In this document: one piece after another, positions 1 to 64,000 of the stretch
Layout: the number at the start of each line of letters is the position of its first letter
How positions within the stretch are numbered: the stretch's first letter is position 1
Assembly (NCBI RefSeq): GCF_033110285.1
Contig: NZ_CP136995.1
Span: forward strand, 1,736,001-1,800,000
DNA length: 64,000 bases
Direction: 5' to 3'
DNA from: Ottowia sp. SB7-C50
GTDB lineage: Bacteria > Pseudomonadota > Gammaproteobacteria > Burkholderiales > Burkholderiaceae_C
Translations under genes and position numbers: made by a program
The notes under the pieces: generated by a model
What the model was told of the DNA's origin: nothing
Database searches by the model: none
Seen by the model: only the letters and a program-made list of their open reading frames with translations

Positions 1-1322
1 CGGTCGGCATTCATGGCCAGGCACATGCTGCAGCCAGGTTCGCGCCACTCAAAGCCAGCGGCGGTGAACACCTTGTCCAGCCCCTCGGCCTCAGCCTGGC
101 GTTTGACCAGGCCGGAGCCTGGCACCACCAGCGCCTGCTTGACGTTGCCTGCCACCTTGCGGCCCAGCTTTTTGACGACGGCCGCAGCTTCGCGCATGTC
201 TTCGATGCGGCTGTTGGTGCAACTGCCGATGAACACCTTGTCGACGTGAATGTCGGCCAGCGCCTTGTTGGGCTCAAGGCCCATGTAGGTCAGGGCGCGT
301 TCGATGGCGCCGCGGCGCGTGTCGTCCTTTTCCTTGTCGGGGTCGGGCACGCGGCCGTCGATGCCCAGCACCATCTCGGGACTGGTGCCCCAGGTGACTT
401 GCGGCACGATCTGAGCGGCGTCGAGTTCGACTACGGTGTCGAATTTTGCGCCGGGGTCGGAATGCAGCGTCTTCCAGTGGGCGACAGCCTGGTCCCACTC
501 GGGGCCGCCGGTGAACTTGCCTGTGGCAGAGTCGGTACCCGGCGCCAGCAGGCGGCCCTTGACGTATTCGATCGTCTTGTCGTCCACGGCCACCAGACCT
601 GCGCGCGCGCCGGCCTCGATGGCCATGTTGCACACCGTCATGCGGCCTTCCATGCTGAGCGCGCGGATGGCGTCGCCGGCAAACTCGATGGTGTAGCCGG
701 TGCCGCCGGCGGTGCCGATCTTGCCGATGATGGCCAGCACGATGTCCTTGGCCGTGACGCCGGGCGCGGCCTTGCCGTTGACCTTGACCAGCATGTTCCT
801 GGCCTTCTTGGCCAGCAGCGTCTGCGTGGCCAGCACGTGCTCGACCTCGCTGGTGCCGATGCCGTGCGCCAGCGCGCCAAACGCGCCGTGCGTGCTGGTG
901 TGGCTGTCGCCGCAGACCACCGTCATGCCGGGCAGCGTGGCACCGTTTTCAGGGCCGATCACATGCACGATGCCTTGGCGCGCGTGCAGGAAGGGGAAGA
1001 ACGCGGCCGCGCCGTGTTCACTGATGTTGGCGTCCAGCGTGGTGACCTGCTCCTTGCTGATCGGGTCTTCAATGCCGTCGTAGCCGCGCTCCCAGCCGGT
1101 GGTGGGCGTGTTGTGGTCGGCCGTGGCAACCACGCTGCTGACGCGCCAGACCTTGCGGCCGGCTTCGCGCAGGCCTTCGTAGGCCTGCGGGCTGGTGACT
1201 TCGTGCACCAGATGGCGGTCGATGTAGAGGATGGCGGTGCCGTCAGGCTCGGTGTGGACGACGTGTTCGTCCCAGAGCTTGTCGTAAAGCGTGCGTGCGG
1301 TCATGGCTTGGGCAATGGACAT
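1..1322 (-). CDS. leuC: 3-isopropylmalate dehydratase large subunit (partial, C-terminus outside window)
   Basis: Large [4Fe-4S] subunit that, with LeuD, isomerises 2-isopropylmalate to 3-isopropylmalate in cytosolic leucine synthesis. Reading from the ATG at 1322 gives [20 protein letters not shown], the normal LeuC start, then the family landmarks [20 protein letters not shown] (about residue 130), [14 protein letters not shown] (about 350) and GCSMCLAMN (about 430), which supply the three cluster cysteines. About 440 residues are present; the last 30 or so lie beyond base 1. The start sits 10 bp after the stop of the upstream LysR gene, so the two are probably co-transcribed. leuD and leuB would be expected next, outside the window. 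Confidence 0.95.
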
Positions 1323-1332
1323 GGTTGAAATT

Positions 1333-2292
1333 CTATGCGGCGGCGGAGGATTCAGCCGATGGCGCGGGTGCCGCATGCGCGTGTAGGTGATCGACCAGTG
1401 CGCGGGCGGTGACGGGCAGGGTGTCGAAGTCGCGCGCCACCAGTTCGATGGCGCGCGTGGCCCACGCGTCGGTGAGCGGGACGGCGCGCAGGGCGCCGGC
1501 GCCACTCATCAGCGTGAAGGCGCGTTCCGGCATGACGCCTACGCCCAGGCCGTTGTCAATCATGCGGCACATGGCGTCGAGCCCCGTGACGCGAATGCGC
1601 AGGCGGATCGGCCGCGCGACGGCCGCCGCCGCCTGCTGGCTGGCCAGCGCGATGGAGCTGTTGGCGTGCAGGCCCACGTGGTCAAAGTCCAGGGTGTCGG
1701 CAAAGGCCACAGCTGGCAGGCCTGCCAGCGCATGGGTCGCCGGCACCACCAGCACCAGCCGGTCGGTGCGGTAAGGCCGCCGCTGCAGGGCGGCGCCGCT
1801 GAGGGTGACCGCGCTGACGTTGCAGATGCCCAGGTCGGCCGCACCTTCCTGCACGGCCCGCATCACTTCGGAAGAAAGGTGTTCTTCCAGATCGACCTTG
1901 ACTTCGGGGTGGCGGCGCACGAAGGTGCCCAGGTCTTCCGGCAGAAACTGCACGATGGCCGAGATGCTGGCGTGCACGCGCACGTGGCCGCGCACGCCGT
2001 CGGCGTATTCGCTCAGTTCGCCCTGCATCTTTTCCAGCCCGAACAGCAGGCTGCGTGCGTGGTGCAGCAGGCTCTGGCCCGCCGGCGTCAGGTCGACGCC
2101 GCGCGCATGGCGGTAGAGCAGGGCGGTGTCCAGCGCCGCCTCCAGGTCGGACAGGCGCTTGCTGACGGCAGACGGTGCAATGAATTCTCGCTCGGCCGCC
2201 TTGCCGATGCTGCCGGCCTCGCACACGGCCACGAACAACTGCAACGAAGTGAGGTCGATGCGGCGGGCGAAGCTGCGTTCGGTGAGTTTCAC
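1333..2292 (-). CDS. LysR-family transcriptional regulator upstream of leuC
   Basis: DNA-binding regulator with an N-terminal winged HTH ([22 protein letters not shown] followed by [20 protein letters not shown]) and a C-terminal periplasmic-binding-like effector domain, about 319 residues from the chosen GTG at 2292. The frame is open to an ATG at 2418, but the extra 42 residues are basic, Pro-rich and unlike the family, which normally begins a few residues before the LTSLQLF helix, so I prefer the GTG. It lies 10 bp upstream of leuC on the same strand. A role in controlling leuCDB is inferred from position only; no ligand can be read from the sequence. Confidence 0.85.
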
Positions 2293-2649
2293 GGGGGTCG
2301 GAGGGCGTCTCGGTTGAAGACTGCTTTTCGCTATTGTCCCCCCAAGCGAGGCGCGAGACATCGCAAATCGAGATGGCTTGGGTGGTGGGCGCCGATGGCT
2401 GAGCGACCGGACGGACAAGCCCGCTTGTCGCGGCGAGTCAGGACGCCATGGGCGCCTGCGCTATGGTGTCAGCTTGCCAGCGCTTTTTGCGATCCGTGGC
2501 GTGTTTTAAAGTGCCGGTCGGGTCGCACCATGCTTGTGTCAACACGCTATCAAAAATGAAGCTCAGTCCGCAGACGGGATATGCGCTGGTGGCACTTTTT
2601 ATGCCCTTTTTTCTTCTAAACACTTCCCTGGCTTTTTGACCTCTACCCC

Positions 2650-3258
2650 ATGCAATCTGCGCCCGCCACCACGTTCGACGAAGCCTATTACCAGCGCTTC
2701 TATTTCGACAAGAAGACCCGTGTGGTCGATCGCGCGCATGTCGACCGGCTGGCGGCGTTTGTGGCGACCTACCTTCAGTATCTGCGCGTGCCGGTGCGGC
2801 GGGTGCTGGACGTTGGTTGCGGCATCGGCCTGTGGCAAGGGTTGATTGCACGGCATTTTCCGGACGCCAGCTACCACGGCGTGGAGATCAGCGACTACCT
2901 GTGTCAGCGCTACGGATGGGCGCATGGCTCGGTGGTGGACTACCGCGCTGCCGAGCCGTTTGACCTAGTGATCTGCCAGGGCGTACTGCCTTACCTGAAC
3001 CCGCCGGACCTGCGGCGTGCGCTGGACAACCTGGGCCAGCTGAGCCGTGGCGCGCTCTATCTGGAGGCGGTGTCGCGGGAAGACTATGAACGCGACATGA
3101 TCGACGAGGAACTGACCGATGCGCGCCAGTTTCGTCATCGCGCCGGGCTGTATCGCGCCGGGCTGCGCCCGCACATGCGCGAGATGGGTGGCGGCCTGTG
3201 GCTGAGCCGGCAGGCGGACGTGCCGCTGTTCGCGCTGGAGCACGTTGACGAGCGGTGA
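2650..3258 (+). CDS. class I SAM-dependent methyltransferase
   Basis: Soluble 202-residue protein with the SAM-binding motif I LDVGCGIGLWQGLI at about residues 54-67 and a downstream acidic YHGVEISDYLC strand (motif II region) followed by FDLVICQGVLPYL, typical of Rossmann-fold methyltransferases. The substrate cannot be told from the sequence. It stands alone between the divergent leuC/LysR unit and the convergent gltA operon, so context does not help. The ATG at 2650 directly precedes the first conserved part. Confidence 0.85.
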   Translation: MQSAPATTFDEAYYQRFYFDKKTRVVDRAHVDRLAAFVATYLQYLRVPVRRVLDVGCGIGLWQGLIARHFPDASYHGVEISDYLCQRYGWAHGSVVDYRAAEPFDLVICQGVLPYLNPPDLRRALDNLGQLSRGALYLEAVSREDYERDMIDEELTDARQFRHRAGLYRAGLRPHMREMGGGLWLSRQADVPLFALEHVDER

Positions 3259-3353
3259 GAGCGTAAGGAGCTGCGGGCGGGCGCTGGCTTGGCCTGACCG
3301 GGTCCGCCTGTGGCCGCGGCGCAGCATTCATCACAACCCATGCGCGCGTCCCA

Positions 3354-3385
3354 TAACAAAACCCGCCACCAGGGCGGGTTTGTAA
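3354..3385 (-). terminator. intrinsic terminator of the sdh-gltA operon
   Basis: Stem AAACCCGCC / GGCGGGTTT (3359-3367 with 3373-3381) around a 5-base loop, with an A-rich plus strand on the left that gives a T-run on the minus strand. It lies about 40 bp beyond the gltA stop. It may also act on the convergent methyltransferase gene. Confidence 0.75.
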
Positions 3386-3425
3386 GCCGGCAGCGGCCGA
3401 GTGTGCAGCCGCAGCACCGGATCTT

Positions 3426-4721
3426 TCAGGGCACGTCGCGACGCGGCGAGCCGGTGTACAGCTGGCGCGGACGGCCGATCTTGTATTCGGGGTCGGCCAT
3501 CATTTCGTTCAGCTGTGCGATCCAGCCCACGGTGCGGGCCAGCGCGAAGATGCCGGTGAACAGCTTGACCGGCACGCCGATGGCGCGCTGCACGATGCCG
3601 GAATAGAAGTCGACGTTGGGGTAAAGCTTGCGCGAGACGAAGTACTCGTCTTCCAACGCGATCTTCTCCAGCGCCTTGGCCAGCGCGAACAGCGGGTCGT
3701 TCTCGAGGCCCAGCTCTTGCAGCACTTCGTCGCACGTTTCCTGCATCAGCTTGGCGCGCGGGTCGTAGTTCTTGTAGACGCGGTGACCAAAGCCCATCAG
3801 GCGCACGCCGGAGTTCTTGTCCTTGACCTTCTCCATGAACTCGCCGACCTTGGCCAGGCCACCCATCTTCTGGATGTCTTCCAGCATGTTCAGGCAGGCC
3901 TCGTTGGCACCGCCGTGTGCCGGGCCCCACAGGCAGGCCACGCCGGCGGCGATGGCCGCGAACGGGTTGGTGCCGGAGCTGCCGCACAGACGCACGGTGG
4001 AGGTGGACGCATTCTGCTCGTGGTCGGCGTGCAGGATGAAGATGCGGTCCATGGCTTTTTCAAGCACCGGATTGACCTTGTAGTCTTCGCACGGGGTGCC
4101 GAACATCATGCGCAGGAAGTTGCCTGCGTAGCTGAGCTCGTTGCGCGGGTACATGTACGGCTCGCCCACGCCGTACTTGTGCGCCATGGCCACCAGGGTG
4201 GGCATCTTGGAGATCAGGCGGATGGCGGCAATGTCACGGTGCTCGGCGTTGTGCACGTCGATCGAGTCGTGATAGAAGGCCGACATGGCACCGACCAGAC
4301 CCGTCAGCACGGCCATCGGGTGGGCGTCGCGACGGAAGCCGCGCAGGAAGAACTGCATCTGCTCGTTGACCATGGTGTGCTGCAGCACGACCTTGTGGAA
4401 GTCTTCGCGCTGCTTGGCGTCGGGCAACTCGCCCTTCAGCAGCAGGTAGCAGGTGTCGAGGTAGTCGCACTTCTCGGCGAGCTGCTCGATGGGGTAGCCG
4501 CGGTACAGCAGTTCGCCCTTGTCGCCGTCGATGTAGGTGATGGCCGACTGGCAGGCCGCCGTGGACATGAAGCCCGGGTCGTAGGTGAACTGACCGGTCT
4601 GCGCATACAGCTTGCGGATGTCGATGACGTCCGGACCGATGGTTCCCTGATAGACGGGCAGATCGACGTCGGGGCTGCCGTTGGAGAAAGACAGCTTGGC
4701 TTTGTTGTCGGAGAGTTTCAT
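3426..4721 (-). CDS. gltA: citrate synthase
   Basis: Condenses acetyl-CoA and oxaloacetate to citrate, the entry step of the TCA cycle. The 431-residue length and N-terminal beta-rich region ([19 protein letters not shown]) match the hexameric, NADH-sensitive type II enzymes of Gram-negative bacteria. Catalytic landmarks visible are [15 protein letters not shown] and [14 protein letters not shown], plus the C-terminal [10 protein letters not shown]. It is the last gene of the minus-strand run sdhC-sdhD-sdhA-sdhB-sdhE-gltA, starts 31 bp after the sdhE stop and is followed by an intrinsic terminator, so it is most likely in the sdh operon. Confidence 0.97.
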
Positions 4722-4752
4722 GTCCAGGTGGTTGCTTGAGGGAAGTTGGCGA

Positions 4753-5040
4753 TCATGCGCTGAGTGCCTGGCCGCGCGGCGGTGTCCGCAGCATGCCCAG
4801 CACCTCGCGCACGTCGGGCGAGTTGAGGTCGTCTCCTGGCTCTTTCCGGCGCAAAAGCAGGTCGAGCAGATCGTTATCCGAGAGGTCCATCAGTCTTAAC
4901 AGCGCGTCGGCCTGCCGCGCCGTTAGTTGGCTTTCGTGCTGGCTGAAGAATCGCTCGATGAACAGGTCGTTCTCCAGCATGCCCCGGCGGCATCGCCACT
5001 TGAGCCTGGAAAGCGAAGTCGTGTCGAGCAATGCCGTCAT
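4753..5040 (-). CDS. sdhE: FAD assembly factor SdhE
   Basis: Small soluble protein (95 residues) that promotes covalent attachment of FAD to SdhA. The signature RRGMLENDL (the RGxxE motif) is at about residues 18-26, followed by the conserved [32 protein letters not shown] helices. Its place directly between sdhB and gltA fits this role. It starts 22 bp after the sdhB stop. Confidence 0.93.
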
Positions 5041-5062
5041 GGGTGCCAGCGAGGGCTGCGCT

Positions 5063-5767
5063 TTAGACGGTGCGACGCACCATCAGCTCCTTGATCTTGC
5101 CGATGGCCTTGGTGGGGTTGAGCCCCTTGGGGCAGACGTCGACGCAGTTCATGATGCTGTGGCAGCGGAACAGGCGGTACGGGTCTTCCAGGTTGTCCAG
5201 CCGCTCGCCGGTGGCCTGGTCACGGCTGTCGGCGATGAAGCGGTAGGCCTGCAGCAGGCCGGCCGGGCCGACGAACTTGTCGGGGTTCCACCAGAAGCTG
5301 GGGCAGCTGGTGGAGCAGCTGGCGCACAGGATGCACTCGTACAGGCCGTTCAGCTCTTCGCGCTCTTCGGGCGACTGCAGGCGCTCGGTCTCGGGCGGTG
5401 GGTCGTTGTTGATGATGTACGGCTTGATCGAGTGGTACTGCTTGAAGAACTGCGTCATGTCGACGATCAGGTCGCGCACCACGGGCAGGCCGGGCAGGGG
5501 CTTGAGCACGATCGGGTCTTTCAACGTGCGCAGGTTGGTCAGGCACGCCAGGCCGTTCTTGCCGTTGATGTTCATGGCGTCCGAGCCGCACACGCCTTCG
5601 CGGCATGAGCGACGGAAGGACAGCGTCGGGTCGACCGCCTTGAGCTTGATCAGGGCGTCGAGCAGCATGCGCTCGTTGCCTTCCAGCTCGATTTCCACCG
5701 TCTGCATGTACGGCTTGGCATCCTTGTCCGGGTCGTAGCGGTAGATCTTGAAGGTGCGTTTTTGCAT
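5063..5767 (-). CDS. sdhB: succinate dehydrogenase iron-sulfur subunit
   Basis: Electron-transfer subunit of complex II, carrying electrons from SdhA FAD to ubiquinone at the inner membrane. The 234 residues hold all three cluster motifs: the [2Fe-2S] cysteines in [21 protein letters not shown], the [4Fe-4S] motif [12 protein letters not shown], and the [3Fe-4S] motif [17 protein letters not shown]. It lies between sdhA and sdhE in the operon. Confidence 0.97.
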
Positions 5768-5798
5768 CGTGGTTTCCTTGTGACCGGGCGCGTGCGAA

Positions 5799-7604
5799 TC
5801 AGAACGTGCGAACCTTGGGCGGCACGCTTTCGACGGTGAGCGGCTTCATGCGCACGGGCTTGTAGCTCAGGCTGTTGTCTGCGCTGTGCCACAGGGTGTG
5901 TTTCATCCAGTTGGCATCGTCGCGGCCCAGCGGGGCGGTGGGGTGGTCGGCCGGGTGCTCGTAGTCGACCACGGTGTGGGCGCCGCGGCATTCCTTGCGG
6001 GCGGCGGCCGAGACCATGGTGGCCTGCGCCACTTCGATCAGGTTCTCGACTTCCAGCGCTTCCTGGCGCGCCATGTTGAACACGCGCGAATGGTCCTTCA
6101 GGCCCAGCCCGGCAACGCGCTCGCGAAGTTCAGCCACCTTGACCACCCCTTCGTCCATGCTGGCCTGGGTGCGGAACACGCCCGCGTGCGTCTGCATGGT
6201 GGAGCGGATGTCGTTGGCTATGCGCTGCGCGTATTCGCCGTCGCTGGCCGCTTCCAGGCGGTTGAGGCGCTCGAGCGAATAGTCGGCCGCGTCGGCCGGC
6301 AGGGGCTTGTGCGCGCCCTTGCCGTGGTGGGCGATGATGTGGTTGCCGGCAGCCTTGCCAAACACCAGCAGGTCGAGCAGCGAGTTGGTGCCCAGGCGGT
6401 TGGCGCCGTGCACGCTGACGCAGGAGCATTCGCCCACGGCGTACAGGCCCTGGATCGGCACGTTGTGGTCCTGGCCCGTCGGCACGCACACCTGGCCGTT
6501 GATGTTGGTCGGCACGCCGCCCATCTGGTAGTGGATGGTGGGCACCACCGGGATCGGTTCCTTGGTGATGTCGACGTTGGCAAAGTTGATGCCGATCTCG
6601 TACACCGAAGGCAGGCGCTTGTGGATGGTGTCGGCGCCCAGGTGGTCGAGCTTGAGAACGACGTAGTCCTTGTTGGGGCCGCAGCCACGGCCTTCCTTGA
6701 TTTCCTGGTCCATCGAGCGCGAAACGAAGTCGCGCGGCGCCAGGTCTTTCAGGGTGGGGGCATAGCGCTCCATGAAGCGTTCGCCATTGCTATTCAAAAG
6801 GATAGCGCCTTCGCCGCGGCAGCCTTCGGTCAGCAGCACGCCCGCGCCGGCCACGCCGGTGGGGTGGAACTGCCAGAACTCCATGTCCTGCAGCGGGATG
6901 CCGGCACGCGCGGCCATGCCAAGGCCGTCACCGGTGTTGATGAAGGCGTTGGTGCTGGCGGCAAAGATGCGGCCCGCGCCACCCGTGGCCAGCATCACCG
7001 TCTTGGCGTGCAGCACGTAGAGTTCGCCGGTTTCCATTTCGATGGCGGTGACGCCCACCACGTCGCCCTCGGCGTCGCGGATCAGGTCCAGCGCCATCCA
7101 TTCGACAAAGAAGGTGGTCTTGCTGGCCACGTTCTGCTGGTACAGCGTGTGCAGCATGGCGTGGCCGGTGCGGTCGGCCGCGGCGCAGGCACGTTGCACG
7201 GGCTTTTCGCCGTAGTTGGCGGTGTGGCCGCCGAACGGGCGCTGGTAAATGGTGCCATCGGGGTTGCGGTCGAACGGCATGCCCATGTGCTCCAGGTCGT
7301 AGACGACCTTGGGGGCTTCCTGGCACATGAATTCGATGGCGTCCTGGTCACCCAGCCAGTCAGAACCCTTGATGGTGTCGTAGAAGTGGTAGTGCCAGTT
7401 GTCTTCGCTCATGTTGCCCAGCGAAGCGCCAACGCCGCCTTGCGCCGCCACAGTGTGCGAACGGGTCGGGAAGACTTTGGACAGCACGGCGACGTTCAGG
7501 CCGGCGCGCGCCAGTTGCAGCGAGGCGCGCATGCCCGAGCCGCCCGCACCGACGATCACCACGTCGAACTTGCGGACATTGATTTGGTCTTTGGTGTAAC
7601 TCAT
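5799..7604 (-). CDS. sdhA: succinate dehydrogenase flavoprotein subunit
   Basis: Catalytic subunit of complex II oxidising succinate to fumarate. The 601-residue protein starts with an FAD-binding [11 protein letters not shown] motif (about residue 20), has the flavinylation-site histidine in [11 protein letters not shown] (about 50), the substrate loop with [20 protein letters not shown] (about 240-260), and the C-terminal [18 protein letters not shown]. Length and motifs are normal. It is flanked by sdhD (46 bp upstream) and sdhB (31 bp downstream) in one operon. Confidence 0.97.
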
Positions 7605-7650
7605 GTTCGTGGCTCAGTAATTCTTGTCATCAGGATCGGACGGTGGCCGG

Positions 7651-8016
7651 TCACAGGCGCCACAGCACCTGGAAGGCCCAGCCGGCGCAGCCGACCAGCC
7701 AGGCGAGGGTGATCGCCTGCAGCGTGAGGCGCATGCCCACTGGCTTGACGTAGTCCATCCACACGTTGCGCATGCCAACCCAGGCGTGCCAGATCAGCGC
7801 CACGACGACCGCGAACGTGAGCACCTTCATCCATTGCGACGCGAAGATGCCTGCCCATTTGTCGTAGCCGATCGGGCCGCTCGACAGAATCACCTGGGCC
7901 AGCAGCACCAGCGTGAACACCGCCAGCAGCGCGCCGGTAAAGCGTTGCACCAGCCAGTCGGCGGTGCCATAGTGCGCGCCGGTGACGGTGCGCTTGGAGC
8001 CGTAGTTGACAGCCAT
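7651..8016 (-). CDS. sdhD: succinate dehydrogenase membrane anchor subunit
   Basis: Hydrophobic membrane anchor (121 residues) of complex II. Three transmembrane helices are visible: about residues 27-47 (FTGALLAVFTLVLLAQVIL), 60-80 (WMKVLTFAVVVALIWHAWVGM) and 95-118. The histidine in the HAWVGMRNVWMDY stretch is the family heme/quinone-site histidine. The gene begins 25 bp after the sdhC stop and precedes sdhA, so the order sdhC-D-A-B is complete. Confidence 0.92.
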   Translation of the reverse strand: MAVNYGSKRTVTGAHYGTADWLVQRFTGALLAVFTLVLLAQVILSSGPIGYDKWAGIFASQWMKVLTFAVVVALIWHAWVGMRNVWMDYVKPVGMRLTLQAITLAWLVGCAGWAFQVLWRL

Positions 8017-8041
8017 GAATTTGCTCCTATGAATGTGCGAA

Positions 8042-8473
8042 TCAGTACAGGCCGAACAGCTTGGCGCCCAGGATCACGAGCAGCACCAGGCTGACCACCA
8101 GCACCCCGGCGGCGGACTGGCGGCCAAAGTCCTTGGTGGTGTTGTGCGACATGTCCATGTACAGGTGGCGCAGGCCGGCCAGCAGGTGATGCAGGTAGGC
8201 CCAGATCAGCACCAGCGTCACCAGCTTGATGAACCAGCCGGGGAAGATGCCCAGGCCGGCCGAGAACGCCGACGTGAACTGCCCGAACGAAATCTCGGAC
8301 GACACCGACTTGTCGAACAGCCACAGGATGAAGGGCAGCAACAGGGCCATCAGCACGCCGCTGAGTCGGTGGGCGCCAGACACAAGCGCGGCCAGCGGCC
8401 AGCGGTAGGAGGGGAGATCCCGAAGCGCATTGATGTTGCGGAATTCGGGCCGGGGCTTGGCTGCTTCGCTCAT
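8042..8473 (-). CDS. sdhC: succinate dehydrogenase cytochrome b556 subunit
   Basis: Cytochrome b subunit of complex II, 143 residues from the ATG at 8473 (MSEAAKPRPEFRNINALRDL). The SGVLMALLLPFILWL segment with the preceding SGAHRLSG motif and the HLLAGLRHLYMD segment (heme-ligand histidine) are typical of SdhC; three transmembrane helices are expected. A longer frame upstream to 8569 is open, but its extra residues are unlike the family, and an AGG-containing ribosome site is not needed there. It is the first gene of the sdh-gltA operon; the operon promoter should lie in 8474-8687. Confidence 0.92.
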   Translation of the reverse strand: MSEAAKPRPEFRNINALRDLPSYRWPLAALVSGAHRLSGVLMALLLPFILWLFDKSVSSEISFGQFTSAFSAGLGIFPGWFIKLVTLVLIWAYLHHLLAGLRHLYMDMSHNTTKDFGRQSAAGVLVVSLVLLVILGAKLFGLY

Positions 8474-8687
8474 GTGGGGGTTCTCGTGGGAAAAGATGTA
8501 ACGACGTCTTGATTTCTTCGAAGGCGAACCTGCAAATTCTATTGCAACGCAACAAGCTGACGACGGCATTGCAAAGGGGCGCCGTTCACGGAGAAAAAAC
8601 GGGCTTTATCAGAGGCTGCAGAACGCACGGCTGCGGGCGCAATTGCGCCGTCCTGCGCATCAATGGTTGCGACCGCACGACCCGCCG

Positions 8688-9560
8688 TCAGCTCAGCTGG
8701 TTGCGGTAGTGGTGCGTATCGGTTCGATACAACCCGCGACGCAGTTCCATGGGCGCGTCGTTATAGGTATAGGCAATGCGTTCCACGCTGAGCAGCGGCG
8801 TGCCAGCGGACACATCGAGCAGCGTGGCCTGCGCTTCGTCGGGCAGGACGGCGCGAATTTTCTCGTCGGCCCGGACCATGCGGACGCCGAACTCGGCTTC
8901 GAACAGCGCGTACATCGGGCCGTGGTACTGCGACAGCCGCTCCACGGTCAGGCCCTTGAACGGGCCGCCCGGCAGCCAGATGTCTTCCAGAATCGTCGGT
9001 ACGCCGCCATAGCGCAGCAGCCGGCGCGCCTGCAGCACCGGGTCGCCCGGCCGCAGGCCCAGCAGGCGGGCCACTTCGGCGCTGGCGCGCTGGCGCTTGC
9101 AGTCGACGAAATCGCGCTGCGCGGGGCCTTCGCTGTCCACGGTGCCCTGGTCGGGCTGCAGGCGCAGAAAGCGGTATTGCACATGCTGCTCGGCATGCGT
9201 GGCCACGAAAGTGCCGCGGCCCTGGCGCCGCACCAGCAGGTTTTCGGCCGCCAGTTCGTCCACCGCCTTGCGCACGGTGCCCTGGCTGACCTTGTAGCGC
9301 GCGGCCAGTTCCAGCTCGCTGGGGATGACTTCGCCCGGTTTCCAGTCGCCCGCCTGCAAGCTCTGCAACACCAGGCCCTTGATCTGCTGGTACAGCGGGC
9401 TGAACGCGGGCGCCTGGCCCGCCCAGGTGGTCTGGGGCGGCGCGCTCGCAGCGGCGTCGGGCAAAACGGAAACAGGGGGGGGCGGTGGCCATTGGCTCAG
9501 GCGCGCGGCTTGGCGCGCGTGGGGTACTGCAAAGGGGTAATCATATCTTATATAAGACAC
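8688..9560 (-). CDS. GntR-family (HutC/UTRA) regulator next to the sdh operon and divergent from mdh
   Basis: GntR-type repressor or activator: a winged HTH (PLYQQIKGLVLQSLQAGDWK, then IPSELELAARYKVSQGTVRK) and a C-terminal UTRA ligand domain ending YRTDTHHYRNQLS. The raw frame opens at a GTG at 9560 whose first codons are the operator palindrome itself, an awkward start. A tract of eight G/C (9475-9482) lies just downstream: with one base fewer the protein would begin at the ATG at 9492 (MATAPPVSVLPDAAAS), which I think is the true start. Its position between sdhC and mdh, and the shared operator at aceA, suggest control of TCA and glyoxylate genes; this is inference. Confidence 0.88.
   Translation of the reverse strand: MSYIRYDYPFAVPHARQAARLSQWPPPPPVSVLPDAAASAPPQTTWAGQAPAFSPLYQQIKGLVLQSLQAGDWKPGEVIPSELELAARYKVSQGTVRKAVDELAAENLLVRRQGRGTFVATHAEQHVQYRFLRLQPDQGTVDSEGPAQRDFVDCKRQRASAEVARLLGLRPGDPVLQARRLLRYGGVPTILEDIWLPGGPFKGLTVERLSQYHGPMYALFEAEFGVRMVRADEKIRAVLPDEAQATLLDVSAGTPLLSVERIAYTYNDAPMELRRGLYRTDTHHYRNQLS
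9546..9557. promoter_or_regulatory. putative GntR operator in the gntR-mdh intergenic region
   Basis: Perfect 12-bp palindrome TCTTATATAAGA followed by a half-site repeat (CACAAGAC). It lies 11 bp upstream of the mdh -35 box and over the raw gntR start. Near-identical sites occur twice before aceA (40468-40481 and 40498-40511). Confidence 0.65.
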
Positions 9561-9568
9561 AAGACAAA

Positions 9569-9597
9569 TTGACCCTCAGGGTTTTCGCGGATACACT
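9569..9597 (+). promoter_or_regulatory. putative sigma-70 promoter of mdh
   Basis: -35 TTGACC (9569-9574) and -10 TACACT (9592-9597) with an exact 17-bp spacer, about 100 bp upstream of the mdh ATG. The operator palindrome lies just upstream of the -35 box. Confidence 0.55.
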
Positions 9598-9694
9598 TGC
9601 ACACTGCGCCGGTTGCTCGTTCTGAGCTTCCGTGCCGGTCCGCCGAGGCGCGGCGGTCCGTCGACTTTTCATCACCCTTCCTGGAGTTATTCCC

Positions 9695-10681
<987 letters not shown>

Positions 10682-10687
10682 TGCGAG

Positions 10688-10770
10688 GTGGAGCGTTGGG
10701 CGTTCAGCGTTGGGCGTGAAGACCGACGCGAGATCCGCCCACGCTCCACGCCCGACGCTGAGCCCTCAAC
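10688..10770. repeat. imperfect long hairpin between mdh and the CitE-like gene
   Basis: An 11-bp tandem pair GCGTTGGGCGT (separated by TCA) on the left is roughly inverted on the right by two CGCCC-ACGCT-type units, so the 83 bases can fold into a long imperfect hairpin. It has no T-run. It may be a repeat element or a transcript-stability structure. Confidence 0.4.
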
Positions 10771-10774
10771 CGAC

Positions 10775-11749
10775 ATGACCCATCCGCGTGACATCCTCCT
10801 TGGCGCCCAGGCTGCCGCCGGCTTGTTGCCGGTGTGCGACCACTACAGCGGCGTCGAGGCGCGCATGCGCAAGAGCCTGCAACTGCAGGCCGAGATGACC
10901 GAGGAGTTCGGCACCTGCGTGTTCGACGTCACGCTGGACTGCGAAGACGGCGCGCCGGTGGGCGGCGAGGCCGAGCACGCGCTGCTGGTGACCGAGCTTG
11001 CCATGTCCGCGCCCGATGGCGCACGGGTGGGGGTGCGCGTTCATCCGGTCGACCATCCGTCGTTCGAGAGCGACATGGACATCGTGGCGCGCGATGCGGG
11101 CCAGCGCCTGACGCACATCATGATTCCCAAGGTGGAATCGGTGGACGACGTGGTGCGTGCCGAAAAAGCCTTGCTGGCCGCGTATCCGAAGGGCCTGCCG
11201 CTGCAGGTGCTGATCGAGTCTCCCGGCGCGGTGCACCGTACATTCGACATCGCTGCGCACCCGCGCGTGCAGTCGCTCAGCTTCGGGCTGATGGACTTCG
11301 TGTCGGCGCACGGCGGGGCGATCCCGGCCGATGGCATGGGCATCGAAGGGCAGTTCACGCACCCGCTGGTACTGCGCGCCAAGCTCGAAATCGCCTCGGC
11401 CGCGCACGCTTTCGGCAAGGTGCCCTCGCACTGCGTGGTGACGGAGTTTTCGAACGCCGATGCCATGCGGACGGCGGCACGCCGCGCCGCGCGCGAGTTC
11501 GGCTACACGCGCATGTGGAGCATCCACCCGAGCCAGATCCGGCCGATCCTGGCGGCCTTTTCGCCGGACGAGCAGCAGATCGACACCGCCAGCGACATCC
11601 TGCTGGCCGCTGCGCGCGCCGACTGGGCGCCCATCAGTTACCAGGGCGCCTTGCATGACCGCGCCAGCTACCGCCATTTCTGGCAGGTGCTGGAACGCGC
11701 CCACGCCACCGGCAGGGCGCTGCCGAGCGAGGTGACCGCATGGTTCTGA
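10775..11749 (+). CDS. HpcH/HpaI aldolase / citrate lyase beta-like (CoA ester lyase) family protein
   Basis: 324-residue TIM-barrel protein of the CitE/malyl-CoA lyase superfamily, which cleaves or makes C-C bonds in CoA thioesters with Mg2+. Visible family features are the [20 protein letters not shown] segment (metal-binding acidic residues), [21 protein letters not shown] (catalytic glutamate strand) and the C-terminal [14 protein letters not shown]. The exact substrate (malyl-, citramalyl- or another CoA ester) cannot be told. It follows mdh by 93 bp on the same strand. The ATG at 10775 is chosen over an upstream frame extension of 29 residues that looks non-coding. Confidence 0.85.
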
Positions 11750-11804
11750 CGCGCGCTGCGTGTCATGATCGCCGTCTTCCTGTTTTATTGAGAGAGATCG
11801 CAGT

Positions 11805-12371
11805 ATGAAAATCCTCACCATCGCCGTTGCAGCCGCCCTGGGTCTGTCGCTGGGCGCAGCGCAGGCGCAAACCGCCAGCGCGGCCAAGAAGCCCGTAGCC
11901 ACCAAGAAGGCACCGGCCAAGAAAGCAGCGCCCAAGAAGGCGGTCACCAAGAAGGGCGTGCCGGCCAAAACCGCCAAGGCGGTCGAGGCGCACACCCCCG
12001 TCGCGTCGCCCAGCCAGCGGCTGAGCGACACCGAACTGCAGATCGCCAGGAACATCCACACCGGTCGCATCCAGTGCGAACTGGGTGCCGACGTGACGGT
12101 GACCGCGGACGAGAAGAATCCCGGCTTCTTCCACATCAGCGCCGGCAAGCAGCACTACTACATGCACCCGGTTGAAAGCCGCACCGGCGCCATTCGCCTC
12201 GAAGACAACCGCGCGGGCGCCATGTGGCTGCAGTTGGGCAACAAGTCGATGCTGATGAACCAGAAGCTGGGCCAGCGCGTGGCCGACGAATGCGCCGCGC
12301 CACAACAGCGCGATTTCGCCGCGCGCATGAAGGAGCAGCCCCAGGTCGACCTGCTGGGCGGCAACAAGTAA
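11805..12371 (+). CDS. exported Lys/Ala-rich hypothetical protein
   Basis: 188 residues: a clear Sec signal peptide (MKILTIAVAAALGLSLGAAQAQ, cleavage near AQA), then a basic low-complexity stretch of AKK/PAKK repeats (about 25-60), then a compact domain with two cysteines (RIQCELGADV and ADECAAPQ) and an HYYMHPVESRTGAIRLED core. Periplasmic location is likely. I do not recognise a function. It lies alone between the CitE-like gene and acnB, on the same strand. Confidence 0.75.
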   Translation: MKILTIAVAAALGLSLGAAQAQTASAAKKPVATKKAPAKKAAPKKAVTKKGVPAKTAKAVEAHTPVASPSQRLSDTELQIARNIHTGRIQCELGADVTVTADEKNPGFFHISAGKQHYYMHPVESRTGAIRLEDNRAGAMWLQLGNKSMLMNQKLGQRVADECAAPQQRDFAARMKEQPQVDLLGGNK

Positions 12372-12461
12372 CGCTATTAATTGGATAGCTGTAGACGCTT
12401 GTTCAGCCAGCGCGGGCGCCGGTTTTGCCTTGAATAATTGATTGTCTATCAGGAGAAGAAA

Positions 12462-15056
12462 ATGTTGAACGCCTACCGTGCCCACGTGGCTGAACGCGCC
12501 ACCCTCGGTATTCCGCCGCTGCCGCTGGACGCCAAGCAGACGTCCGAGCTGATCGAGCTGATCAAGAACCCGCCCGCGGGTGAAGACACTGCCTTCCTGC
12601 TCGACCTGCTGACCCACCGCGTGCCGCCCGGCGTGGACGACGCGGCCAAGGTCAAGGCCAGCTTCCTGGCGGCCGTGGCGCACGGCGACGTCAAGGTCGA
12701 CCTGATCAGCAAGGCCAAGGCCACCGAACTGCTGGGCACCATGGTGGGCGGCTACAACGTGCACCCGCTGATCGAACTGCTGGACGACGCCGAAGTCGCC
12801 GGCGTGGCCGCCGAGGCCCTGAAGAAGACGCTGCTGATGTTCGACTTCTTCAACGACGTGGCCGCCAAGGCCAAGGCCGGCAACGCCAAGGCCAAGGAAG
12901 TCATGCAAAGCTGGGCCGACGCCGAGTGGTTCACCAGCCGCCCTGAGGTCGAGAAGAAAATCACCGTCACCGTCTTCAAGGTGCCGGGCGAGACCAACAC
13001 CGACGACCTGTCGCCCGCGCCCGACGCCTGGAGCCGCCCGGACATTCCGCTGCACTACCTGGCGATGCTGAAGAACACCCGGCCCGACGCCGCCTTCAAG
13101 CCCGAGGAAGACGGCAAGCGCGGCCCGATGCAGTTCATCGAAGACCTGAAGAAAAAGGGCCACCTGGTCGCCTACGTGGGCGACGTGGTCGGCACCGGCT
13201 CCAGCCGCAAGTCGGCCACCAACAGCGTGATCTGGGCCACCGGGCAAGACATTCCCTTCGTGCCCAACAAGCGCTTCGGCGGCGTCACGCTGGGCGGCAA
13301 GATTGCGCCGATCTTCTTCAACACGCAGGAAGACTCGGGTTCGCTGCCGATCGAAGTCGACGTCAGCCAGTTCGAAATGGGCGACGTGCTCGACATCTAC
13401 CCCTACGACGGCAAGATCGAGAAAAACGGCCAGAAGGTCGCCGACTTCCAGCTCAAGAGCGACGTGCTGCTGGACGAAGTGCGCGCCGGCGGCCGCATCA
13501 ACCTGATCATCGGCCGCAGCCTCACCGCCAAGTCGCGCGAGGCGCTGGGCCTGCCGGCTTCCACGGCGTTCCGCCTGCCCAACGCTCCGGTCGATACCGG
13601 CAAGGGCTTTACGCTGGCACAGAAGATGGTCGGCCGCGCCTGCGGCCTGCCGGAAGGCCAGGGCATCCGCCCCGGCACCTACTGCGAGCCGCGCATGACC
13701 ACCGTCGGCAGCCAGGACACCACCGGCCCGATGACGCGCGACGAGCTGAAGGACCTGGCATGCCTGGGCTTCTCGGCCGACATGGTGATGCAGTCGTTCT
13801 GCCACACGGCGGCCTACCCGAAGCCAGTGGACGCCAAGATGCACCGCGAGTTGCCCGCGTTCATCAGCAACCGTGGCGGCGTGGCGCTGCGTCCGGGCGA
13901 CGGCGTCATCCACAGCTGGCTCAACCGCCTGCTGCTGCCCGACACCGTGGGCACGGGCGGCGACAGCCACACGCGTTTCCCCATCGGCATCAGCTTCCCC
14001 GCTGGCTCTGGCCTGGTGGCCTTTGGCGCCGCCACCGGCGTCATGCCGCTCGACATGCCCGAATCGGTGCTGGTGCGCTTCAAGGGCGAACTGCAGCCGG
14101 GCGTGACCCTGCGCGACCTGGTGCACGCCATTCCGCTGTACGCCATCAAGCAGGGCCTGCTGACGGTGGCCAAGGCCGGCAAGAAGAACATCTTCTCGGG
14201 CCGCGTGCTCGAGATCGAAGGCCTGCCGCAACTCAAGGTCGAACAGGCGTTCGAGCTGTCTGACGCGTCGGCCGAGCGCAGCGCGGCCGGCTGCACGATC
14301 AAGCTCGACAAGGAGCCGGTCATCGAGTACCTGAAGTCCAACGTGGTGCTGATGAAGAACATGATCGCCAACGGCTACCAGGACGCCAAGACGCTGGCGC
14401 GCCGCATCGAGAAGGTGGAGCACTGGCTGGCCAACCCGCAACTGCTCGAAGCCGACAAGGACGCCGAGTACGCCGCCGTGATCGAGATCGACCTGGCCGA
14501 CATCAAGGAACCCATCGTCTGCTGCCCCAACGACCCGGACGACGCCAAGTTCCTGTCCGAAGTGGCCGGCACCAAGATCGACGAGGCCTTCATCGGCTCG
14601 TGCATGACCAACATCGGCCACTTCCGCGCGGCGGCCAAGCTGCTGGGCGGCCAGCGCGACATCCCCGTCAAGCTGTGGGTCGCACCACCCACCAAGATGG
14701 ACGAAGCCGAGCTGATGAAGGAAGGCCACTACGCCGCCTTCGGCACCGCCGGTGCGCGCACCGAGATGCCTGGCTGCTCGCTGTGCATGGGCAACCAGGC
14801 GCAGGTGCGTGAAGGCGCCACGGTGATGAGCACCAGCACCCGCAACTTCCCCAACCGCCTGGGCAAGAACACGCAGGTGTTCCTGGGCAGCGCCGAACTG
14901 GCTGCCATCTGCTCCAAGCTGGGCCGCATCCCGACGGTGGAGGAATACCGCGCCGAGATGGGCATCATCGACAAGGACAAGGCCAGCGTGTACCGCTACA
15001 TGAACTTCGACCAGATCGAGGAATACGCCGAGACCGCGAAGGAAGTGACTGCCTGA
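12462..15056 (+). CDS. acnB: aconitate hydratase B
   Basis: Isomerises citrate to isocitrate via cis-aconitate (and often 2-methylisocitrate steps). The 864 residues show the AcnB order: an N-terminal HEAT-like helical domain, a swivel domain (about 165-380; [20 protein letters not shown] and [13 protein letters not shown]), then the catalytic core with [20 protein letters not shown], the cluster cysteines in [11 protein letters not shown] and [14 protein letters not shown]. The ATG at 12462 follows AGGAGAAGAAA at good spacing. An intrinsic terminator follows the stop. It completes the citrate to isocitrate step for the neighbouring TCA genes. Confidence 0.97.
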
Positions 15057-15077
15057 GCCAGGCGGCACCCCAAAAAG

Positions 15078-15103
15078 AAACGACCCGGAAGGGTCGTTTT
15101 TTT
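15078..15103 (+). terminator. intrinsic terminator after acnB
   Basis: Stem AAACGACCC / GGGTCGTTT with a GGAA tetraloop followed by a T-run, 22 bp past the acnB stop. Confidence 0.9.
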
Positions 15104-15118
15104 ATGCCTGCGCAGGTG

Positions 15119-15313
15119 TTACAGCGGCGGCTCCTGGCGCTTGTCCTTCATCACCAGATAGACGCCCGCGGCCGCCAGCACGGCCCAGATGGCAAAGGCC
15201 AGCATGCCGATGCGCTCGGCGATCGGGTTCATGAAGAGCAGCATCAGCAGCGCGACGACCAGCAGCGCGTTGCCGAGCCAGAAGGAGGTTCTGGAGGAAT
15301 CAGGCGTGTTCAT
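15119..15313 (-). CDS. small hypothetical membrane protein
   Basis: 64 residues from the ATG at 15313 (MNTPDSSRTSFWLGNALL). Two transmembrane helices are visible: about residues 13-32 (LGNALLVVALLMLLFMNPI) and 36-54 (GMLAFAIWAVLAAAGVYLV), ending in a basic KDKRQEPPL tail. The frame is open a further 26 codons upstream, but that stretch lies in a dispersed repeat. No family recognised. Confidence 0.6.
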   Translation of the reverse strand: MNTPDSSRTSFWLGNALLVVALLMLLFMNPIAERIGMLAFAIWAVLAAAGVYLVMKDKRQEPPL

Positions 15314-15357
15314 GACGATGGCGGGATAAGGCGGAAAATCAGGGTGTTTCGGGTCAC

Positions 15358-15400
15358 TGGCGCTTGCCTGGCAAGCGCTGGCAGCTATCAAAATAATAGT
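15358..15400. repeat. dispersed Comamonadaceae-type palindromic repeat, copy 1
   Basis: Inverted orientation of the core ..TTTTGATAGCTGCCAGCGC..: TGGCGCTTGCCTGGCAAGCG then CTGGCAGCTATCAAAA. Lies between the small membrane protein and the PhoH gene. Confidence 0.65.
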
Positions 15401-15407
15401 TATCGGG

Positions 15408-17090
15408 TCACAGCACTTCGCTGGCGAAGTCCGCCAGGCGTGAACGCTCGCCGCGCGCCAGCGTCACGTGGCCGCCGTGGGGCCAGCCCTTGAAGCGGTC
15501 GACGGCGAAGGTCATGCCTGAGGAGCCTTCGGTCAGGTACGGCGTGTCGATCTGCGCCAGGTTGCCCATGCAGATGATCTTGGTGCCCGGGCCGGCGCGG
15601 GTGATCAGCGTCTTCATCTGCTTGGGCGTCAGGTTCTGCGCCTCGTCGATGATGATCCACTTGTTCATGAAGGTGCGGCCGCGCATGAAGTTCATGCTCT
15701 TGATCTTGATGCGGCTGCGGATCAGCTCGTTGGTGGCGGCGCGGCCCCATTCCCCGGCGCCCGAGCCGTCGCCCTTGGCCAGGAATTCGAGGTTGTCGTC
15801 CAGCGCGCCCATCCACGGGCCCATCTTTTCTTCCTCGGTGCCGGGCAGAAAGCCGATGTCTTCGCCCACGCTGACGGTGGCGCGGGTCATGATGATCTCG
15901 GTGTAGCGCCGGTCGTCCAGCACCTGCGTCAGGCCCGAGGCCAGCGCCAGCAGCGTCTTGCCCGTGCCGGCCGTGCCGGCCAGCGTGACGAAGTCGATGT
16001 CCGGGTCCATCAGCAGGTTGAGCGCGAAATTCTGCTCGCGGTTGCGCGCCGTCACGCCCCACACGCCGTTCTTCAGGTGCGTAAAGTCCTTCAGCGTCTT
16101 CAGCACGGCCGTCTTGTCGCGGATTTCAGTCACGCGGGCGTACAGGCTCGGCTCGCCGGGCGATTCGAAATAGACGAACTGGTTGATGTACAGGTTGGCC
16201 ACCACCGGCCCGCTGATGCGGTAGAAGGTGGCGCTGCCCGACTGCCAGCTTTCGATGGTCTTGCTCTGCCGCGTCCAGAAATCCGGCGGCAGCTGCAGCA
16301 CGCCGGAGTAGAGCAGGTCGCCGTCCTCCAGCGTCTTGTCGTTCTCGTAGTCTTCGGCGCACAGGCCCAGCGCACGCGCCTTCACGCGCATGTTGATGTC
16401 CTTCGACACCAGCACCACCTCGCGGGGTGCGTGCTGCTTTTCGAGTGCGGCGACCACGCCGAGGATCTGGTTGTCGGCCTTGCCCTGCGGCAGCGCGGCC
16501 GGCATGGTCACGTCCAGCGGCGTGGTCTGGAAGTACAGCTTGCCGCCCGCAGCCACATGGCCGGTCGAATTGAGCGCCAGGCCGCGCGCCATGTCAGCAC
16601 CCTTCACGCCGGCCAGGGCGTCCAGCTGGCGGCTGGTCTGGCGGCCGTTGCGGGCGACCTCGGTCATGCCTTTCTTGTGGCCGTCCAGCTCTTCCAGCAC
16701 GATCATCGGCAGGAAGATGTCGTGTTCTTCGAAGCGGAACAGCGCCATCGGGTCGTGCAGCAGGACATTGGTGTCCAGCACGAACAGGCGCGTCGGCCCG
16801 GTCGAGCGCGCCTTCGCGGCCTTGGCCGGCCGGCGCGCTGGCGTGGCGGCTTCGGGCGCTCGGACCAGCGCTGCGGGCCGGCGCGGCGCATCGGCGCGTG
16901 CGGCGTGCGATGCCGGCGCTGCGGCGGGCGGCGCGTTCTGGGTTTCTTCCACCAGCGGCAGCGCCTGCTGCGCGACGCTGGCTCCGCGCGACCCCGCTGC
17001 CGCGCGCGATGGGGTCCGCCGCGCGGACAGGTCGATCACATCAGAGGAAAGCTTGGCGCCGCGTCGGCTCGGGGGAGGGGGCAGGGGCAT
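15408..17090 (-). CDS. PhoH family protein with N-terminal PIN domain
   Basis: 560-residue cytosolic protein. A Pro/Ala-rich N-terminus (1-95) is followed by a PIN-like RNase domain (LFVLDTNVLLHDPMALFRF at about 105, with acidic residues in VLVSKDINMRVKA), then a PhoH P-loop ATPase domain with TLAGTAGTGKTLLALASGL at about 368 and the Walker B region WIIIDEAQNLTPKQMKTLI. PIN-PhoH proteins are thought to couple RNA unwinding to cleavage. It is followed on the minus strand by the small membrane protein and preceded by bcp, which has its own terminator. Confidence 0.92.
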   Translation of the reverse strand: MPLPPPPSRRGAKLSSDVIDLSARRTPSRAAAGSRGASVAQQALPLVEETQNAPPAAAPASHAARADAPRRPAALVRAPEAATPARRPAKAAKARSTGPTRLFVLDTNVLLHDPMALFRFEEHDIFLPMIVLEELDGHKKGMTEVARNGRQTSRQLDALAGVKGADMARGLALNSTGHVAAGGKLYFQTTPLDVTMPAALPQGKADNQILGVVAALEKQHAPREVVLVSKDINMRVKARALGLCAEDYENDKTLEDGDLLYSGVLQLPPDFWTRQSKTIESWQSGSATFYRISGPVVANLYINQFVYFESPGEPSLYARVTEIRDKTAVLKTLKDFTHLKNGVWGVTARNREQNFALNLLMDPDIDFVTLAGTAGTGKTLLALASGLTQVLDDRRYTEIIMTRATVSVGEDIGFLPGTEEEKMGPWMGALDDNLEFLAKGDGSGAGEWGRAATNELIRSRIKIKSMNFMRGRTFMNKWIIIDEAQNLTPKQMKTLITRAGPGTKIICMGNLAQIDTPYLTEGSSGMTFAVDRFKGWPHGGHVTLARGERSRLADFASEVL

Positions 17091-17149
17091 GCTGGTAGAG
17101 GGTGCTTAAGAGCGAGCGTCCACGGCGTCATCCACCGCGGCAACAAAAG

Positions 17150-17182
17150 AAAAAGCCGCCTTGGCTGCCAAGGCGGCTTTCG
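17150..17182 (-). terminator. intrinsic terminator after bcp
   Basis: Perfect stem AAGCCGCCTT / AAGGCGGCTT (17153-17162 with 17170-17179) with a 7-base loop and, on the minus strand, a trailing T-rich run. Lies about 80 bp past the bcp stop, separating it from the phoH-like gene. Confidence 0.85.
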
Positions 17183-17260
17183 CGGGTTCGGTCAGGCAAT
17201 ACTGCTGCTGCAACATTCCGGCCCATTATGCATGAGCGGGGTGGGTAGCCCCGTGCAGCG

Positions 17261-17737
17261 TCAGGCGGCCTTTTTCAGCACTTTCACCGCCTTCAGGACG
17301 TCTTCCACGTGGCCCGGCACCTTCAGGCCGCGCCACTCCTGCACCAGGATGCCGTCGGCGTTGACGAGGAAGGTGCTGCGCTCGATGCCCTTGACCTTCT
17401 TGCCGTACATGATCTTGTTCTTGACCACGCCGAACATGTGGCACATTTTTTCTTCGGTGTCGGCGATCAGCTCGAAGGGCAGTTCCAGCTTGGCCTTGAA
17501 GGCGTCGTGCGAGGCCATGTTGTCGCGGCTGACACCGTAGACGACGGCGCCGGCCTTGACGAAATCCTTGTACTTGTCGCGAAACTGCATCGCCTCGGTG
17601 GTGCAGCCGGGCGTGTTGTCCTTGGGGTAGAAGTACAGGACGAGGGCTTGGCCGAGGTGGGAGGTGTTGGTTACTTTGACGTCGCCGGTCGCAATCGCTT
17701 CGAATTCGGGCAGGGGTTTGTTGACAACGATCGGCAT
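17261..17737 (-). CDS. bcp: Bcp-type peroxiredoxin (thiol peroxidase)
   Basis: 158-residue cytosolic peroxiredoxin that reduces hydroperoxides. The peroxidatic cysteine is C45 in FYPKDNTPGCTTEAMQFRD. The resolving cysteine found five residues later in E. coli Bcp (position 50) is Met here, so the enzyme is either a 1-Cys form or uses another thiol (a cysteine occurs later in EEKMCHMFGVV). Stands as its own unit with a strong terminator. Confidence 0.93.
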   Translation of the reverse strand: MPIVVNKPLPEFEAIATGDVKVTNTSHLGQALVLYFYPKDNTPGCTTEAMQFRDKYKDFVKAGAVVYGVSRDNMASHDAFKAKLELPFELIADTEEKMCHMFGVVKNKIMYGKKVKGIERSTFLVNADGILVQEWRGLKVPGHVEDVLKAVKVLKKAA

Positions 17738-17853
17738 ATGGACTTCAATCTCCGGACGGTATGGTTGGGGCGCAATGACAGACGCTGTCGCCCATTCCGC
17801 CGTCAGCCGCTGTTGCAGATGAAGGCGAGGTCAGGGCAACAGTTGCCAGCCCC

Positions 17854-18249
17854 TCATTTTAACGCATCCGGCTGTGGCGCGTCGGCTTCCACCAGCAGCG
17901 CGGCCACCACGCGTCGTCCCTCCGCCGCCAGAATGTTGTAGGTGCGGCAGGCGGCGGCGGTGTCCATCGATTCCAGGCCGATGCCTGCCTCGACCAGGGG
18001 CCGCGTCCACGCAGGCTTCGGAAACCGCAGCGTGTTGCCGCTGCCGAAGATCACCAGTTCAGGCCGCCGGTCGGCCAGCGGCGCGAAATGCGCGGCGGTC
18101 AAATCGTCGAAGTGCTGGCACGCCCAATCGGCGCGCTCCCCCTCGCTGTCCAGCACCAGGCTGTGCGCCACGCGCTCGGCGCCCATGGCGATCCAGCCGG
18201 GGCCGTATCCGGTGATGGCGGAGCCGAAGCGTTCGGGCTGGAATTTCAT
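17854..18249 (-). CDS. Mth938-like domain-containing protein
   Basis: 131 residues from the ATG at 18249 (MKFQPERFGSAITGYGPGW). The VIFGSGNTLRFPKPAWTRPL core and the GIGLESMDTAAACRTYNILAAEGRRVVAALL C-terminal part match the Mth938/DUF498 fold, related to the mitochondrial complex I assembly factor NDUFAF3. Function in bacteria is not established. It is divergent from the aminotransferase gene at 18328. A much longer minus-strand open frame extends through it, but it is an antisense shadow of hom and alaA. Confidence 0.85.
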   Translation of the reverse strand: MKFQPERFGSAITGYGPGWIAMGAERVAHSLVLDSEGERADWACQHFDDLTAAHFAPLADRRPELVIFGSGNTLRFPKPAWTRPLVEAGIGLESMDTAAACRTYNILAAEGRRVVAALLVEADAPQPDALK

Positions 18250-18327
18250 GCGTATCGAGAGAAGCGGAGGGCGCGAATGTGTTCCAATTCTATGTTTTAC
18301 CCCGAAGACCCTTCCGGAGCTGCCGCC

Positions 18328-19602
18328 ATGAAGCCCATCCACAAATCCGCCAAGCTGGCGAACGTGCTGTACGACGTGCGTGGACCCATCGTGGACGCCG
18401 CCCGCCAGATGGAGGACGAGGGCCAGAAGATCATCAAGCTGAACATCGGCAACCTGGCGCCGTTCGGCTTTCAGCCGCCCGAGGAGATCGTGCAGGACAT
18501 GATCCGCAACCTGCCCGATTCGGCCGGTTACTCCGACAGCAAGGGCATCTTCTCGGCGCGCAAGGCGGTGATGCATTACACGCAGGAGCAGGGCATTGCC
18601 GACGTCACCATCGATGACATCTATCTGGGCAACGGCGCCAGCGACCTGATCGGCATGGCCACCAACGCGCTGCTGTCCGAGGGTGACGAGATGCTGGTGC
18701 CCGCGCCCGACTACCCGCTGTGGACGGCCGTCGCCAGCCTCTCGGGCGGCAAGCCGGTGCACTACCTGTGCGACGAGGGCAACGGCTGGATGCCCAACCT
18801 GGCCGACATCCGCGCCAAGATCACGCCGCGCACCAAGGCCATCGTCGTCATCAACCCCAACAACCCGACCGGCGCGCTGTATTCGGACGAGTTGCTGATG
18901 GGCATCATCGAAATCGCGCGCGAGCACAACCTGGTCCTCATGGCCGACGAGGTGTACGACAAGGTGCTGTTTGACGGCAACCGGCACACGGCGCTGGCCA
19001 GCTTGTCCGAAGACGTGCTGACGCTGACCTTCAACTCGTTGTCCAAGGCCTATCGCTCGTGCGGCTTCCGCGCGGGCTGGATGGTGATTTCGGGCGACAA
19101 GTCGGCTGCCAAGGACTACATCGAGGGCATCAACATGCTCGCGAACATCAAGCTGGGCAGCAACGTGCCGGGCCAGTTCGCGATCCAGACCGCGCTGGGC
19201 GGCTACCAGAGCATCAACGACCTGGTGAAGGAGGGCGGCCGCCTGCGCCGCCAGCGCGACCTGGCTTACGAGCTGATCACCGCCATTCCCGGCGTGACCT
19301 GCGTCAAGCCACAGGCGGCGCTGTACATGTTCCCGCGCCTCGACCCCAAGATGTACCCCATCGAGGATGACCGCCAGTTCTTCATGGAAGTGCTGCGTGC
19401 CACCCGCGTCATGCTGGTGCAGGGCAGCGGCTTCAACTACCCCGACAACCACCACTTCCGCATCGTCTTTCTGCCGCACGAGGACGATCTGCGCGAAGCC
19501 ATCGGGCGGCTGGCGAAGTTTCTCGAAGCCTACCGGGCCCGCCACGCACGCACCGCGCCCGTGTTCGACATTGCTACCAAAAAAGAAGCTGCCCGCGCTT
19601 GA
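18328..19602 (+). CDS. alaA: alanine-synthesising type aminotransferase (AlaA-like)
   Basis: PLP-dependent fold type I aminotransferase (424 residues) that most likely transfers the amino group of glutamate to pyruvate. It follows E. coli AlaA closely: KLANVLYDVRGPIVDAARQ at the start, NIGNLAPFGFQPPEEI, LVPAPDYPLWTAVASLSGGK, VVINPNNPTGALYSDELL and the PLP-lysine region SLSKAYRSCGFRAGW. It lies 36 bp upstream of hom on the same strand, an order common in betaproteobacteria. The 3' end contains a piece of the dispersed AGCTGCCCGCGC-type repeat within coding sequence. Confidence 0.92.
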   Translation: MKPIHKSAKLANVLYDVRGPIVDAARQMEDEGQKIIKLNIGNLAPFGFQPPEEIVQDMIRNLPDSAGYSDSKGIFSARKAVMHYTQEQGIADVTIDDIYLGNGASDLIGMATNALLSEGDEMLVPAPDYPLWTAVASLSGGKPVHYLCDEGNGWMPNLADIRAKITPRTKAIVVINPNNPTGALYSDELLMGIIEIAREHNLVLMADEVYDKVLFDGNRHTALASLSEDVLTLTFNSLSKAYRSCGFRAGWMVISGDKSAAKDYIEGINMLANIKLGSNVPGQFAIQTALGGYQSINDLVKEGGRLRRQRDLAYELITAIPGVTCVKPQAALYMFPRLDPKMYPIEDDRQFFMEVLRATRVMLVQGSGFNYPDNHHFRIVFLPHEDDLREAIGRLAKFLEAYRARHARTAPVFDIATKKEAARA

Positions 19603-19638
19603 TTGGCGGGCGCCAGAAACATTTTCAGTTCTTATTTC

Positions 19639-20985
19639 ATGAAACCGATTCAAGTAGGCCTGCTGGGCATTGGCACCGTGGGCAGCGGCACGTTCAACGT
19701 GCTCAAACGCAACCAGGAAGAAATCAAGCGCCGTGCGGGCCGCGGCATCGCCATCACCATGGTGGCCGACCTCGACACCGCGCGCGCGCAGCAGGTCGTC
19801 GGCCCCGACGTGCAGGTGGTCTCCGACGCCCGCGCCGTCATCGCCAACCCCGACATCGAGATCGTCATCGAACTGATCGGCGGCTACGGCATCGCCAAGA
19901 CGCTGGTGATGGAAGCTATCGCCGCCGGCAAGCACGTGGTCACCGCCAACAAGGCGCTGCTCGCCGTGCACGGCACCGAGATCTTCGAGGCGGCGCATCA
20001 AAAGGGCGTGATGGTCGCGTTCGAGGCCGCGGTGGCTGGCGGCGTGCCCATCATCAAGGCGCTGCGCGAAGGCCTGACGGCCAACCGCATCCAGTGGATC
20101 GCCGGCATCATCAACGGCACGACCAACTTCATCCTGTCCGAGATGCGCGACAAGGGGCTGGACTTCGACGTCGTGCTGAAAGAGGCGCAGGCGCTGGGCT
20201 ACGCCGAGGCCGACCCCACCTTCGACATCGAGGGCGTGGACGCCGCGCACAAGGCCACGATCATGAGTGCCATCGCGTTCGGCATTCCGGTGCAGTTCTA
20301 CAAGGCCCACGTCGAGGGCATCACCAAGCTGTCGGCCACCGACATCCGCTACGCCGAGCAACTGGGCTACCGCATCAAGCTGCTGGGCATCACCAAGCGG
20401 CGCGAAGGCCAGGGCGTCGAGCTGCGCGTGCACCCCACGCTGGTGCCGGCCCGGCGGCTGATTGCCAATGTCGAGGGCGCGATGAACGCGGTGGTGGTCA
20501 ACGGCGACGCCGTCGGCACCACGCTGTACTACGGCAAGGGCGCCGGCAGCGAACCCACGGCCAGCGCGGTGATTGCCGACCTGGTCGACGTCACCCGCCT
20601 GGCCACCAGCGACCCGCAGCACCGCGTGCCGCACCTGGCCTTCCAGCCCGGGCAGATGCGCGACGTGAGCGTGCTGCCCATGGACGAGGTCGTCACCAGC
20701 TACTACCTGCGCCTGCGCGTGAAGGACGAAGCCGGCGTGCTGTCGCAAGTCACCCGCATCCTGGCCGACGGCGGCATCAGCATCAACGCCGTGCTGCAGC
20801 GCGAGGCCGATGACGTGGCCGGCACCGACGCCGGCGCCGGCGAGCCCACGCCCGACCAGACCGACCTGATCATCCTGACGCACGACACGCGCGAAGGCGC
20901 CATGAACACCGTGCTGGCGCAATTGCAGGCGCTGCCCAGCGTGTTGGCGCCCATCGTGCGCATCCGCAAGGAAGAACTGGCCTGA
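19639..20985 (+). CDS. hom: homoserine dehydrogenase
   Basis: Reduces aspartate semialdehyde to homoserine, feeding threonine and methionine synthesis. The 448-residue monofunctional enzyme has the NAD(P) motif GLLGIGTVGSGT at residue 7-18, the catalytic region EAAVAGGVPIIKALREGL and AGIINGTTNFIL, and a C-terminal ACT domain (about 360-440: LRVKDEAGVLSQVTRILAD), the likely threonine feedback site. The ATG at 19639 is preferred to an upstream frame extension of 12 residues. It is followed 55 bp later by thrC. Confidence 0.96.
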   Translation: MKPIQVGLLGIGTVGSGTFNVLKRNQEEIKRRAGRGIAITMVADLDTARAQQVVGPDVQVVSDARAVIANPDIEIVIELIGGYGIAKTLVMEAIAAGKHVVTANKALLAVHGTEIFEAAHQKGVMVAFEAAVAGGVPIIKALREGLTANRIQWIAGIINGTTNFILSEMRDKGLDFDVVLKEAQALGYAEADPTFDIEGVDAAHKATIMSAIAFGIPVQFYKAHVEGITKLSATDIRYAEQLGYRIKLLGITKRREGQGVELRVHPTLVPARRLIANVEGAMNAVVVNGDAVGTTLYYGKGAGSEPTASAVIADLVDVTRLATSDPQHRVPHLAFQPGQMRDVSVLPMDEVVTSYYLRLRVKDEAGVLSQVTRILADGGISINAVLQREADDVAGTDAGAGEPTPDQTDLIILTHDTREGAMNTVLAQLQALPSVLAPIVRIRKEELA

Positions 20986-21040
20986 ACCTCTTGAACGGCC
21001 TTTGACCGTTGATGCCGGCCAAGGGCCGGTTGCTGACCTG

Positions 21041-22492
21041 ATGAACTACCTCTCCACCCGCGGCGACACCACGCCGCGCAAGTTCTGCGACATCCTGCTC
21101 GAAGGCCTGGCGCCCGACGGCGGCCTGTATCTGCCCGACCATTACCCGCAGGCTGACGCCGCCACGCTGGCGCGCTGGCGCGATGTGCACGCCCAGCAGG
21201 GTTACGCCGCGCTGGCGTTCGAGATTTTGTCGCTGTACATCGACGACATTCCGCCGGCCGACCTGAAGGCGCTGTGCGATAAGACGTACACGCCCGCCGT
21301 GTTCGGCACGCGCGAGATCGTGCCGTTGAAAAAATTGCACGATGCGTCGACCAGCCCAGCACGAACGGATTTTTATCTGGAAGCGCTGTCCAACGGCCCC
21401 ACGCTGGCCTTCAAGGACATGGCGATGCAGCTGCTGGGCAACCTGTTCGAATACGAACTGGCGCGCCGTGGCGAACAGCTCAACATCCTGGGCGCCACCA
21501 GTGGCGACACCGGTAGCGCGGCCGAATACGCCATGCGCGGCAAGCGCGGCATTCGCGTCTTCATGCTCAGCCCGCACGGGCGCATGAGCCAGTTTCAGCA
21601 GGCGCAGATGTTCAGCCTGCAGGACGCCAACATTTACAACATCGCCATCGAAGGCGTGTTCGACGACTGCCAGGACATCGTCAAGGCGGTCAGCAACGAC
21701 CTGGCCTTCAAGCGCCAGTACCGCATCGGCACCGTCAACTCGATCAACTGGGCGCGGCTGCTGGCGCAGGTGGTCTATTACTTTGCCGGCTACTTTCAGG
21801 CCACGCGCAGCAACGACGAGCAGGTCGATTTCACTGTGCCCAGCGGCAACTTCGGCAACGTCTGCGCCGGCCACGTGGCGCGCATGATGGGCCTGCCCAT
21901 CGGCCGCCTGGTGGTGGCCACCAACGAGAACGACGTGCTGGACGAATTCTTCCGCACCGGCGTGTACCGCGTGCGTGGCAGCGCCGACACACACGAGACC
22001 AGCAGCCCGTCGATGGACATCAGCAAGGCCAGCAACTTCGAGCGCTTCGTGTTCGACCTGCTGGGCCGCGACGGGGCGCGCTGCAAGGCGCTGTTCCACG
22101 ATGCGCTAGCGGGTCAGGGCCAGTTTGACCTGAGTGGCGACGCCGCCTTCGCGGCGGCGCGTGACCGCTACGGTTTCGAGAGCGGCAAGAGCACGCACGC
22201 CGACCGCCTGGCCACCATCCGGCAGGTCTACGAGCAGCATGGCGTGATGATCGACACCCACACTGCCGACGGCGTGAAGGTGGCGCGCGAACACGCGCGG
22301 GCAGGGGTGCCGATGATCGTGCTGGAAACGGCGCTGCCGATCAAGTTCGCCGCCACCATCCGCGAGGCACTGGGCCGCGACCCGGATCGTCCCGCGCGCT
22401 TCGACGGGATCGAGGATCTGCCCCGGCGCGTGCAGGTGATGGGGGCCGACGCGCAGGCGGTGAAGACGTTCGTCGCGCAGAATTGCGCATGA
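21041..22492 (+). CDS. thrC: threonine synthase
   Basis: PLP enzyme converting O-phosphohomoserine to threonine, 483 residues from the ATG at 21041 (MNYLSTRGDTTPRKFCDILL). The PLP-binding lysine is in PTLAFKDMAMQLLG, followed by the glycine-rich phosphate loop ILGATSGDTGSAAEY and VPSGNFGNVCAGH, as in the type without a need for SAM activation. With hom it forms the threonine branch. Confidence 0.96.
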   Translation: MNYLSTRGDTTPRKFCDILLEGLAPDGGLYLPDHYPQADAATLARWRDVHAQQGYAALAFEILSLYIDDIPPADLKALCDKTYTPAVFGTREIVPLKKLHDASTSPARTDFYLEALSNGPTLAFKDMAMQLLGNLFEYELARRGEQLNILGATSGDTGSAAEYAMRGKRGIRVFMLSPHGRMSQFQQAQMFSLQDANIYNIAIEGVFDDCQDIVKAVSNDLAFKRQYRIGTVNSINWARLLAQVVYYFAGYFQATRSNDEQVDFTVPSGNFGNVCAGHVARMMGLPIGRLVVATNENDVLDEFFRTGVYRVRGSADTHETSSPSMDISKASNFERFVFDLLGRDGARCKALFHDALAGQGQFDLSGDAAFAAARDRYGFESGKSTHADRLATIRQVYEQHGVMIDTHTADGVKVAREHARAGVPMIVLETALPIKFAATIREALGRDPDRPARFDGIEDLPRRVQVMGADAQAVKTFVAQNCA

Positions 22493-22559
22493 ATTGTGGG
22501 CGCAGCGCTTGCTGCACACCGGTCTTTTGCTATCGATTTCGTAGTTTGGTGCCGCAGTC

Positions 22560-23105
22560 ATGAAGGTGGTCGGTTTTGCAGGTTATTCGGGGTCGGGCAA
22601 GACGCAGCTGCTGGAGCGCGTGATTCCCGCGCTCAAGCTGCGTGGCCTGCGCGTGTCGGTGGCCAAGCATGCGCACCACAAGTTCGACATCGACCACGTG
22701 GGCAAGGACACCTTCCGCCACCGCGAGGCGGGCGCGTTCGAAGTCGTCGTCGCCTCGCGCCATCGGCTGGCGCTGATGCGCGAGTTCGAGCGCGACGCGC
22801 AGCTGTCGGTGCACCAGCTGATCGCCGAGCTGTACGACGGCGTGGACTGGGTGCTGGTGGAGGGCTTCAAGGAGAGCGACCTGCCCAAGATCGAGGTGTG
22901 GCGCGCCTCCGCCGGCAAGGCGGCGCGCTATCCGCACGATGAATTCATCATCGCCGTCGCCACCGATTCGCCCAACGATCTGCCGGAGCCGACCTTGCGC
23001 CCCGTGCTGGATTTGAACGACGCCGACGCCGTGGCCCAGTGGCTGGTCGACAATGGCCATCGCTTTGACTACGAACTCGAACGACACCTGTCGGCCTATG
23101 ACTGA
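22560..23105 (+). CDS. mobB: molybdopterin-guanine dinucleotide biosynthesis adaptor protein
   Basis: 181-residue GTP-binding protein that helps MobA attach GMP to molybdopterin. P-loop GYSGSGKTQLLERV at about residues 7-20, then KHAHHKFDIDHVGKDTFRHREAGA (switch region), and VDWVLVEGFKESDLPKIEV. Its last codons overlap the moeA start by 8 bp, so translation is probably coupled. Confidence 0.93.
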   Translation: MKVVGFAGYSGSGKTQLLERVIPALKLRGLRVSVAKHAHHKFDIDHVGKDTFRHREAGAFEVVVASRHRLALMREFERDAQLSVHQLIAELYDGVDWVLVEGFKESDLPKIEVWRASAGKAARYPHDEFIIAVATDSPNDLPEPTLRPVLDLNDADAVAQWLVDNGHRFDYELERHLSAYD

Positions 23106-24351
23106 CGCGCCGCGCCGCCCGCCCTTGATGCCGCTGGACGACGCCCTGCAGCGCCTGCTGGCGCAGGCCGTGCCGCTGGGCATGACCGAGCAGGTCGACA
23201 CCTTCGACGCCGATGGCCGCGTGCTGGCGCAGGACGTGGTGTCCGCGCTGCATGTGCCGCCGCACGACAACTCTTCGATGGACGGCTACGCGGTGCGCGC
23301 GGCCGACGTTGCGCAGGCAGGGGTCGAACTGCCGGTGACGCAGCGCATTGCCGCCGGCCAGTCGGGCCAGCCGCTGGCGCCGGGCAGCGCTGCGCGCATC
23401 TTCACCGGCGCGCCCCTGCCGGCCGGCGCCGACGCGGTGGTGATGCAGGAAGACACCGAGGCGCTGGCGGGCGGCGCACGCGTGCGCTTCACCGCCGTGC
23501 CCGCGCCCGGCCAATGGGTGCGCGCCGCGGGCGAAGACGTCACGCGCGGCGCCGTCGTGCTTCAAAAAGGGGAGCGCCTTGCGCCCGCTGGCATGGGGCT
23601 GGCGGCCGGAATCGGCCTGGCCGAGTTGTGCGTGGCGGCGCGGCCGCGCGTGGCGCTGTTTTCGACCGGCGACGAGCTCGTCATGCCCGGCGCCGTGCCG
23701 CCCGAGCAGATGGCGCCGGGCGCCATCTACAACAGCAACCGCTTCTTTCTGCGCGCCTTGCTGCAGCGCCTGGGCTGCGACGTCACCGACCTGGGGATCG
23801 TGCCCGACAACCGCGCCGCGACGCTGGCGGCGCTGCAGTCGGCGGCCGAAGCGCACGATCTCATCCTGACCAGCGGCGGCGTGTCGGTCGGCGAGGAAGA
23901 CCACATCAAGCCCGCCGTGGAACAACTTGGCTCGCTGGACCTGTGGCAGATCGCCATGAAGCCTGGCAAGCCGTTTGCCTATGGCCACGTCAACCGGGCG
24001 ACTGGCGGCCAGGCGCATTTCATGGGTTTGCCGGGCAACCCGGTGTCGAGCTTCGTTACCTTTCTGCTGCTGGTGCGGCCCTTCGTGCTGAAGCTGATGG
24101 GTGCAACGCGGCTGGACGCGCCGGCCATGACCCTGCGCGCCGATTTCGATCTGCCGAGGCCCGACAAGCGGCGCGAATTTCTGCGTGCGCGCCGCAACGC
24201 GCAAGGCGGGCTGGACCTGTTTGCCAACCAGAGTTCCGGCGTGCTGACCTCGGCGCACTGGGCCGACGGGCTGATCGATCACCCGGCGGGTGCCACCATG
24301 GCGCGGGGCGACGCCGTGCGCTTCATCCCGCTGGCGGAGCTGCTGTCATGA
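23098..24351 (+). CDS. moeA: molybdopterin molybdotransferase
   Basis: 417-residue enzyme inserting molybdate into adenylylated molybdopterin. Family landmarks: DNSSMDGYAVRA near residue 60, FTGAPLPAGADAVVMQEDTE, the gephyrin-type domain RPRVALFSTGDELV and NSNRFFLRALLQRLG, TSGGVSVGEEDHIKP, and FMGLPGNPVSSFVTFLLLV. Start at the ATG at 23098 inside the mobB end; the stop overlaps the moaD ATG (GTCATGA). Confidence 0.95.
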   Translation: MTDAPRRPPLMPLDDALQRLLAQAVPLGMTEQVDTFDADGRVLAQDVVSALHVPPHDNSSMDGYAVRAADVAQAGVELPVTQRIAAGQSGQPLAPGSAARIFTGAPLPAGADAVVMQEDTEALAGGARVRFTAVPAPGQWVRAAGEDVTRGAVVLQKGERLAPAGMGLAAGIGLAELCVAARPRVALFSTGDELVMPGAVPPEQMAPGAIYNSNRFFLRALLQRLGCDVTDLGIVPDNRAATLAALQSAAEAHDLILTSGGVSVGEEDHIKPAVEQLGSLDLWQIAMKPGKPFAYGHVNRATGGQAHFMGLPGNPVSSFVTFLLLVRPFVLKLMGATRLDAPAMTLRADFDLPRPDKRREFLRARRNAQGGLDLFANQSSGVLTSAHWADGLIDHPAGATMARGDAVRFIPLAELLS

Positions 24352-24601
24352 ACCAGGTCACGGTGCGCTATTTCGCCTCGATCCGCGAAGCCCTGGGCTG
24401 CGCCAGCGAACAGGTGGCCACCCGCGCGCCCACGCTGGCCGCGCTGCGCGACGAACTGATCGCCCGCGGCGGCGTGCATGCCGAGGTGCTGGCGCGCGGC
24501 CGCGCCGTGCGCGTGGCGCTCAATCAGGACATGAGCGACGAATCCGCCGCGCTGCCTGCCGGCGCCGAGGTGGCGTTCTTCCGCCCGTCACGGGCGGTTG
24601 A
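24348..24601 (+). pseudogene. moaD: molybdopterin synthase sulfur carrier subunit, frameshifted at the C-terminus
   Basis: Ubiquitin-fold sulfur carrier whose C-terminal Gly-Gly is thiocarboxylated to donate sulfur to precursor Z. The first 76 or so residues are normal (MNQVTVRYFASIREALG ... AGAEVAFF). The expected ending PPVTGG is present but one frame out: at 24581 the sequence reads TTCTTCCGCCC where one more C would give FFPPVTGG and a stop at 24601. As written, the frame misses the Gly-Gly and reads on for hundreds of bases. This is either a one-base deletion that would inactivate molybdopterin synthase or a sequence error. Starts within the moeA stop. Confidence 0.8.
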
Positions 24602-24629
24602 CGGGCGCGGCAGCGAGTATCTGCGGGCG

Positions 24630-25536
24630 TCACGCCTGCGCGGCGGCATCGCTGGCGGCCAGCAGACGCTGGACGACGTCATCGGCCGCAGTGGTCATGG
24701 GCAGGCGCAACTCACCCTTGCACCAGCCCTGCGCCGCCAGCAGCGCTTTCAAGGGGCCGGGGTTGGGTTCGGCAAACAGCGCTTCCACCAACGCAACCAG
24801 TGGAAGCCAGGCCGCCCGCGCCTGATCGAGGTTGCCGCTCGCCAAGGCGGCCAGCAGCGCCACGAAGCGGCGCGTCTGCACATGCCCCGACGCGGCAATG
24901 GCACCGACCCCGCCCTGGGCCACGGTGCTGAAGATCTGCAGGTCCTCACCGGCCAGCACCTGCAGGCGTCCATCGCGGATCAGCGCCAGCGTCTTGCCAG
25001 CGTCGCCGCCGCAATCTTTCACCGCGCGGATGTTGGGATGCGCGGCCAGGGCAAGCAGCGTTTCGCGCGTCATCACGGCGCCCGTGCGATACGGGATGTC
25101 GTACACCACCAGCGGGGCGGCGCTGGCATCGGCCAGATCGGTGAATCAGTGCCGGATGCCCTGCTGCGCCGGGCGCACGTAATGCGGCGGCGCCACCAGC
25201 AGGCCGGCCAGCGCGGGCAGGTCGGGCGCACTCAGGCGGCGCACCCAGTCGCGCGTATCGGGCAGGTGGTAGCCGCTGGCGCCCATCAGCAACGGCAACC
25301 CGGCCGCGTGTGCGGCCACGGTATGCAGGCACGCCAGTTGCTCCTCTTTCGAGAGCGCCGCCGCCTCGCCCGTTGAGCCGCAGACCACGAAGCCGCGGAT
25401 GCCGGTGGCCGCCAGGTGCGCGGTGAGCCGTGCCAGCGCGGCGTGATCGACCGCGCCGCCATCGAACGGCGTGATGAGGGGAATCCACAGGCCCGAGAAA
25501 TCGGGCGCGGGTGCGGGGGGTTGATGTGAGACTCAC
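24630..25536 (-). pseudogene. dihydrodipicolinate synthase (DapA) family protein, doubly disrupted
   Basis: Class I aldolase TIM barrel; members make dihydrodipicolinate or cleave keto-sugar acids. Rejoined, it gives a normal product of about 301 residues: FSGLWIPLITPFDGGAVD, VVCGSTGEAAALSKEEQ, then YDIPYRTGAV (the catalytic tyrosine strand) and IRAVKDCGGD (Schiff-base lysine). Two lesions: a TGA at 25146-25148 where a tryptophan codon is expected, and a six-G tract at 25515-25520 that puts the likely GTG start (25536, preceded by GAAAGG) out of frame by one base. It lies on the opposite strand between moaD and moaE, splitting what is usually a moeA-moaD-moaE run. Confidence 0.75.
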
Positions 25537-25815
25537 GCGAAACATCCTTTCAGTGACAAGGCCATGACCGCAGGGGTTGGAGCCGAAGTCGGATGTGCGC
25601 GGGAATCTGCCTTAAAAGCCTGAAGGCGGGGTTTGCCGTCGCTCACCTGACGACGGCTGCCGCAGCGCCGGTCAGATGCGCTGGGGTTTTTTCGATTGGG
25701 ATGCCGCGCACGACGCAGCGCCCGCCGCAGGGCGCGGCAAGGGGCAGGGCAGGGCGTGCGGGGACATGCGGTCAGTGTAGCGGCGTGCGTGGCGCCCCCG
25801 GTGCAAAATGCGCGC

Positions 25816-26364
25816 ATGAGCCTGCCCCGTGTTTCGATCCAGCCACACGACTTCGACCTGAGTGCCGAAGTGGCGGCCTTGCGCGCGGGCGATGCGCGCG
25901 TGGGCGCGGTGTGCGCCTTTGTCGGCACGGTGCGCGACAGAAACAGTCCGGCCGCGCAGGCTTCGCTGCCCCCCGCAGGGGCTGACTCCCGTTTGACCGA
26001 CCCGGCGGCGGACCGCAACGGCGCCACGGTCCGCAGCATGGAGCTGGAGCATTACCCCGGCATGACCGAAAAGGCCATCGAGGCCATGATCGATGAGGCC
26101 CATCGCCGGTTTGACCTGTTCGGCGTGCGTGTCATCCACCGCGTCGGCCTGCTGCAGCCGCAGGACCAGATCGTGCTGGTCGCCGTCACCTCCGCCCACC
26201 GGGGCGAAAGCTTCCAGGCCTGCGAATTCCTGATGGATTACCTGAAGACGCAGGCGCCGTTCTGGAAGAAGGAGCAGACGGCTGAAGGCGCACGCTGGGT
26301 CGATGCGCGCGTCAGTGACGACGCGGCCCTGGCCCGCTGGGGCATCGAGGCGTCCAACGCGTGA
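25816..26364 (+). CDS. moaE: molybdopterin synthase catalytic subunit with an internal insertion
   Basis: Catalytic subunit that transfers sulfur from MoaD to precursor Z. The 182-residue protein has the family core MELEHYPGMTEKAIEAMIDEA, IHRVGLLQPQDQIVLVAVTS, FQACEFLMDYLKTQAPFWKKE. It is some 25-30 residues longer than usual because an extra stretch (about 52-75, rich in Ala, Pro and Asp) sits between the FVGTVRDRN strand and the GATVRSMELEHYPG strand. That insert is encoded by a CTTCGCTGCC...GCAGGGGCTGA sequence that resembles intergenic repeats of this group, in frame. Its stop overlaps the next gene's GTG. Confidence 0.9.
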   Translation: MSLPRVSIQPHDFDLSAEVAALRAGDARVGAVCAFVGTVRDRNSPAAQASLPPAGADSRLTDPAADRNGATVRSMELEHYPGMTEKAIEAMIDEAHRRFDLFGVRVIHRVGLLQPQDQIVLVAVTSAHRGESFQACEFLMDYLKTQAPFWKKEQTAEGARWVDARVSDDAALARWGIEASNA

Positions 26365-26922
26365 GCCGGACGGTGCGGTGGCGGTGCGCGCTGGGCACCG
26401 CGTGGGTTCTGGTGCTGGCGTTCGTCCAGCCGGTGGCCGCGCAGGATGGCGCGGGCCCCCCCGATGGGCACGCCCTGGGTGGCGCGCGTGAGCTACGTGG
26501 TCGACGGCGACTCGATCTGGGTGCGGCCCGAAGGCGGCGGCAACCGCGTGCGGCTTCGCCTGGATGGCGTGGACGCGCCCGAAATCTGCCAGGCCTACGG
26601 GCCCGAGTCGCGCCAGGCGCTGCAGGCGCTGGCGTCGAACCAGCGCGTGCGGGTCACGGTGCGGGCGCGCGACCGCTATGGCCGTGCCATCGCGTCGGTG
26701 GTGCGGCTGGACGGTGACGTCGACCTGGGCGAGCGCATGGTGGCCGATGGCTGGGCCTGGACGGACGGCTGGAGCACGCACCTGGGCAAGTACTGGCGTG
26801 CCGAAGCGCAGGCGCGCTGGGCCGGCCGGGGCCTGTTCGCCGAGGGCTGGCCCGAACTGCCGGCCGACTTCAGGCGCCGCCATGGGCCGTGTACGGCCGA
26901 CAAGCCCGCGACGGGCCACTGA
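26361..26922 (+). pseudogene. thermonuclease (SNase-like) family protein, frameshifted at a C tract
   Basis: Secreted OB-fold nuclease. The first frame, from a GTG at 26361 overlapping the moaE stop, encodes a signal peptide (WVLVLAFVQPVAAQ). At a seven-C tract (26456-26462) the frame must lose one base to continue into the SNase domain: RVSYVVDGDSIWVR, LRLDGVDAPEICQAYG, VTVRARDRYGRAIASV, ending at 26922. All catalytic-type residues of the fold (D in VDGDS, the R in LRLDGVDAPE and RDRYGR) are visible. Most likely an intact gene carrying a homopolymer error. Confidence 0.8.
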
Positions 26923-26932
26923 TTTTTGCTCA

Positions 26933-26965
26933 TGGTTTGATAGCTGCCGGCGCCCGCTCCCCATG
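26933..26965. repeat. dispersed Comamonadaceae-type repeat, copy 2
   Basis: Core GGTTTGATAGCTGCCGGCGC, partial copy, in the gap upstream of clpB. Confidence 0.5.
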
Positions 26966-27032
26966 CGGTAAAGGCGATTTATGATGGCGGGACAGCGAGC
27001 GCGCGGCGTGACCGGGGCCTGTCCAGAAAACC

Positions 27033-27060
27033 CTTGATTCCTTGTGGAAACCCCCCATCT
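27033..27060 (+). promoter_or_regulatory. sigma-32 (RpoH) heat-shock promoter of clpB
   Basis: CCCTTGAT (-35, 27031-27038), a 14-bp spacer, and CCCCATCT (-10, 27053-27060), very close to the RpoH consensus CTTGAA-N13-17-CCCCATNT. It lies 27 bp upstream of the clpB ATG, with TCGGAGG as ribosome site between. Confidence 0.88.
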
Positions 27061-27086
27061 GAAGTGGCAATTCGGAGGTTTTTTTC

Positions 27087-29687
<2,601 letters not shown>

Positions 29688-29711
29688 GCGGACTGACGGT
29701 TTGCCGGCCGA

Positions 29712-29752
29712 AAAAGGCGACGGCTGCGCCACAGGCGCACCGTCGCTTTTTT
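29712..29752 (+). terminator. intrinsic terminator after clpB
   Basis: Long stem GCGACGG-CTGCGCC / GGCGCA-CCGTCGC with an ACA loop followed by TTTTTT, starting about 25 bp after the clpB stop. Confidence 0.9.
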
Positions 29753-29820
29753 GTCGTACGCAAGTTTTACTCGAATACACTTTGTGACGGTTTCGCCACC
29801 CTAAAAAAGAAAGCCGTCTC

Positions 29821-30276
29821 ATGAGACTCCAAGCCCTTTTTCTGACCTTTGCCATGCTGCTGGCCGCGCTGCTGGCGGGCTGTGCCACCACGCGGACCGA
29901 ATACCGCCCGCCCGCGGACCCGCAGGGGCGCATGTGCATCACCAACTGTTCCGGCATCAAGCAGAGCTGCGAGATGTCGCAGCAGATGATCCGGCAGCAG
30001 TGCGAGCACGATTTTCAGCGTCGCGAGGCCGCGTTCCGGCGCTGCGAAGCGGAGTACCGCAGCACGCCCACGTCCGTGTGTACGCAGTGGACATCCAGGA
30101 CCGTGACGGTGAATGGCCGTACCGAAACCAGGCAGGAATGCATGGTCACGTCGTATAAGAGCAATCCCTGCCAGCGTCCGAACACCACCTGCAACAGCGG
30201 CAGCAGCTGCGACCGCAACTACGACCAGTGCTTCGTGGGCTGTGGCGGCCAGATCGTTGAAGTGCCCCTCGATTGA
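29821..30276 (+). CDS. cysteine-rich putative lipoprotein
   Basis: 151 residues with a lipoprotein signal (LLAALLAGC lipobox, Cys at about 21), so the mature protein is probably membrane-anchored. The rest is rich in cysteine (about 12 more) and basic residues, e.g. CITNCSGIKQSCEMS and NTTCNSGSSCDRNYDQCFVGC, which could form disulfides or bind metal. No family recognised. Its TGA overlaps the ATG of the aldehyde dehydrogenase gene. Confidence 0.72.
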   Translation: MRLQALFLTFAMLLAALLAGCATTRTEYRPPADPQGRMCITNCSGIKQSCEMSQQMIRQQCEHDFQRREAAFRRCEAEYRSTPTSVCTQWTSRTVTVNGRTETRQECMVTSYKSNPCQRPNTTCNSGSSCDRNYDQCFVGCGGQIVEVPLD

Positions 30277-31703
30277 TGAGCCTCATGCACCAGCCGCTGA
30301 CACCGTTGTTCGAGAGCCAGCGCATCGCGTCGCGCGCGGCGGCCGACGTGCCTTTGGCGGTGCGGCGCGACCGCCTGGGCCGCGTCAGCGAGCTGGTGCA
30401 GACGCACGCCGATGCGCTGTGCGATGCGGTCAACGCCGATTTCAGCCTGCGCGGCCCGCGCCTGACTGAAATCGCCGACCTGTTTCTGCTGCGCGCGATG
30501 CTGGGCGATCTTCGTCGCAACCTGGCGCGCTGGTCACGGTCGCGCCGCGTGCACACCCCTGTGTACCTGCTGCCCGGCGCCGGCCATGTGCAGCGCCAGC
30601 CGCTGGGGGTGGTGGGCATCATCGGGCCGTGGAACTATCCGCTGCAGTTGACGCTGGGCCCGGCGGCGGCCGCGCTGGCGGCGGGCAACCGCGTGATGCT
30701 GAAGCCGAGCGAAACCACGGCGCGCACGTCGGCGCTGCTGGCAGAGCTGGTGGCAAAGCATTTTTCGCCGGACGAATTTGCAGTGGTGCAGGGCGACGCG
30801 GACGTCGCCGCCGAATTCGCAGCGCTGCCTTTCGACCACCTGTTCTTCACCGGTTCGACCGCCGTGGGGCGCAAGGTGGCCGAGGCCGCGGCGCGCAACC
30901 TGACGCCTACCACGCTGGAGCTGGGCGGCAAGTCGCCTTGCATCGTCGACGCCTCTTGCCAGGATCTGCAGCAGGCGGCGCTGAAGATCGCGCACGGCAA
31001 GCTGCTGAACGGCGGGCAGACCTGCATTGCGCCCGACTACGTGCTGCTGCCGCGCGGCCGCGAAGCCGAATTCACGGCCGCCTACCGGCAGGCCGTGGCG
31101 CAGTTGTTCCCGTCCATCGAAGGCAACCCGGACTACGCCGCCATCATCACCCAGCGCCATCGCGACCGCCTGCTGTCGCTGCTGGACGAAGCGCGTGCCG
31201 CCGGCGCGCAGGTCGAGGACGTGGGGCCGCCGCCTGCCACGGGCGGTGGTGGCACCACGGCTCGGCAGTTGCGGCCCATGCTCGTCTTTGGCGCACCCGC
31301 TTCGACGCGGCTGATGCAGGAAGAAATCTTCGGCCCCATCCTGCCGGTGCTGCCGTGCGACCGGCCCGAGGACGCCATCGCCCACATCCACGGCGCGGCG
31401 CGCCCGCTGGCGCTGTACTGGTTCGGCACCGACACGGCCGCGCGCGACCGGGTGCTGCACGGCACCGTGAGCGGCGGCGTGACGGTGAACGACACGCTGA
31501 TGCACATCGCCCACGACGGCCTGCCTTTTGGCGGCGTGGGCGCCAGCGGCTGGGGCGCGTACCACGGCGAAACGGGGTTTCTGCGCTTCACGCACCAGAA
31601 GGCGGTGTTCGTGCAATCGCGCTGGGCGGCGGGATCGCTGCTGTACCCGCCCTATGGCCCGCGCTTTGACCGTGTGATGGCGCTGATTCGGCGGCTGCTG
31701 TAG
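30276..31703 (+). CDS. aldehyde dehydrogenase family protein (coniferyl-aldehyde dehydrogenase type)
   Basis: 475-residue NAD(P)-dependent aldehyde dehydrogenase oxidising an aldehyde to a carboxylate. Visible: GIIGPWNYPLQLTLGPAAAALAAGN (cofactor site), FFTGSTAVGRKVAEAA, the general-base glutamate in TLELGGKSPCIVD, the nucleophile cysteine in NGGQTCIAPDYVL, and the C-terminal PFGGVGASGWGAYHGETGFL. The short length and C-terminal motif fit the branch that includes coniferyl and fatty aldehyde dehydrogenases; the substrate is not determined. Starts within the stop of the lipoprotein gene. Confidence 0.9.
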   Translation: MSLMHQPLTPLFESQRIASRAAADVPLAVRRDRLGRVSELVQTHADALCDAVNADFSLRGPRLTEIADLFLLRAMLGDLRRNLARWSRSRRVHTPVYLLPGAGHVQRQPLGVVGIIGPWNYPLQLTLGPAAAALAAGNRVMLKPSETTARTSALLAELVAKHFSPDEFAVVQGDADVAAEFAALPFDHLFFTGSTAVGRKVAEAAARNLTPTTLELGGKSPCIVDASCQDLQQAALKIAHGKLLNGGQTCIAPDYVLLPRGREAEFTAAYRQAVAQLFPSIEGNPDYAAIITQRHRDRLLSLLDEARAAGAQVEDVGPPPATGGGGTTARQLRPMLVFGAPASTRLMQEEIFGPILPVLPCDRPEDAIAHIHGAARPLALYWFGTDTAARDRVLHGTVSGGVTVNDTLMHIAHDGLPFGGVGASGWGAYHGETGFLRFTHQKAVFVQSRWAAGSLLYPPYGPRFDRVMALIRRLL

Positions 31704-31705
31704 CT

Positions 31706-31757
31706 CATGTTTTGATAGCTGCTCGCGCTTGTCTGGCGAGCGCTGGAGGCGGATTTT
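31706..31757. repeat. dispersed Comamonadaceae-type repeat, copy 3
   Basis: Core GTTTTGATAGCTGCTCGCGC followed by the inverted half GGCGAGCGCTGGAGGC. Lies between convergent genes (aldehyde dehydrogenase and the flavoprotein). Confidence 0.65.
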
Positions 31758-31833
31758 TCTTCAAGCCCTGGTGCGGAGGCGGCGCATCCGCCGCCCCGCA
31801 GTCCGCCCGCTTTCGGCGACCCGGTGCGCAGGT

Positions 31834-33165
31834 TCAGGCAAAGCTGTCGGCCATCAAGGCGTTGAACCAGGTGTTCATGTCCTTGAAGTCGTCCGCGCTC
31901 CAGCCGGCCGAAGCGCCCGTGGCCGCCGGCACGGACGCCATGGCGCGGGCCGCGGCGTCGTACTGGAACACGGCGTGCAGCCACGACGCCTGCGACATGG
32001 TGATGGTGGAGTAGCACGACGAGTTGGTCACCGGCGCCGGGTCGGGCTGGCCGCCGCTCAGCAGGCGGGCGATGGCGTCGGCGCACACCTTGGCTTCCTG
32101 GTTGGCGATGTGGCCCGCCTTGGGCTGCGTGGTGGCGCTGGCGTCGCCAATGATGTGCACCTTGCCTGCGCCGGCCACGGTGCTGGCGTAGCTCAGCACA
32201 TCGACGGCGCCGAAGCGGCCCTCGGTGGCGTTGGCCAGGCCGGCGGTGGCCAGCAGCGCGCCGGCGCGCTGGCGCGGGATGAGGTTGATGACGTCGCCGT
32301 GAAACGTGCCGCCAGCCGTGACCAGATTCATGCCCGCCGCATCGGCCTGCAGCACCTCGGCGTTGTTGTGGTACTCGATCACCCCGCCGTGCAGGCCCAG
32401 GAAGGCGTTCATGAAGTTGTCGCGCTCGGCCACGATATCGGGGTTGGCGTCCAGCACGATCAGCTTGCTGCGCGGCTTGTTCACGCGCAGCCAGTCGGCC
32501 AGCAGGCAGGCGCGTTCGTACGGGCCGGGCGGGCAGCGGTAGGGCGTCTTGGGAATGGTCAGGATGGCCGTGCCGCCCGCCGGCATGGCCTTGAGCTGGT
32601 CGGCCAGCAGCGTGGTCTGCGCGCCGGCTTTCCAGGCGTGCGGCATGCGGTTGAAGTCGGCCAGGCCCGGCGGCAGGTCAAAGTCGATGCCGGGCGCCAG
32701 CACGATGCGGTCGGCCACCAGCGTCTGCCCGCCGGCCAGCGTCACCTTCACGCCCACCGGGTCGATGGCCAGCACGTCGCCCAGCACCACGTTCACGCCG
32801 TAGTTGGCCTTGAGCTTGTCGTAGCCGTAGGCCAGGCTGCCGATGCTGCGCTGGCCCGTCAGCACCAGGCTGCTGAGGATGTTGGAGGTGTAGCTGGCGC
32901 TGCGCTCGACCAGCGTCACGTCGATGCCGTCGCCCCACAGGCGCAGGTACTTGGCCACGGTGGCGCCGGCCATGCCGCCGCCGACGACGATGACGCGCGA
33001 CCTGGCGAACGGCGTGGGCGCCGGCACGGGTGGCGTGGGCGTGGGGTCTGGGGTGGGTGCGGGTGTCGGCGTGGTGCTGTCGCTGCCACCGCCACACGCC
33101 GCCAGCAGGGTGCCGCTGGCCATCGCGCTCAACGAGGCGCGGCGCAGGAATTGTCGTCTGTCCAT
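31834..33165 (-). CDS. FAD-dependent oxidoreductase, flavocytochrome c sulfide dehydrogenase flavoprotein type
   Basis: 443 residues. The N-terminus (MDRRQFLRRASLSAMASGTLLAACG) combines a Tat-type twin-arginine signal with a lipobox-like cysteine, then a Pro/Thr-rich linker (about 30-52), then a Rossmann FAD motif VIVVGGGMAGATVAKYLRL. The middle and C-terminal parts (RCPPGPYERACLLADWLR; VHIIGDASATTQPKAGHIANQEAKV) match the FccB/SoxF flavoprotein of sulfide dehydrogenases. Together with the monoheme cytochrome gene directly upstream it would form a periplasmic two-subunit enzyme passing electrons from sulfide (or a similar donor) to cytochrome c. The substrate is inferred from the family. Confidence 0.85.
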   Translation of the reverse strand: MDRRQFLRRASLSAMASGTLLAACGGGSDSTTPTPAPTPDPTPTPPVPAPTPFARSRVIVVGGGMAGATVAKYLRLWGDGIDVTLVERSASYTSNILSSLVLTGQRSIGSLAYGYDKLKANYGVNVVLGDVLAIDPVGVKVTLAGGQTLVADRIVLAPGIDFDLPPGLADFNRMPHAWKAGAQTTLLADQLKAMPAGGTAILTIPKTPYRCPPGPYERACLLADWLRVNKPRSKLIVLDANPDIVAERDNFMNAFLGLHGGVIEYHNNAEVLQADAAGMNLVTAGGTFHGDVINLIPRQRAGALLATAGLANATEGRFGAVDVLSYASTVAGAGKVHIIGDASATTQPKAGHIANQEAKVCADAIARLLSGGQPDPAPVTNSSCYSTITMSQASWLHAVFQYDAAARAMASVPAATGASAGWSADDFKDMNTWFNALMADSFA

Positions 33166-33184
33166 GGTGGTCTCTCCCTCGTGC

Positions 33185-33484
33185 TCAGCGTTGGCTGGCC
33201 AGCCAGGCGGCCAGCGCCTGCAGCTGCGCGTCGGTGTAGCCCATGGCGTGCTTGGCCATGATGCTGTTGCCTTCCTTGCCGGCCTGGAATTTCTTCATCT
33301 CGTTGTAAATCTCGCTGGCCGATCCGCCCGCGAGGCGCTCGAATCCTGGCCCCTTGCCGTCGGTGCCGTGGCATTGAAAGCAGTTGGAGGCCAGCAGCCG
33401 TCCAGGTTGTCCGACCTTGGCGGCTTGCGACCATGCCGTGGTGGCCGCGCCCAGCATCAGCAGCGCGATGCCCATTTTTCTCAT
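33185..33484 (-). CDS. periplasmic monoheme cytochrome c (FccA-like partner)
   Basis: 99 residues from the ATG at 33484: signal peptide (MRKMGIALLMLGAATTAWSQA) and one heme motif NCFQCHGTDGKGPGFERLAGG, with the distal methionine in MAKHAMGYTDAQLQALAAWLA. Class I cytochrome c fold. The stop is 19 bp before the flavoprotein start on the same strand, so the pair is an operon and the cytochrome is the likely electron acceptor. Confidence 0.88.
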   Translation of the reverse strand: MRKMGIALLMLGAATTAWSQAAKVGQPGRLLASNCFQCHGTDGKGPGFERLAGGSASEIYNEMKKFQAGKEGNSIMAKHAMGYTDAQLQALAAWLASQR

Positions 33485-33557
33485 AGGGTGCTCCTCGTTG
33501 GTGCGGGCGCCGGTGGCACCCGCGCCTGCACTGTGAACGCTCAGCCTGAAGCCAGCA

Positions 33558-33728
33558 TTAAGGCGACGCTGAATGAGTCGCCGCGGAGGCTGGCGCTGTG
33601 GTTTGGGATGGGCTGCAAGGCGCAAACCGCAGCCATAGCGTGGGCCATGGCGAGGATTTGCAACGCTGCAGACCGCCCAAATCCACAGATGCCAGCGCCG
33701 CGAGGGGCTTGTTCAGCGTTGCCTTAAG
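33558..33728. repeat. long imperfect inverted repeat element (MITE/REP-like), about 170 bp
   Basis: The outer arms TTAAGGCGACGCTGAA and TTCAGCGTTGCCTTAA are inverted copies, and the similarity continues inward through GGCGCTG/CAGCGCC and GGTTTGGG/CCCAAATCC to a centre near 33645. The whole segment can fold on itself. It fills the gap between the cytochrome c gene and the AraC gene, and no gene is seen in it. It resembles non-coding palindromic elements I know from Comamonadaceae; the family name is not known to me. Confidence 0.6.
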
Positions 33729-33755
33729 GCCGCCTGAACGCCGCCCGCGCGTGCA

Positions 33756-34653
33756 TCACGCCGTGCGGGCGCGAAAGCTGCTGGGTGACTGGCCGAGCGC
33801 GGCGCGGAACATGGCGCTGAAGGCGCTTTCGCTGGCGTAGCCGCAGGCGGCGGCCACCTGGCCCACGGGGGGTGCCGCGCGCCAGCAGCGGCAGCGCGTG
33901 GGCCAGCACCGCCTGCTGGCGCCATTGCTGGTAGCTGGTGCCCAGCTCGTCGCGGAACAGCCGCGCGGCGGTGCGTTCGCTGGCGCCCACGTGGCGCGCC
34001 CAGTCGGCCAGCGTGGCGCGTTCGGCCGGCGCGGCGATGACGCCCTGGCACAGCGCGCGCAGCCGCTTGTCGCCGCCGTCGGCGCGCGGCAGCGGCACGC
34101 CCAGCGTCTGCACTTGCGCACTGGCGATTTCGTGCAGGGCCAGATCGGCCAGCCGCCGTTCGCGCTCACCCGGCTCGGCATGCTCCAGCGCCAGCAGCAA
34201 TTCGCGCAGCAGGGGCGATACCGCCATGGCGCGGCTGCGCTGCCAGCCGGCGGGCACCACGCTGGCGTCCATGTAGAGCGTGTGCAGCTCGGCCAGCTCC
34301 AGCACCGTCACGCTGTGCAGCGCACCGGGGGCGATCCACACGGCGCGCGAGGGCGGCACGCGGTAGGTCACTTCGTGGCCCTGCGGCGCGTCCTGCACGT
34401 TGACCTGGATCACGCCGCTGGCGCAGTAGGCGACCTGCGCCCAGGCGTGGCGGTGCCGCTCGAAATGCGCGTCGGGCTGCATGGCGCGGGCTTCCTTGCC
34501 GCGCAAGGGGCGCTCGGGCGTGGGGCGATAGCGTCCCTGGTCGCCCGACATCCAGGCCGGCATGGTGCGCGGCGGGCGAGGGCGGGGCGGTGCGTGCGGG
34601 CGCGGGTCGGACACGGCGGTTTTGGCTTGAATTCGACGATGTTTGTCGATCAA
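33756..34653 (-). pseudogene. AraC-family transcriptional regulator, frameshifted at a G/C tract
   Basis: Cupin N-terminal sensing domain (HFERHRHAWAQVAYCASGVIQV, VPPSRAVWIAPGALHSVTV) and C-terminal AraC HTH pair. The first HTH (TLADWARHVGASERTAARLFRDELG) is intact, but at a six-G tract (33867-33872) the frame is one base too long; removing it restores the second HTH (VGQVAAACGYASESAFSAMFRAALG, ending SSFRARTA at 33756). The uncorrected frame runs to 33724 with an unrelated tail. Most likely a functional gene with a homopolymer error. It is divergent from the MFS transporter and may control it. Confidence 0.8.
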
Positions 34654-34730
34654 TCGATTTTCAGCAAGTGTAGCCCTGGCCCGACTCGCCCAACAATCGG
34701 GCGCATCGCCTTTCGCATTTGCTGCCCGTC

Positions 34731-35969
34731 ATGAACACCGCCGCCGCGCGCGCCACGCCAGCCGTTCCCGCCCCAGCGCCTGAAGTGCCGCTGTCGCAGG
34801 ACGCCCGGATCATCGGCCTGGTGGGCCTGGCGCACGCCAGTTCGCACTTTTCGCACCTGCTGCTGCCGCCGCTGTTTCCGATCTTCGCCAAGGAGTTCGG
34901 GCTGTCGTTCTCGCAGCTGGGCTTTCTGATGACGATGTTCTTCATCATCTCGGGTACGGGGCAGGCGCTGTCGGGTTTCGTGGTCGACAAGGTGGGGGCG
35001 AGGCCGGTGCTGTTCGGCTCCTTCGTGTGCTTCATCTGCGCCTGCCTGTCGGGCTATTTCGCGCACAGTTACGCCGGGCTGATGCTGGTGGCGGTGTTTG
35101 CGGGGCTGGGCAACGCGCCGTTTCATCCCGTGGACTTTTCCATCCTCAACCAGCGCGTGTCGACGCGCCGGCTCGGCTACGCCTTCAGCGCGCACGGGCT
35201 GAGCGGCAACCTGGGCTGGGCGCTGACGCCGGTGTTCCTGTTGTTCTTCACCGCGTCGCACGGCTGGCGCGCCGGCTACCTGGCGGCGGCGGCGCTGTAC
35301 GCGGGCATCCTGGCGGTGCTGGTGTTGAACCGCAGTGCGCTGCGCACCGAGGTCGTGCACCACGCGGCCGATGCGGCGCAGGGCAGCGGCACGGCCTTCC
35401 TGAAGCTGCCGGTGGTGTGGTGGTGCTTCTCGTTCTTCCTGCTGTCGACCATGACGCTGGCGGTGGTGCAGAACTTCGCCTCGCCCATCATGCAGGCCAT
35501 GCACGGCGTCAGCTTCGAGGCGGCGACGACCATGATCACCGCCTACATGCTGTGCGGCGCTTTAGGCATGTTCATCGGCGGCTTCGTGGCCGCGCGCATG
35601 CCGCGCCAGAGCGACCGCGTGGTAGCCTGGGCCATGGGCATCGGCGCGGTGCTGATCGTGCTGGCGGCCACCGGCTGGCTGGGCGGGTTCGGTTCGATGG
35701 CAATGCTGGCGGCCACCGGCTTCGCGGTCGGCATCGGCGGCCCGAGCCGCGACATGATGATCAAGAAGGCCACGCCCAAGAGCGCCACCGGGCGCGTCTA
35801 CGGCACCGTGTATTCGGGGCTGGACATGGGCTTTGCATTGGCGCCGCTGATCTACGGCCTGTTCATGGACCGCGGCCTGTACGCCGCCACGCTGATGCTG
35901 GCGGCGGTGTTCCTGACGCTGTCGGTGGTGGCGGCGCTGGGGGTGGGCAAGCGCACGGCCGCCTCTTGA
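34731..35969 (+). CDS. MFS transporter
   Basis: 412-residue inner-membrane transporter with about 12 hydrophobic segments. The first half has SSHFSHLLLPPLFPIFAKEFG and the motif-A-like loop GFVVDKVGARPVLFG; the second half has ARMPRQSDRVVAWAMGIGAVL and a final segment ending RTAAS. The pattern fits fosmidomycin-resistance-type or related drug/metabolite exporters, but the substrate cannot be read. The ATG at 34731 is chosen over an alternative start four codons upstream. Divergent from the AraC gene. Confidence 0.88.
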   Translation: MNTAAARATPAVPAPAPEVPLSQDARIIGLVGLAHASSHFSHLLLPPLFPIFAKEFGLSFSQLGFLMTMFFIISGTGQALSGFVVDKVGARPVLFGSFVCFICACLSGYFAHSYAGLMLVAVFAGLGNAPFHPVDFSILNQRVSTRRLGYAFSAHGLSGNLGWALTPVFLLFFTASHGWRAGYLAAAALYAGILAVLVLNRSALRTEVVHHAADAAQGSGTAFLKLPVVWWCFSFFLLSTMTLAVVQNFASPIMQAMHGVSFEAATTMITAYMLCGALGMFIGGFVAARMPRQSDRVVAWAMGIGAVLIVLAATGWLGGFGSMAMLAATGFAVGIGGPSRDMMIKKATPKSATGRVYGTVYSGLDMGFALAPLIYGLFMDRGLYAATLMLAAVFLTLSVVAALGVGKRTAAS

Positions 35970-36130
35970 AGATGCTCTGAAAAAAAGAGCTGCTCGCGCC
36001 GGCGCCACGGCGATGGGCGGTAGATTTGATTCGATTGCCTCTTGGGGCGGCCAAGGGCACGAAACGAACGGCGCGGCGCAGGCCATGTGAGCGATCGCCG
36101 CGGAAGGGCTTGGCCCGCCCGCTGGCGGTG

Positions 36131-36186
36131 TCCCCCCCCCTCGCGCGGCAGAGGGGGGAAGCGGCGTCAGCCGCTCAGGGGGGGTA
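36131..36186. repeat. GC-rich double-hairpin intergenic repeat
   Basis: A C-run/G-run stem (CCCCCTC / GAGGGGG) followed by AGCGGC-GTCA-GCCGCT. This form of repeat is common between genes in Comamonadaceae. It sits just upstream of the TPP-enzyme gene, whose ATG is at 36203. Confidence 0.5.
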
Positions 36187-36202
36187 GTCATAATCCCCCC
36201 GC

Positions 36203-37890
36203 ATGACCCAACGCATTGCCGGCCATCTTCTCGTTGAATGCCTTCTGGCCCAGGGCGTCACCCATGCGTTCGGCGTGCCGGGCGAAAGCTATCTGGCCGC
36301 GCTGGACGGCTTTTATCAGCACCGCGACGAGATCGAATTCGTGATCTGCCGGCAGGAGGGCGGCGCCGCCTTCATGGCCGAGGCGCATGGCAAGCTGACG
36401 CGGCGGCCGGGCGTGTGCTTCGTCACCCGCGGGCCGGGGGCGACCAACGCCAGCATCGGCGTGCACACGGCATCGCAGGATTCGACGCCCATGGTGCTGT
36501 TTGTGGGCGACGTGGCCAGCGACCAGCGCGACCGCGAGGCCTTCCAGGAAGTGGACTACGGCGCCTTCTTCGGCGCCTTCGGCATGGCCAAATTGGTCGA
36601 ACGCATCGACAGCGCCGAGCGCCTGCCTGAATACGTCGCGCGCGCTTTCGCCACCGCCATGAACGGCCGTCCCGGCCCCGTGGTGCTGGCGCTGCCCGAA
36701 GACATGCTGACGCAGCCCGTGCCCGACAGCCTGCGCGCCACGCCGCGCTGGGACCCCCCCCCGCGTATCAGCCCGACGCGCAGGGCATGCAGCGGCTGCG
36801 CCAGATGCTGTCGGAGGCGAAGCAGCCCCTCGTCATCGTCGGCGGTGGCGGCTGGACGCCCGAGGCCGCGCGCGACCTGGCGGCCTTTGCCGAAGCCTGG
36901 CACCTGCCGGTCGGCAACGCCATGCGTTTTCAGGACACCTTCGACAACCACCACCCGCTGTACGCGGGCGACGTCGGCATCGCCATCAACCCCCGGCTGG
37001 GCCAGCGCATCAAGGATGCCGACCTGATCCTGGCCATCGGTCCGCGCCTGGGCGAAATGACCACCAGCGGCTACACGCTGCTGAAGGTGCCGCGCCCGGC
37101 GCAGAAGCTGGTGCACGTGCACACCAGCGCCGAAGAGCTGGGCCGCGTCTACCAGCCCGACCTGGCCCTGTGCGCCAGCCTGCCGGCCGTGGCCGCCGGG
37201 CTGGCCGGCCTGCAGCCGCCGGCCGAGCAGCCGTGGCGCGGCTGGACCGAGGCCGTGCACATGGACCACGTCGCCAACATGAAGCCGCAGCCGCTGCCCG
37301 GGCCGGTCGACATGCACGCCATCGTCTGCACGCTGCAGAAGCTGCTGCCCGCCGACGCCGCCATCACCAACGGCGCCGGCAACTTCGCCAGCTGGACGCA
37401 CCGCTACTTCCACTTCCACGGGATCGCCAAGGGCCACAAGACACAGCTGGCCCCCACCAGCGGCGCCATGGGCTACGGGGTGCCGGCGGGTATCGCGTGC
37501 GCCATCACCACCGGGCGCACGGTGGTCACCATCGCGGGCGACGGCGACTTCATGATGAACGGGCAGGAACTGGCCACCGCGCGCCAGTACGGCGCCAGGA
37601 CCATCGTCGTGCTGCTCAACAACGGCGTGTACGGCACCATCCGCATGCACCAGGCGCGCGACTACCCGCACCGGCAGGAAGGGACCGAACTGGTCAACCC
37701 CGACTTCGTGAAGCTGGCCGAAAGCTATGGCTACGCGGGCGTGCGCGTCGAGCGCACCGAGCAGTTCGAGCCGGCACTGCGCGACGCGCTGGCGCGAGCC
37801 GAGGGCACGTTGATCGAGGTGATGCTGAGCGAGCAGGTCATCACCACCCGCATGACGCTGGACGCGATCGAGAACAAGGGCGCTGCCTGA
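36203..37890 (+). pseudogene. thiamine-pyrophosphate-binding enzyme (acetolactate-synthase-like), frameshifted at a C tract
   Basis: TPP-dependent decarboxylase/ligase family, about 562 residues if rejoined. N-terminal PYR domain: LLVECLLAQGVTHAFGVPGE with the catalytic glutamate near ICRQEGGAAFMAEAHGKL. At a nine-C tract (36754-36762) the frame breaks; the second part (36787-37890) has the central domain PLVIVGGGGWTPEAARDL and the TPP domain with GDGDFMMNGQELATA ... NNGVYGTIRMHQ. The tract needs seven or ten Cs to read through. The specific reaction is not clear; a biosynthetic role is unlikely because no regulatory subunit follows. Confidence 0.82.
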
Positions 37891-37903
37891 TCGGTGAAGC
37901 TGC

Positions 37904-37948
37904 GGTTTTGATAGCTGCCGGCGCTGATACATAAAGCGCTGGCAGCCT
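37904..37948. repeat. dispersed Comamonadaceae-type repeat, copy 4
   Basis: Full copy: GGTTTTGATAGCTGCCGGCG, a short loop, then AAGCGCTGGCAGCC, giving a GGCTGCCAGCGC-type hairpin. Confidence 0.7.
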
Positions 37949-37956
37949 TTCAGGCA

Positions 37957-37990
37957 ACAAAAAAGCCGGCTCATCGAGCCGGCTTTTGCG
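37957..37990. terminator. bidirectional intrinsic terminator
   Basis: Stem AAAAGCCGGCT / AGCCGGCTTTT (37961-37971 with 37977-37987), A-rich on the left and T-rich on the right, between the convergent TPP-enzyme and SWIB genes. Can serve both. Confidence 0.88.
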
Positions 37991-38012
37991 TGCGATGGCG
38001 CTCAGCGCGCGA

Positions 38013-38420
38013 TCACGACAGGTGGTTGTTGATGAGCTTGGTCATCTCGAACATGGTGACCTGCGCCTTGCCGAAGATGGGCTTGAGCTTGGCGTCGGCG
38101 TTGATGTTGCGCTTGTTCACTGCGTCCTGCAGCTTGTTGGCCTTGATGTATTCCCACACCTTCTTGGTCACTTCGGTGCGCGGCAGCGGCTTGCTGCCCA
38201 CCACGGCGGCCAGGGCGGCGCTGGGGGTCATGGCCTTCATGAAGGCGGCGCTGGGGGTGCGCTTCTTGGCCGGGGCGGCCTTCTTGGCGGGCGCAGCCTT
38301 CTTTGCCGGAGCGGCTTTCTTGGCCGGTGCGGCCTTCTTCGCGGGCGCAGCCTTCTTGGCCGGGGCGGCCTTCTTCGCCGGGGCGGCCTTCTTGGCCGGA
38401 GCTTTCTTTGCAGTTGCCAT
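38013..38420 (-). CDS. SWIB/MDM2 domain protein with histone-like AAPAKK repeats
   Basis: 135 residues from the ATG at 38420. The N-terminal half is a run of eight to nine AAPAKK repeats, resembling histone H1 or AlgP-type tails and likely to bind DNA. The C-terminal half (TPSAALAAVVGSKPLPRTEVTKK, VWEYIKANKLQDAVNKRNINADAKLKPIFG, MFEMTKLINNHL) is a SWIB domain, also found in chlamydial topoisomerase-linked proteins. Probably a nucleoid-associated protein. The repeats are also seen at DNA level (about 38271-38400) and could vary in number by slippage. Confidence 0.9.
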   Translation of the reverse strand: MATAKKAPAKKAAPAKKAAPAKKAAPAKKAAPAKKAAPAKKAAPAKKAAPAKKRTPSAAFMKAMTPSAALAAVVGSKPLPRTEVTKKVWEYIKANKLQDAVNKRNINADAKLKPIFGKAQVTMFEMTKLINNHLS

Positions 38421-38746
38421 GATGCTGTTCCTCTTTGCTGGAAAAGTCGTCTTGTGATGCCAACTTCGCTTCAGCATCCGTTGGCTGACGGTGATGCTAC
38501 TGGATAAGTAGCACGCTTCCAAGGGGGAACCACGGTTTTTCCCTCTGCAATGTTGCTTTTTTTGCAGTGCGCCGTGCGCCTGGACACGGCGATGGCGCGC
38601 CGGTGGTGCGCAGCAGGCGCCGCGGGCACTTCAGGGGCGACTTCAAGCCAGTGCTGCAAGCTGCCGTCGCGCTTCGATTTCTGCGTGGCTGTGCGTGCCG
38701 TTGGGCCACTCCAGCACTGCGCTGGCCACGCGCACGGCACGTCGGC
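38421..38746. other. intergenic stretch of 326 bp with no gene seen
   Basis: Between the SWIB gene start and the EamA-family gene end. It should hold the SWIB promoter and a GAGGAACAG-like leader on the minus strand. Open frames here are short and carry no recognisable domain. Confidence 0.5.
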
Positions 38747-39700
38747 CTATCCATCGCCCCGGTCGCGCGCAGTGCGGCTGGGCGCCGTGGCCAGCAGCAC
38801 GCCGGTCAAGGCCACGCCGTAGGCCAGCATCTGCAGGCCGCTCAGGCGCTCTCCCAGGACGCCGACGCCAACGGCGGCCGCGCTGACGGGCAGCAGCACC
38901 GTGAACACACCGGCCTGCGCGGCAGGCACGCTTTTCAGGCCGGTCATCCACAGCCACACCGTCCACATGCAGGCCGCCAGGGCGTAGAAGACCAGCAGCA
39001 CCCACGTGGCCACCGGCACGGCACCGAAGTCGAAGCGCCAGGCCAGCCACAACCCGAACGGTGTGGTCAGGATCAGCCCCCACAGGTTGATCAGCGCACT
39101 GATGCGGCGCGGCGACAAGCTGACCGTGAGCGCCTTGCCGATCACGGCATAGCTGGCCTCGCACAGCACCGCGCCGATCAGCAACAGGTTGCCCAGCCAC
39201 GCCAGGGTTGTGGTGTTTTGGGGCGCACCCGCGCTCGGGTCCAGCGCTGGCAGCTCCTGTTTCGATAGCGCCACCAAGGCGATGCCGACCACCGCGCAGG
39301 CCACGCCCGCCCACACGCGCGGCGCCACGCGCTCGCGCAGGAACAGCCAGCTCAGCACCGCCACCGCCGCCGGTATCGCCGCCATGATGACGCCGGCCGA
39401 TACCGCGTTGGTCAGCTTCACGCCGCTGATCATGCACAGCGTGAACAGGAAGTTGCCAAGAAACGATTCAAGGAACAGCAGCCGCCGCGTCCGGGGCGAC
39501 ATGGGCGGTTCGCCGGGCGGCTTCTTCAGCCAGTGCGCCATGGCCAAGCCGCCGATGCCGAAGCGCAGCCACGCCAGCAGCAGCACCGGAAACACGGCCG
39601 CCAGCGGCTTGGACAAGGCCACATAGCTGCCCACCAGGCTCATCGACAGCGCCAGGCAGGCATAGGCCAGCGGGCGGGGCAGGGCGGGGGCAGACGTCAC
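38747..39700 (-). CDS. EamA/DMT-superfamily transporter
   Basis: Inner-membrane drug/metabolite transporter with ten hydrophobic helices in two EamA repeats (first: ACLALSMSLVGSYVALSKPL, SFLGNFLFTLCMISGVKLTN, GVIMAAIPAAVAVLSWLFLRE; second: LAWLGNLLLIGAVLCEASYAV, PAAQAGVFTVLLPVSAAAVGVGVLGERL). The GTG at 39700 (about 317 residues) is chosen because the open frame to 39892 adds 64 basic, non-membrane residues unlike the family. Substrate unknown. Confidence 0.82.
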   Translation of the reverse strand: MTSAPALPRPLAYACLALSMSLVGSYVALSKPLAAVFPVLLLAWLRFGIGGLAMAHWLKKPPGEPPMSPRTRRLLFLESFLGNFLFTLCMISGVKLTNAVSAGVIMAAIPAAVAVLSWLFLRERVAPRVWAGVACAVVGIALVALSKQELPALDPSAGAPQNTTTLAWLGNLLLIGAVLCEASYAVIGKALTVSLSPRRISALINLWGLILTTPFGLWLAWRFDFGAVPVATWVLLVFYALAACMWTVWLWMTGLKSVPAAQAGVFTVLLPVSAAAVGVGVLGERLSGLQMLAYGVALTGVLLATAPSRTARDRGDG

Positions 39701-39890
39701 GGCGAGCGGGCGGCAGGGCGATGCGGGACTATAGGCGACGGCCAGCCGGCGCCAATGGGCTGGCCATGCCAAGGCAACGCCCCGCGCAGCACTTGCATGT
39801 GGGTTCGGTGCGATCTGTGACTGCACACCGTGCGCGACAACGGCACCGCATCGCTGCGGCGCATGGCCGGCGTCGCCGTAAGCTCGGCGC

Positions 39891-40328
39891 ATGACGAACG
39901 CACCGCCCTTCGAATCGTTTGCCCAGCGCTCGCAGCCGGTGACGCATGTGTTCGTCTACGGCACCTTGCGGCGCGGCGGGGCCAACGACATCACGCGGCT
40001 GGCGCCTGCGCCGGTGTTCGTCGGGACCGCGCACGTGGCGGGCACGCTGTACGACTTGGGTGCCTATCGGGGTGTGGTGTTGGGCGGCGCGGGGCGCGTG
40101 CATGGCGAGGTCTACGCCATCGTGCCCGCGCTGGAGCGGCGACTGGATGAGATCGAAGGGCTGTACCCCGCGCAGGGCGACGAGTACTTCAAGCGCGTGG
40201 TGGATGTGACCGTGCAGCGGGCGGAGGGCGGCGCGGTCGATCTGCGCTGCATCGTGTACGAATACAACCCTCGCTACCTGCGCGGGGCGGCGGTGCTCAT
40301 CGGCGGTGACTGGCTCGCCGCTGCTTGA
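39891..40328 (+). CDS. gamma-glutamylcyclotransferase (AIG2-like) family protein
   Basis: 145-residue GGCT-fold protein. The substrate-binding motif VFVYGTLRRGGAN (YGTL) is at about 20-33 and the general-acid/base glutamate lies in ALERRLDEIEGLYP. Members release 5-oxoproline from gamma-glutamyl compounds, though many bacterial ones are uncharacterised. The ATG at 39891 overlaps nothing; the gene is divergent from the EamA transporter and upstream of the aceA control region. Confidence 0.85.
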   Translation: MTNAPPFESFAQRSQPVTHVFVYGTLRRGGANDITRLAPAPVFVGTAHVAGTLYDLGAYRGVVLGGAGRVHGEVYAIVPALERRLDEIEGLYPAQGDEYFKRVVDVTVQRAEGGAVDLRCIVYEYNPRYLRGAAVLIGGDWLAAA

Positions 40329-40467
40329 TTTTGCATTGTGAGATCGCACAAGCGCATCATAAAAAGCCAGTTTGTTGCAGCGCCGCAAAATTTCTTGATA
40401 TGAAAAAATGGATTCCGCATGGAGGAAACTGCTGCGCAAGCCATTGATTTTCAATGAAATAAATTTT

Positions 40468-40481
40468 GTCTTGTATAAGAC
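40468..40481. promoter_or_regulatory. putative GntR operator 1 upstream of aceA
   Basis: GTCTTGTATAAGAC, a 14-bp palindrome with one mismatched pair at the centre, followed by a half-site ATAAGA. It matches the palindrome at gntR/mdh in 11 of 12 core positions. Confidence 0.65.
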
Positions 40482-40497
40482 ATAAGAATGGTTTTGG

Positions 40498-40511
40498 GTC
40501 TTATACAAGAG
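40498..40511. promoter_or_regulatory. putative GntR operator 2 upstream of aceA
   Basis: GTCTTATACAAGAG, the inverse of operator 1, centred exactly 30 bp from it (about three helical turns). A -10-like TATGAT (40512-40517) follows at once, so binding here would block the promoter. Confidence 0.6.
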
Positions 40512-40618
40512 TATGATCGCCTTCAACGGCAACCCGCCAGTGCAGCGCTCCCGCGTTGCGCCACAGGTGCCGGATCGGTTCCTCACAGTTCTCTTTTCTC
40601 TTCAACCGGAGCTTTCAC

Positions 40619-41947
40619 ATGCCCAACACCACCGCCCAACTCAGCCGCGAACAGCAGATCGCCGCCCTCGAAAAAGACTGGGCCACCAACCCGCGCTGGA
40701 AAGGCATCAAGCGCGGCTACAGCGCCGCCGACGTGGTGCGCCTGCGCGGCAGCCTGCCGATCGAGTACACGCTGGCCAAGCGCGGCGCTGAAAAGCTGTG
40801 GGGCCTGATCAACGGCGAGGCCAAGAAGGGCTACGTCAACGCCTTCGGCGCCATCACCGCCGGCCAGGCCATGCAGCAGGCCAAGGCGGGCCTTGAGGCC
40901 GTGTACCTGAGCGGCTGGCAAGTCGCCGCCGACGGCAACACCAGCGAAACCATGTACCCCGACCAGTCGCTGTATGCGTATGACTCGGTGCCGACCATGG
41001 TGCGCCGCATCAACAACACCTTCAAGCGCGCCGACGAGATTCAGTGGAGCCGCGGCATCGGCCCTGGCGACAAGGATTTTGTCGACTACTTCCTGCCCAT
41101 CGTGGCCGACGCGGAAGCCGGTTTTGGCGGCGTGCTGAACGCCTTCGAGCTGATGAAGAACATGATCGCCGCCGGCGCCGCCGGCGTGCACTTTGAAGAC
41201 CAGCTGGCCGCCGTCAAGAAGTGCGGCCACATGGGCGGCAAGGTGCTGGTGCCCACACAGGAAGCCTGCGAGAAGCTCATTTCTGCCCGCTTCGCCGCCG
41301 ACGTCATGGGCGTGCCCACCATCGTGCTGGCCCGCACCGACGCCGAGGCCGCCAACCTGATCACCAGCGACCACGACGCGAACGACAAGCCCTTCCTGAC
41401 CGGCGAGCGCACGCAGGAAGGCTTCTACCGCGTCAAGAACGGCCTCGAGCAGGCCATCAGCCGTGGCGTGGCCTACGCGCCCTACGCCGACCTGGTGTGG
41501 TGCGAAACCGGCACGCCCGACCTGGGCTTCGCCCGCGAATTCGCCCAGGCCGTGCACGCCAAGTCGCCCGGCAAGCTGCTGTCGTACAACTGCTCGCCCA
41601 GCTTCAACTGGAAGAAGAACCTGGACGACGCCACCATCGCCAAGTTCCAGGACGAGCTGTCCGCACTGGGCTACAAGTACCAGTTCATCACGCTGGCCGG
41701 CATCCACGTCAACTGGTACCGCACGTTCGAATTCGCCAAGGCCTACGCCGGCGGCGAGGGCATGAAGCACTACGTCAACATGGTGCAAGAGCCCGAGTTC
41801 AAGGCGCGCGAGCAGGGCTACACCTTCGTGTCGCACCAGCAGGAAGTGGGCGCGGGTTACTTCGACGACGTGACCACCGTCATCCAGGGCGGCTCGTCCA
41901 GCGTCAAGGCGCTGACCGGCTCGACCGAGGAAGAGCAGTTCCATTGA
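40619..41947 (+). CDS. aceA: isocitrate lyase
   Basis: Splits isocitrate into glyoxylate and succinate, the first step of the glyoxylate shunt used on acetate or fatty acids. The 442-residue protein carries the signature [11 protein letters not shown] (catalytic Cys) with [18 protein letters not shown] (Mg site) and the C-terminal [12 protein letters not shown]. Start at the ATG at 40619, after CGGAGCTTTCAC. It stands alone, with two putative GntR operators 110-150 bp upstream and a terminator downstream. Malate synthase is not in the window. Confidence 0.97.
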
Positions 41948-41993
41948 TCCATAGCGAGGGTTGACCGCGCGCCAGCGGTCATCGAGGAGACAG

Positions 41994-42022
41994 AGCCACG
42001 GCCTTGCGCCGTGGCTTTTTTG
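41994..42022 (+). terminator. intrinsic terminator after aceA
   Basis: Stem AGCCACGGC / GCCGTGGCT with a CTTGC loop and a run of six T, 47 bp past the aceA stop. Confidence 0.9.
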
Positions 42023-42116
42023 TTGGATGGCTCGCGCCTGCGCGTGAGCTGGGCGATGGGCGCGGCCGGGGCGCCGCGTTCACAATGGCACGCACCGCCG
42101 CCCGAAGGAGTCAACC

Positions 42117-42431
42117 ATGATCACCGCACTGGTGCAGTTCACCCTGCCCGAACCCATGACCGTCGAACAGGCGCGCGACGTGTTCAACAGCACGGCGCCC
42201 CGCTACCTGGGCATGACCGGGCTGGTGCGCAAGCACTACCTGCTGTCGGAAGATGGCCGGACGGCCGGCGGCGTTTACCTGTGGCAAAGCCGCGCCGACG
42301 CCGAACGGGTGTACGACGACGCGTGGCGCGGCTTCATCCGCCAGAAGTACGGGTGCGACCCGCAGCTGACGTACTTCGAGACACCGGTGATGGTGGACAA
42401 CGTCGCCGGGCGCATCGACGGCGATGCCTGA
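42117..42431 (+). CDS. YdhR-type putative monooxygenase (small dimeric alpha-beta barrel)
   Basis: 104-residue protein. The pattern ALVQFTLPEPMTVEQARDVFNSTAPRY, GLVRKHYLLSEDGRTAGGVYLW, SRADAERVYDDAW matches the YdhR-like group of ferredoxin-fold dimers, named mono-oxygenases from structure but without a proven reaction. RBS GAAGGAG is well placed before the ATG at 42117. Confidence 0.82.
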   Translation: MITALVQFTLPEPMTVEQARDVFNSTAPRYLGMTGLVRKHYLLSEDGRTAGGVYLWQSRADAERVYDDAWRGFIRQKYGCDPQLTYFETPVMVDNVAGRIDGDA

Positions 42432-42441
42432 ACCCGGGATG

Positions 42442-42490
42442 CTATTAGCTTGATAGCTGCCAGCGCTCGTCAGACAAGCGCTGACAGCCG
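42442..42490. repeat. dispersed Comamonadaceae-type repeat, copy 5
   Basis: Near-complete copy: GCTTGATAGCTGCCAGCGCT, loop, AGACAAGCGCTGACAGCC. Lies between convergent genes. Confidence 0.7.
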
Positions 42491-42494
42491 ATTT

Positions 42495-42861
42495 TTATCG
42501 GTGCCAGCCGCCACCATGCAGCTGCCAGCCACCGCGCGGGCCCTGCGACCAGCGCGGATTCTGGTAGTGATAGCCGGGGCGCGGGCGCTCGTAGCGGCCG
42601 GGCGTCCACACGTGGCGGCCGCCGCTCCAGTTCCAGTAGCCGTTGATCCAGATCGCGCCGGGGTAGGGCAGGGCAGGCTGCACTTCGTAATAGGGGGGCG
42701 GGCGGCGCGACCGGCGCGTACACGGTTTGCGTCGGGCCGCCATAGGGGTCGTTGTAGACGGTGCCCGGCACCGGTGCCACCACGCAACCGGCCAGCAGGG
42801 CGGCCGCGGCGACCGATGCCAGCAGAGCCGGACGAGCGACGGAAGATGAAAGCAGTTTCAT
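42495..42861 (-). pseudogene. YXWGXW-repeat lipoprotein, frameshifted at a G/C tract
   Basis: Lipoprotein signal from the ATG at 42861 (MKLLSSSVARPALLASVAAA, lipobox LLAGC), then Pro-rich sequence up to a six-G tract (42693-42698). Dropping one base there joins it to the C-terminal half PYYEVQPALPYPGAIWINGY WNWSGGRHVWTPGRYERPRP, the YXWGXW-type repeat region rich in Trp, Tyr and Gly, ending at 42495. Such proteins sit in the envelope and have no known activity. Probably an intact gene with a homopolymer error. Confidence 0.75.
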
Positions 42862-43104
42862 GGGGTGCGTCCTGTGACATGCGAGCGAACACCGCCCGCC
42901 TTTCCGTCCCAAAACGGTCGGCTGGGGCGGTGGGCTGACGCCAGGGGCGCGCCTTCACCCAGCTTTACACGCAGTTCACACGGTGGCCGCGGCCGATGCC
43001 GCACCGCGCACGGCGACAAGTGGGCTAAAATCCCACTTGTTGCGCCGCAGCACGCGAGCGCCGGTCAACCACCTCACACAAGAGCGAGAAAGGCATCTTC
43101 GGTT

Positions 43105-43155
43105 ATGACACCGCGAACTACTCCCTTCGCCAGGAACGGGTTGTCAGGCCGATGA
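43105..43155 (+). CDS. putative threonine-rich leader peptide of thrS
   Basis: 16-codon open frame MTPRTTPFARNGLSGR with three Thr codons in the first six, preceded by AGAAAGG. A GC-rich hairpin and then a terminator-type hairpin follow before the thrS start, the layout of translation-attenuation control. Predicted from layout only. Confidence 0.4.
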   Translation: MTPRTTPFARNGLSGR

Positions 43156-43203
43156 CGGTGTAGCCATTGCGCGCAGCGCGCGATGTGCCAGCAAAACATA
43201 CCG

Positions 43204-43231
43204 AAAGCGCGGCCCCACCCGCGCTTTTTTG
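43204..43231 (+). terminator. terminator or attenuator in the thrS leader
   Basis: AAAGCGCGG / CCGCGCTTT stem with T-run (TTTTTTG), 50 bp upstream of the thrS ATG. No full-size gene precedes it on this strand, so it probably ends a leader RNA starting near a TAAAAT -10-like box at 43026. Confidence 0.65.
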
Positions 43232-43278
43232 TTGCCCGCTTTTTTTGACATACACACGCGATTTCCAGAGGTTCTCAC

Positions 43279-45186
43279 ATGGTTCAAATCACGCTTCCCG
43301 ATGGCGCGCAGCGCGAATTTCCCGGCCCGGTGACGGTGGCCGAAGTGGCGCAGTCCATCGGCACGGGCCTGGCCAAGGCAGCGCTGGGCGGCAAGGTGGA
43401 CGGCAAGCTGGTCGACACCAGCTTCGTCATCGACCACGACGCGCCGCTGTCCATCGTCACCGCCAAGGACGCCGACGGGCTGGAGATGATCCGCCACTCG
43501 ACGGCGCACCTGCTGGCCTATGCGGTGAAAGAGCTGTTTCCCGATGCGCAGGTCACCATTGGCCCGGTGATCGAGAACGGCTTTTATTACGACTTCAGCT
43601 ACAAGCGCCCCTTCACGCCCGACGACCTGGCCGCCATCGAGAAGAAGATGGAAGAACTGGCCGCCAAGGATGAGCCCGTGGTGCGCCGCGTGCTGCCGCG
43701 CGACGCGGCGGTCGAATACTTCAAGGGCCTGGGCGAAGCCTACAAGGCCGAACTGATTGCCAGCATCCCCAGCAACGAAGACGTGTCGCTGTACCGCGAA
43801 GGCGCCTTCGAGGACCTGTGCCGCGGCCCGCACGTGCCCAGCACGGGCAAGCTCAAGCACTTCAAGCTGATGAAGGTGGCGGGGGCCTACTGGCGCGGCG
43901 ACCATCGCAACGAGATGCTGCAGCGCATCTACGGCACGGCCTGGGCCAGCAAGGAAGACCTGAAGCAGTACCTGACGATGCTGGAAGAGGCCGAAAAGCG
44001 CGACCACCGCAAGCTGGGGCGCGAGCTGGACCTGTTCCACATCGACGAGCATTCGCCCGGCACCGTGTTCTGGCACCCCAAGGGCTGGACGCTGTGGCAG
44101 GAAGTCGAACAGTACATGCGCCGCGTGTACCGCGACAACGGCTACCAGGAAGTGAAGGGCCCGCAGATCCTGGACAAGGCGCTGTGGGAAAAGACCGGCC
44201 ACTGGGACAAGTACCGCGACAACATGTTCACCACCGAGTCGGAAAAGCGCGACTACGCGCTGAAGCCGATGAACTGCCCCGGTCACATCCTGATCTTCAA
44301 GCAGGGCGTGAAAAGCTACCGCGACCTGCCGCTGCGCTACGGCGAATTCGGCGCCTGCCACCGCAACGAACCCACGGGCGGCCTGCACGGCATCATGCGT
44401 GTGCGCGCCTTCACGCAGGACGACGGGCACATCTTCTGCACGGAGGATCAGATCCTGCCCGAATGCACGGCCTACACGGCGCTGCTGCAAAAGGTCTACA
44501 AGGACTTCGGCTTCACCGATATCATCTACAAGGTCGCCACGCGGCCCGAGCAGCGCATCGGCAGCGATGAAAGCTGGGACAAGGCCGAGCACGCGCTGAT
44601 GGAAAGCCTGCGCGCTTCAGGCTGCGAATTCGAGATTGCCCCCGGCGACGGCGCCTTCTATGGCCCCAAGATCGAATACACGCTGAAGGACGCCATCGGC
44701 CGCCAATGGCAATGCGGCACCATGCAGGTCGATTTCTCGATGGCCGAGCGGCTGGACGCCGAATACGTGGGCGAGGACGGTGCGCGGCACCGCCCGGTCA
44801 TGCTGCACCGCGCCATCGTCGGCAGCCTGGAGCGTTTCATCGGCATCCTGATCGAGCAGTTCTCTGGCGCGCTGCCGGTCTGGCTGTCGCCGGTGCAGGT
44901 GGTGGTGACCGGCATCACCGACGCGCAGGCCGATTACGTGCAAAACGTGGCTAAAACGCTGCGAAATCAAGGGCTTAGGGTGGAAACTGACCTGCGCAAC
45001 GAGAAGATTACCTATAAAATACGCGAGCATTCGTTGCAAAAGCTGCCTTACATCCTGGTCATCGGCGACAAGGAAAAGGAAGCCGGCGCCGTCGCAGTGC
45101 GCGCCCGGGGCAATCAAGACCTCGGTGTGATGTCCCTCGATGCGTTTGCCAAACGCATCGCCCAGGACGTCGCTTCCAAAGCCTGA
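43279..45186 (+). CDS. thrS: threonyl-tRNA synthetase
   Basis: Class II synthetase charging tRNA-Thr. The 635 residues show the TGS domain (1-62), the editing domain with [16 protein letters not shown] (about 73) and the class II core: motif 2 region [20 protein letters not shown], zinc ligands in MNCPGHI (about 331) and later histidines, motif 3, and a C-terminal anticodon-binding domain. Length is normal. First gene of the translation operon; its expression may be set by the upstream leader. Confidence 0.97.
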
Positions 45187-45273
45187 TTTTTTAAGAAAAC
45201 CAGCTCTGGCCCGCGTGGATTGTGCGGCTGTAGCTACTTGTTTCGTAGCATTTTTAGTTAGAGGATTTTTGCC

Positions 45274-45876
45274 ATCGCTACCAATTTTCGTGACCGCCGC
45301 CACCGGGAAGAGCGCGCGCATCGTCTGAATCGAGAAATCATGGCGCCCGAAGTGCGCCTGAACGGCCCCGAGAACGAACCCCTGGGAATCGTCCCGCTGC
45401 AGGAAGCCCTGCGCATGGCGGGCGAACTGGACGTGGACCTGGTGGAAATTGCCGCCACGGCCAACCCGCCGGTCTGTCGCCTGATGGACTACGGCAAGTT
45501 CAAGTACCAGGAACAGAAGAAGGCCGCCGAGGCCAAGGCCAAGCAGACGGTCATCGAAATCAAGGAAGTCAAGTTCCGCCCTGGTACCGATGACGGTGAC
45601 TACAACATCAAGATGCGCAATATCCGGCGCTTCCTGGCCGATGGCGACAAGGTGAAGGTCACGCTGCGCTTTCGCGGCCGCGAGATCACGCACCAGGAAC
45701 TGGGTCTGGCTCTGCTCAACCGCATTCGCGACGAACTGGCCGACAGCATCATCGTCGAGCAGTTTCCCAAGCTGGAAGGCCGCCAGATGATCATGATGAT
45801 CGCCCCGGCGCGCAAGAAGGTGGCGGCCGGTGCGGCCAAGCCGGCCAGCGAGCAGCAGCCGGCAGCGGCGGCCTGA
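45274..45876 (+). CDS. infC: translation initiation factor IF-3
   Basis: Binds the 30S subunit and checks start codon and initiator tRNA. About 200 residues if it begins at the rare start codon ATC at 45274: [20 protein letters not shown] then [20 protein letters not shown], the conserved IF-3 N-terminus, preceded by TTAGAGGA. The next ATG (45340) would cut 22 conserved residues. Rare starts (ATT/ATC) are characteristic of infC and allow IF-3 to repress its own synthesis. The C-terminal domain ([20 protein letters not shown]) is complete. Confidence 0.93.
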
Positions 45877-46021
45877 CCGGACAGGCGTTTTTGAAGGATT
45901 TGCCGGGGCAACCCGGCGAACGGGCAGGCTGAAAGGCCTGCCGCAACAAGTGGCTCGGGGCCAACAAGGGTGCAAAGCTGTTTTGCGCACGCCTCACGAG
46001 CACAATAAAACGGAGCATTCA
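45877..46021 (+). promoter_or_regulatory. structured spacer before rpmI (possible L20/L35 leader)
   Basis: Two strong hairpins, GCCGGGG-CAA-CCCGGCG and GGCAGGC-TGAAAG-GCCTGCC, without T-runs, between infC and rpmI. In other bacteria L20 represses this operon through RNA structure here; whether it does so in this organism is unknown. Confidence 0.35.
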
Positions 46022-46225
46022 ATGCCCAAGATGAAAAGCAAGAGCAGCGCGAAGAAGCGTTTTCGCGTCCGTCCCGGTGGCACCGTCAAGCGCGGTCAAG
46101 CCTTCAAGCGTCACATCCTGACCAAGAAGTCCACCAAGAACAAGCGCCAGCTGCGTGGTGCGGTGAATGTGCATGAGACCAACATGGGTCACATGGCGCA
46201 GATGCTGCCCTTTGCCGGCCTTTGA
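46022..46225 (+). CDS. rpmI: 50S ribosomal protein L35
   Basis: 67 residues, strongly basic: [20 protein letters not shown], then the conserved [16 protein letters not shown] and MLPFAGL end. Normal length. Starts after CGGAGCATTCA in the infC-rpmI-rplT operon. Confidence 0.96.
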
Positions 46226-46251
46226 TCAACTGACGGAACAGGAGAGAACCT

Positions 46252-46608
46252 ATGCCTCGCGTCAAACGTGGTGTTACCGCCCGTGCTCGTCACAAGAAAA
46301 TCCTCGCGCTGGCCAAAGGCTACCGCGGTCGTCGCAAGAACGTCTATCGCGTCGCCAAACAGGCGGTGATGAAGGCGGGCCAGTACGCCTACCGTGATCG
46401 CCGCACCAAGAAGCGCGTGTTCCGTCGTCTGTGGATCGCGCGTATCAACGCCGCCACGCGTGAACTGGGCCTGACCTACAGCCAGTTCATCAACGGCATG
46501 AACAAGGCCGGCATCACGCTGGACCGCAAGGTCCTGGCCGACATCGCCGTGCACGACAAGGCCGCATTTGCCGGCATCGTGGAGCAGGCCAAGGCCAAGC
46601 TGGCTTGA
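46252..46608 (+). CDS. rplT: 50S ribosomal protein L20
   Basis: 118 residues: [40 protein letters not shown], and the globular C-terminus [20 protein letters not shown]. Assembly protein binding 23S rRNA and usual autorepressor of this operon. 26 bp after rpmI. Confidence 0.97.
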
Positions 46609-46635
46609 TTCCGGCACCGCCACGCGCACTCTACT

Positions 46636-46660
46636 TTCAATAGCTGATCGCGCTGGTGGT
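46636..46660. repeat. dispersed Comamonadaceae-type repeat, partial copy 6
   Basis: TTTCAATAGCTGATCGCGCT, partial core, just upstream of the pheS leader hairpin. Confidence 0.4.
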
Positions 46661-46695
46661 TCAAGGGGTTGAGGCCTGATTGGCTTCAATCCCTT
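46656..46695 (+). terminator. terminator or attenuator between rplT and pheS
   Basis: AAGGGGTTGAGG pairs (with G-U pairs) to CTTCAATCCCTTT around a 9-base loop, followed by a T-run (CCCTTTTTCATTT), 30 bp before the pheS ATG. No Phe-rich leader peptide is seen. Confidence 0.55.
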
Positions 46696-46726
46696 TTTCA
46701 TTTGAGAACCCGTGGGCCCTGCACCG

Positions 46727-47800
46727 ATGATCACCGACTCCCTGGCTTCCACCGATCTGGCCGAACTGGTCCGAAGCGCCGAAGCCGCCTTCGCCCGCAC
46801 CGACACCCCCGCCGACCTCGAAAACGCCAAGGCGCAGTTCCTGGGCAAGTCCGGCCGCGTGACCGAGCTGATGAAGGGCATGGCGCAGCTGTCCGTGGAC
46901 GACAAGAAAACCCGCGGCGCCGCCATCAACCAGGCCAAGCAGGCCATCGAAGCCGCCTTGACCGCGCGCCGCCAGGCGCTGGCCGATGCCGAACTGGCGC
47001 GCCAGCTGAAGGCGCAGGCGCTCGACGTGACGCTGCCGGGCCGCCAGCGCGGCACAGGCGGGCTGCACCCGGTCAGCCTGGCGTGGGAGCGCATCGAGCA
47101 GATCTTCGGCAGCATGGGCTTTGACGTCGGCGATGGCCCCGAGGTCGAAAACGACTGGTTCAACTTCACCGCGCTCAACAACCCGCCCAATCACCCGGCG
47201 CGGTCGATGCAGGACACCTTCTACGTCGACATGCAGGGCGAGGACGGCCAGCCCTACTGCCTGCGCACGCACACCAGCCCGATGCAGATCCGCTATGCCA
47301 CCGCGCACGCGCGCAAGCACGCGGCGGCCCTGGCGGCGGGCGAAATCCCTGAGGTGCGCGTCATTGTGCCCGGCCGCACTTACCGCGTCGACAACGACGC
47401 CACCCATTCGCCCATGTTCCACCAGGTCGAAGGCCTGTGGCTGGGCGAGAACGTGAGCTTCAAGGACCTGAAGGTCACGTACCTGAACTTCTGCAAGGCC
47501 TTCTTCGAGACGGACGACCTGATCCTGCGCTTTCGGCCCAGCTACTTCCCCTTCACCGAACCCAGCGCCGAAATCGACATCCAGTTCCGGACGGGGCCGC
47601 TGGCCGGCAAATGGCTGGAGGTGTCCGGCTCGGGCCAGGTGCACCCGCAGGTGGTGCGCAACATGGGGCTGGACCCGGAGCGCTTCATCGGCTTCGCCTT
47701 CGGCTCCGGCATCGACCGGCTCGCCATGCTGCGCTACGGCGTGAACGACCTGCGCCAGTTCTTCGACGGCGACATCCGCTTCCTGAGCCAGTTCCGTTGA
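46727..47800 (+). CDS. pheS: phenylalanyl-tRNA synthetase alpha subunit
   Basis: Catalytic subunit of the alpha2-beta2 enzyme. About 357 residues from the ATG at 46727 (a GTG five codons earlier is also possible): N-terminal coiled coil, then [17 protein letters not shown], motif 2 region [20 protein letters not shown], and the C-terminal motif 3 [20 protein letters not shown]. Followed 42 bp later by pheT. Confidence 0.96.
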
Positions 47801-47842
47801 TGCGCCCGCGTCGCACGGCCCCCGTTTTTCGCTGACACCGCT

Positions 47843-50278
47843 ATGCAGTTTCCTGAATCCTGGTTGCGCGAGTTCTGCAACCCGCCCCTTTCCACGCAAC
47901 AACTGGCCGACACGCTGACCATGGCCGGGCTGGAGGTGGAGGCCATCCGCCCCGTCGCGCCGCCGTTCACCGGCGTGGTGGTGGGCGAGATCCGAACCGC
48001 CGAGCAACACCCCAACGCCGACCGCCTGCGCGTGTGCCAGGTCGACGTGGGGCAGGGCGCGCTGCTGAACATCGTCTGCGGCGCGCCCAATGCGCGCGTC
48101 GGCATCAAGGTGCCGTGCGCGCTGGTCGGGGCCGAGCTGCCGCCGGGCGAAGACGGCCAGCCGTTTCGCATCAAGCTGGGCAAGCTGCGCGGCGTTGAAA
48201 GCCAGGGCATGCTGTGCTCGGCCCGCGAGCTGCAGTTGTCCGAAGACCACGGCGGCCTGCTCGAATTGCCGGCCGACACGCCCGTCGGCCAGGACATCCG
48301 CACCGCGTTGCGGCTGGACGACGCCATCTTCACCCTGAAGCTGACGCCCAACCTGGGTCACGCGCTCAGCGTGTATGGCGTGGCGCGCGAGCTGTCGGCG
48401 CTGACCGGCGCGCCGCTCGTCACCCCCGCCATTCCCGCCATCGCCGTGACGACGAACGAGGTGCTGCCGGTCAACATCAGCGCGCCAGACCTGTGCGGGC
48501 GCTTTTCCGGACGCGTGATCCGCGACGTCAACACGCAGGCCGCCACCCCGGCGTGGATGGTCGAGCGCCTGGCGCGTTGCGGGCAGCGCAGCGTCACCGC
48601 GCTGGTGGACATCTCCAACTACGTGATGTTCGAGTACGGCCGGCCCACGCACATCTTCGACCTGGACAAAATCCACGGCGGCCTGGATGTGCGCTGGGGC
48701 AAGCCGGGCGAGCAGCTCAAGCTGCTGAACGGCAACACCGTCGCGCTGGATGAAAGCGTGGGCGTGATTGCCGACGACAAGGAAGTCGAATCGCTCGCCG
48801 GCATCATGGGTGGCGACGCCACGGCAGTGTCCGACGACACCCACAACGTCTACGTCGAAGCCGCCTTCTGGTGGCCCGAGGCGGTGGCCGGCCGGTCGCG
48901 CCGCTTCAACTTTGCCACCGACGCCGGGCACCGCTTCGAGCGCGGGGTCGACCCGATGCTCACGGCCGCGCACATCGAGCGCATCAGCCAGCTCATCATC
49001 GACATCTGCGGCACGCCGCAAACCGCGTGCGGCCCCATCGACGACCAGCAGCCGCGCGTGCCCGCGTCGGCGCCCGTCACCCTGCGGGTGGCGCGCGCGG
49101 CCCAGATCATCGGCATGCCCATCACCCAGGCGCAATGCGCCGATGTGTTCCGCCGCCTGGGCCTGCCGTTCACCGAAGGCGAGGGCGTGCTGACGGTGAC
49201 GCCGCCTGCCTACCGGTTCGACCTGTCGATCGAGGAAGATCTGGTCGAAGAAGTGGCCCGCGTCGTCGGCTACCAGCAATTGCCCGAGGCGCCGCCGCTG
49301 GCGCCCATCGTGCCGCGCACGGCGTCGGCCCAGCGGCGCGGCCCGTTTGCGGTTCGCCACGCGCTGGCGCGTCTGGGTTATCTCGAAACCATCAACTTCA
49401 GCTTTGTCGACGAAGCATGGGAGCGCGACCTGGCCGGCAACACCGATCCGGTGCGGCTGCTCAACCCGATTGCCAGTCAGATGAGCGTGATGCGCTCGTC
49501 CCTTCTGGGTTCTTTGCTACATGTTTTGAAGCACAACATCGACCGCCGTGCCGAGCGCGTGCGCGTGTTTGAAGTCGGCCGCGTGTTCCTGCGCGACGCG
49601 TCGGTGGTCACGTCTGAAAGCGACGTGCGCGGCGTGGCGCAGCCCATGCGTGTGGCGGGCGCCGCGTACGGGCCCGACAGCCATCAAAGCTGGCAAGGCA
49701 AGCAGGCGGCGGTCGACTTCTTCGACGTCAAGGGCGACGTCGAAGCCCTGCTGGCGCCGCGCCAGCCGTCATTTGAGCGAATTGAGCATCCCGCCCTGCA
49801 CCCCGGCCGCGCCGCGCGCGTCCTGCTGGACGGTCAGGCCATCGGCGTCGTGGGCGAGTTGCACCCGCGCTGGCGCCAGCAGTGGGAACTGCCGCAGGCC
49901 CCCGTGCTGTTCGAACTGGATCTGAACGCGGTGATGCAGCGCGATCTGCCGCATGCGCGCCCCGTGCCGCGCCAGCAGGCGGCCGAGCGCGACATCGCCG
50001 TCGTGGTGCCCGAAAGCGTGACGCACGGGCAACTGATGAACTCCGTTCATGCCGCAGCCACCGAGGGCCTGCTGCGCAGCGCCACGCTGTTCGACATTTA
50101 TCGGCCCCAGGCGGGCAACGAAGCGGCCGCGGGCATGAGCGCGCAGGAAAAGAGCCTGGCCTTGCGCCTGGTGATGGGCAGCGCCCAGGGCACGCTGACG
50201 GATGAGCGCATCGACGGCGTCGTCAAGACCGTGATCGACCGCCTGCACCAGGACCTGGGCGCGCGGCTGCGTGGCTGA
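47843..50278 (+). CDS. pheT: phenylalanyl-tRNA synthetase beta subunit
   Basis: Beta subunit (811 residues) that forms the editing site and binds tRNA-Phe. Domains: a tRNA-binding EMAP/OB-like region ([20 protein letters not shown]), B3/B4 editing domain ([20 protein letters not shown]), B5 domain, a class II-like core, and a C-terminal FDX anticodon-binding domain ([20 protein letters not shown]). Length is typical for beta subunits. Confidence 0.96.
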
Positions 50279-50301
50279 ACCGGGCCACGAAAGGGGAGCA
50301 A

Positions 50302-50661
50302 ATGACTCAGCCACCGAATGACGCGCTGGAACTGGCGGTCGACAGCCTGGAAACCTCGGCGCTGACCAAGGCGCAGCTGGCCGAGATGCTGTTCGAGCAG
50401 ATCGGCCTGAACAAGCGCGAATCCAAGGACATGGTCGACGCCTTCTTCGACCTGATCTCCACGCAACTCATCGCAGGCGACGACGTCAAGCTGTCGGGCT
50501 TCGGCAATTTCCAGATGCGCGTGAAAGCGCCTCGGCCGGGCCGCAACCCGCGCACGGGCGAACTCATCCCCATCGCCGCGCGGCGCGTGGTCACCTTTCA
50601 CGCCAGCCAGAAGCTCAAGGACCAGTTGCAGGAAGACGCCCCCAGCGCGCCCGACCGATAG
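50302..50661 (+). CDS. ihfA: integration host factor alpha subunit
   Basis: 119-residue HU-family DNA-bending protein: [40 protein letters not shown], and the DNA-contact arm [20 protein letters not shown]. It has a longer than usual N-terminus (about 20 residues, [20 protein letters not shown]) and a C-terminal [10 protein letters not shown] tail. Order pheT-ihfA-merR is typical. Confidence 0.94.
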
Positions 50662-50757
50662 CCATTCGCGCGCATACCCAAAGCTTGCGCGCGCACGCTG
50701 GCGCCCCGCCAAAACTTGCGCTACGCTCAAAGGCTTGCTGCGCCAGTTCTCGTTGTG

Positions 50758-51228
50758 ATGGAGTCCGTTCTTCCCCCCATTCCCGCCAAGCGCTACTTCA
50801 CCATTGGTGAAGTGGGCGATCTGTGCGGCGTCAAACCGCACGTGCTGCGTTATTGGGAGCAGGAATTCACGCAGCTGCGACCCGTCAAGCGGCGCGGTAA
50901 CCGGCGCTATTACCAGCACCATGAAGTGCTGATGATTCGCCGCATCCGTGAACTGCTGTACGACCAGGGCTTCACCATCAGCGGCGCACGCACGCGGCTG
51001 CAGGAACTGGTGCAGACGGAACGCGCCCGCGCGCGCAGCGTTGAAGTACAGCTGGCGGGCGTGGACGAAATCGATGCCGAAGCCGCGCCCATCAGCGCAC
51101 TCGACGACAACGGGGTGTTCGACGACACCACGCTCCTGCCCGAACAGCTGCGCGAGGTCGAGCGCGAGCTGAAGGAAATTCGCGAATTGCTGACCCTATC
51201 GCCATGGCAGCACGCGCAGCCGCTATAA
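50758..51228 (+). CDS. MerR-family transcriptional regulator
   Basis: 156 residues with an N-terminal MerR HTH (YFTIGEVGDLCGVKPHVLRY WEQEFTQLRPVKRRGNRRYY) and a helical dimerisation region (IRRIRELLYDQGFTISGARTRLQ), but no metal-binding cysteines at the C-terminus, so it is not a mercury sensor. This gene regularly follows ihfA in betaproteobacteria; the target is unknown. Starts at the ATG at 50758; an open frame upstream of it adds 14 unlikely residues. Confidence 0.88.
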   Translation: MESVLPPIPAKRYFTIGEVGDLCGVKPHVLRYWEQEFTQLRPVKRRGNRRYYQHHEVLMIRRIRELLYDQGFTISGARTRLQELVQTERARARSVEVQLAGVDEIDAEAAPISALDDNGVFDDTTLLPEQLREVERELKEIRELLTLSPWQHAQPL

Positions 51229-51229
51229 T
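51224..51229 (+). promoter_or_regulatory. -10 box of the tRNA-Pro gene
   Basis: Perfect TATAAT overlapping the merR stop, 11 bp before the tRNA. I do not see a convincing -35 box. Confidence 0.45.
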
Positions 51230-51240
51230 GGCAGGCTTGT

Positions 51241-51317
51241 CGGCGTGTAGCGCAGCCTGGTAGCGCACTTGCATGGGGTGCAAGGGGTCGCGAGTTCGAA
51301 TCCCGCCACGCCGACCA
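51241..51317 (+). tRNA. tRNA-Pro (anticodon GGG)
   Basis: 77 bases including the encoded CCA. Acceptor stem CGGCGTG/CACGCCG, anticodon stem CTTGC/GCAAG with loop ATGGGGT (anticodon GGG), T-arm GTTCGAATC. Its 3' end is a typical integrase attachment site, and the accessory island begins right after it. Confidence 0.95.
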
Positions 51318-51328
51318 ATAAAATCAAC

Positions 51329-51362
51329 GGGTTACAGCAGAAATGCTGTAACCCGTTTCTCG
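51329..51362 (+). terminator. inverted repeat downstream of tRNA-Pro, likely terminator
   Basis: Perfect 14-bp arms AACGGGTTACAGCA / TGCTGTAACCCGTT with a GAAA tetraloop, then a short T-rich stretch. Lies 9 bp after the tRNA end. Confidence 0.7.
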
Positions 51363-51383
51363 TTTCCGAGCGCTCCAGGCAGA

Positions 51384-51406
51384 TTTGCCCACACTTTTGC
51401 CCACAC
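51384..51406. repeat. direct repeat pair near the tRNA attachment site
   Basis: Two copies of TTTGCCCACAC with 12-bp period, in the DNA just inside the island. Such repeats can be integrase arm-binding sites, and no integrase gene is seen near this end. Confidence 0.4.
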
Positions 51407-51573
51407 CGGCGTGGAACTGAGTCGATGTTTCGAAGGGCGTCTGCTCAACGCCAAGTAAGCACTCGACTATGTGGGCGAGAAGCAACAGGGTCGTTTTTGG
51501 CGAATTTTGGGAATTGGTCTACTTTGCGTCATGTGCTCACGTCGAGCAGCAGACGTTTAAGGAGGTGCCCCCA

Positions 51574-52161
51574 ATGCATTCAATCAGTGCTATTTCCTCT
51601 GTGGATATGCCGATGCAGATCCCACCAAGACCGATCATCGTGTTCCTCTCGGCGGAGCAAGCGATGGGCAGTCTCACCATCGGAAGATCCAAGTTCTATG
51701 AGTTGATCCGGGACGGGCTGCTACCCCGGGGAGTCAATGTGCTCGGAAGGTCGGTTCGGTGGGTCGAATACGAAATTGAGACTGTCAAACATAGCCTCGC
51801 GACTGCGGCTGACCGCAGTGCCATCGAGAGCTTGGTCGCGTGGTTACAGGCCACCCGATGCGCGCCCGTAGCGCCCTCCCGTCAAGTCTGGCTTCAAGGC
51901 TCGGCACTTCGTCATGTCGATCAAGAGATAAAGCCTCTCACGTTCCTGACGGAGCGACAGGTTCGTAAGGAACTCTGCGTCGGACGCACGAAGTTGTACG
52001 AGGCGATCGAGCAGGGGCTAATCCCCCAGGGGCTGCATTTGATAGGCAGGTCGAAGCGTTGGGTCTCATACGAAATTGAATGGGTGAAACGCCTGCTTGC
52101 GATCGAGACCAGTTCGTCAGGACTTCAGATGAGCACACGATGGCTCACCTTGTTTCGATAG
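51574..52161 (+). CDS. tandem AlpA/excisionase-like DNA-binding protein
   Basis: 195 residues from the ATG at 51574, which follows a strong AGGAGG site. Two homologous HTH modules of the AlpA/MerR-type: first FLSAEQAMGSLTIGRSKFYE then RWVEYEIETVKH (about 20-75), second FLTERQVRKELCVGRTKLYE then RWVSYEIEWVKRLL (about 115-175). AlpA proteins activate integrase/excision genes of integrative elements; a single module is usual. Two in one chain suggest binding of two adjacent half-sites without dimerising. First gene of the island next to the tRNA. Confidence 0.8.
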   Translation: MHSISAISSVDMPMQIPPRPIIVFLSAEQAMGSLTIGRSKFYELIRDGLLPRGVNVLGRSVRWVEYEIETVKHSLATAADRSAIESLVAWLQATRCAPVAPSRQVWLQGSALRHVDQEIKPLTFLTERQVRKELCVGRTKLYEAIEQGLIPQGLHLIGRSKRWVSYEIEWVKRLLAIETSSSGLQMSTRWLTLFR

Positions 52162-52304
52162 GCACGCAGCTTGAGCGTCGCCACTCGACAGGCACGCTCG
52201 GCCACGAGGCGGACGAACAAGCAATGGCCGTATCGCCTGCTCGCATCTCCAGAGCCATCCCCTCAAAAGGTTTGCATGTCTGACGCATCATGTGAACTCG
52301 CCTT

Positions 52305-52322
52305 GGTGCCAAATTTGGCACC
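52305..52322. promoter_or_regulatory. 18-bp perfect palindrome with following T-run
   Basis: GGTGCCAAATTTGGCACC is its own reverse complement, and ten T follow at 52331-52340. It could be an operator or recombination site, or (as a short hairpin with spaced T-run) a weak terminator for the AlpA-like gene. Confidence 0.5.
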
Positions 52323-52591
52323 CAAAATGTTTTTTTTTTGTGGCGGCGCCTGCTGGGATTAGCGCTTCAAGGTGCGCCAAGTTGCCGCCGCGTGACACTC
52401 GTGGCGCGCTTCCGGGACAAGCTGGCGATGTGTGTTCGGCCCTTCACGACCCAAAGCCGCCAGTTGACCAAGCTTGGCGAATTTCTGGACTGGTGCAGCT
52501 TGCCGTCGCTCGGTGATTGGTCGTCAGCCCTTCGGGCCTCAACATTCATCCAGAAGCGGCGCTTGACCTACGTCAGTTGCCGGCGAACGAT

Positions 52592-52611
52592 AATTCAACA
52601 ATAATTGAATT
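52592..52611. promoter_or_regulatory. ArsR-type operator before arsR
   Basis: Inverted repeat AATTCAA-N6-TTGAATT ending one base before the arsR ATG. No Shine-Dalgarno lies between, so the transcript may be leaderless or nearly so, and binding would block it directly. Confidence 0.55.
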
Positions 52612-52612
52612 C

Positions 52613-52999
52613 ATGGAACAGGATGAAGCCATCAAGGTCTTTGAGTCGCTCGCGTCAGGCGTACGGTTGGACATCTACCGTCTGCTGATGCGCCAGGGTC
52701 CCGAAGGTTTGGTTGCGGGACAGATTGCAAGCACGTTGGACATTCCTCCAACCAACCTGTCATTTCACTTGAAAGCGCTGACTCACGCCGGCCTCTTGGG
52801 CGTCACGCCCGAGGGGCGGTTCCAGCGTTATCGCGCCAATCTGTCGTTGATGCAGGACTTGATCGAATACCTGACCGCCGAGTGCTGCGCTGGCCATCCG
52901 GAGGAGTGCGCTGAACTGCATGATGCAGCGTGTGAGCCTGTTGCATGCAGCCCTTCGAAGAAGGCGAGCGTCCAACGCACCGTTGGTCACCAATCATAG
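52613..52999 (+). CDS. arsR: ArsR-type arsenite-responsive repressor
   Basis: 128-residue winged-HTH repressor (GQIASTLDIPPTNLSFHLKA, LTHAGLLGVTPEGRFQRYRA). The As(III) site is not the classic ELCVCDL in the recognition helix but a C-terminal cluster: C91, C92 and C99 (AECCAGHPEEC), plus two more cysteines beyond, like the Acidithiobacillus-type ArsR. The ATG at 52613 is chosen for family length; it starts right after the operator palindrome. Heads arsR-arsD-arsA. Confidence 0.92.
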   Translation: MEQDEAIKVFESLASGVRLDIYRLLMRQGPEGLVAGQIASTLDIPPTNLSFHLKALTHAGLLGVTPEGRFQRYRANLSLMQDLIEYLTAECCAGHPEECAELHDAACEPVACSPSKKASVQRTVGHQS

Positions 53000-53069
53000 T
53001 TTGCGGCTGAGTTCGGCTATAAAAGTTGTAGCATTAATTCATTATTTTAAAGATCGTTGGAGATTCAAA

Positions 53070-53486
53070 ATGACCGCTTCAGCCCGCATCCAAATCTTCG
53101 ACCCTGCCCTGTGTTGCGCGAGCGGTGTATGCGGCACTGACGTCGATCAGGCCTTGGTGAGCTTTGCGACCGACGCCGCCTGGGCCACTGGCCAGGGCGC
53201 ACACATTCAGCGCTTCAATCTATCGCAACAACCGCTGGAATTCGCGCAGAACGCCATCGTGAAACGTTTCCTCGAACGTTCTGGAGCCGAGGCGCTACCC
53301 CTCGTGCTCGTTGATGGTGAGGTGGCTCTGGCTGGTCGCTACCCGCAACGAGCGGAGCTGGCGCGCTGGGCCTTGCTGCAAGTCGACGCTGGGCCGGAAG
53401 CAAGTGGATGCTGCGGCGCAGATGCCTCGCCAATGATCGGCTGTTGCGCGCCCAAAACCGAAGCGAGCAGTGGCAAGTGCTGCTGA
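53070..53486 (+). CDS. arsD: arsenic metallochaperone ArsD
   Basis: 138-residue thioredoxin-like protein that carries As(III) to ArsA and weakly represses the operon. Conserved vicinal and third cysteines in DPALCCASGVCG (C15, C16, C21), then further CC pairs in ASGCCGAD, IGCCAPK and GKCC at the tail, as in full ArsD. 22 bp before arsA, so co-translated. Confidence 0.93.
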   Translation: MTASARIQIFDPALCCASGVCGTDVDQALVSFATDAAWATGQGAHIQRFNLSQQPLEFAQNAIVKRFLERSGAEALPLVLVDGEVALAGRYPQRAELARWALLQVDAGPEASGCCGADASPMIGCCAPKTEASSGKCC

Positions 53487-53508
53487 CTGAAGTGCTTTCA
53501 GGGCAATC

Positions 53509-55290
53509 ATGAACTTCCTGCACAACCCACCCCGCTTCCTGTTCTTTACCGGCAAGGGCGGCGTCGGCAAGACCTCCATCGCTTGCGCCGCCGCAGTGCA
53601 ACTGGCCGATGCCGGCAAGCAGGTGCTGCTGGTCAGCACCGACCCGGCGTCAAATGTCGGCCAGGTGTTTGGCCTTTCCATTGGCAACCAAGTCGTCGCC
53701 GTGCCGGCGGTGTCCAACTTGAGCGCGCTGGAGATCGACCCTCCCGCCGCCGCGCAGGCCTACCGTGACCGCATCGTCGGCCCGGTGCGCGGCGTGCTGC
53801 CGGATGCGGTGGTCAAGGGTATCGAGGAGCAACTCTCCGGCGCCTGCACCACCGAGATCGCCGCATTTGACGAGTTCACCGCCCTGCTGGCTGACGACGC
53901 GGCCACGCGCGGGTTTGACCACGTCATCTTCGACACCGCGCCCACCGGCCACACCATCCGCCTGCTCAGCCTGCCTGGCGCCTGGAGCGGCTTTCTGGAA
54001 GCGGGCCAGGGCGATGCCTCTTGCCTCGGCCCACTGGCGGGGCTGGACAAGCAGCGCACGCAATACCAGGCCGCCGTCGCCGCACTGCAGGACGGCGCCC
54101 GCACGCGACTGGTGCTGGTCGCGCGCGGCCAGGGCGCCACGCTGCGCGAAGCCGCGCGCACGCACGAGGAATTGGCGGCCATTGGATTGAGCCGGCAATA
54201 CCTGGTCATCAACGGCCTGCTGCCCGAAAGCGAAGCCGCGCACGACCCACTGGCCGCCGCCGTGCTGCGGCGCGAGCGGGCGGCGTTGGCCAATCTGCCC
54301 GCCGCGCTGCGTGAATTGCCGGTCGATAACATCGCGCTCAAAGCCTTCAATCTGGTGGGTCTGGAAGCGCTACGCCAACTGCTGCAAGCCGAGGTATCTG
54401 GAATCACGCCGATTGGGAGCGAACCCCATATCGGTCTGCCGGACGCACCCACCCTCTCCACGTTGGTCGACGGCATCGCCGCGCCCGGCCACGGCCTGGT
54501 CATGCTGATGGGCAAGGGCGGCGTCGGCAAGACCACGCTGGCGGCCGCCATCGCCGTGGAGCTAGCCGCGCGCGGCTTGCCCGTGCACCTGACGACCTCC
54601 GACCCCGCCGCGCATCTGAGCGAGACCCTGGCGGGCGAGTTGCCCAACCTCGCCGTAAGCCGCATCGATCCGCACGCCGCCACCGAGGCCTATCGGGCCC
54701 ATGTCATGGCCACCAAGGGTGCGGCGCTGGATGAGGCCGGCCGCGCTTTGCTGGCCGAAGATTTGCGCTCGCCCTGCACCGAGGAGATTGCCGTGTTCCA
54801 GGCCTTCTCGCGCGCTATCCGCGAGTCCGGTCGCCAGTTCGTGGTGATGGACACTGCGCCCACCGGCCACACCCTGCTGCTGCTCGACGCCACCGGCGCC
54901 TACCACCGCGACGTGGCGCGCCAGATGGCGACCGGCAGCCACTTCACCACGCCCATGATGCAGTTGCAGGACCCGGCCCGCACCAAGGTGCTGATCGTCA
55001 CGCTGGCTGAAACCACGCCCGTACTGGAAGCCGCGCACCTGCAAGACGACCTGCGCCGCGCCGGCATCGAGCCCTGGGCCTGGGTGGTGAATAACTGCAT
55101 CGCCGCTGCACCCGTGGCCTCGCCGCTGCTGCGCCGCCGCGCAGACAGCGAACTGCGTGAGATCGACGGGATCCGCAGCCGCCACGCCCAGCGCTGGGCC
55201 GTGGTGCCGCTGCTGGCGAACGAGCCTGTGGGCGCGGCGCGCTTGCGTGCGCTGGCCAATTGCGAGCACACGGCTGAACTGAGAGGCTAA
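53509..55290 (+). CDS. arsA: arsenite/antimonite transport ATPase ArsA
   Basis: Catalytic ATPase of the ArsAB arsenite pump, 593 residues with two homologous halves. P-loops FFTGKGGVGKTSIACA (about 12-27) and MLMGKGGVGKTTLAAA (about 331-346), each followed by DTAPTGHT signal motifs. Metal-site cysteines are visible in LSGACTTEI, DASCLGPL and RSPCTEEI. Intact length. No arsB or acr3 pump follows; the next gene is a gapdh fragment. Confidence 0.95.
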   Translation: MNFLHNPPRFLFFTGKGGVGKTSIACAAAVQLADAGKQVLLVSTDPASNVGQVFGLSIGNQVVAVPAVSNLSALEIDPPAAAQAYRDRIVGPVRGVLPDAVVKGIEEQLSGACTTEIAAFDEFTALLADDAATRGFDHVIFDTAPTGHTIRLLSLPGAWSGFLEAGQGDASCLGPLAGLDKQRTQYQAAVAALQDGARTRLVLVARGQGATLREAARTHEELAAIGLSRQYLVINGLLPESEAAHDPLAAAVLRRERAALANLPAALRELPVDNIALKAFNLVGLEALRQLLQAEVSGITPIGSEPHIGLPDAPTLSTLVDGIAAPGHGLVMLMGKGGVGKTTLAAAIAVELAARGLPVHLTTSDPAAHLSETLAGELPNLAVSRIDPHAATEAYRAHVMATKGAALDEAGRALLAEDLRSPCTEEIAVFQAFSRAIRESGRQFVVMDTAPTGHTLLLLDATGAYHRDVARQMATGSHFTTPMMQLQDPARTKVLIVTLAETTPVLEAAHLQDDLRRAGIEPWAWVVNNCIAAAPVASPLLRRRADSELREIDGIRSRHAQRWAVVPLLANEPVGAARLRALANCEHTAELRG

Positions 55291-55358
55291 CCCAGGCATC
55301 CGCTCGGGCTTCACGAAATCGTCACATACGTGCGGACAATTCAATAGTTCTCTAAGGG

Positions 55359-56171
55359 TTAAATTAAAGTGATGAAAGTTGGCATCAATGGGATGGGTCG
55401 TATCGGCCGCCTTGCACTGCGGGCGGCGTTTGGCGCGGCAGAGCGCCAGTCCGATGACCCGAGGGCGAGTAACCGACTTGAGGTGGTGCATCTCAATGAA
55501 CTCAAAGGGGGGGGCGGCAACGACCGCACATCCACATTTGGACGCACGCGTCCGACTCCATTCGATTTGACGGAGCGTCCAATGCTGATGCAGCAGATCG
55601 CGCGCTCGCTCTCCGCAAGCTCAAAGAGGGATCTGACGTGCATGGAGTCCATGGCACGCCCACTGCTCAGGCCAACGCTGAATCCCATGGCCACAGCCCC
55701 AAGCTGGATGTTTTGTATCGCCGCTCCAAGCGACACAAGCTGATCCACGGGCGGCACATCTGCCCTGTCGGAGACAGTGCACGCTATGGCAACCAAAAGA
55801 ACTGGAGCGCGGTCTGCCTTCTCGCGTGCGGTGACCAGTTGCTCTTCAGAGGCACCAGGATCTCGGTCGAGGAGCGCCAGCGCGAAGGCACGCCCGAGCA
55901 AGTGCCGTGACTCGGCAGGAACGAGCACAAAACGCCACGGAATCAATCGACCGTGATCTGGCGCGGCGGCGGCGAGCCAGAGCAGCTCTTCCAACTGATC
56001 ACTGTTCGGACCCGGATCGACCAGCCACCGCGGCCCGACGTGGCGGCGTGACTGAATCAGATCACGTGCCCGATCGAAATCGACCCGTGCTATGGGCTCG
56101 AAGCCATTCGCCGCGACCTGCAGCGTTGCAGGTTCGTCCTTTTCCGGGCTCGTCGCCGTGCCGCGGATCAT
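55359..56171 (-). CDS. aoxC: nitroreductase family protein (AoxC-like), C-terminus altered
   Basis: FMN-dependent oxidoreductase fold: [80 protein letters not shown]. Overlaps the aioA stop by ATGA, the arrangement of aioA with the nitroreductase gene aoxC in arsenite oxidase operons, so I name it on that ground. The raw frame runs on over the antisense gapdh fragment to 55359; with seven instead of eight G/C at 55507-55514 it would stop at 55502 (..DVRSLPPPL). So the C-terminus is a junction or is misread. Confidence 0.75.
55369..55545 (+). pseudogene. N-terminal fragment of arsenic-operon glyceraldehyde-3-phosphate dehydrogenase
   Basis: [20 protein letters not shown] then [27 protein letters not shown] matches the start of the GAPDH that pairs with ArsJ to form and export 1-arseno-3-phosphoglycerate. 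After about 55 codons, past an eight-G tract (55507-55514), the similarity ends and the DNA becomes the 3' end of the nitroreductase gene on the other strand. No arsJ is present. This is a truncated remnant. Confidence 0.7.
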
Positions 56172-57646
56172 GAGTAGCGCCGTTCCTTGAAGCTGATAGA
56201 TTGCTTCCAGTCCTCAACGCTGCCAACGCGCTGGACGCTGGCCCAGGTGCCCTTGTAATACGGCACGACGTTCCGATCCACCCAGGATGTCACGACGTCG
56301 CCTGCAACGCCCTTGATGTAGCCGAACAGCATGAATGTATGCCCGGGCTTGATCGACTTCATCGGGTATGCCATGGCATAGGTGCTTCCGAAGTCGTTCC
56401 ACACCTCGATCACATCGCCAGCCTTGATGCCGAGTTGCGAGGCGTCCGCTGGATTCATTTCCAGGTAGGCCATGGGATAGCGATCGCGCACAAAGCTGTT
56501 GTATTGATCGTGGTATGCGGTCTGCCACACCTCGTTGGCGCGTCCCTGGTTGATCCAGAATTTGTGCTTTGCCTTCTGATCGGACACCATCTTCGGTAAT
56601 CCGTTCCACGGCGCTGGCTTGAATTCAGCCTTGCCGTCCTTGGTGTCGAACTTGTAGTCGGCATACAGCATTTCCGTGCCGATCAACTTGCCGTCCTTGA
56701 CCTCCTTGATTGGCAACTGCACGCCGTTGTTGCCGGCCTTGCGCAGCAGTTCGTAGGTGGCGAGGTAACCCGTGTCGCCACCCTGGCTGTCGATGGGCGG
56801 CGAGCCAGGCCGCCCCGCGCGACGAAAACCGTCATTGAAGGCGTCTTCCTCGCTCGTCCAGTTGAAGCCGTCGAAGCGAGCAGCCATGTCGGCCTTTCCC
56901 TGCTTCTGGTACATCGCTTTCAGCGTGTTGGCGATGTCCGCCGCGATCAGGCAGTCTGCCTTGGCAGAGCCCGGCGGGTCCATGAACTTCTCGGACAGTC
57001 GCAGACGTCGCTCGCCATTCATCGACGTGAGGTTCGCCTCGCCTGGGTGGGCGGCAGGCAACAGCATGTGCGCCTCTTCGGCGATCATCGTCGGGTACAG
57101 GTTGATCCCCACCACGAACATTCCGCCTTTGGTCTTGCAGGCGTTGTAGATCACATCGATCAATTGCTCAGTGTTCGCGCCGCGCGCCTTTGCAATTGCT
57201 TCGTTAACGATGGCTGTCCGCTTGTGGAGTGCGAGGCGATGCTGCTCAGCGTTCAGGGTCGTCTGGAACGGGTTCCATTGCACGCGGGTAACGTGCTCTG
57301 CAAACTCGATCCCGAGCTCTGCCTCTCGACGCTTGCGCACCAAGAATGGTTGCAGTAACCGTAGAACCTCCAGCGCATTTCGGCTGCGATAGGTCAGGTA
57401 GTAGACGTTGCTGCGAACGCGGCCAGTGCCTGTGTGAATCAGGGAGCCCCCGCACGGCACGCCCAGAACCTGCTTCAGGTGCTCGAGCGTGCGAAGGCAG
57501 TTCTGGCTCACAGTGACCTCCAGGCTATACGTCGGGTTGCGCTTGGTGCGACGGCGGGCAATGCGAACGCAGCCCTCACCGTCAATGAATCCTGCGGCCC
57601 AGGCCAGTTGCAGTTGTGATCGATTCAGCTTCATCTGTATCTCCAA
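56168..57646 (-). CDS. chimeric ORF: LAGLIDADG homing-endonuclease domain fused to the C-terminal part of arsenite oxidase AioA
   Basis: 492-residue open frame made of two unrelated parts. Residues 1 to about 153 are a LAGLIDADG protein ([18 protein letters not shown] carries the motif). From about 154 on, [20 protein letters not shown] and later [20 protein letters not shown] to the end are the C-terminal 338 or so residues of the AioA molybdopterin subunit, which oxidises arsenite; length of whole AioA is about 820. The N-terminal half with the Fe-S site is absent and no AioB precedes it. So the oxidase is inactive here. The fusion is read through in frame without a stop. Confidence 0.8.
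57185..57646 (-). mobile_element. LAGLIDADG homing-endonuclease domain (part of the chimeric ORF)
   Basis: About 153 residues with one LAGLIDADG motif, [10 protein letters not shown], and a second region [20 protein letters not shown]; single-motif enzymes work as dimers. There are no intein splicing blocks before it (only 15 residues). It may be a free-standing or intron-type homing endonuclease inserted in, or recombined with, aioA. The junction at about 57185 is approximate. Confidence 0.65.
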
Positions 57647-57674
57647 AGTTCTGGTGTATGCATTGAATACCTAT

Positions 57675-57699
57675 CATTGGTAGTTGTCAACTACCAATG
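57675..57699. promoter_or_regulatory. perfect inverted-repeat operator between the chimeric ORF and the HTH gene
   Basis: Arms CATTGGTAGTTG and CAACTACCAATG (12 bp, no mismatch) around a single T. On the minus strand it contains TTGACA (57685-57690), with a TATTCA-like -10 at 57664-57669. This fits an autoregulated divergent promoter bound by the HTH protein. Confidence 0.7.
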
Positions 57700-57752
57700 C
57701 GGTCTTTTGGCGAAAAACATACAATGGAGACTTCCGACCAAGAGATGAACCA

Positions 57753-58064
57753 ATGATTCGCTTTTTGCTGCGGCGGGTCATCGAGGAGTACGAGTTCAAG
57801 CACCAACGCCGGCTCTCGCTGAAAGAAATCAGCGAAGCGACGGGAATCGTGCGACCGACTTTGTCCTTGATGATCGGCCCCAAACCGTTCAACACAACGA
57901 CCAACAACTTGGGCAAGTTGTGTGAGTTCTTTGGCTGTCAGATTTCCGATCTGGTGGAGTACATACCCGAGCCGCCGCACGTTGAGTCAGCGTCGACAAG
58001 TACTGATCAGGCGCCGACGAGGAAGAAGGCGCCTGTTAAAAAGAAGACGGTACGGGATGCTTGA
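57753..58064 (+). CDS. XRE/Cro-type HTH regulator
   Basis: 103 residues from the ATG at 57753 (MIRFLLRRVIEEYEFKHQRR). The HTH is LSLKEISEATGIVRPTLSLM, followed by LGKLCEFFGCQISDLVEYIP, like other single-HTH Cro proteins; the C-terminus is a basic KKAPVKKKTVRD tail. It is divergent from the homing-endonuclease/AioA ORF with a perfect inverted repeat between. An open frame from 57684 adds 23 residues within the operator, which is unlikely. Confidence 0.75.
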   Translation: MIRFLLRRVIEEYEFKHQRRLSLKEISEATGIVRPTLSLMIGPKPFNTTTNNLGKLCEFFGCQISDLVEYIPEPPHVESASTSTDQAPTRKKAPVKKKTVRDA

Positions 58065-58728
58065 CGGCCTGCGCCAATCTCGCCGAATACATGCGGTAGC
58101 GGTGCAGTCGAACGCACTTGGGTGAGCGCGCCAAGCCCGGACTTGGAAGTTTTACGAATCGGAGGGGCTTCTGCCAGGGCGGCCTCACGACGCGTTGCGA
58201 AAGGCAGAACAAGGCACGGAGCGGACCATCGCCACGGGTCCGTCCGTGTCTCAATACGTCCCGTTAGCGGACGATCTTCGACCGCCAGCATCAACGGTGG
58301 GCTAACAAGAGGCTGTCGGATCGACCACAAGCCAATCGAACGGAAGGCTCCGCGAATTTCTCGACTGCTTCCTAAAAGCTTCACATGCCGATTCGTGCTC
58401 GATCACACAGCCTACGACTTTCTATGGGCCATGCTCGCTGGCATTGCGATGCCCGACTTCAAGGCGACACCCTTGAAGCTGAAAACCGTTTCGAGCGAGC
58501 ATACGGATTCTGAGACTTGACGTCGGCGCACAAATCTGGTTACGATTTGGTCGCGGTTCAGCCGAACCGTGGGTGAGTTGCTCCCGTCAGTGCACGCACC
58601 GGACACCTGTCCGGCCTGGCAAAACCAGCGTGAAGTACCCCGTTCATTTTCCCGGCTTGGTTTGAGTCCCGGAAAGCCGAACAACGCGTGCCGTTCTTCA
58701 TTGTGCTTTCCATGACGGAGCTCAATCC
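58065..58728. other. 660-bp stretch without a recognised gene
   Basis: Between the HTH gene and the four-gene cassette. An open frame at 58122-58520 codes for basic low-complexity sequence with no domain I recognise and is probably not real. The right part carries the probable cassette promoter (58517-58546) and a 5' leader of some 180 bases. Confidence 0.45.
58517..58546 (+). promoter_or_regulatory. putative promoter of the four-gene cassette
   Basis: TTGACG (58517-58522), 18-bp spacer, TACGAT (58541-58546), upstream of the gene starting at 58729. Confidence 0.4.
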
Positions 58729-60465
58729 ATGGCAACGCCCACTTCGGGTTCTTCGGCCGCTGCGGCCGCATCCCCTTCCCCCTCTGCTGCTTCGGCGGCG
58801 CCCCTGACCGACGAGGCACGCGCCGGCGCTCTCTGGACCTTTCTCCAAGCCCAGGCACCACGCTTCACCTTCGACCAAGCGCTCGACGTCGTCCAGTCGC
58901 TGCGCATCGACCCGCGCGAGGATCACAAGACACTCGCCAAGCGTCTGCGCAAGGCGCTGCAAGAGCGGCGCATCGCGCTCAAGCACGTGAATGCCCTGCA
59001 TGCTGCGGCCCGGCTGAACGGTCACGCCAGTTGGCACACCGATGACGAGACGGCGGTTGCGCGCCTGCGCTTCGAGGTCATCGACAGCGGCCCCCAGATG
59101 CGGCAGTCCGACTTCGCGTCTTGGAGCGAGCTTGCGGCAGCGTTGCGCGCCTGGGCCGACAAGCTACATGCCAGCGGCCAGCTGCCGCTGGGCGTGCTGG
59201 TGATGAACTTCACCGGCCGCTTGCTTCGCTTCATGGTTCCTGTGCCCAAGCAAGGTGAAGGTGCAGGCCCGGGCCGCAACGAGTTGTGGACCGTAGCTGG
59301 TGTCGGACCAGTGTCTGACGATGATCAGGACTGGCTGGCCGAAGCGCCGGCCGCGCTGGAGAAGCTGCGCCGGCACCTGGAGGAGACCGGCAAGGCCGTG
59401 CTGGACGGCTACGCCACGCTCTACCTGTGCGCCAACTCCCATGACCGAGCCGGCGACATCAACGCCGTGGCTGCTGGCGACGTCTTGAATTCCGAGCTGG
59501 TGCTGCTGCGGGAACCGGATGAGGGCGACCCGCACAGTGGCTACGAAATAGCCCGTGGCGACGAGCTGACCTGCTGGCACCAGTTGGAGCTGTCCCTGCG
59601 CGATGACCAGACCGCGCGCACGCCGGTGTCCATCGATGTGCACATCCCGCAAGAGGGCGCGGGGGCCTGGTTCGTCAATGGCGAGCGCTACGTGTGGGCG
59701 CTGGAAACGTTGAAGCCTGACGAATTCGTGCCGGGGCGCGTCAACCGGCAGCTTGGCATCCCGGACTGCGAGCGGCTGCTGCGCCGCTACAAGCTCGCCC
59801 GGCGCATCCACGACGGCGGCTTCCGCCACCACGACATAACCAAGCGCGTTGACTATCTGGGTGGGCCGCCGGAGACGTGGCGTGTCGATCTGCACCGGTT
59901 GCTGCGCATTTTGAATAAGGCTGGCCTGACCTGGGAGAGATACATTGAGAAGTTCGGCGCCGAGCCGCTGCCGATGAAGGCCATCCTGCCGGTGGGCTTC
60001 GTAATGCAGATGCTGGAGGATCTGGAGGTCGAAGAGCCGAACAAGGTGTTCGCTTGGCCGACACTGGCCGAAATGGCGCCCGTCACGGACGACAAGCTGC
60101 TGTACAGCCTGCTGCCACGGGTGGATGCTGTCCGCTACGTCAAACCGAAGGATCTCGACGAGCAGACCGCAGCCGATGTGCACAAGGCCATCGACGAGTT
60201 CGTAGGCGCGCTGCAGATGCACAAGATGGTGGCGGCTGGGGGGCTGCCAATGGAGAGCGATCTGCCGTACCTGGTGTACGCCAACGATGCCCAAGAACTG
60301 CGCATGTCTGCGGAGGCCCTAGGCATGCGGCTGTACGTGGCGGTGTCGCCGCACCTCATCTCGACCAAAGGCTTGCTGCCCGAAGTGCCGGGAGTGAAGA
60401 CGTGGCCGTGGGCGTTCGCACACGCGCTCCTCGTGCGCTACGAGCGCGAAGGAGCTGCGCAATGA
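58729..60465 (+). CDS. hypothetical protein of a putative defence cassette (gene 1)
   Basis: 578 residues. Residues 1-30 are Ala/Ser/Pro-rich low complexity. About 62-105 (KTLAKRLRKALQERRIALKH then VNALHAAARLNGHASWHT) resemble a short N-terminal helical module found in plasmid and island proteins annotated as glyoxalase-related. The rest shows no motif I can name; it is acidic and probably soluble. Its stop overlaps gene 2 by ATGA. No signal peptide or transmembrane helix. Function unknown; linkage to two nucleases and a helicase suggests a sensor or effector role. Confidence 0.65.
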   Translation: MATPTSGSSAAAAASPSPSAASAAPLTDEARAGALWTFLQAQAPRFTFDQALDVVQSLRIDPREDHKTLAKRLRKALQERRIALKHVNALHAAARLNGHASWHTDDETAVARLRFEVIDSGPQMRQSDFASWSELAAALRAWADKLHASGQLPLGVLVMNFTGRLLRFMVPVPKQGEGAGPGRNELWTVAGVGPVSDDDQDWLAEAPAALEKLRRHLEETGKAVLDGYATLYLCANSHDRAGDINAVAAGDVLNSELVLLREPDEGDPHSGYEIARGDELTCWHQLELSLRDDQTARTPVSIDVHIPQEGAGAWFVNGERYVWALETLKPDEFVPGRVNRQLGIPDCERLLRRYKLARRIHDGGFRHHDITKRVDYLGGPPETWRVDLHRLLRILNKAGLTWERYIEKFGAEPLPMKAILPVGFVMQMLEDLEVEEPNKVFAWPTLAEMAPVTDDKLLYSLLPRVDAVRYVKPKDLDEQTAADVHKAIDEFVGALQMHKMVAAGGLPMESDLPYLVYANDAQELRMSAEALGMRLYVAVSPHLISTKGLLPEVPGVKTWPWAFAHALLVRYEREGAAQ

Positions 60466-61430
60466 CGCCGGTCGCCGAGAATCTGCGCGAGCTCCTCGAA
60501 GCCCGCGACATTGACGGCTTCCTGACCGCCCTGGAGGACTACTGCCAACAGCACTCCTTCGAGCCCGTGGTCACTGCCTTAACTCAGCGGGTGTTCCCAC
60601 CGCTGCTGCGCACGGCGCTCCAGGAGAAATGCGTGCCACCCACATCCCTGGTTCGGCTCTACCGCATGGTGCGCTCCGGCAAGCTGCTGCTCGTCGAGGA
60701 CGACCTCCTCGCTGCCATCAACCTGCTCATCAACGATGCCGTCCGCAAGGTGGAGCCGGCGACGGTCACGCCGGTGCAGCCGCTGATCACCGGGGAAGAT
60801 GTAAGGCCGAAAGCAGTGCGGTGGTCGCCGCCCTCGGCGCCAAGCGGCCAGCGGCTGGCTGCAACGGAGATGAAGCGGATTGCCGTCGTCAGCGCCTTCA
60901 CCTTTGGCGTCTGGGCTGCGGTCGATGCGTTCGACTTCCGCCGCAACGCCTGTGCCAGCCAGCAGGAGCGCGAGTTCCTGTGCGCGGTCCGCCAGTTCTT
61001 CCCGTCGCTGCAGGCCTACCCCAACATGCCGGTGAAGAACTTCATCGACATCGACAAGCTCGAGGCGATCGTTCCGGCGCGGGTCCGCCAATACGCCTGG
61101 TTGGCGCAGGTAGATGTCCTGCTGTGCACCGCCGACGAAGACCCGGTGGCCGGAATCGAGCTGGACTCCGTGCACCACGACACCGAGGAAGCGGCCGAGC
61201 GCGACGAGCTGAAGAACCTGCTTTTCAAGCTCGCCGGGCTGCCCCTGGTGCGTATCAGGGCAGACGACGAGAAGGCGGTGCGAGCGGAAGACTTCTACGA
61301 CCTGCTAATGGCGGAGTCCAAGACGCTGGATGCGATCAGGCCGCGGCGCCTGCGGCCGAGAAGGACGCACGACTTCCTGGTGCCTGCCGAATTGGCCACA
61401 CGCACGGCACCCGCAAACATGGCTCGGTGA
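60462..61430 (+). CDS. DUF2726-like PD-(D/E)XK nuclease (gene 2)
   Basis: 322 residues. A helical N-terminal half (1-150) leads to a domain about 180-290 with REFLCAVRQFFPSLQAYPNM, WLAQVDVLLCTADEDPVAGI ELDSVHHDTEEAAERDELKN LLFKLAGLPLVRIRADDEKA: the D...(D/E)xx... layout with a following basic helix fits DUF2726-type restriction-endonuclease-like folds. This is inferred from pattern, not alignment. It starts inside the stop of gene 1 (ATGA) and its stop overlaps a possible GTG of gene 3. Confidence 0.65.
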   Translation: MTPVAENLRELLEARDIDGFLTALEDYCQQHSFEPVVTALTQRVFPPLLRTALQEKCVPPTSLVRLYRMVRSGKLLLVEDDLLAAINLLINDAVRKVEPATVTPVQPLITGEDVRPKAVRWSPPSAPSGQRLAATEMKRIAVVSAFTFGVWAAVDAFDFRRNACASQQEREFLCAVRQFFPSLQAYPNMPVKNFIDIDKLEAIVPARVRQYAWLAQVDVLLCTADEDPVAGIELDSVHHDTEEAAERDELKNLLFKLAGLPLVRIRADDEKAVRAEDFYDLLMAESKTLDAIRPRRLRPRRTHDFLVPAELATRTAPANMAR

Positions 61431-61435
61431 TAGAC

Positions 61436-62311
61436 ATGGAAGAAGTAGTCTCCCCGTTTCAGCATGAGACCGACGGACGTCTTCGGCCCGCCCGCCGGCG
61501 GGAGCAGGAGCGGCCCACTCCGGGCGAGCCGCTTGCACTCGACAAGCCCGAGGTCAAGGAGGTGATGGAGACCGAAACGGGCTGGCATCTGCCAGTTTCG
61601 GTCGTGATGGGCACTGACTACGAGAAGCTCATGCAGCTACGCATGGCGGTTCGCACCCAGATGCGCAACGACGATCCGCTCTATCGATGCTCGCTGTGCG
61701 GCGTCGCAGTCCACATCTGCCGCTCCAAAGACAAACCGAAGTTCTTCTTCAAGCACCGGCACGAAGATGGCAGTTGCCCCGCGCAGACCAAGGGTGAGTT
61801 GAGCCAGGACGAAATCAATGCCCGCAAGTACAACGGCGCAAAGGAAAGCAGGCTACACCGCCGCATGAAGGCTTGGCTCTGCCAGTGCCTGGCGGTGGAT
61901 GGCCGGTTCGAAGACATTGCCCAGGAGCCCACCTGGAAAGGCCCGCTGACCGGCACCCGCCGGCGACCGGACGTCAAAGCCATGTACAACGGACTGCCCA
62001 TTGCCTTCGAGATCCAGCTGTCCACGACGCACCTGGATGTCATCGCCGCGCGGCGCGACTTCTACATGCAGGAAGGCGGACTGCTGGTCTGGCTGTTCGC
62101 CGAGTTCGACACCGAACACCGGCGTATGACCGATGACGATGTCTTCTACAACAACAACCTGAACGCCCTCGTCGTCAACGCCAAAACGGTTGAAGCGTCA
62201 CTAATAGCGAAGGAGTTCCTGCTGGACTGCATCTGGGCACAGCCCGTCAAGGAGGGGGGGCCATTCAGGCCTATACCGCCGTGTCGTGCCCTTCCACGAA
62301 CTGCAGCTTGA
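61436..62311 (+). CDS. CoiA-like/DUF6035-type nuclease with zinc-finger region (gene 3)
   Basis: About 290 residues. A cysteine/histidine cluster LYRCSLCGVAVHICRSKDKPK then FFFKHRHEDGSCP looks like the zinc-ribbon of CoiA-like proteins, followed by the PD-(D/E)XK-like stretch TRRRPDVKAMYNGLPIAFEI QLS (acid, acid-X-Q). A GTG at 61427 overlapping the gene 2 stop is an alternative start. The end is uncertain: at a seven-G tract (62254-62260) one base fewer lets the frame continue as ..HSGLYRRVVPFHELQLDPKA and stop at 62400, 6 bp before gene 4, which I think is right. Confidence 0.65.
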   Translation: MEEVVSPFQHETDGRLRPARRREQERPTPGEPLALDKPEVKEVMETETGWHLPVSVVMGTDYEKLMQLRMAVRTQMRNDDPLYRCSLCGVAVHICRSKDKPKFFFKHRHEDGSCPAQTKGELSQDEINARKYNGAKESRLHRRMKAWLCQCLAVDGRFEDIAQEPTWKGPLTGTRRRPDVKAMYNGLPIAFEIQLSTTHLDVIAARRDFYMQEGGLLVWLFAEFDTEHRRMTDDDVFYNNNLNALVVNAKTVEASLIAKEFLLDCIWAQPVKEGGPFRPIPPCRALPRTAA

Positions 62312-62405
62312 CCCGAAGGCCCAGCAGGCATACGCAATCGCAATGAATGCAGTGCCGCTGGCTCAGGTCGTAGCCGCTCCTTCAAAGACTGCTACGTAGC
62401 CTGGT

Positions 62406-64000
62406 ATGAACCAGCACCTCCTCCGATGGATTGGCGATGCGGACGCAGTCAGGCACAGCGAACGCTTCAAGGTGGACCAAATCACCGTTCGGCAAGCTGA
62501 AGTTCAGGCTCGAACTGATGACTACTACATAGCACTTGTGGGCGAGTTGTTCACCAGAATGCGAACCCGGTCAGAAGACGCTGACGGCTGGTCGAGGCTA
62601 GGGAACGCGCTTGCATTGATTGCCGCGCCTGGGCAAGAGCAAGAGCTCAAGCGCTCGGGCATCTCGCAGCCGGAAGCGACCCTGTTTGCCGCAACTGCTT
62701 TTTATTGCGGTGGGTTCCCAGCCTCAGCAAACATAACCATAAAGAGCCGCCGTGGCGATCCCGCCGAGTCAGAAAGCTACCTAGCCTGCGCAGACCTACT
62801 CGAGCGACCCACTGCTATGAGGTCGCAGCTAGGCCGATACCTGCTTGATGCTCTGGAAAGAGGGGCGCTCCAGCAGATCGAGGACATCCGCCTGAGCACG
62901 GAGAAAGATGCGGCGAGGAAGTTGGACGTAAGTGCCACCGAATGGATCCCGGCACGGCTACTGGAGAACCTGGTTAGGCGCTTCGCAAGTACGAACGTCC
63001 GAGCCGTGTTGCCCGATGGGGACAGCGCAGTCTGGACTCCCTTCGTTCAATCGCTACTGAGGCGACGCACACCAATATGGGACTTCTTCCCTTCGCAAAT
63101 CGAGGCAATAAAGCGCGGCCTGATTGAGTCCGACCAGACATTCTCGCTTCAGATGCCAACCAGCGCTGGGAAGACCGCGCTGATGGAGACGCTCCTCTAC
63201 TGGCACGCTGGAAAGACACGAACGGAGATCGCAATCCTGCTAGTGCCGTTTCGGTCGTTGGCTTCCGAGTTGAAAGGCAGTCTGGTCCGACATCTCAACG
63301 ACCTTAGAATCCCGGCGAAATGCATCTACGGTGGCACCGTGCCGACGGGCGATGAGGTTCACGACCTTGCTGCGACACGAGTGATCATCGCTACCCCGGA
63401 GGCACTGTCTGGCCTCTTGAATGCCGGCGAGCTCGTTCCGAGAATTTCCCTCGTCATCTGCGACGAGGGACACCTCCTTGACGGCGAGGGACGTGGCGTG
63501 GGCCTGGAGATGCTGCTTGCCCGACTGAAAACGAGGCTGAGCGGCCCTCCTCGTTTCGTCTTCATTTCCGCCATCGTGCCCAACGTTGAGGAGATCAACT
63601 CCTGGCTAGGGGGAGACGAAAGTGGCGTTGTCAGGAGTTCATACCGCCCAGCAATTGCCGAGTATTCCGTTCTCCGTCCTCGGGGTGACGGAGTGAACCG
63701 GCAGATTGATTTGGAGATGCACCCGCAGCTAGAGGATGACGCCAGCTACCGTATGGCGAATTTCCTCGGCAGATCCGCGTTCCAGTATCAGAACGAAGAC
63801 ACTGGGAGGTTGAAGACATATAGCTTTGCGTCCAACAAGGTCCTGGCAGTCGCCGCAGCGCGGAAGGCACTGAGAATCGGGACGGTGGCTCTCTTTGCGG
63901 GGAACAAGCGGGGGGGACCGCGGCGCAATAGGGATGGCTGAAGAACTGAGCAAACAGCTTGCTCTGCCGCTTGATCTACCGTCTCCTCAAAGCTACGCTG
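62406..64000 (+). CDS. SF2 DEAD/DEAH-type helicase (gene 4, cut by the window edge)
   Basis: N-terminal helical region of about 230 residues, then a superfamily 2 helicase core: Walker A MPTSAGKTALMETLLYWHA at about 248, motif Ia ILLVPFRSLASELKGSLV, motif Ib VIIATPEALSGLL, Walker B VICDEGHLLDGEGRG (DEGH) at about 351, motif III FVFISAIVPN. The raw frame stops at 63941 after a seven-G tract (63910-63916); with six, coding continues as GMAEELSKQLALPLDLPSPQ beyond 64000. Helicases of this shape (long N-terminus, DEGH) are found in defence systems of Hachiman type, but no HamA-like gene is adjacent. Confidence 0.75.

What the first reader, a model, noticed from the sequence alone, without database searches (positions are those of the whole stretch)
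58729..64000. Four-gene nuclease-helicase cassette, candidate undescribed defence system
Genes 1-4 overlap or nearly touch (ATGA at 60462; GTGA possible at 61427; 6 bp at 62400 after frame correction) and form one operon: unknown protein, DUF2726-like nuclease, zinc-ribbon CoiA-like nuclease, and SF2 helicase with DEGH box. Two nucleases plus a helicase in a tRNA-borne island is a typical shape for phage or plasmid defence, but I do not recognise this gene set as a named system. The helicase resembles those of Hachiman-type systems, yet no HamA-like gene is beside it.
Basis: partly seen in the sequence, partly recalled or inferred. Interest (0 to 1): 0.75.

Follow-up and report, generated by a model that had tools for sequence, protein, structure and literature searches.

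The report
Truncated nuclease cassette beside Hachiman remnant
The apparent four-gene phage-defence operon is an accident of decay: a three-gene nuclease cassette, still unnamed, lost its end in a rearrangement and now abuts a broken piece of the known Hachiman defence helicase.

Summary
The four reading frames and their spacing are real, but they are not one system. (1) Gene 4 belongs to a known family: it is the N-terminal half of the Hachiman helicase HamB (PADLOC PDLC00194, E=7.5e-177). It changes frame at a 7-G run, and about 200 bp past the window IS5-family transposase DNA cuts it off at residue ~598 of ~993; no HamA is found. (2) Gene 3 is a remnant. DNA 91.7% identical to the window, in a MAG labelled Polycyclovorans, stops matching at 62333, inside gene 3; there the gene runs on for another 168 codons, and 112 of 120 listed homologues keep that part. 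A rearrangement at 62333/62334 put gene 3 next to hamB. None of 80 loci with gene-3 relatives has all four genes. (3) Genes 1-3 are a mobile, uncharacterised set (no PADLOC or NCBIfam match): unknown protein, DUF2726 nuclease, zinc-ribbon/CoiA-like nuclease, tightly packed in L005/L006 and L016. In L022/L126 genes 1-2 lie between Shango and Lamassu. They are plausibly a small nuclease defence module, untested. The locus sits in a ~23-kb tRNA-Pro island that also holds an HmaB-HmaC deletion fusion.

The parts
51241..51317 (+). tRNA-Pro(GGG), left end of the genomic island; 48 of its last 49 bases are repeated at window-frame 74214-74262 (genome 1810214-1810262)
   Evidence: ARAGORN; repeat scan over the contiguous genome stretch
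58515..62333 (+). segment 91.7% identical to an intact three-gene cassette in L006/L005; homology ends inside gene 3
   Evidence: blastn, 3819 bp, one gap
58729..60465 (+). gene 1, 578 aa, unknown; weak Glyoxalase_8-like stretch (aa 62-105, 20.7 bits, below the 23.7 cut-off)
   Evidence: 197 homologues; model pLDDT 73.7, no clear PDB match
60462..61430 (+). gene 2, 322 aa, DUF2726, predicted PD-(D/E)XK-type nuclease, ATGA overlap with gene 1
   Evidence: Pfam 8.2e-14; DVLLCT.DEDPVA..ELDS..HD identical in the 3 copies aligned
61427..62311 (+). gene 3 remnant, 294 aa (ATG of closest relatives at 61436): zinc ribbon DUF7830 + CoiA-like nuclease core; C-terminal part missing
   Evidence: Pfam; 120 listed homologues, median 467 aa, 10 under 400; alignment A1
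62253..62260 (+). frame change in gene 3 at a G run (one base longer than in L006); could be a sequencing error
   Evidence: DNA alignment
62333..62334 (.). rearrangement junction: end of homology to the intact cassette
62334..62399 (+). 22-codon orphan tail (stop included) ending 6 bp before hamB; origin unknown (HamA C-terminus tested, not supported)
62406..63941 (+). gene 4, 5' part of hamB (Hachiman helicase) with DEAD domain and DEGH box
   Evidence: PADLOC PDLC00194 7.5e-177, columns 1-505/995; Pfam DEAD 2.1e-20
63910..63916 (+). 7-G run at which the hamB reading frame changes; could be a sequencing error
   Evidence: frame translations
63895..64000 (+). ORF holding the continuation of hamB in another frame; hamB similarity runs to L002:15200 (window-frame 64200), where IS5-family transposase DNA takes over
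   Evidence: PDLC00194 columns 504-599, E=2.5e-36; tblastn with a full HamB ends at residue 598, L002:15200; IS5 transposase L003:98-1222 minus

Best explanation
The locus is a wreck, not a four-gene system. A mobile three-gene nuclease cassette (genes 1-3) and a Hachiman locus came to lie side by side in a tRNA-Pro island. A deletion or other rearrangement with its junction at window 62333/62334 removed the last 168 codons of gene 3 and whatever lay between there and a point 72 bp before hamB, hamA included if it stood there. hamB then lost its 3' part to IS5-family DNA. As Hachiman the remnant must be dead: no HamA nuclease and no complete helicase. Most likely working of the intact cassette elsewhere (inferred): gene 1 recognises or scaffolds, while the gene 2 (DUF2726) and gene 3 (zinc-ribbon, CoiA-like PD-(D/E)XK) nucleases cut foreign DNA, as a small defence module. 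The truncated copy in the window probably no longer works. Shown: homology break, truncation, HamB identity, absence of a detectable HamA, conservation of genes 1-3. Inferred: loss of a hamA, order of events, defence role, division of labour (I give the defence role about 0.4).
For: HamB identity: PDLC00194 7.5e-177 and 2.5e-36 over adjoining columns 1-599. Break: 91.7% DNA identity to L006 ends at 62333 while gene 3 of L006 continues to 11410; 17 of 17 relatives chosen for alignment and 112 of all 120 listed homologues keep the C-terminal part. HamA is upstream of HamB in L085, L087, L088, L096 and pairs with HamB in L029; the same profile finds none in L002 or L003, and a HamA query finds none in the genome (best E 0.22). 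In the 4 genomes with relatives of genes 1-3 the HamB query gives at best E 6e-5. Genes 1-3 as a set: L005/L006 and L016; 8 shared contig lengths between the listed gene-1 and gene-3 homologues, none with HamA; gene-1 N-domain fused to gene-3-type proteins in L017 and L018. Defence context: genes 1-2 between Shango and Lamassu in L022/L126; PDC-S28 5.6 kb from the L016 cassette; Hma remnant in the same island.
Against: The tail before hamB does not resemble HamA C-termini (150 of 500 shuffles reach the best score; -0.2 bits), so loss of hamA is not shown. L095 has HamB but no HamA in the stretch held. 8 of 120 listed gene-3 homologues also lack the C-terminal part (196-368 aa; one of them, P0222, shares its contig length with a gene-1 homologue), so short forms exist elsewhere, some perhaps contig-end fragments. 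Both frame changes lie at 7-G runs and could be sequencing errors. Independent DNA copies of genes 1-3 together are few: genes 1 and 2 near gene 3 in 4 of 80 loci, of which L005 and L006 are 99.99% the same and in L022 gene 3 lies 8 kb from genes 1-2. Gene-3 relatives are mostly solitary. The genomes are MAGs of unstated completeness. Defence function is untested.
Confidence: 0.85

Rival explanations
1. The four genes are one undescribed defence system in which the nucleases of genes 2 and 3 replace HamA as effector of a HamB-like helicase.
For: Tight spacing in one direction; two predicted nucleases plus helicase; no HamA nearby.
Against: Gene 3 lacks a C-terminal part kept by 112 of 120 listed homologues; DNA homology to the intact cassette stops inside gene 3; helicase broken and cut by IS5; all four genes together in 0 of 80 gene-3 loci; HamB query at best E 6e-5 in 4 genomes with genes 1-3 relatives; in L029 the gene-3 relative stands beside a complete, separate hamA-hamB.
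Confidence: 0.03
2. Genes 1-3 are a maintenance, transfer or recombination module of mobile islands and plasmids (for example DNA processing in conjugation or uptake) rather than a defence system.
For: CoiA_nuc similarity, a competence-related domain; location beside integrase and AlpA genes in L006; gene-1 relatives on large Acidovorax and Variovorax plasmids.
Against: Between Shango and Lamassu in L022/L126; PDC-S28 near L016; most gene-3 relatives are solitary, with no neighbour family in more than 6 of 79 loci.
Confidence: 0.35
3. Genes 1-3 are not one functional unit: gene 3 is a solitary nuclease that sometimes sits behind genes 1-2.
For: 74 of 80 gene-3 loci have none of the other three query genes in the flanks held, which are short in some; in L022 gene 3 lies 8 kb from genes 1-2, and it is the only gene-3 match in that genome; L091 carries two gene-1 paralogues with other large genes.
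Against: Conserved packing in L005/L006 and L016; 8 shared contig lengths in metagenomes; domain fusions L017 and L018.
Confidence: 0.25

Closest known systems
Hachiman (HamA DUF1837 nuclease + HamB Ski2-like helicase)
   Same: Gene 4 is HamB by profile over columns 1-599; 59.5% identical over residues 177-503 to HamB of a P. aeruginosa plasmid and 52% to HamB in L085
   Different: No HamA found, helicase in two frames and lacking residues from about 599 on
CoiA-like / DUF6035 nucleases
   Different: No competence locus seen around it; extra C-terminal helical part in intact relatives; truncated in the window
DUF2726 restriction-endonuclease-fold proteins
   Same: Gene 2 matches DUF2726; DUF2726 is described as an REase-fold DNase found fused to AbiJ-NTD3 (PMC3710099, passages seen)
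   Different: Here a separate gene overlapping gene 1, with its own N-terminal half of unknown kind
CoiA-domain defence protein of the E. coli pangenome screen (PMC9519451, passages seen)
   Same: A CoiA domain was reported there in a phage-defence protein
   Different: No PADLOC model matches genes 1-3 or the intact gene-3 relative P0121; I did not compare the two proteins directly

Membership tests
Hachiman | HamB Ski2-like helicase, N-terminal half | tested here: met
   PDLC00194 7.5e-177, columns 1-505; continued 504-599 at 2.5e-36
Hachiman | Complete HamB (RecA1, RecA2, degenerate winged helix, C-terminal helices; domain list from PMC12278908 passages) | tested here: not met
   Similarity to a full HamB (L085, 993 aa) ends at residue 598 where IS5-family DNA begins, with no further match in L002 or L003
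Hachiman | HamA (DUF1837) nuclease gene beside hamB | tested here: not met
   None in L002/L003 with a profile that finds HamA in L029, L085, L087, L088, L096; no genome match (best E 0.22; one search also none, but its controls were silent)
Hachiman | Tail before hamB is the end of hamA | tested here: inconclusive
   Not better than shuffles, -0.2 bits to the HamA profile
CoiA-like / DUF6035 nuclease (gene 3) | Profile match and conserved nuclease residues | tested here: met
   DUF6035 2.9e-13, CoiA_nuc 24.4 bits over cut-off 20.3; P181, D182, E195, Q197 invariant in 18 rows
CoiA-like / DUF6035 nuclease (gene 3) | Complete protein as in relatives (median 467 aa) | tested here: not met
   294 aa, homology stops at 62333; 112 of 120 listed homologues keep the missing part
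CoiA competence proteins | Role in DNA uptake by natural competence | not testable with these tools
   Function not tested
DUF2726 nuclease (gene 2) | Profile match over the domain | tested here: met
   8.2e-14, 51.9 bits over cut-off 24.7, positions 5-115 of 126
Any named defence system in PADLOC-DB 2.0.0 (genes 1-3) | Match to a component model | tested here: not met
   0 families at E<=1 for each of genes 1-3; 0 at E<=0.1 for the intact gene-3 relative
Proposed four-gene system | The four genes co-occur in other genomes | tested here: not met
   0 of 80 gene-3 loci have all four; HamB query at best E 6e-5 in the 4 genomes with genes 1-3 relatives

The most novel reading that the evidence does not exclude
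Genes 1-3 in their intact form are an undescribed antiphage or anti-plasmid system carried by mobile islands, mainly in Burkholderiales-type bacteria: a new protein (gene 1) controls two different PD-(D/E)XK nucleases, DUF2726 and zinc-ribbon/CoiA-like, and fusions of the gene-1 N-domain to gene-3-type nucleases are a one-gene form of it.
Probability: 0.35. Interest if true: 0.55.

Novelty: new member of a known kind. Interest (0 to 1): 0.33.

Why it matters
It shows that an operon-like row of defence genes can be an accident of rearrangement, a trap for gene-neighbourhood discovery of new systems. It leaves a smaller, testable lead: a three-gene nuclease set with an uncharacterised 578-aa protein that recurs in mobile DNA and in one record lies, in part, between Shango and Lamassu.

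Tried and rejected

Papers: Hachiman, listing and passages of PMC12278908; DUF6035, one unrelated paper, listing only; DUF2726 plus defense, two papers in the listing, passages of PMC3710099; CoiA plus antiphage, listing and passages of PMC9519451; DUF7830, PF25169, PF19500, PF20066, Glyoxalase_8, no paper. No paper was read whole. That the three-gene set is not in print rests on these searches only.
Full report
What is there. The window is genome stretch 1736001-1800000 of an unnamed 3.6-Mb genome. Gene 1 ends and gene 2 begins in an ATGA at 60462; gene 3 can start at the GTG 61427, but its closest relatives start at the ATG that lies at 61436; after the frame change in gene 3 a stop at 62397-62399 leaves 6 bp to the helicase ATG at 62406.

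The helicase is HamB. Against PADLOC the 511-aa frame matches PDLC00194 (HamB1) at 7.5e-177 over columns 1-505 of 995, and the next frame, L002:14895-15365, continues it over columns 504-599 at 2.5e-36. The frame changes at a run of seven G (63910-63916). I fetched the DNA past 64000. With the full HamB of L085 (993 aa) as query the similarity covers residues 1-502 and 502-598 and ends at L002:15200, that is 200 bp past the end of the window; nothing further is found in L002 or L003. There an IS5-family transposase gene runs in from the other side (L003:98-1222, minus strand).

Gene 3 is cut. The 120 listed homologues have a median length of 467 aa. In the alignment of the window protein with 17 relatives that I chose from them, all 17 have a further C-terminal part that the window lacks; of all 120, 112 match that part and 8 (196-368 aa) do not. 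A MAG contig labelled Polycyclovorans (L006) and one labelled Candidimonas (L005), 99.99% the same over 13.4 kb, carry the intact set. Window DNA 58515-62333 aligns to L006 at 91.7% with one gap and stops at 62333, inside gene 3; the gene in L006 runs on to 11410, 507 bp further. Substitutions between the two favour third codon positions in all three genes (94 of 138 in gene 1, 45 of 89 in the first 900 bp of gene 2, 43 of 63 in 805 bp of gene 3), as expected of genes kept under selection. Before the break there is also a one-base length difference at a G run near 62253-62260. So the window copy is the derived, damaged state.

What stood before hamB. A HamA profile that finds these finds none in L002 or L003, and a HamA query finds nothing in the whole genome (best E 0.22). 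It is tempting to read 62334-62399 as the end of a lost hamA, but the test failed: 150 of 500 shuffled tails score as well and the profile gives -0.2 bits. Loss of hamA is therefore an inference from gene order, not a result.

Do the four genes occur together elsewhere? Of 81 gene-3 relatives found in the GTDB genome contigs, 80 were kept. Within the flanks held, which are short in some, genes 1 and 2 are present in 4 of 80 (L005, L006, L016, L022), gene 1 alone in 1 (L017, a fusion), a HamB-type helicase in 1 (L029), and 74 of 80 have none of the three; all four occur in 0 of 80. L029 is instructive: a 468-aa gene-3 relative stands beside a complete HamA1-HamB1 pair on the opposite strand, so gene 3 and Hachiman can be neighbours as separate systems. 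In the 4 genomes behind L005, L006, L016 and L022, which are MAGs of unstated completeness, the HamB query gives at best a partial match at E 6e-5.

Genes 1-3 as a set. L005/L006 and L016 have them tightly packed. In the protein databases gene 1 has 197 homologues and gene 3 335; among the 120 listed for each (contig lengths for 119 gene-3 rows), 8 contig lengths are shared, from 5717 to 270361 bp, and none is shared with the 120 listed HamA homologues; the short ones could coincide by chance. Two gene-3-type proteins, L017 and L018, carry the gene-1 N-terminal domain fused in front (36% and 38% identity, E 1e-10 and 2e-7). Against a fixed unit: in L022 the only gene-3 match of the genome lies 8 kb from genes 1-2, most gene-3 genes are solitary (79 loci examined, L005 left out as a copy; no neighbour family in more than 6), and an Acidovorax plasmid has two gene-1 paralogues followed by a 1372-aa and a 727-aa gene instead.

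The island. 48 of the last 49 bases of tRNA-Pro (51241-51317) are repeated at genome 1810214-1810262, just beyond a tyrosine integrase gene (L003:8734-10074), so the island is about 23 kb. It holds a second deletion fusion: L003:7134-8684 joins the start of HmaB (columns 7-141 of 967) to the end of HmaC (columns 543-934 of 941). Loss of defence-gene DNA is thus seen twice in one island.

Verdict. The four-gene system is not real. What is real is a decayed Hachiman fragment, already known in kind, and a damaged copy of an unnamed three-gene nuclease set whose intact relatives deserve a test.

Noticed in passing
L003:7134-8684 (genome 1807134-1808684): ORF joining the N-terminus of HmaB to the C-terminal half of HmaC, a deletion fusion of an Hma defence system; a dynamin-like GTPase gene lies just upstream (L003:4830-7055).
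   Followed up: partly
window 51241-51317 and genome 1810214-1810262: 48 of the last 49 bases of tRNA-Pro repeated about 23 kb away next to a tyrosine integrase gene: both ends of the island.
   Followed up: yes
window 56168-57646, minus strand: ORF with a LAGLIDADG endonuclease domain fused in frame to the C-terminal part of a molybdopterin oxidoreductase (arsenite-oxidase-like, recalled); Rfam shows no family match there.
   Followed up: partly
L017:9731-11404 and L018:9671-11413: Gene-3-type nucleases with the gene-1 N-terminal domain fused in front.
   Followed up: partly
L126:760-6592 with L022:3396-9435 (record CAITIQ010000197.1): Genes 1-2 relatives lie between Shango (SngABC) and Lamassu (LmuA-LmuB).
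   Followed up: yes
L091/L117 (Acidovorax sp. DW039 plasmid pACDW039_1): Two gene-1 paralogues in a row followed by 1372-aa and 727-aa hypothetical genes and, beyond them, a TIR-domain gene: possibly a different system built on the gene-1 family.
   Followed up: partly
L005 and L006: Two MAGs labelled Candidimonas and Polycyclovorans share 13.4 kb at 99.99% identity: recent transfer, or one of the labels or bins is wrong.
   Followed up: no
L029:7417-13618 (Duganella fentianensis FT93W): Gene-3 relative next to a complete HamA1-HamB1 Hachiman pair on the opposite strand.
   Followed up: yes
P0222 and P0014 (contig length 12832): A 196-aa gene-3 homologue without the C-terminal part shares its contig length with a gene-1 homologue: perhaps another truncated copy of the cassette, or a contig-end fragment.
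   Followed up: no
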